22,132 nt of DNA from a virus: positions 1 through 22,132 of IMG/VR virus record IMGVR_UViG_3300010379_001312; one strand, written 5' to 3'. How positions within the stretch are numbered: the stretch's first letter is position 1; every line of letters begins with the position of its first letter. Positions 1 through 22,132 of the stretch are shown here, piece by piece. The notes under the pieces were generated by a model. It was not told the origin of the DNA. It did not search any database and saw only the letters and a program-made list of their open reading frames with translations. The translations under genes and the position numbers were made by a program.

Positions 1-146
1 CGCAAAGCGCGCCCGAATCGGAGCTGGGTCGATCATTCAGCCAGGATAGGATCGGCCGATTCGTACGAGAATCCCCCGCAATGATCGGCCTCTAACCGGA
101 TTCGGTTGTTCCCGGACGGTTCCGAAGGCATTGTAGCACCTGATCG

Positions 147-371
147 ATGGTTCGGCCGCTGTTCACCAATCTGCGTCTCACTCACATGCACGTTCCGGTG
201 AGAGTGCGCGCCGACTTGCCACTGCTGCATCTCCAGCCGGCGCAGCAAATCGCATGTTCTGACGACATCCTATCGTCCATGAAGTTCTTGGGCGATATAG
301 ACGAACTGCAGGATGATGACTGGGCCAACTACCAATCGACCATCGTCGCCCCGAGCGAGGAGCCGGACTGA
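147..371 (+). CDS. possible small hypothetical protein or gene remnant
   Basis: A 74-codon open frame of unknown function. The last 40 codons look protein-like: they are acidic (DDILSSMKF, then DELQDDDWANY) with purine-first codons, whereas the first 30 residues look random. No good ribosome-binding site precedes the ATG at 147. It may be the surviving 3' end of a decayed gene rather than a complete one. I recognise no family. Apart from this frame I see nothing in bases 1-460 that supports a gene on either strand; the two leftward open frames here have shadow-like, Arg/Ser/Pro-rich composition. Confidence 0.25.
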   Translation: MVRPLFTNLRLTHMHVPVRVRADLPLLHLQPAQQIACSDDILSSMKFLGDIDELQDDDWANYQSTIVAPSEEPD

Positions 372-460
372 GCATCCGGGGCGTATGCGGTCGCAGCGCG
401 CAATCGGCGGCTAACAATGTGTCCTTCCGCCGTCGGTGCCGAATGAAGCGAAGGGAAGAG

Positions 461-934
461 CTACACAGGGACTAGTCGAGTACACCGCCCCTTGCGGCCA
501 GCACGAAAAAGAAAATCAACGATGGCGCCGATGCTCGGCAATCTGGGGGACTTTACGACCGCCTCGAGTTTCCACAGTTCCTCAACTGCGTCAGCAGCGC
601 CGGCCAGTGCCGGGTCATCGCCGGTGAGCAGCAGGATCGGCAGGCTGCGATCGTGCCGCGCTACAGTCATCATAACATGGCACCCATCCTGCCCTTGACA
701 ATCCAGGTGGGCCACCACACCCATCGGACGATAGTCCCGCAGCGCAGCGATCAGATCATGCTCGCTGGGAAGTCTCTCAACGGCGATATCAAGGAAGTCG
801 CATATTGGCTGTAGCGTGGCGGCAAGCCCATCTCCGTCTTCAACTATGAGCAGTAGTGGATGCCGCTGAATCGGCTCTATATCGCGAGTGCTGTCGGCCG
901 ACCCGATCTCGATCAGACGCTGCATGTAGGTCAT
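461..934 (-). CDS. stand-alone response-regulator receiver domain protein
   Basis: A CheY-like receiver of 157 residues with no output domain. The core begins with a hydrophobic strand ending in the acidic pair E32-D33. The phospho-acceptor Asp is D78 in HLDCQGQDG, the switch Thr is T104 in LLLTGDD, and the invariant Lys is K128 in VVKSP, so all key residues for phosphotransfer are present. The start is chosen at the third of GTG-ATG-ATG (940, 937, 934) because a GGAGG Shine-Dalgarno at 940-944 gives it a 5-base spacer. It would act in the cytosol as a phospho-relay intermediate or a protein-interaction switch. It reads away from the phage operon, so it is probably host DNA or cargo; no partner kinase is visible. 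Family is confident, role unknown. Confidence 0.8.
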   Translation of the reverse strand: MTYMQRLIEIGSADSTRDIEPIQRHPLLLIVEDGDGLAATLQPICDFLDIAVERLPSEHDLIAALRDYRPMGVVAHLDCQGQDGCHVMMTVARHDRSLPILLLTGDDPALAGAADAVEELWKLEAVVKSPRLPSIGAIVDFLFRAGRKGRCTRLVPV

Positions 935-1110
935 CATCACCTCCAGAAATCGTTAATTCGTGCGGCTTCAGTGAGCTTTGCCAAGCCCGTCGGCCACATC
1001 AGCGAGTGTGCAGCCAAAGCGTCGCTTGTTAAAGTTCCAAAACGGTCAGTTCGCCGTCAATTGGTGGGAAAAAACGTGAAAATCCGTGAATAGCCACGCT
1101 GGGCCCGCAG

Positions 1111-1560
1111 CTAGCCACGGAGCAGGGTAACAGACCAATGGCACCGGCCCGATGTAAGGGTTCCGACGATACTTCCAAAGCCCTCCGAGTACTGAATCCG
1201 GCCCAAAAACCCCATGGTTATGGACTTATTTCCCGGGGCAGGGCGAACCGTCTCACCCGCGAGATTGCCCGCGGGGCCGATTCTACCTCGCACGACCGCA
1301 GTGCTTTGGAACGGGTCGAAGGCGAATGTATCAGTGCCTATCGACATCAACCCCGTGGTACGCAACCCACAATCGGGATCGATCGGGGTAACCGAGCCAA
1401 TCCAGCGCCCGTCCGGCCTACCCAAAGGCAACGCTCGGCTGGATTGCAGGCGCTCACCTGGACCCACGGCACAGGTGACCAGAAGCAACAGGCAAGCGAA
1501 GCCAACGACCCCGCCCAGGGACAAATCGTGGCGTCTAGGAAAAAAGGCTTGACCAAACAC
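1111..1560 (-). CDS. small exported or lipoprotein-like hypothetical protein
   Basis: A 149-residue protein with an N-terminal export signal: PRRH, then a hydrophobic stretch GGVVGFACLLLLVTC ending in a Cys that could be a lipobox, although Thr at -1 is unusual. The mature part is a compact beta-rich domain with DGRWIGSVTP, CGL, FAFDPFQSTAVVRG and a C-terminal GTLTSGRCHWSVTLLRG. I chose the GTG at 1560 over upstream ATGs (1587, 1638) because AGGAG lies at 1567-1571 with a 6-base spacer and because it gives a signal peptide of normal length. I recall similar DGRW-type secreted domains in Acetobacteraceae but cannot name a function. It is divergent from the phage operon and tandem with the receiver gene to its left. 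Confidence 0.6.
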   Translation of the reverse strand: MFGQAFFPRRHDLSLGGVVGFACLLLLVTCAVGPGERLQSSRALPLGRPDGRWIGSVTPIDPDCGLRTTGLMSIGTDTFAFDPFQSTAVVRGRIGPAGNLAGETVRPAPGNKSITMGFLGRIQYSEGFGSIVGTLTSGRCHWSVTLLRG

Positions 1561-1578
1561 CCCAATCTCCTGTATAAG
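1549..1578 (+). promoter_or_regulatory. candidate sigma-70 promoter for the phage operon
   Basis: TTGACC (1549-1554), an 18-base spacer and TATAAG (1573-1578) on the + strand. Transcription would start near 1585, leaving a leader of about 265 bases before the terminase. The element overlaps the start and ribosome-binding site of the leftward exported-protein gene, so the two transcripts would interfere. The rest of 1579-1849 holds no long gene, only the short frame at 1761-1856. It is a pattern match only; alphaproteobacterial promoters often deviate from this consensus. Confidence 0.35.
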
Positions 1579-1760
1579 TTCACGCATGATGGCGCGGTCG
1601 GGGCACAACACCAGCCCGGTTCTGTCGCCCTCACGCATCGCTGCCACCGTCCGTTAGCAGCGCCAACCCCGAAAGTGGGAAGGGCCGGCATCAGACCGCG
1701 TGCACTAGGCTGTTTCCAGCATCGACTGTCTGATCCAAGCCGAGCGCAAACCGCGTGATC

Positions 1761-1856
1761 ATGAGTGATACAGCCGACGCGGTCATACGCGACCAAACAT
1801 GGATCCGGTGTGAGGCCAAACACCGAAGAATTCGACTGACGGTGGCGAGGTGGTAA
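1761..1856 (+). CDS. 31-codon ORF overlapping the terminase start
   Basis: A short frame beginning MSDTADAVIRDQ and ending LTVARW. Its TAA (1854-1856) overlaps the GTG start of the terminase at 1850, which would allow translational coupling. It occupies the place where a small terminase subunit would normally be, but it is far too short to be one and has no recognisable DNA-binding helix. The ribosome-binding site is weak. It could be a leader peptide, a remnant of the small terminase, or chance. Confidence 0.3.
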   Translation: MSDTADAVIRDQTWIRCEAKHRRIRLTVARW

Positions 1857-3232
1857 TCGCACGGGGCCAGGCCCATTGCAACCTGATGGAATGGGCTGAG
1901 ACGGCCATTCGCTGCTACGGTCAGAAACCAGCGAAGCACCATCGCCTGCTGATGGATGAGCTAGAGGCGCTTAGTCGCGGGGATACAGATCGACTGATGG
2001 TACAGATGCCGCCGGGATCGGCGAAATCGACCTATACGTCGATCCTTTTCCCGGCTTGGTGGTTCACATCGCATCCACGGGACTCGATCATTGCGGCTTC
2101 GCACACCGCGGGTCTTGCCACATATTTTGGGCGTCGGGCCCGCTCCGTGATAGCCGAGGAGGCGCATTCGCTGGGATTCGACATCGCGACTCGCGATCGC
2201 GCCAACTCGCATTGGTCCACTTCGTCGGGCGGTGAATACTACGCGATTGGAGTTCGCGGTGCGATGATCGGGCGTCGGGCAGACCTCGCGATCATTGATG
2301 ATCCCGTCAAATCACAGGCCGAGGCAGACAGTCCCGTTTATCGGGAACGCATTTGGGACTGGTATCGCTGTGACCTGATTCCGCGCCTAAAGCCAAAGGC
2401 ACGTATTGTCCTGATCATGACCCGTTGGCATCAGGATGACCTTTGTGGCCGCCTGCTGGCGCAAGACCCGGGCGAATGGCGTTGCTTGCAGCTGCCTGCA
2501 TTAGCAGAGGAGGCAGATCAACTGAACCGGTCCCCGGGCGAACCCCTCTGGCCCGAATGGGAGGATGTCCAAGCCCTCATGCGCCGCCGCGGATCTGTCG
2601 GCGAACGCGCATGGTTGGCGCAATTCCAGCAGTCGCCGCGGCCGGACTCAGGATCTTTGTTCAAAATCGCCCGCCTGGAATATATTGACGCGCTACCGCC
2701 AGGGCCAACAGGGCCTGTCGTGCGGGCATGGGATCTCGCGGCCACTGCTGCTACGGGTGGTAATGACCCCGACTGGACCGTCGGGGTCAAGCTAATGCGA
2801 CACGATTCAGGACGATACACAGTGCTGGATGTAGTGCGGTTGCGCGGAAGTCCACGCGAAATGGAGGAAAGCATCACCACGGCCGCACGCGCTGACGGAC
2901 GCGGCGTGCCGATCGGTCTTCCTGAGGACCCAGGTCAAGCGGGCAAGAGTCAGGTCGCCTACCTTACCAGCCGGCTCGCCGGCTATCATGTGATCCCGTC
3001 GCGGGAAACCGGCGCAAAAACCACGCGGGCGGCGCCGGTCGCCTCTCAGATCGACGCCGGCAACATCACCCTCTTCCGGGCCAACTGGAACCACGCATTC
3101 GTAGAAGAGCTGCGTGACTTTCCATATGGCCGCAAAGATGACCAGGTCGACGCGCTCTCGCGCGCCTTCGGCATGCTACTGGATATTGGCACCCCGGCGC
3201 GGACCCTCGCGGTCCCGCACATGGAACGGTAA
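1850..3232 (+). CDS. phage terminase large subunit
   Basis: The ATPase-nuclease motor that cuts concatemeric DNA and pumps it into the prohead through the portal. The N-terminal ATPase has an atypical Walker A, PPGSAKST (residues 54-61, Ala where Gly is usual, as seen in Terminase_6-type proteins), Walker B LAIIDD (146-151) and the coupling motif TRWHQDDL (191-198). The C-terminal RNase H-like nuclease starts at RAWDLA (D295), with acidic residues in LPEDPG (359-360) and in KDDQVDALSRA (430-434). At 460 residues it is of normal length. The GTG start is the first possible codon after an upstream in-frame stop and has GGCGAG just before it. No proper small subunit precedes it. Confidence 0.93.
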   Translation: MVIARGQAHCNLMEWAETAIRCYGQKPAKHHRLLMDELEALSRGDTDRLMVQMPPGSAKSTYTSILFPAWWFTSHPRDSIIAASHTAGLATYFGRRARSVIAEEAHSLGFDIATRDRANSHWSTSSGGEYYAIGVRGAMIGRRADLAIIDDPVKSQAEADSPVYRERIWDWYRCDLIPRLKPKARIVLIMTRWHQDDLCGRLLAQDPGEWRCLQLPALAEEADQLNRSPGEPLWPEWEDVQALMRRRGSVGERAWLAQFQQSPRPDSGSLFKIARLEYIDALPPGPTGPVVRAWDLAATAATGGNDPDWTVGVKLMRHDSGRYTVLDVVRLRGSPREMEESITTAARADGRGVPIGLPEDPGQAGKSQVAYLTSRLAGYHVIPSRETGAKTTRAAPVASQIDAGNITLFRANWNHAFVEELRDFPYGRKDDQVDALSRAFGMLLDIGTPARTLAVPHMER

Positions 3233-3279
3233 TCCAGGAGGACGACCCGTAGCGCCCTAACGTTGAATACAAGGCGGCA

Positions 3280-4695
3280 ATGTTCGATACAATCTGCAAT
3301 TTGATCCCCCGGGACCCTGACTATTCGCCGCGCACGCGAATGCTCGACATACTGCACCGGGTGCTTGATGGGACCCTTTACGACGTCTTGCCATATCAGT
3401 TCCACGAAGAGCGTAGCCTCGCAGGCGACTATATCCCTTTGCGCAACCGCCGACCAAGCGTACGGTATGGCCTATGCCGGGTTGTCGTCGAGGACAGCGT
3501 CTCCCTCCTGTTCAGCGAGGGCCACTTTCCAACCATCGACTGCGCAGACCCGGTTGTCCAATCAGTTCTCTCGGACATTGCCAAAGAGGCGCGCCTCAAC
3601 CAGGTTATGACCGAGGCGGCGATCCGTGGCTCGGTTGGCTCCGTTGCAATTCACATGCGAGTCCTCCGTGGACGCGTATTCTTTAAGGTGTTGGATACCA
3701 CATATCTCGCGCCTGTCTGGGACCCCGAAGCGCCGGATTCTCTGTCGAGCATTACCGAGCGATACAAGGTTACTGGGCAAAAACTTATCGAGAGTGGCTA
3801 CGAAATCGCCGACCCTGAAATTGACTATTGGTTCGAGCGCCAGTGGGACGCCGAGTATGAGACATGGTTCACTCCAGTCCCTGTCGGCGGTACAGGATTA
3901 CCCGAAGTAGATCTGGAACGCAGTGTCAGACACGGCTTGGATTTTGTGCCAATGGTGTGGGTGCGGAACCTGCCGGGCGGATCGGCAACACGCGATCCGA
4001 ACGACGGCGCCTGCACGTTCCGGGCGGCTGTCGAGACACAAATAGAGATCGATTATCAACTCAGTCAAGCAGGTCGTGGCTTGAAATACAGTAGCGACCC
4101 GACCCTGCTGATCAAGGAGCCCGCAACCAGCGATGGCCAAATAGTGAAGGGTGCAGGCAATGCACTTGTGGTGAGCGAAAAGGGCGATGCGAGACTACTT
4201 GAGATCGGTGGTACGGCATCGGCGGCGGTCATGGAATACGTAAGAACTCTGCGCGAGCTCGCGTTGGAGAGCGTGCATGGAAACCGCGCCAATGCTGATC
4301 GCCTGACGGCAGCACAATCCGGACGAGCGCTGGAACTAATGAATCAGGGCTTGTTATGGCTCGCGGACAATCTGCGCGTAAGTTACGGTGAGACGGCGCT
4401 GCTCAGCCTTGCGGGGATGGTCGTGCGCGCTTCGCAAGTCTACCCGCTACGGGCAATGGAAAAGGACGTGCCAGCTCTCGACGCATCCGCGCGCCTATCC
4501 ATCAAGTGGCCACGCTGGTATCCGCCTAGCGCTGATGACCGCCAGAAAGACGCCCAGACCGTGACAACTCTTGTCACCGCCGGCTTGATTAGTCGGGAGA
4601 GGGCGATAAAGGCGATCGCCGACACGTTCGACATCGAGGATGTTCCTGGCGAACTGGAAGGCATCGCAGCGGACCGAAACACTGGGGTAAATTGA
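3280..4695 (+). CDS. portal protein, SPP1 gp6-like
   Basis: The dodecameric ring at the unique capsid vertex through which DNA enters and leaves, and to which the neck attaches. The 471 residues fit the SPP1-type portal family: an N-terminal alpha/beta region (VLDGTLYDVLPYQF, RPSVRYGLCRVVVED), a clip/stem region with YVRTLRELALESVHG, and a C-terminal helical crown followed by SIKWPRWYPPSADDRQKDA. That last segment (Ile-Lys-Trp-Pro, then Asp-Asp-rich) is typical of these portals. It follows the terminase by 47 bases, is preceded by AAGGCGG, and its TGA overlaps the next ATG (TGATG). Confidence 0.88.
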   Translation: MFDTICNLIPRDPDYSPRTRMLDILHRVLDGTLYDVLPYQFHEERSLAGDYIPLRNRRPSVRYGLCRVVVEDSVSLLFSEGHFPTIDCADPVVQSVLSDIAKEARLNQVMTEAAIRGSVGSVAIHMRVLRGRVFFKVLDTTYLAPVWDPEAPDSLSSITERYKVTGQKLIESGYEIADPEIDYWFERQWDAEYETWFTPVPVGGTGLPEVDLERSVRHGLDFVPMVWVRNLPGGSATRDPNDGACTFRAAVETQIEIDYQLSQAGRGLKYSSDPTLLIKEPATSDGQIVKGAGNALVVSEKGDARLLEIGGTASAAVMEYVRTLRELALESVHGNRANADRLTAAQSGRALELMNQGLLWLADNLRVSYGETALLSLAGMVVRASQVYPLRAMEKDVPALDASARLSIKWPRWYPPSADDRQKDAQTVTTLVTAGLISRERAIKAIADTFDIEDVPGELEGIAADRNTGVN

Positions 4696-5105
4696 TGACA
4701 GAAAATGCGCTCCTAGCCGAACCTACCAACAACTCAGTCGACGAGCTACGCGCTCGCGCGGAGTTCCTTGAGCGAAAACTGAATGACTTTCAACAACAGT
4801 CAGATACACGCCTGGTCCGCGCCGAGATGAAAGCCGAGGCCATTCGCGCGGGAATGATAGACTTGGATGGCCTAAAACTGTTGGATCTTTCTGCGGTAAA
4901 GCTCAATGAAAAAGGGGAGATTGATGACGCATCCGGGATGATGGCGCGCTTCAAAAAAGCCAAACCTTGGCTATTTGGAATGCCGTCATCTTCCAACCCC
5001 CTGAGCGCGCCCCAGGCGCAATCACCGCGTCAGAAGCACGCGAGTGAGATGACAAACGCCGAGTACGCTCTTGCTCGTGCGGCACTGTTGAAGCAACGCT
5101 ATTAA
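4695..5105 (+). CDS. scaffold-like small protein between portal and capsid
   Basis: A 136-residue charged protein. It has a predicted helical coiled-coil segment (DELRARAEFLERKLNDFQQQ and on to about residue 55), a middle section IDLDGLKLLDLSAVKL, a Pro/Ser/Gln-rich linker, and a C-terminal basic helix ending LLKQRY. Position between portal and coat, size, coiled coil and basic tail all match scaffolding proteins that guide prohead assembly and bind coat through a basic C-terminus. I take the ATG at 4695 (overlapping the portal stop) rather than the TTG at 4692. No prohead protease is encoded nearby, so scaffold would have to exit intact. The role is inferred mainly from context. Confidence 0.7.
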   Translation: MTENALLAEPTNNSVDELRARAEFLERKLNDFQQQSDTRLVRAEMKAEAIRAGMIDLDGLKLLDLSAVKLNEKGEIDDASGMMARFKKAKPWLFGMPSSSNPLSAPQAQSPRQKHASEMTNAEYALARAALLKQRY

Positions 5106-5152
5106 TATAAGAACCACATTTTGCTTTTTCCTAATAGATAAAGGAACCTTCT

Positions 5153-6475
5153 ATGGGGATTCAGAATTTCCCGCTAGCTTTGCAACCGATCATTCAGCAG
5201 GGCTTTTTGGAACGTGAATTTGAGCAAGCGCTCCGCTCACGTCTCGGCTACCGGGCATGCGCAGATCGAGAAGCGTTCGCCGTGGGAATTGGCGAAACGC
5301 TAACTAAAACGCGGGTTGGGCTAAAACCGACGGTGACAACGCCACTGGCGCCGGCCACCAACACAAATTTTGACAACGGCTTGACCCCGACCACATGGAG
5401 TGTTGAGCAGTATACGATAACGATAAACCACTACGCAGCGACGACCGACCTTAACATGGTGACCGCCCGAGTCGGTATCGCTTCGCAATTCCTGCAGAAC
5501 GCCTATGTCAACGGCGAACAGGCCGCGCGCAGCCTTGATGAGTTGGCCCGAAATGCCCTGTTTAACTCATATTTTGGCGGGAACACCCGTGTGCGCGTCA
5601 CACTTGGCAGCGCCGGTCCATCGGTGTCAGTGGACGACATTCGTGGTTTCCAGAATTCCTTTGTCAATGGCGTGCAACAGTCAGTCAGCAGCTCGAATAC
5701 CCTGACGGTCACGGTTGGCGCGGATGCCTACACGCTGGTTGGGGCCGCAGCGGATGTAACGAATGTGTCAACCGCACCGAACGGCGTGTCCGGCGTATTG
5801 ACCTTCTCAGCTAGTGTCTCCGTCAGCGACGGCACCACCGGCAACACCGTAACTGCCTCGAACGCATGCGTGGTAGTCCGTCCGTCGCAACGCAGCAATA
5901 CGTCTCTGATCGTTGCGACCGATACACTTACGATGTCCAACCTGCTCGATGCCGTATCAAGGCTGCGCATGAACGCGGTCCCGGAAATTGATGGATCGTA
6001 CAACTGTTATCTAGATCCTGTCTCCGCGCGCCAACTGTTTGCCGATCCGGATTTCAAGCAGCTTTTCCAGGGCGCAACGTCAGCCAACCAGGTGTTTCGC
6101 CAGGGTATGACGAACGATTTTTTGGGCCTAAGGTTCATGCCTACTACCGAGGCATTCGTGCAACCGCACCCGACTCTAGCGGGCCTCATGGTGCGACGGC
6201 CGATCATCTGTGGGCAGGGTGCCTTGGTTGAAGGCGACTTTGCCGGCATGGCCGCCGAAGATGTGGCTCCCAAGGATTCGATCGTCGTCGTGGTCGATGG
6301 GGTGGCTATGGTTACGCGCGAGCCGATCGACCGGCTACAGCAGATCATCGCCCAGTCCTGGTACTGGATGGGTGGGTTCTGCGCTCCGTCCGACACGACG
6401 ACGAACTCGAGCACGATCCCTACCGCCACGAATGCGGCATTCAAGCGTGCCGTGATGGTGGAGCATATCGGCTGA
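5153..6475 (+). CDS. major capsid protein
   Basis: The main shell protein, 440 residues, probably HK97-fold. The N-terminal part (QPIIQQGFLEREFEQALRS, then ATTDLNMVTARVG and a helix with SLDELARNALFNSYFGG) resembles the N-arm, E-loop and spine helix of coat proteins that do not need protease cleavage. Residues about 175-255 form a Thr/Ser/Val-rich beta segment (TLTVTVGADAYTL, GVLTFSASVSVSDGTTG) that looks like an inserted surface domain. The C-terminal half returns to coat-type sequence (NCYLDPVSARQLFADPDFKQLF, GLRFMPTTEAFVQ, DSIVVVVDGVAMVTREPIDRLQQII). A clear AAAGGAA ribosome-binding site precedes the ATG, as expected for a highly made protein. Confidence 0.85.
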   Translation: MGIQNFPLALQPIIQQGFLEREFEQALRSRLGYRACADREAFAVGIGETLTKTRVGLKPTVTTPLAPATNTNFDNGLTPTTWSVEQYTITINHYAATTDLNMVTARVGIASQFLQNAYVNGEQAARSLDELARNALFNSYFGGNTRVRVTLGSAGPSVSVDDIRGFQNSFVNGVQQSVSSSNTLTVTVGADAYTLVGAAADVTNVSTAPNGVSGVLTFSASVSVSDGTTGNTVTASNACVVVRPSQRSNTSLIVATDTLTMSNLLDAVSRLRMNAVPEIDGSYNCYLDPVSARQLFADPDFKQLFQGATSANQVFRQGMTNDFLGLRFMPTTEAFVQPHPTLAGLMVRRPIICGQGALVEGDFAGMAAEDVAPKDSIVVVVDGVAMVTREPIDRLQQIIAQSWYWMGGFCAPSDTTTNSSTIPTATNAAFKRAVMVEHIG

Positions 6476-6496
6476 CGCCGGAAGGATGGAGGAAAG

Positions 6497-6805
6497 ATGT
6501 CGATTGGAACCACCAGCCCATTCCGTCCAACGGGGACGGTTTCGCTGAATGCTGGCACAACATCGGCAAGTATCCAGCTTGCCGGAGGCGGCGAGTCGGT
6601 CGTAGTGACAAACCCGGGGACCTCGCTGGCCTATGTTCGGTTCGGTGGCGACCTATCGGTGACCGCGTCATCGGCTGATATGCCAGTGCTACCAACCTCG
6701 CGTGTCGTGCTGTCGGTCAACTCGCTGATCACCTATGCTGCTGCCATGCTCGCCGGTGGCTCCGGTAGTGTTCTATTCACACGCGGCGACGGATCGGTCC
6801 TTTAA
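6497..6805 (+). CDS. small beta-rich head protein (decoration-like)
   Basis: A 102-residue protein of Ser, Thr, Val and Gly with alternating beta pattern (SIQLAGGGESVVVTNPG, AYVRFGGDLSVTA, SGSVLFTRGDGSVL) and almost no charge. It lies 21 bases after the capsid gene with an AGGAAAG ribosome-binding site, and its TAA overlaps the next ATG (TAATG). Small beta proteins immediately after the coat gene are often capsid decoration or cement proteins; that is an inference from position, and a fibre- or neck-associated role is also possible. I recognise no specific family. Confidence 0.65.
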   Translation: MSIGTTSPFRPTGTVSLNAGTTSASIQLAGGGESVVVTNPGTSLAYVRFGGDLSVTASSADMPVLPTSRVVLSVNSLITYAAAMLAGGSGSVLFTRGDGSVL

Positions 6806-7182
6806 TGACAATGACGGACGCCGAGAAGACTGATGCCCGCCGCTTTTGTGGCTATCCGGCTTACGGAGCAGCACCAGTGGGGTTTCAGACTTGGCGCTTC
6901 TACCAAGTCTACGGCTTGCTGGAGTTTCGTTTAAACAACCTATCCCAGACAGAATTGGCTGTGGTCCGGCGCTACCTGGGGACGCTGACCGTGCTGGAGA
7001 TTGCTATACCCCGCTCGGCTGACAATCTCGACACCGATACGGCGGCGGTATGGACAAGAAACCGCGACGAGCCGCGTGATCGGATTCGACTGTTTGACGA
7101 CTGGCGTCGACGGCTCTGCGGGTTCCTTGGGGTCCCTCCGGGACCTGCGCTGACCGACTGCGGAATTACACTGGTGGTCTGA
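6805..7182 (+). CDS. head-tail connector/adaptor-like protein
   Basis: A 125-residue mostly helical protein. It has FCGYPAYG near the N-terminus, the helix FYQVYGLLEFRLNNLSQTELAVVRRYLGTL, and a C-terminal helix RLFDDWRRRLCGFLGVPPGPAL. The size, the helical hairpin and the place directly after the head genes fit the adaptor ring that binds beneath the portal. I do not recognise a named family, so the role is positional. It starts inside the preceding stop codon and is followed one base later by the next ATG, indicating coupled translation. Confidence 0.6.
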   Translation: MTMTDAEKTDARRFCGYPAYGAAPVGFQTWRFYQVYGLLEFRLNNLSQTELAVVRRYLGTLTVLEIAIPRSADNLDTDTAAVWTRNRDEPRDRIRLFDDWRRRLCGFLGVPPGPALTDCGITLVV

Positions 7183-7183
7183 A

Positions 7184-7828
7184 ATGGATTCTGCCCGGCT
7201 TGAAGATCGTATCCGCTGGGGCCTAAATGTTGCTGCACGAGCGACCGGTACGACCACCAGTGCATACCGTCCGCGCGGCGCGGAAGACCCCCTTGCAGCG
7301 CAGAACAGATTCCTGCGTCTTCACGCCGCGTTCAGCGGTATCGACGGAAAGTTTGCCCGGCCCAATGTATATGGCAATGCCCTCTGGTACGGCGTTTTCG
7401 ACGCCGCATACACGCGCCCGGGCGACTACCTACTGCAGCACGATGCTATCTGGTTCATTGCTGCGCAGCAGAGGCTTCTGCCTGTTCTTTGCGTAAAGAC
7501 TAACCGGGTGATTTCGGTCACTCGTCCTGCAGCGCAAACAAGCACGGGCGTGAATACGTATGGTGGCGTTACAGCAGCGAATGTCACTCCACTCATAACC
7601 AACTGGCCAGCGAGCATGCTACTCACATCCAGAGAAAGTCGTCCTCTCGCCAATCTGCCCAACGAATCGTCAGCCTCCCTCTGGACGGTATTGCTGCCCG
7701 CCTGCTCCGGCGTCATTTTGCAGACCGCTGATTTAATGTCTGATGACCTAGGACGCAGTGGCGTCGTTGCGACCACTGAGCTAACTGATCTCGGTTGGCG
7801 ATTAGCTGTAAGACAGGTGACGACCTGA
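7184..7828 (+). CDS. neck/head-completion-like protein
   Basis: A 214-residue protein. The segment YGVFDAAYTRPGDYLLQHDAIWFIAAQQRLLPVLCVKTNR strongly suggests the beta-barrel of head-closure or neck proteins, in which a structure-defining 'GDYL...FFIA' strand pair is common. The C-terminal half is beta-rich with Ser/Thr and ends LGWRLAVRQVTT. It lies between the adaptor-like gene and the tail-completion-like gene, where head-closure proteins sit. Its TGA overlaps the next ATG (7828). The family is not named with certainty. Confidence 0.6.
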   Translation: MDSARLEDRIRWGLNVAARATGTTTSAYRPRGAEDPLAAQNRFLRLHAAFSGIDGKFARPNVYGNALWYGVFDAAYTRPGDYLLQHDAIWFIAAQQRLLPVLCVKTNRVISVTRPAAQTSTGVNTYGGVTAANVTPLITNWPASMLLTSRESRPLANLPNESSASLWTVLLPACSGVILQTADLMSDDLGRSGVVATTELTDLGWRLAVRQVTT

Positions 7829-8637
7829 TGGCCGACCAGTCGGATGTGGAGAGTGCGTTGGTCGCACTGGCTGCCAATGCACTATATCCAAACGGGTCGG
7901 CGTCGCCGAGCCTCCCCGGGCCAGACTGTCGGATATACCGCGGGTGGCCAAATTCGGCTGCGCTTAACGCCGATCTCACGGCTGGCGTCATTAATGTTAC
8001 AGTCTTCCCACAGGGCGAGCCAGGCCGCAATGCAACCCGATATTCGCAACAATGGTCAGGTTCGCCGGCACAGCCAACACTGACCGCATCGGTTTCTGGG
8101 GTCTCTGTTACTATTGGGGGCACCGCAGGTCCGGGACAACTCGCCGGAATATTGGTCAATAACGTCAGTTATGTGTATGCCACACAATCTGGCGATACAC
8201 CGGAAACGGTAGCCGCTAACTTAGCATCTAGCGCACGCACTGACTGGATCGTCAACCTTTCGGGCGCCACGCTGGCAATTCCCGGCGCCGGCAGTGTATT
8301 GGTCCGAGTGGTCGCCGACGCTTCAGTCATGCAGGAAGTGCGTCGCCAGGAACAGGGCTTCCGCATCACGTGCTGGTGCCCCACGCCCACCGCTCGTGAT
8401 GCCTCGGCATCGGCAATCGATCTGCTGCTTGTTAGTTTTCAGTTCATCAACTTGGCGGATGGTTCCCTGGGCAGACTACAATATCGCGGGACACTTGTAT
8501 TCGATCAATCTCAGGATGCGCTGCTCTATCGCCGCGATCTGCTGTACGACGTGGAGTATCCCACGACGGTCACCGCTCTGCAGCCTGCCATGCTGTTCGG
8601 TGACTTCGTCCTGAACGCCAACACCATCACTGCCTAA
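7828..8637 (+). CDS. tail-completion/neck-like protein
   Basis: A 269-residue protein that starts with a helix (DQSDVESALVALAANALYPNG) followed by CRIYRGWPNSAALNADL. A middle Thr/Ser-rich beta domain contains TLTASVSGVSVTIGG and GILVNNVSYVYAT. The C-terminal part (EVRRQEQGFRITCWCPTPTARDA, then YRRDLLYDVEYPTTVT) has the shape of tail terminator or tail-completion proteins that cap the tube at the head end. I chose ATG 7828, which overlaps the preceding stop and has AGGTGA upstream, over the longer frame from 7795. Contractile-tail phages need such a protein just before the sheath gene, which supports the inference. Confidence 0.6.
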   Translation: MADQSDVESALVALAANALYPNGSASPSLPGPDCRIYRGWPNSAALNADLTAGVINVTVFPQGEPGRNATRYSQQWSGSPAQPTLTASVSGVSVTIGGTAGPGQLAGILVNNVSYVYATQSGDTPETVAANLASSARTDWIVNLSGATLAIPGAGSVLVRVVADASVMQEVRRQEQGFRITCWCPTPTARDASASAIDLLLVSFQFINLADGSLGRLQYRGTLVFDQSQDALLYRRDLLYDVEYPTTVTALQPAMLFGDFVLNANTITA

Positions 8638-8650
8638 TTCTGGAGCCTTT

Positions 8651-8800
8651 ATGGAAATGCATTTGGTCGTTGTAAGACCGTTTAGCGGTTTATCACGCGG
8701 TGACGTAATTATAGATTCCGTGCGCATCACCAGCATCCTCAGCGGTGAGCACGCCCATTTTGTTGTGCGGGTGGCCGCGCGGATGCCGGGAGGGGCTTGA
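8651..8800 (+). CDS. small conserved-looking protein before the sheath gene
   Basis: A 49-codon gene starting MEMHLVVVRPFSGLSRGDVI, with SILSGEHAHFVVRVAA near its end. GGAG sits seven bases before the ATG, the codons follow the purine-first pattern, and it fills the gap between two genes exactly, stopping five bases before the sheath ATG. Residues PFSG, RGDVI and EHAHFVVRV look like a compact beta protein under selection, of the kind found before the sheath gene in contractile-tail prophages. Its function is unknown; a tail-joining or sheath-initiating accessory role is possible. Confidence 0.65.
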   Translation: MEMHLVVVRPFSGLSRGDVIIDSVRITSILSGEHAHFVVRVAARMPGGA

Positions 8801-8805
8801 TAGCA

Positions 8806-10368
8806 ATGCCGATCGTTCAACAGGGCAGCATCAACACGACGGCACTTGTGGTGCCGGACCTCTACGTCCAGATAGTGCCACCGCAGAACCTCGTCCTCAA
8901 CGGCGTCCCGACCAATGTTGTTGGTGTTGTCGGTACCGCGTCCTGGGGACCGGTTGCACAGCCCGTCGTCGTCGCAACTATGGCAGATTATGCGCAGGCC
9001 TTCGGTCCGATTATCGCCCGGAAATATGATATGGGAACCCAAATCGCTACAGCGGTTCAACAGGGAGCTCAGAATTTCCGTTGTGTTCGCGTCAGCGATG
9101 GAACCGACACGGCGGCGCAGGTGGTTGTCCCCGGGACGACCGCTGCCTTTACAGCACTCTACACGGGCTCCCTGGGCAATAACGTCAGCCTGACGCTGCA
9201 ACCCGGTTCCGCACCGAGCACCTGGCGATTGATAGCGGCGCTGCCCGGATTGCAGCCTGAGGTCTATGACAATATCGGCGGCACCGGGTCGGCGTTCTGG
9301 ATCGCCCTCGCGGCAGCAGTAAACCAGGGCCAAGGTCCGCAGAGTGGACCGTCTCAGCTTGTGATCGCCAGCTCCGGCGGTGCCACCGTACCTCCGGTGG
9401 CCTTCGCTACGACACTTGGTGCTAGTACACCGGGGTCCGATGGGGCATCCGGTGTTGCATCCGCGCAATTGGCCGGCACGGACATTCCTCCCCGCACCGG
9501 AATGTACGCCCTGACAGGCCAGGGCTGTGGTATCGCCGTTCTGGCCGACTCGGATGATCCGGCTCAATGGACGACTCAGGTGGCGTTCGGCCTCCAGGAG
9601 GGCGTCTATATGATCCTGACGGGCCCGGCCGGCGACACAATCCAGAACGCGGTCGCTGTTAAGCAGCAGGCCGGGCTCGACAGCTATTCTGGAAAGCTGA
9701 TGTTCGGGGACTGGTTATGGTGGTCCGACCAGGTAAATAGCACGATCCGGTTGGTTTCTCCGCAAGGGTTTGTTGCTGGCCGGCTCGCAAACCTGTCGCC
9801 TGAGCAATCGAGTCTAAACAAGCAGATTTATTGCGTAATCGGTAGCCAGATGTCCGGGACACCAGGATCTGGTCAAAGCACATCCTACTCCGCAGCGGAT
9901 CTGGCGGTCTTGTTCGGTGCGGGGATCGACGTGATATGCAACCCGCAGCCTGGCGGCAGCTACTGGGGGGTCCGCGGGGGTTTCAACTCTTCGTCTAATC
10001 CAGCTATTGACGGTGACAATTATACACGCCTCACAAACTACATCGCTGCTACCCTCGCTGCGGGAATGGGTCAATATGTAGGGCAAGTCATCAACGCCAA
10101 CCTGTTCCGCAGTATTCGCTCCTGCCAGCTCTCGTTCCTACAAAACATGCTCAGCCAAGGTTTGCTTGGCAGCACCGACGGAAATCTGCCATTCAGCGTT
10201 ATTTGCGATACATCGAACAACCCGGCGAGTAGAACTGGCCTCGGCTACGTCCAGTCGGACGCGCAGGTGCAATACCAGTCAATCAACGAAAAATTCATCG
10301 TCAACGTGGAAGGAGGGCAAACAGTCCAGGTGTCCGTCCAAACCCTTCCCCGCGGGCAAACGACCTAA
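8806..10368 (+). CDS. contractile tail sheath protein
   Basis: The subunit of the contractile sheath that drives the tube through the host envelope. At 520 residues the protein has the usual layout: an N-terminal strand that links subunits (PDLYVQIVPPQNLVLNGVPTN), VVGVVGTASWGPV as the first conserved block, a variable beta-rich outer domain (about 110-240), and the conserved C-terminal domain (NYTRLTNYIAATLAAGMG, then FLQNMLSQGLLG) ending in beta strands with the last linker strand QVSVQTLPRG. I take ATG 8806 (GGGAGGGG upstream) rather than TTG 8797. The tube gene follows 12 bases later, the universal order for contractile tails. Confidence 0.92.
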   Translation: MPIVQQGSINTTALVVPDLYVQIVPPQNLVLNGVPTNVVGVVGTASWGPVAQPVVVATMADYAQAFGPIIARKYDMGTQIATAVQQGAQNFRCVRVSDGTDTAAQVVVPGTTAAFTALYTGSLGNNVSLTLQPGSAPSTWRLIAALPGLQPEVYDNIGGTGSAFWIALAAAVNQGQGPQSGPSQLVIASSGGATVPPVAFATTLGASTPGSDGASGVASAQLAGTDIPPRTGMYALTGQGCGIAVLADSDDPAQWTTQVAFGLQEGVYMILTGPAGDTIQNAVAVKQQAGLDSYSGKLMFGDWLWWSDQVNSTIRLVSPQGFVAGRLANLSPEQSSLNKQIYCVIGSQMSGTPGSGQSTSYSAADLAVLFGAGIDVICNPQPGGSYWGVRGGFNSSSNPAIDGDNYTRLTNYIAATLAAGMGQYVGQVINANLFRSIRSCQLSFLQNMLSQGLLGSTDGNLPFSVICDTSNNPASRTGLGYVQSDAQVQYQSINEKFIVNVEGGQTVQVSVQTLPRGQTT

Positions 10369-10380
10369 CGAGGTATTCTT

Positions 10381-10809
10381 ATGTCATTTACAGCCTTCTC
10401 TGTTGGTCGCGACACTCAGCTTGTCGTCATGGGGCCGAATGGTCGCGTGGACCTGGAGCATGTTACCGCCTTCGAAAGCCGGCAGCTAACTCAATCGATA
10501 CGCGTCAGCCGGTTGGACGGAACCCAGTTAGGCACTGAACTGCCGAAGGGCTGGGAGGGCAGCTTTGAGCTCGAGCGTGGCAATTCGGTAGTAGATGATT
10601 TCATTGCTGCAACCGAGCAGACATACTTTAATGGTGGGAGCGCGAGCTCGATCACTATGTACCAGTACATTAATGAGACGGACGGGTCAACTTCGACATA
10701 TCAGTATGCAGGCGTCACGTTCAAGCTTGTCAACGCTGGGGTCTGGAAGGGCGAAAGCAGTGTCAAGCAAAAGCTCGAATTTTTTGGCGTCAGTAGGAGT
10801 CGGATCTAA
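10381..10809 (+). CDS. tail tube protein
   Basis: The hexameric ring protein that forms the inner tube, 142 residues, the usual size for contractile-tail tubes. The beta-sandwich pattern is clear: SFTAFSVGRDTQLVVMGPNG at the N-terminus, DLEHVTAFESRQLTQSIRVSRLDG, WEGSFELERGNSVVDDFIA with the single helix, and strands TSTYQYAGVTFKLVNAG and KQKLEFFGVSRSRI. It has GAGG at -10 and lies directly after the sheath gene. Its TAA overlaps the chaperone ATG at 10809. Confidence 0.88.
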   Translation: MSFTAFSVGRDTQLVVMGPNGRVDLEHVTAFESRQLTQSIRVSRLDGTQLGTELPKGWEGSFELERGNSVVDDFIAATEQTYFNGGSASSITMYQYINETDGSTSTYQYAGVTFKLVNAGVWKGESSVKQKLEFFGVSRSRI

Positions 10810-11174
10810 TGACCCCCTCCGCAAAGATTATCGCTCAGGCGAGCGATGCACCCTCGGTTGTAGACGGTTTGGGTCGGCGGCTCACACTCCGGCGTTTGAC
10901 GGCATTGGATAAGATGCGGCTATTTAAAGCGGCTGGCCCCGAGCTCGCTCTTAATCAGTCCTGGCTAGCGATGGCAATCCTGGCAAGTTCGGCGATTGCT
11001 ATAGATGACATACCGATACCGTCGCCATCCACCGAGAGCCAAATAGAGACGCTAGTCGGTCGGCTAGGTGACAGCGGAATTGAGGCAATCGCTCGGGCTT
11101 TGGAGTCACAGTCCGACGCCGATGAGGTTGAGCAGGTGACAAACGCGGGAAACTGGTCCGGCACTCCGAGCTGA
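10809..11174 (+). CDS. tail assembly chaperone, short (zero-frame) product
   Basis: A 121-residue protein that would coat the tape measure during tail assembly, like lambda gpG or P2 gpE. It is largely helical and acidic (LRRLTALDKMRLFKAAGPELALNQSWL, then LGDSGIEAIARALESQSDADEVEQV). The family normally makes two products from one start by -1 frameshifting near the end of the first frame. Here the slippery heptamer GGGAAAC lies six codons before the stop. Ribosomes that slip would make a 172-residue fusion ending at 11326. The gene starts inside the tube gene's stop codon. Confidence 0.85.
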   Translation: MTPSAKIIAQASDAPSVVDGLGRRLTLRRLTALDKMRLFKAAGPELALNQSWLAMAILASSAIAIDDIPIPSPSTESQIETLVGRLGDSGIEAIARALESQSDADEVEQVTNAGNWSGTPS

Positions 11175-11326
11175 TCGACTGTCTATACTTGGTCAGAAAC
11201 GGAGTGCCGTTCGACGTCGCCTTTTCGTTGCCGCCGGACGAACGTATGGCGTACTTGGTCGCATTCGGCATCTTGGACGGCCGAGAGTTCGATTGGGAAA
11301 CACTGCAGTGGAGGTACCCAGTATGA
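11132..11326 (+). CDS. -1-frame extension of the tail assembly chaperone
   Basis: This frame is open from 11132 to the TGA at 11324-11326 and has no start or ribosome-binding site of its own. It reads LVRHSELIDCLYLVRNGVPF, then DVAFSLPPDERMAYLVAFGI and LDGREFDWETLQWRYPV, a strongly protein-like sequence with a pattern (hydrophobic helix, DDR-like acidic turn, FDW near the end) typical of the T half of chaperone pairs. A -1 slip at 11147-11153 joins it to the upstream product after residue 115 and adds 57 residues. Its TGA overlaps an ATG at 11323. In known systems the extended form recruits tube subunits to the tape measure. Confidence 0.82.
   Translation, partial: AGDKRGKLVRHSELIDCLYLVRNGVPFDVAFSLPPDERMAYLVAFGILDGREFDWETLQWRYPV
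11147..11209 (+). promoter_or_regulatory. -1 programmed ribosomal frameshift signal
   Basis: The heptamer GGGAAAC (11147-11153) sits in the zero frame as G GGA AAC, the canonical X XXY YYZ arrangement, so both tRNAs can re-pair after slipping to GGG AAA. Five bases later begins a perfect 10-base-pair stem, CGGCACTCCG (11159-11168) with CGGAGTGCCG (11200-11209). Inside the loop a second stem, CTGATC (11171-11176) with GGTCAG (11191-11196), forms with one G-U pair. Slippery site, spacer length and stable hairpin are the three known parts of such signals, and the two flanking frames encode the two halves of a chaperone pair. Confidence 0.88.
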
Positions 11327-11364
11327 CGCTGCACTCTCTAGCGCATTGCTGATAATATCGTACG

Positions 11365-12333
11365 ATGATTGACACGTCCATGCTTAACCTGGTGCCGGTC
11401 CGTAATGGTAATGCCGTCAGGCAGATGATCGCGACGCGGCGTCTTCTTGATACATTTGACCGAGTAGTTAATCAGTCATCCATCCAATTGACGAGACTGC
11501 TGCGGATCGCCAAAGGTGCCTTTACTTTCAATGTCAGCCGACTATCGTGGACTAGGCGGATTGCTACGGCACGCCGAACGCACTTAGCGACGCGTACAGT
11601 AAATGTTACGCAGCCACCGCCGCTCCACGCGCCGCGCCGGTACCCTCCGAAGCCGGCTTTCTCAGACACCTTCTACCGGCCGGCGGTATCAGTACCGGTT
11701 CAAATACCGCTGCCGATCTTGTCGTCAATTGCGTCGCTGCTATTCAAGCCGCCCACTATGCCAAGCAGCTATATCCCGACCAGATCGCGTCAGATAAGCA
11801 GGCGCGGCGGCCGTCGGGCTGGCGCCGCCACAGTCTCGTATTTCCAACCCAACCAAACTCGCGGGGCGCGATCCATCTCGCTGACAGCCCATACACAACA
11901 CCTTGCATCATGGGTCGCGGATTTCTCTCCGACCTATGGAAGACTTCCACCCCCGCATGAGAAGCGGCGTGCACCAAAACCCGAGCATGGCCCTCGTGTC
12001 ACCGCCTCTAGCTATTACAGCGCTGGTCACCAGACATCTGACGCCATGATCAAGCTCGCGAAGACTCCCGCGGGTGCAGTCTCTATCGCGCCGCCATCCC
12101 GGACAACAGCGGCTTCCTGGGCAAGTACAGCACCAGACGAAGCCCATCCTTCTCCTAGCAGCACCGGGACAGGGACCAAATCGGGACAGGGCGAGCTCGT
12201 CTTGGAAGGTTCCACGCTTGGTCGCTGGCTGACCCAGCACCTGAGCCAAGCAATCATCCGTCCCCTAACCGGGATGATAGGTGTCGACCCGCGTATCACA
12301 CCAGCGTGGGCCGGACCGTCCTTCGGAACATAG
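11365..12333 (+). CDS. tape-measure-position ORF, reading frame doubtful in the middle
   Basis: The only long uninterrupted frame (322 codons) between the chaperone and the hub genes, where the tape measure should be. The first 60 residues (RRLLDTFDRVVNQSSIQLTR) and the last 95 (from MIKLAKTPAG to LGRWLTQHLSQ and DPRITPAWAGPSFGT) look genuine. The middle, about residues 65-205, is Arg/Pro/Ser-rich with hardly any acidic residues, the look of a shadow frame. Another frame over 11556-11960 is more protein-like there. There is no Shine-Dalgarno before 11365. A 9-codon ORF starting in the chaperone stop (11323) ends 12 bases upstream, so reinitiation is possible. An alternative last gene would start at ATG 12046. 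It may be a very short tape measure, or a set of small overlapping or decayed genes. Confidence 0.45.
   Translation: MIDTSMLNLVPVRNGNAVRQMIATRRLLDTFDRVVNQSSIQLTRLLRIAKGAFTFNVSRLSWTRRIATARRTHLATRTVNVTQPPPLHAPRRYPPKPAFSDTFYRPAVSVPVQIPLPILSSIASLLFKPPTMPSSYIPTRSRQISRRGGRRAGAATVSYFQPNQTRGARSISLTAHTQHLASWVADFSPTYGRLPPPHEKRRAPKPEHGPRVTASSYYSAGHQTSDAMIKLAKTPAGAVSIAPPSRTTAASWASTAPDEAHPSPSSTGTGTKSGQGELVLEGSTLGRWLTQHLSQAIIRPLTGMIGVDPRITPAWAGPSFGT
11556..11960 (+). other. hidden open frame with coding character inside the tape-measure region
   Basis: This frame is open for 134 codons but has no usable start, so it escapes ORF finding. It reads ALSDAYSKCYAATAAP, then AADLVVNCVAAIQAAHYAKQ and later GRGFLSDLWKTSTPA before TGA. 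Codons are strongly of the purine-N-pyrimidine type (GCT GCC GAT CTT GTC GTC AAT), and acidic and basic residues are better balanced than in the overlapping 322-codon frame. A third frame with ATG 11531 (MSADYRGLGGLLRHAERT) runs into it and stops at 11587, so a +1 shift between the two would give one protein of about 140 residues. Either a frameshifted gene or chance. Confidence 0.35.
11957..12049 (+). CDS. possible 30-codon gene linked by ATGA junctions
   Basis: The ATG at 11957 overlaps the TGA of the hidden frame (ATGA). The product begins MRSGVHQNPSMALVSPPLA and continues through ITALVTRHLTP. Its own TGA at 12047 overlaps an ATG at 12046 in the frame that runs to 12333 (again ATGA). Two successive four-base overlaps are the hallmark of coupled phage genes, but the peptide is short and could be chance. 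It may instead be a fragment of one longer ancestral protein broken by indels. Confidence 0.25.
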   Translation: MRSGVHQNPSMALVSPPLAITALVTRHLTP

Positions 12334-12442
12334 GCCTTAGCATACCGTCGCACGAAACCGCGTGGACATGGTGACGGGTCATGCTAATAGTGCCCGCCCT
12401 GGCCACCAAATTGCATCCAAGAGGAACTGTCGAGGGTACCAT

Positions 12443-13183
12443 ATGTCAGATGTAGTGCTCGTGCTTGGACCGGTTGCCTTTCAGGACTTTGAAATTCCCT
12501 CCGTTATCAATTTCGGAGGCCGACAGCGCCTTGCAGTTCATCAGTTGACCGATGGCCGAAGGGTCGTCGACACCATGGGTCCTGACGCATCCGAAATCGT
12601 CTTCTCGGGGGCATTCTCGGGATCCGACGCTACGTTACGTGCCAGACTCCTAAATTCACTTCGAGCCGCGGGCGATGTACTGCCCCTGACGTGGGACGTT
12701 TTCTTTTGCACGATCATCCTGAGCCGCTTCGATGCGAATTACGAGAACCCAGTGTGGATACCGTACCGCATCTCCTGTACCGTGGTGCAGGATGAGGCTG
12801 CTGCTGCAATTGCTTCCGTGATCTCTCTCGGCAGTTCCGTCATGGCCGATCTTGGCGTCGCTGCCAACCAATGTGCCGGCCTCGGAATCGATTTTGCTAA
12901 TGTCCAGAATTCCTTGGCAGACCCTGATGCCACGACCCTTGGGAGCGCCGCATACGCGGCAGCACAGTCGGGCATCAGCCTCACCCAGTCTGCCGTCAAT
13001 ACCCAAATCGGGTCCGCCGAAGCCACTCTTCAGGTCATTAGCTCGTCCAATCCTGGCTCCGCGACCTTTCTGGCAGCGGACCTTATGGCATCTACGACGG
13101 CTGCACAGCAGCTGGCCGACTTAACGAGTGCCAGCGCATATTTGGGACGCGCTGCATGGAACCTCTCAAACGCGAGCACCTAA
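12443..13183 (+). CDS. baseplate-hub-associated protein with helical tail
   Basis: A 246-residue protein. Residues 1-115 form a beta-rich domain (GPVAFQDFEIPSVINFGG, RLAVHQLTDGRRVVDTMG, EIVFSGAFSG, then PLTWDVFFCTIILSRFDANYE) that resembles the N-terminal domain of hub or tail-initiator proteins such as the 'DNA circularisation' N-domain and gp53/XkdP-like proteins. Residues 116-246 are Ala/Ser-rich and predicted helical (AAAAIASVISLGSSV, AAYAAAQSGISLTQ, STTAAQQLADLTSAS). The start at ATG 12443 has GAGGG upstream; the longer frame from 12362 reads through a non-coding gap. Given how little room there is for a tape measure, the helical tail might help set tube length. Function is inferred. Confidence 0.65.
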   Translation: MSDVVLVLGPVAFQDFEIPSVINFGGRQRLAVHQLTDGRRVVDTMGPDASEIVFSGAFSGSDATLRARLLNSLRAAGDVLPLTWDVFFCTIILSRFDANYENPVWIPYRISCTVVQDEAAAAIASVISLGSSVMADLGVAANQCAGLGIDFANVQNSLADPDATTLGSAAYAAAQSGISLTQSAVNTQIGSAEATLQVISSSNPGSATFLAADLMASTTAAQQLADLTSASAYLGRAAWNLSNAST

Positions 13184-13185
13184 AG

Positions 13186-13371
13186 TTGAAAACAATCACG
13201 GTCGCCGGTGGCAACTTGTTTCGCATTGCCGCCGAGCAACTGAGCGACGCAACGCAATGGTTAAGAATTGCCCAATTGAACGGGCTTACCGATCCTATGT
13301 TTTCGGGTGTCCAGACATTGTTGATCCCTGATCACGACCCCGACGCGGGAGGCGGCATTGCTACTCAATAA
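13186..13371 (+). CDS. LysM/gpX-like tail protein
   Basis: A 61-residue protein (TTG start) beginning like P2 gpX: KTITVAGGNLFRIAAEQLSD, then ATQWLRIAQLNGLTD and VQTLLIPDHDPDAGGG. The pattern 'strand, GGNLFRIA helix, W, IAQLNGL, TLLIP' is a LysM fold that clamps the hub complex to the tube. I prefer TTG 13186 because gpX-type proteins begin at this point, although an ATG at 13156 would add ten residues and overlap the previous gene. Its last codons overlap the next gene's start by 14 bases. Confidence 0.75.
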   Translation: MKTITVAGGNLFRIAAEQLSDATQWLRIAQLNGLTDPMFSGVQTLLIPDHDPDAGGGIATQ

Positions 13372-14440
13372 ACCTCAACCTTTGTATCGGGTCCCGAGAC
13401 TTTGCCTTCTCGCAAATGGCCAACCTCTAGCAGGTGCATACGAGGCAGAAGTCATTTCGAACAACTACTATAGCGCCGATCGCTTCAGCGGGGTCGTCGC
13501 GCTCGGACCTGATGCGTGGGCCGATGCGCCTTTCTGGTCATCGGAGATCGACATTCTCATCGATGTCCAATTGAGCCTCGACGGCGGAGCGAGCTTTACA
13601 AGCCTTCTGCAGGGTTTGGTTGACACGGTATCAATCGATCCGGTCGAAGGCGTCGTCCGGATCAGTGGAAGAGACTTCACTGCGGCATTGGTCGAGGCTC
13701 GGACGCAAGAGGCGTTCTCCAACCGAACATCAAGTGAGATTGCAACGGTTCTTGCGCAGCGCCACGGTCTCGTCCCTTGCGTGGTCGCCACCAGCACGCC
13801 GGTTGGCCGTTTCTATCAAAGTGATCACGAGACGTTAACGCTCGACCGATTTTCACGGGCAACGACCGAGTGGGGCCTGTTAGTGTACCTGGCCAGACAG
13901 GAAAGCTACGATATCTTCATAACGGGCAAGAGTCTGTGCTTCCAGCCGACAGCGCAAGCCCCCGCAGTCGGCCAAGTGCTACGCCCGACGGATATGATCG
14001 AGCTCAAATTGGAACGGGCATTGACCCTTGCACGCGATATCCAGGTCACAGTACGGAGTTGGAACTCTCTCAAGCAGATGGCGTTTACGGAGTGCCTAAG
14101 GAGTACTATTACGGGTAGTTCCAATGGCAGCACCGATCGACCGAGCGAGTACGTTGTTGTACGCCCCAATTTGACACCCGATAAGGCACTGGCGATTGCA
14201 CAGCAACAGCTGTCCGAATTGTCCCGCCACGAGCGCGTGATTGAGTTCTCAATGCCGGGCGAACTCACGCTCACGCCTCGCAGTGTGATCCAATTGGACG
14301 GTACCGGGACGGACTTTGATCAAGCTTACTATATCGACTCCATTGAGAGAGTATTTCGACCCCAAAAAGGATTCTTGCAGCATATCCGAGCCAGCAATAG
14401 CTCTCCGAGGACCCAGTTGGTGCTTGAGGCGGCGAGTTGA
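13358..14440 (+). CDS. baseplate hub protein, late control gpD-like
   Basis: The trimeric hub at the tube tip, 360 residues, of the P2 gpD / Mu gp44 / T4 gp27 type. Visible features are the tube-like barrel at the start (RLCLLANGQPLAGAYEAEVIS, FSGVVALG), ISGRDFTAALVEARTQEAFSN with the helix that follows, SSEIATVLAQRHGLV, LDRFSRATTEWGLLVYLARQE and the late IQLDGTGTDFDQAYYIDSIER block. The TTG start at 13358 is supported by GGGAGG five bases upstream. The spike gene follows three bases after its stop, as hub and spike must co-assemble. Confidence 0.85.
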   Translation: MLLNKPQPLYRVPRLCLLANGQPLAGAYEAEVISNNYYSADRFSGVVALGPDAWADAPFWSSEIDILIDVQLSLDGGASFTSLLQGLVDTVSIDPVEGVVRISGRDFTAALVEARTQEAFSNRTSSEIATVLAQRHGLVPCVVATSTPVGRFYQSDHETLTLDRFSRATTEWGLLVYLARQESYDIFITGKSLCFQPTAQAPAVGQVLRPTDMIELKLERALTLARDIQVTVRSWNSLKQMAFTECLRSTITGSSNGSTDRPSEYVVVRPNLTPDKALAIAQQQLSELSRHERVIEFSMPGELTLTPRSVIQLDGTGTDFDQAYYIDSIERVFRPQKGFLQHIRASNSSPRTQLVLEAAS

Positions 14441-14443
14441 TTG

Positions 14444-14959
14444 ATGGAGCGTTTCGTAAACACAATCAAGGCGCATGCCGACGCGTTGGTCCAGGCACAA
14501 GGCCAACCGCGATTCGGCACAATCACTTCAGTCGACCCTAACACGGGAACGGCACGAGTTGCGCTACAGCCAGAAGGGGTACTAAGCGGCTGGCTTCCCA
14601 TCCTATCCGCCTGGGTAGGTGCTGGCTGGGGAATGATATGCCCTCCGGCCCCAGGAGATCAGGTCCTTGTGCTTGCGCAGGAGGGGGCCGCCGAACACGG
14701 GATCATTGTTGGTCGGATCTTCTCGAGTCAGCAGCTTCCCCCACCTGCTCCGAGTGGTGAATTTTGGCTAGTTCATCAGTCAGGTTCCTATCTCAAACTG
14801 CTAAGCAACGGGACTGTTCAGATAGGTGGCGATTTGCACGTCATTGGAGACGTCTATGATAGCCAAGGCTCTTTGTCGCGATTGCGGGGCCACTATGATG
14901 CTCATACGCATACCGACTCCCACGGCGGCCTAACGACTACAACTAGCCAACCGGATTAG
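14444..14959 (+). CDS. baseplate assembly protein V, central spike
   Basis: The membrane-piercing spike, 171 residues, like P2 gpV / Mu gp45. An OB-fold is visible in residues 20-95 (FGTITSVDPNTGTARVAL, GWLPILSAWVG, GDQVLVLAQEG, GIIVGRIF). A beta-helix shaft follows (SGSYLKLLSNGTVQIGGDLHV). The C-terminus carries YDAHTHTDSHGG: H154 and H156 form an HxH motif, which in trimeric spikes binds an iron ion at the apex (known from P2 gpV and phi92 gp138). The ATG at 14444 is favoured over TTG 14441. Confidence 0.88.
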   Translation: MERFVNTIKAHADALVQAQGQPRFGTITSVDPNTGTARVALQPEGVLSGWLPILSAWVGAGWGMICPPAPGDQVLVLAQEGAAEHGIIVGRIFSSQQLPPPAPSGEFWLVHQSGSYLKLLSNGTVQIGGDLHVIGDVYDSQGSLSRLRGHYDAHTHTDSHGGLTTTTSQPD

Positions 14960-14967
14960 GGACATTC

Positions 14968-15345
14968 ATGTCTGACATCGCCCACCAGTGGGGCTCTGAT
15001 TTAGAGTTCGGACCGACTGGAGACGTGGCCATCGTTGCCGGCTCGGCTTTGGGCCAGCAGCGAGTCCTGCGACGCCTTCTTACCAATCCACTCGACTACA
15101 TATGGCAACCTAGCTACGGTGCTGGTTTGGCTGGCTTCATCGGGCAGCCAGCAAATGCTTTACAAATCCGCGCAACAATTCGCAGCCAGATATTTAAGGA
15201 AGCCGCGGTAGTACAAAATCCAGAGCCAACGATCGACGTGACTCTCTCTCCCGGGGGTGCCGCTGAAGATGTCTACGTGCATATCCGTTACGTCTATGCA
15301 CAGACTGGACAGACCCAGGTTCTGACCTTCTCTGTGAGTACTTAG
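14968..15345 (+). CDS. baseplate wedge protein, gpW/gp25-like
   Basis: A 125-residue member of the gpW/gp25 lysozyme-fold-like family, which seeds sheath assembly on the baseplate. Family marks are the start DIAHQWGSDLEFGPTGDVAIV, the loop GSALGQQRVLRRLLTNPLDYIWQPSYGAGL (arginine cluster followed by Pro-Xaa-Asp-Tyr and a Gly-rich turn), a helix with IRSQIFKEAAVV, and closing strands YVHIRYVYAQTGQTQVLTFSV. AGGGA lies at -10. It follows the spike and precedes baseplate J, the standard order. Confidence 0.88.
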   Translation: MSDIAHQWGSDLEFGPTGDVAIVAGSALGQQRVLRRLLTNPLDYIWQPSYGAGLAGFIGQPANALQIRATIRSQIFKEAAVVQNPEPTIDVTLSPGGAAEDVYVHIRYVYAQTGQTQVLTFSVST

Positions 15346-15348
15346 ACG

Positions 15349-16473
15349 ATGCGGCTTTCGCTTCAGACGTTCACCAGCATGGTTCAGGGTATGGCCGCAG
15401 CCGTCCAGGCTGCCGCAACTCAGCTCCTTGACCTCACGATTGGCTCTACGCTTCGGGCAATATTGGAGGCAACTGCATCGATTGCATTATGGATGCAATG
15501 GCTGGTTTTGCAGGTTCTCCAAATGACGCGCGCGGCAACGAGTAGTGGAGCTGACCTCGACAGCTGGATGGCCGACTTTTCGCTGACACGCCTACCGGCA
15601 AATCCAGCTTCGGGGACGGTCACGTTTTCCCGATTCAATTCCAGTGTTCCTGCACTTGTTCCGGTGGGTGCTCTTGTACGAACGACCGGCGGCACAGAGA
15701 CTTTTGCAGTCGCTGAGGACGCCACCGTACCTGAATGGAACCGGGCACAAAGCGGTTACGTTATTGGGATCGGGGTCACCGCCCTTGGCGTGCCCGTCGT
15801 GGCGCAGACCGCAGGAACGTGCGGCAACGTGCAGGCTGCATCGATAACTGTCCTCGCGTCGGCATTGTCCGGTATAGATAGTGTCTTGAATGCTGCTGGG
15901 TTTGTAAATGGTATCGATGCTGAGTCGGACTCCGCCTTCAGGCTTCGGTTCCAAAGTTTCATGGCAAGTCTGTCGCGGGCAACCCTTTCGGCGGTGGGGT
16001 ACGCTATCAGCACCGTTCAGCAAGGGCTGAACTATACAATACAGGAAAACCTGGGCGCATCGGGAGCATTCCAGCTCGGGAATTTTGTCATCGTCGTGGA
16101 CGATGGGTCTGGGTATCCGTCCAGCACAATTTTGTCCATGGTCCAACAGGCTGTCGAGGCGGTTCGCCCCGTCGCATCGACGTTTGCCGTTCTTGCGCCA
16201 ATTGTCACACAAGTGAATGTCTCACTTACCATCACCGCCGCTGGCGGTGCTAACGTGACTCTTCTCACCCCGCAGATTGTCAGCGCAATGGGTGCGTACG
16301 TGAACGCTCTTCCGGTCGGCGCTCCGCTCCCTGCGACCATGATTGCGCTGATTGCCTATACGGCAAGCCCAAACGTCAGTAACGTGACGGCGATCCTGTT
16401 GAATGGCCAGACCTCGGATATTGTCGTACAGCGTTCCGGGGTGATCAAAATCGGCACAGTGGTGGTGAGTTGA
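15349..16473 (+). CDS. baseplate J-like wedge protein
   Basis: A 374-residue baseplate J protein (P2 gpJ / Mu gp47 / T4 gp6 family), the structural core of each baseplate wedge. Visible parts are the N-terminal helices (STLRAILEATASIALWMQWL), DLDSWMADFSLTRLPANPASG leading into GTVTFSR, the beta barrel with VPVGALVRTTGGTETF, FVNGIDAESDSAFRLRFQSF (the characteristic 'G.D.E.D..FR.R' stretch), and a C-terminal ring domain ending VQRSGVIKIGTVVVS. It begins three bases after the gp25-like stop and ends one base before the next ATG. Confidence 0.9.
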   Translation: MRLSLQTFTSMVQGMAAAVQAAATQLLDLTIGSTLRAILEATASIALWMQWLVLQVLQMTRAATSSGADLDSWMADFSLTRLPANPASGTVTFSRFNSSVPALVPVGALVRTTGGTETFAVAEDATVPEWNRAQSGYVIGIGVTALGVPVVAQTAGTCGNVQAASITVLASALSGIDSVLNAAGFVNGIDAESDSAFRLRFQSFMASLSRATLSAVGYAISTVQQGLNYTIQENLGASGAFQLGNFVIVVDDGSGYPSSTILSMVQQAVEAVRPVASTFAVLAPIVTQVNVSLTITAAGGANVTLLTPQIVSAMGAYVNALPVGAPLPATMIALIAYTASPNVSNVTAILLNGQTSDIVVQRSGVIKIGTVVVS

Positions 16474-16474
16474 T

Positions 16475-17149
16475 ATGACCGGCGATCAGCAGGATATCTT
16501 GTCTCGTCTGAAGCAGGTCCTGCCGTTGCAATGGTTTCCGGACAACACGCCCGTTCTTGACACGCTACTGAACGGCGTCGCTTGGGCCTGGGCGTGGGTA
16601 TATGAGCTTTTGCAGTACGTCATAACTCAAGCTCGCATTTCGACGGCCGAAGACACCTGGTTGGACTTGATAGCGGCAGATTATTTCGGGTCAGGGCTCG
16701 GCCGACGTGTTGGCGAGAATGACGACGCGTATCGATCGCGAATCCGGCTGGAACTCATCCGTCAACGAGGGACACGGCGAGCTGTCATTTTGTCACTTGT
16801 CGATCTAACTGGTCGATCGCCGATTGTGTTCGAGCCGGCAAACACTTTGGACACGGGTGGGTATGGCAGTATCAGCGGAACGGCTGGCGGGGTTGCTTAT
16901 GGAGTAGCAGGTGGTTGGGGAAGCCTGAGCTTGCCGTTTCAATTTTTTGTCACAGCCTATCGACCGGCGAGCGTGGGCATCGGATCGGTATCGGGGTGGG
17001 GATGTGGCGGCGGAGGGTACTGTCAAGGTTCCCTGGAATACGCGAGCCTAACCATGATGCAGGGTCAAATTACCGATGTCGATATTTGCACGGCAATTAC
17101 CGACGTGCTGCCAGTTGGGGTCATCGCCTGGACTCGAATAAGCAGCTAA
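16475..17149 (+). CDS. tail protein I-like baseplate protein
   Basis: A 224-residue wedge protein that would hold the J protein and anchor the fibre. Its N-terminal helices (DILSRLKQVLPLQWFPDNTP, LLNGVAWAWAWVYELLQYV, ISTAEDTWLDLIAADYFG) and the RRVGENDDAYRSRIRLELIR motif are typical of the tail I / gp48-like group. From residue 122 it turns glycine- and tryptophan-rich (GGYGSISGTAGGVAYGVAGG, GWGCGGGGYCQGSL), a loop that varies between relatives. The C-terminus TDVLPVGVIAWTRIS is conserved-looking. The role is inferred from position and the helical part. Confidence 0.75.
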   Translation: MTGDQQDILSRLKQVLPLQWFPDNTPVLDTLLNGVAWAWAWVYELLQYVITQARISTAEDTWLDLIAADYFGSGLGRRVGENDDAYRSRIRLELIRQRGTRRAVILSLVDLTGRSPIVFEPANTLDTGGYGSISGTAGGVAYGVAGGWGSLSLPFQFFVTAYRPASVGIGSVSGWGCGGGGYCQGSLEYASLTMMQGQITDVDICTAITDVLPVGVIAWTRISS

Positions 17150-17177
17150 CGCTTTCGTTTGGCAGCAAGAGGACCAT

Positions 17178-18443
17178 ATGGACCGAAACCTCGTCTATCC
17201 AGGAAGCATCCCGCTCGATACCGATCTTCTTTCCGTCAATCGTAACGCGATGATCGCGCTAGGCTATCTGGCACAGGCAGTATTGGGCACCGGCCCCGTC
17301 GTGGATGGGCTAGCCTGCACTCCGACATCCCCGGCTTCCATGACCATAATTGTCGGGCCGGGTACAATTTCTCAGCTTTCCGTGATCGACATGCTTCCGT
17401 ACGGATCCTTGCCTGCAAACATAACGGATCCTCTACTTAAGATTGGCATAAATATCGCGCCGACCAACTTCACAGTCACAGCCCCGACTACATCAGGCCA
17501 ATCGGTGAATTTTCTCATAGAGGCTGTGTTCCAGGAGAGCGATATCGATCCGATAGTCTTGCCATACTACAATGCAGCACAGCCATCTCAGCCGTACAGT
17601 GGCCCAGCAAATTCCGCAGCTGCGCAGAATACCCTGCGTACGCAATGTGTAGAACTACAGATGAAGCCTGGCACGCCCGCTGCCTCCGGCGCGCAATCTA
17701 CTCCTCCTGTGGACAATGGGTGGACTGGCCTCTACGTTATCACTGTCTCATACGGCCAAACATCGGTCACCGCAGCGAACATTGCGACACTTCCAACAGC
17801 ACCGTTTATGGCGTGGAAGCTGCCGTTGCTACGTCCCGGCTTCGGCTCGGGAATCCAGAGCTTTACCGCGTCAGGGAATTTCGTTGTTCCGGCGGGCGTC
17901 ACGCAGGTAGAGGTTGAAGCTTGGGGGGGCGGCGCTGGCAGCTACGCATCAGTCTCCGGCGTATCCACTGGCAGCGGCTCAGGTGGTGGTTCGGGCGGCG
18001 GCTATGCACGAAAGCGGGTTACCGGCCTAACGCCCGGCCAATCCGTTGCTGTTGTCGTTGGGGCTGGTGGCAACGGTGGAACAGTAGGAGGCGGCGTTGC
18101 AACTTCTGGTGGGACGTCAAGCTTCGGACCCTACGTCAGCGCGACCGGCGGGAGCCTTAATTACCTCGCTACTGCCGCCAGCCCCCAGAACGGCGCCACG
18201 CCGGCGGGCATTGGCATTGGCGGAGACGTTAACCTTATTGGGTCCGCCGGTCAGGCAGCCGTATTGAACCAGGGGGGAATGGGCGGAGGCGCCCCAATGG
18301 GTGGCAGCCAAAACAGCGGCACAACCGGCGTTGCCGGGGTGTTCCCTGGCGGAGGCGCTGCGGGAGCCGGCACAGGCTCCAATGGTAACACGCCATACTA
18401 CGGCGCGGCCGGCGCACTTGGGTTGGTAGTTGTAAGGTGGTGA
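17178..18443 (+). CDS. tail fibre with glycine-rich adhesin tip
   Basis: A 421-residue host-recognition protein. Residues 1-220 form the baseplate-attached part (NLVYPGSIPLDTDLLSVNRN and ALGYLAQAVLG, then beta-rich domains with GWTGLYVITVSYG). Residues 227-421 are a glycine-rich domain introduced by SFTASGNFVVPAGVTQVEVE and AWGGGAG, containing many GGG runs (GSGGGSGGGYARK, VVGAGGNGGTVGGG, GGMGGGAPMGG, GGGAAGAG) and ending GALGLVVVRW. Known glycine-rich phage adhesins fold into polyglycine-II helices whose loops touch the receptor, so this is the probable receptor-binding tip. Its ribosome-binding site is AGAGGA, and the next gene starts one base after its stop. Confidence 0.85.
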   Translation: MDRNLVYPGSIPLDTDLLSVNRNAMIALGYLAQAVLGTGPVVDGLACTPTSPASMTIIVGPGTISQLSVIDMLPYGSLPANITDPLLKIGINIAPTNFTVTAPTTSGQSVNFLIEAVFQESDIDPIVLPYYNAAQPSQPYSGPANSAAAQNTLRTQCVELQMKPGTPAASGAQSTPPVDNGWTGLYVITVSYGQTSVTAANIATLPTAPFMAWKLPLLRPGFGSGIQSFTASGNFVVPAGVTQVEVEAWGGGAGSYASVSGVSTGSGSGGGSGGGYARKRVTGLTPGQSVAVVVGAGGNGGTVGGGVATSGGTSSFGPYVSATGGSLNYLATAASPQNGATPAGIGIGGDVNLIGSAGQAAVLNQGGMGGGAPMGGSQNSGTTGVAGVFPGGGAAGAGTGSNGNTPYYGAAGALGLVVVRW

Positions 18444-18444
18444 T

Positions 18445-18711
18445 ATGCGAACTTATGCGCGAATTCAAGACGGGCGTGTGGCCGAGTTAGTGACCACAAG
18501 CTCAGATATTTCGACAATGTTTCACCCAGCATTGACCTGGGTGGACGCTTCGTCAGTGACTGGGGTAGCGGAAGGCTGGACGTATGGCGGGGCGGTCTTT
18601 TCGAGGGCTGTCATTCCAGAGGTTGCGCCGCCCGCGTTGTCGATTTCGGGGATGCAGGCCCAGCTAGAAATTTTCGCTGCTCAGCTCGCGATTTTGACGA
18701 AGACAGCCTGA
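18445..18711 (+). CDS. small fibre-associated protein (assembly chaperone-like)
   Basis: An 88-residue protein with ARIQDGRVAELVTTS at the start, FHPALTWVDASSVTGVAEGW in the middle, and a C-terminal helix GMQAQLEIFAAQLAILTK. Short proteins with 'ARI.DG.V.E' followed by 'P....V D...V..GW.Y.G..F' regularly follow fibre genes and act as fibre chaperones or attach to the fibre. The ATG is one base after the fibre stop. It is the last phage gene before the first IS, which begins 31 bases downstream. Confidence 0.7.
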   Translation: MRTYARIQDGRVAELVTTSSDISTMFHPALTWVDASSVTGVAEGWTYGGAVFSRAVIPEVAPPALSISGMQAQLEIFAAQLAILTKTA

Positions 18712-18741
18712 TTAATGTGTCATTAGGCACATCCACCCTGA

Positions 18742-19722
18742 ATGTCCGTCCAGGAACAAATTGAGTCTTTCGAATTGGTCAGCAACTCCCTCTTGAGCTC
18801 ATCGAATCTGTTGCCATTTTGCGCCCCCTGCATGCAAACTAGGGGCACGACATGTGGACCAAGGAGAACCGCCGCCGCTATGGTCGCAGCGGGCTGCGCT
18901 ACGAGACCGACCTGAATGACGACGCTTGAGCGCCAAAGGCGATCAACGCGGAGATCGCACCCTTCATTCTGCCTGCCAAGCTGGGGGGGCAACAAGCATT
19001 CGGTCAACCTGCGCGAGGTCGTCAACGGAATGACGTATATCTTGGGCACCGGCTGCCAGTGGCGTGCGATCCCAAAGGACCTGGCAGCACGTAGCACCAT
19101 ATATGACTACTTTGACCGTTGGAGCTGGGACGGGACGTTGCAGCCCATCCACCACGCACGCTACGTCAAATGCCGGGAGGAATCGTCACGCGAGGCCAGT
19201 CAAACGGTAGCGATTATAGACGCCCAAAGCGTCAAGAGCGCCGCACAGGGCGGCGGCCACATCGATCCGCATGAGTATGATAGGGGCAAGAAGATCAAAG
19301 GCAAGAAGCGGCACGTTCTGGTCGACACGCAAGGCCTGGTCCTGTAGGCCATCGTGACTGCCGCCGACATCCAGGATCGCGACGGCGGGCGTGGCGGCTG
19401 GGCACTTTATTCGGTCTCTACTCCTTTCTGCTGAAGCTCTACGCCGACGGCGGCTATAGGGGCCCGAGTCCCGTAAGTCCCTCAAAGCCATGCTGTCAGA
19501 GGTTCAGGTGGAGATCGTCAAGCGTTCCGATCGGGTCAAAGGCTTCGTGGTGCCCAGATGCTGGGTGGTCGAGCGAACACTCGCCCGGCTGAATCGCTGC
19601 CGCCGCTTGAGCAAGGACTGGGAGAAACTCAATCACAAAGCGCGGGCTTTTCTGCTTATGGCGTCCATACGCCTCATGATCAGGAGGTTATGTCGGAGCT
19701 AGCCATGTGGCCGGACAGACTC
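18742..19722 (+). mobile_element. decayed IS5-family insertion sequence (IS copy 1)
   Basis: The left end reads ATGTCCGTCCAGGAAC and the right end, on the other strand, GAGTCTGTCCGGCCAC, imperfect copies of the termini of the second IS in this window. The bases outside are TGA on the left and CGA on the right, compatible with a TNA target duplication that has since changed by one base. The element is about 981 bp, separates the fibre genes from the adaptor-like gene, and carries only a broken transposase. It is too decayed to move on its own. Confidence 0.75.
18852..19702 (+). pseudogene. IS5-family transposase pseudogene (copy 1)
   Basis: The start MWTKENRRRYGRSGLRY is followed by TGA at codon 26 (18927-18929). 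A run of seven G (18983-18989) shifts the frame. Reading resumes as VNGMTYILGTGCQWRAIPKD and on through AIIDAQSVKSAAQGG (first catalytic Asp) and KKIKGKKRHVLVD to a TAG at 19345. After further frame damage the end reads [20 protein letters not shown], with the catalytic Glu. At least four lesions make it non-functional. About two-thirds of residues match the copy-2 transposase by eye, so this is a related but distinct element. Confidence 0.8.
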
Positions 19723-19844
19723 CGATCTGTCAGGAGCACGTTTGTTTCACTGCGGCGCGTATCCCAATCGATCTTTAGATGCATCATAATTTGTCTGTGA
19801 CAGTAAAGATTCAACGCCTGATCCACATGCTTCAGAAGGTTGTC

Positions 19845-20324
19845 ATGGCCACTCCAGCTATCCACGTATCGAAACCCAGCAGTGCGCGTACCGTTCTCCT
19901 TGATGCCTTTATTCCTGTACCGCGTGGGTCCACCGCGGTTGCCCCGCCTCCATTGAATTGGCCAACGAAGGATCCCAGTGATGTCCTTGATTATCAGCTT
20001 AATATATCCCCGGCATTGATAGGAAATGAAGGAGACTCAATCGCAACTCTCGATGTTTCTATAACTCCAGACAACCCTGGAGACCTGACACTAAATGAGG
20101 CTCAGGCAGACGGCCCTTCTGCCGTGTTGTGGCTGTCCGGAGGTCAAGCAGGTATAATCTATACCATTACGATCCTAATCTCCACGATTAATGGACGGGC
20201 ACTACAGCGCAGTATATTGCTTCCGGTTCTGTTGCTGTCGGTACCGCCAGTCCCGCCTAATGCTATCGATATCACCGCAGGTGTGGTTCTGACCGATCAA
20301 AATGGTAACCCAGTACTCGCCTGA
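19845..20324 (+). CDS. phage fibre-tail adaptor-like protein
   Basis: A 159-residue phage protein stranded between two IS elements. It has WPTKDPSDVLDYQLNISPAL, then DSIATLDVSITPD, AVLWLSGGQAGIIYTITILI and STINGRALQRSI. The pattern 'KDP.DVLDY....... GD.I', 'WLSGG.AG..Y.IT..I.T..GR...R' is that of the Gp77-type fibre-tail adaptor family (Ig-like fold). The ATG at 19845 is preceded by AGAAGG; an upstream in-frame ATG (19779) has no ribosome-binding site. The second IS lies two bases beyond the stop, so the gene is intact but cut off from its operon on both sides. Confidence 0.7.
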   Translation: MATPAIHVSKPSSARTVLLDAFIPVPRGSTAVAPPPLNWPTKDPSDVLDYQLNISPALIGNEGDSIATLDVSITPDNPGDLTLNEAQADGPSAVLWLSGGQAGIIYTITILISTINGRALQRSILLPVLLLSVPPVPPNAIDITAGVVLTDQNGNPVLA

Positions 20325-20329
20325 CCTTA

Positions 20330-21296
20330 GTGTCCGTCCGGGAACTTTGCGAGTCTTTAGAGTCGGTTACGGGGTGGAGGCTTGAACCCATTGAATCCAC
20401 TGTGGTTTGCTTGGCGTCACCGATTCGCAAGGTGCCGCATGTGGACCACAGAGAACCGCCCCCGCTACGACCGGGGCAAGCTTCGCTACCCGAGTGACCT
20501 GACCGACGCCGAGTGAGCACAGATCGAGCCGTTGATCCCGCCCGCCAAGCGGGGAGGCCGCGGGCGCGAAGTCGTCGTGCGACAGATCCTCAACGGCATC
20601 ATGTATGTGCTGAGCACGGCCTGCCAGTGGCGATACACCCCGAAGGATCTGCCGCCGAGGAGCACACTGCACGACTACTTTCAGCGCTGGGGTCATGATG
20701 GGACACTGACGAGCATCCACTATGCACTTTACGTGAAATGCCGAGAGCAAACGAACCGGTCAGCCAGCCCAACAGCCGGTATCATCGACAGCCAGAGCGT
20801 CAAAAGTGCCGAAAAAGGCGGTCGCCGCGTCGATCCACACGGGTATGATGCCGGCAAGAAGATCAAGGGCAAAAAGCGGCATATCGTGGTTGATGCCGAG
20901 GGCCTGCTGGTGCACGCGGTCGTTCATACGGCCGACATCCAGGACCGGGACGGCGGCGTGCTGGCCCTCTCGTCCATGCCGGACCATTGCGCTCACCTGA
21001 AGGTGCTGTTCGCCGATGGCGGCTATCAAGGGCCGAAATTCCGCACGGCGGCGGCAGAGATATTGCCGCAGCTCGCCGTCCAGATCGTCAAGCGCTCGGA
21101 CCAAGGCAAAGGCTTCGTGGTCCTGCCTCGGCGCTGGGTTGTCGAGCGCTCCATCGCGTGGCTGAACCGATGCCGGCGCCTGGCCAAGGATTTCGAGAAC
21201 CTGACCCGCAACGCACTGGCGTTCGTTATGCTGGCGTCGATCCGGCTCATGCTGAGGAAGCTGTGTAATTCAGCGTAAGACTTCCCGGACAGACTC
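20330..21296 (+). mobile_element. IS5-family (IS1031-type) insertion sequence, copy 2
   Basis: A 967-bp element flanked by TTA on both sides (20327-20329 and 21297-21299), the TNA-type target duplication of the IS1031 group. The terminal inverted repeats match at 13 of 16 positions: left GTGTCCGTCCGGGAAC, right (other strand) GAGTCTGTCCGGGAAG. Intact ends and duplication indicate a fairly recent insertion. It holds one transposase gene with a single in-frame TGA. It landed just beyond the fibre-tail adaptor-like gene and immediately before the third element. Confidence 0.88.
20439..21278 (+). pseudogene. IS5-family transposase with one in-frame TGA (copy 2)
   Basis: The natural start MWTTENRPRYDRGKLRYPSD is followed at codon 26 by TGA (20514-20516), where relatives have Trp (DAEW). 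After the stop, the same frame is intact for the rest of the protein: RGREVVVRQILNGIMYVLST, ACQWRYTPKD, GIIDSQSVKSAEKGG (Asp 1), FADGGYQG (Asp 2) and WVVERSIAWLNRCRRLAKDF (Glu, with the Y-R-K type signature). The DDE triad is complete. Without readthrough or internal initiation (first in-frame option TTG at 20532), only a 25-residue peptide would be made. Confidence 0.82.
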
Positions 21297-21315
21297 TTAG
21301 GTCTCGAAACCCACC

Positions 21316-21366
21316 GAGGGGGGCTTGAAATCGGACAAGTCCATGGAACCTAGCAGAGCCCCCCTC
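21316..21366 (+). promoter_or_regulatory. hairpin in the leader of the third transposase
   Basis: GAGGGGGGCT (21316-21325) and AGCCCCCCTC (21357-21366) form a perfect ten-base-pair inverted repeat with a 31-base loop, ending 12 bases before the transposase ATG at 21379. In transcripts entering from outside the element it would form a very stable hairpin over the leader. Comparable fold-back inhibitors in other IS families prevent transposase translation from external transcripts. The regulatory role here is inference. Confidence 0.45.
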
Positions 21367-21378
21367 CAGGCGCCTCCG

Positions 21379-22132
21379 ATGTGGACTCGCGAGACCCGGG
21401 CGATGCATGACCGGGACGACCTGCGCTACCCCAGCGATCTCAACGACGCGGAATGGCAGATTCTGGCGCCACTGTTTCTACCACCTCCCAAGACCGGTCG
21501 ACATCGGTCCTGGCCGATGCGCGAGATCATCGACGCGATCTTCTTTATGCTGCGCGACGGTTGCCCGTGGCGCATGCTGCCGGAGCAATTTCCGCCGCCC
21601 CATAGGGTCTATCGCTGGTTCACCCGCTTCCGCGATGATGGAACATGGGAGCGGCTGAACCATCAGTTGGTGGCGCTGGATCGCCAACGGGCAGGGCGTG
21701 AGGCCAGCCCGAGTGCAGCCGTCATCGACACCCAGAGCGTCAAGACCACCGAGGCCGGTGGCCTGCACGGTTACGACGCGGCCAAGAAGATCAACGCCGC
21801 AAGCGGCATGCTATGGTGGACACCGACGGACGCAGCCTTGAATTGCAGGTGCATGCGGCGTCGGTGCAGAACCGCGACGGTGCGCCGGCGGTGCTGCATG
21901 CAGCCCACGCCCGGTTCCCCTCGATCCAGAAGGTGTTTGCTGACAGCGTCTGTGCCGGCGAGTGGGTCGCCAACGCGACCGCCATCGTGGTGGAGATTGT
22001 CCGCAAGCCGCCCGATCAGGTCGGCTTCAAGGTGCTGCCCCGCCGCTGGGTGGTCGAGCGGTTCTTCGCCTGGGTCAACCGCAACCGTCGCCTCGCCAAG
22101 GACTTCGAGGCCACTATCGCCTCGGCAACCGC
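21379..22132 (+). pseudogene. IS5-family transposase, one-base deletion, 3' end outside window
   Basis: The protein starts MWTRETRAMHDRDDLRYPSD and keeps Trp at codon 26 (LNDAEWQILAPLFLPP). It continues with MREIIDAIFFMLRDGCPWRM, then RWFTRFRDDGTWERL and VIDTQSVKTTEAGG (Asp 1). After KKIN at about 21794 one base is missing: the sequence has AACGCCGCAAG where AACGGCCGCAAG restores the family frame. From there the -1-shifted frame runs open to the window end with FADSVCAGEW (Asp 2) and LPRRWVVERFFAWVNRNRRL (Glu). Unless the deletion is a sequencing error or bypassed by frameshifting, the enzyme is inactive. Confidence 0.8.

Follow-up and report, generated by a model that had tools for sequence, protein, structure and literature searches.

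Introduction

In phage lambda, gpG and gpGT are reportedly produced by a programmed -1 frameshift, said to have been described by Levin in 1993 and by Xu in 2004 and 2013, and the G/GT-type tail assembly chaperone with -1 frameshifting was reportedly set out as a class by Xu, Hendrix and Duda in 2004. The lambda slip site, G_GGA_AAG, ends in G, whereas the slip site of the locus described here ends in C. The -1 slip in the tail chaperones of long-tailed phages has been reviewed (PMC5009743). In the lambda system, binding to the tape measure protein is the task of the G part and recruitment of the tube subunit that of the T part, with the two products made at about 30:1 (PMC5009743). The heptamer GGGAAAC is used in the haloarchaeal virus HCTV-1 (PMC5009743), and the chaperone genes that precede the tape measure gene in the Caulobacter phages Colossus and phiCbK carry GGGAAAC and AAAAAAC, respectively (PMC3556154).

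The window analyzed here was the whole 22,132-base IMG/VR virus record IMGVR_UViG_3300010379_001312, a contractile-tail prophage of an acetic-acid-type bacterium. It was examined for the elements of such a slip, and the locus was compared with its relatives in other genomes and with the described systems. Coordinates are those of the window, and the features lie on the plus strand unless stated otherwise.

Results and Discussion

Tail genes of the window and identity of the chaperone

The window contained terminase and SPP1-like portal genes and a run of tail genes in the order sheath, tube candidate, chaperone, conserved 322-aa ORF and baseplate genes. The tail sheath gene (8797-10368) matched phrog_23, tail sheath, with an E value of 1.2e-48. 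The tail tube candidate of 142 aa (10381-10809) matched phrog_12993, a family of unknown function, and was recognized by its position between the sheath and the chaperone. The chaperone gene (10809-11174, 121 aa) is located between the tube gene and the tape measure gene, both of these neighbors being candidates assigned by position. The 322-aa ORF (11365-12333) is a tape measure candidate by position alone, with no family match in the family searches, and an ORF of about 250-430 aa was found directly after the chaperone in most of the relatives checked. At 1.5 Å per residue, the 322 aa of the tape measure candidate correspond to about 48 nm, which is very short; its last 47 residues were 51-62% identical in many relatives, and the remainder was poorly conserved. 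Two IS4/IS5-family transposase genes were located 3' of the tail genes, of which the one at 18916-19702 seemed to be split into two ORFs and the other, at 20532-21278, was one longer ORF that may be intact. On the minus strand to the left of the terminase gene, positions 461-940 encoded a response-regulator-like receiver domain protein, which probably belongs to the host DNA or is an accessory gene of the prophage.

The 121-aa protein of the 0 frame matched phrog_20383 (unknown function) with an E value of 2.7e-15, and weak matches to phrog_508, tail assembly chaperone, were obtained for 10 of 25 relatives (best E 0.0017). Its AlphaFold model was good (pLDDT 84.8, pTM 0.71). The top Foldseek match of this model was an uncharacterised phage protein (E 1e-6), and the named tail assembly chaperones of phages Gemini and Finch, together with Mu FS-gp41, were found at E values of 0.008-0.03 with a probability of 0.99. 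No significant match was found by Foldseek in the PDB; in a further structure comparison against the PDB the best entry was 3klu (YqbN), whose top Z score of 4.0 was too low to be used. Alignment of the chaperone profile with lambda G, Mu gp41, and KL1 gp18 by HHalign gave nothing significant, and nothing convincing was returned for the chaperone by Pfam and NCBIfam or for either half by a sequence search of the PDB. The extension encoded in the -1 frame of the window matched no family, and the model of the extension alone was poor (pLDDT 57). The gene was identified as a tail assembly chaperone because of its position, the frameshift itself, and the weak similarity.

Slip site and -1 frame

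The heptamer G_GGA_AAC (11147-11153) was located near the end of the chaperone ORF in the correct 0-frame register. GGGAAAC occurred three times in the window against 2.35 expected, so the heptamer by itself was not significant. The 0-frame stop TGA (11172-11174) began 19 nt past the heptamer and sat inside the inner stem of the hairpin described below. In the -1 frame, a T-like extension (11153-11326) of 57 codons (11153-11323) was followed by the stop TGA at 11324-11326. No ATG, GTG, or TTG was present in this frame of the window between the last upstream stop and the conserved block. The sequence-only reading of this DNA had placed GGGAAAC in the right register and had described a 57-residue shifted frame without a start of its own, and both statements were confirmed. 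The predicted products are 121 aa (12.7 kDa) and 172 aa (18.8 kDa) in length. The locus combined the gene position, the XXXYYYZ heptamer in 0-frame register within the overlap, and the start-less -1 half of a G/GT-type chaperone.

Conservation of the heptamer

The first relatives were retrieved mostly with the neighboring tube protein and in a few cases with the 0-frame protein; the heptamer therefore played no part in their selection. In this first set, 104 distinct loci had the slip, 96 with GGGAAAC and 8 with AAAAAAC, and the same extension followed in all of them. The first-pass loci without a slip were incomplete, had been given a wrong start, or came from a single contig (L057/L190), in which a one-base deletion (GGGAAC) broke the join; this deletion is probably a sequencing error or a sign of decay. 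The total of 217 distinct sequences comprised the first set and the loci found via the extension, which itself begins at the slip site. In this total, a heptamer of the form XXXAAAZ was in register in 213 sequences (138 GGGAAAC, 71 AAAAAAC, 2 AAAAAAT, 1 AAAAAAG, and 1 GGGAAAT), and none was in register in the other 4. The three X bases switched from GGG to AAA as a unit among the relatives, which is what a slip site requires. Conservation of the extension in the relatives began exactly at the heptamer, and the register, the extension, and the stem recurred in more than 200 of them. Since the slip site and the hairpin were nearly unchanged in hundreds of relatives, the frameshift signal is almost certainly real.

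A Shine-Dalgarno (SD)-like stimulator upstream of the heptamer was not conserved, with any SD-like 4-mer at -18 to -3 present in 23 of 102 relatives. The window itself had AGGTGA 7 nt 5' of the heptamer, which was not kept in the family. A dnaX-type cassette, consisting of an SD-like stimulator about 10 nt upstream, A_AAA_AAG, and a hairpin, was considered and rejected on the same count of SD-like 4-mers.

The hairpin of the window

The hairpin (11159-11209) was formed by an outer stem of ten pairs (11159-11168/11200-11209) and a nested inner stem of six pairs (11171-11176/11191-11196), which two weak pairs extended to eight in the minimum free energy structure (11171-11178/11189-11196). Its free energy was -31.7 kcal/mol, with a z score of -2.86 against dinucleotide shuffles, one of 200 of which was as good. 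None of 2000 synonymous recodings of the -1 frame, drawn uniformly over synonymous codons rather than matched to host codon usage, reached the -28.3 kcal/mol of the native sequence (recodings: mean -12.0, sd 3.3). Within 10700-11700, no covariance model of Rfam matched at E ≤ 1. No pseudoknot or further helix was kept as well as the outer stem between -20 and +170, and the other candidate helices in this region overlapped the two stems or were weaker.

The sequence-only reading had described a ten-pair stem five bases after the heptamer, with a second stem of six pairs nested in it, as an unusually compact hairpin at the minimal spacer. The nested stem was recovered in the window fold, and the ten pairs and the spacer of 5 nt (11154-11158) were correct for the window but not for the family, in which the outermost pair (11159-11209) was formed in 54 of 104 sequences only. 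The third base of the P19 codon, which is the partner in this outermost pair, was used at near background frequency, so the conserved outer stem was set at 9 bp (11160-11168/11200-11208) and the spacer at 6 nt (11154-11159). The claim that so compact a hairpin and such a spacer are unusual was overstated and found no support.

Selection for pairing in the stems

The outer stem covers the codons for RHP in its 5' arm and for GVP in its 3' arm, and the third positions of one arm therefore pair with the first positions of the other. Codon choice at these positions was compared with codon use elsewhere in the same genes, with the residues of the extension numbered from 1. In the 3' arm, V18 was encoded by GTG in 104 of 104 sequences (34% in the background) and G17 by GGG in 97 of 104 (19%). 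In the 5' arm, R3 was encoded by CGG or AGG in 93 of 93 (39%), H4 by CAC in 100 of 103 (48%), and P5 by CCC or CCT in 96 of 97 (38%), and CCG, the commonest proline codon, was never used. Codons D21 and V22, just downstream of the stem, were near background like the third base of P19. The relative synonymous variability, computed on a set thinned to 87 sequences, was 0.35 in codons 3-5 and 0.10 in codons 17-18, compared with 0.97 in codons 20-53 and 0.93 in the tube gene, in which the lowest three-codon window was 0.56. Judged from these sequence comparisons, selection acts on the stem codons through pairing and not through the protein.

Covariation was also found. In the outer stem, 96.9% of the cells were paired, and two-sided changes, which fell in 4 pairs, numbered 19 against 2.4 expected from shuffles (89 diverse sequences). 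The covariation score of the two-tier structure was 0.149 compared with 0.110 after shuffling (0 of 500 shuffles as high), and structures slid along the alignment scored at most 0.061 (102 sequences). Such counts are inflated by relatedness among the sequences, and more weight is therefore given to the codon test and to the individual cases. Pair 7 was T-A in the group of the window, C-G in most relatives, and G-C in L080 and L087. The stem was rebuilt in L262 (GGACGCCG/CGGCGTCC) and in L253, and at pair 3 of L290 a C-G pair replaced G-C, with the loss of an otherwise invariant proline. The same kind of stem was shifted by one base in L243 and L294, where the amino acids were different, and L293 had an apparently different hairpin at about the same place. 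In L272 the hairpin folded no better than shuffles. The inner stem had a covariation score of 0.402 compared with 0.247 after shuffling, and since a slide of one base still scored 0.359, its register drifts between lineages. By these scores, the inner stem is also under selection, drifting in sequence and register.

The sequence-only reading had proposed an alignment of the locus in relatives. In this alignment GGGAAAC (or AAAAAAC) was kept in register and both stems covaried, which supports its reading of a -1 slip that joins the two halves of a tail assembly chaperone.

Proposed mechanism and alternative explanations

We assign a probability of about 0.95 to programmed -1 ribosomal frameshifting of the lambda G/GT type at G_GGA_AAC. 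The comparisons above demonstrated the sequence elements, their register, and the selection acting on the heptamer, the stem, and the extension. When ribosomes on the chaperone mRNA arrive at G_GGA_AAC, the base of a strong two-tier hairpin would lie 5-6 nt in front of them, and the hairpin would pause or strain them with GGA in the P site and AAC in the A site. Most of the ribosomes would go on and terminate at 11172 to give the 121-aa product. A minority would slip back by one base, with both tRNAs re-pairing (GGA to GGG and AAC to AAA), and would add the 57 residues to give the 172-aa product. If lambda is a guide, the 121-aa form would cover the tape measure protein, tube subunits would be brought in by the 172-aa form, and the two would be made in a fixed ratio; such a division of labor between the two products is the likeliest one. 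We infer the occurrence and the efficiency of the slip, as well as these roles, from the conserved elements and the likeness to lambda.

The extension could in principle be a separate protein, made by ribosomes that terminate at the 0-frame stop and restart on an overlapping CTG or a nearby TTG. The 0-frame stop immediately 3' of the heptamer in 152 of the 217 relatives, with overlaps such as CTGA, would suit such reinitiation, as would the three rare relatives that seem to use a separate start. However, there is no stop at this place in the remaining relatives, including the window with its stop 19 nt downstream, no start codon or SD sequence was conserved (SD-like 4-mers in 23 of 102), and reinitiation would require neither a stem nor an XXXAAAZ heptamer whose X bases change together from GGG to AAA. 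We consider this explanation very improbable. Still less probable is transcriptional slippage, in which RNA polymerase adds or drops a base in a run so that some mRNAs carry the fused frame. The AAAAAAC heptamer of about one third of the relatives (71 of 217) offers a run of six A, whereas the GGGAAAC of 138 relatives, including the window, has runs no longer than three, and a compensated RNA stem that keeps its distance 3' of the site is in keeping with ribosomes rather than with slippage of the polymerase.

The signal in the window might also be a relic of a decayed prophage from which the extension is no longer expressed. In favor of this, the record is fragmentary, IS4/IS5-family transposases lie downstream, and the heptamer is broken in one related contig (L057/L190); against this, both frames, the heptamer, and the stem were intact in the window, and the stem carried the compensated T-A pair, which makes decay about as improbable as reinitiation.

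Exceptional and distant relatives

The heptamer was absent from 4 of the 217 relatives, and three relatives in all looked like two-gene arrangements. L284 had no heptamer. In L258:1-1001 (= L324) and L285:1-1001, a -1 slip could not bring ribosomes into the frame of the downstream half, and GGAG was present seven bases 5' of an ATG for this half. In L335:1-2841, the two halves overlapped by ATGA. These three relatives were divergent and had no heptamer; from their sequences they look like two-gene replacements with a separately started C-terminal half, or alternatively they may use a +1 or -2 shift. The partial loss of the stem in L258 fits a stem that serves the slip. A downstream half encoded as a separate gene, the outcome that the sequence-only reading had named as speaking against it, was apparently the case in these three rare relatives only.

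More distant relatives, found in viral contigs, often had AAAAAAG, AAAAAAA, or AAAAAAC, and the stop followed at once or almost at once. Some of them, in small numbers, had an SD-like AAGG or AGGA upstream instead of the GGCACC stem, as if one had replaced the other. Among the distant relatives with A_AAA_AAG (L327, L340, L341, L349, L358, and similar ones), the SD-like AAGG or AGGA was found 6-7 nt upstream in 7 of 11 and the GGCACC stem in 0 of 11, which are small numbers. It is possible, and we put it forward tentatively as rather doubtful, that all these loci represent one order-wide frameshift cassette whose hairpin is kept more tightly than the encoded protein, that across the wider family slip codons ending in AAC are accompanied by strong stems and AAAAAAG by SD-like stimulators, and that a few lineages swapped the slip for two separately started genes. 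If so, the two-gene lineages would be a natural experiment on the fused T-like domain versus the ratio of the two parts.

Distribution and annotation

Of 397 genomes sampled from the order of Rhodopila, which we take to be the GTDB order Acetobacterales, 159 were matched by the profile of the extension. An intact relative is present in Rhodopila globiformis DSM 161 (L102). Across the class the profile matched in 2 of 385 sampled genomes, both of which were already in the order sample. Given the 159 genomes with the extension, many prophages of the order probably lack the extended chaperone in their annotation. The same arrangement, with the heptamer AAAAAAC, was found in the Komagataeibacter phage phiKX1 (L133:4429-4970, LC644975), in whose record the chaperone and the extension are two separate hypothetical genes, the second starting within the extension. 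No frameshift is mentioned in the paper that covers phiKX1 among temperate phages of acetic acid bacteria (PMC8566455), and within the literature searched, a targeted query turned up no description of this frameshift in phages of these bacteria. The results allow the annotation to be corrected, as PHROGs has the chaperone in an unnamed family only and Pfam and NCBIfam have it in none. The locus also provides a large, clean comparative data set on a bacterial -1 frameshift hairpin, together with a few natural two-gene replacements.

Comparison with known systems

The locus resembled lambda in that the gene was located between the major tail and tape measure genes, the heptamer of the -1 slip was close to the 3' end of the chaperone gene, and the slip would produce a C-terminal extension; however, lambda gpG and this chaperone had no significant sequence similarity. 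In gp18/gp19 of Burkholderia phage KL1, the same heptamer GGGAAAC directly precedes the 0-frame TGA (GCGGGAAACTGA), as in many of the relatives (PMC3483164), but KL1 is a siphovirus with a longer extension, and its chaperone was not detectably related. The heptamers of Colossus and phiCbK are the two main forms found here, although these phages are large siphoviruses. Phage Mu, with gp41/FS-gp41, shares the contractile tail and the same order of sheath, tube, chaperone, and tape measure genes, and the predicted fold of the chaperone was similar to that of FS-gp41 (Foldseek probability 0.99, E 0.026), whereas the shift in Mu is -2 according to the note in its record, and no significant sequence similarity was found. 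Every main feature of the locus thus has a precedent, and the frameshift is a well-known kind of phage mechanism, here with unusually strong comparative support.
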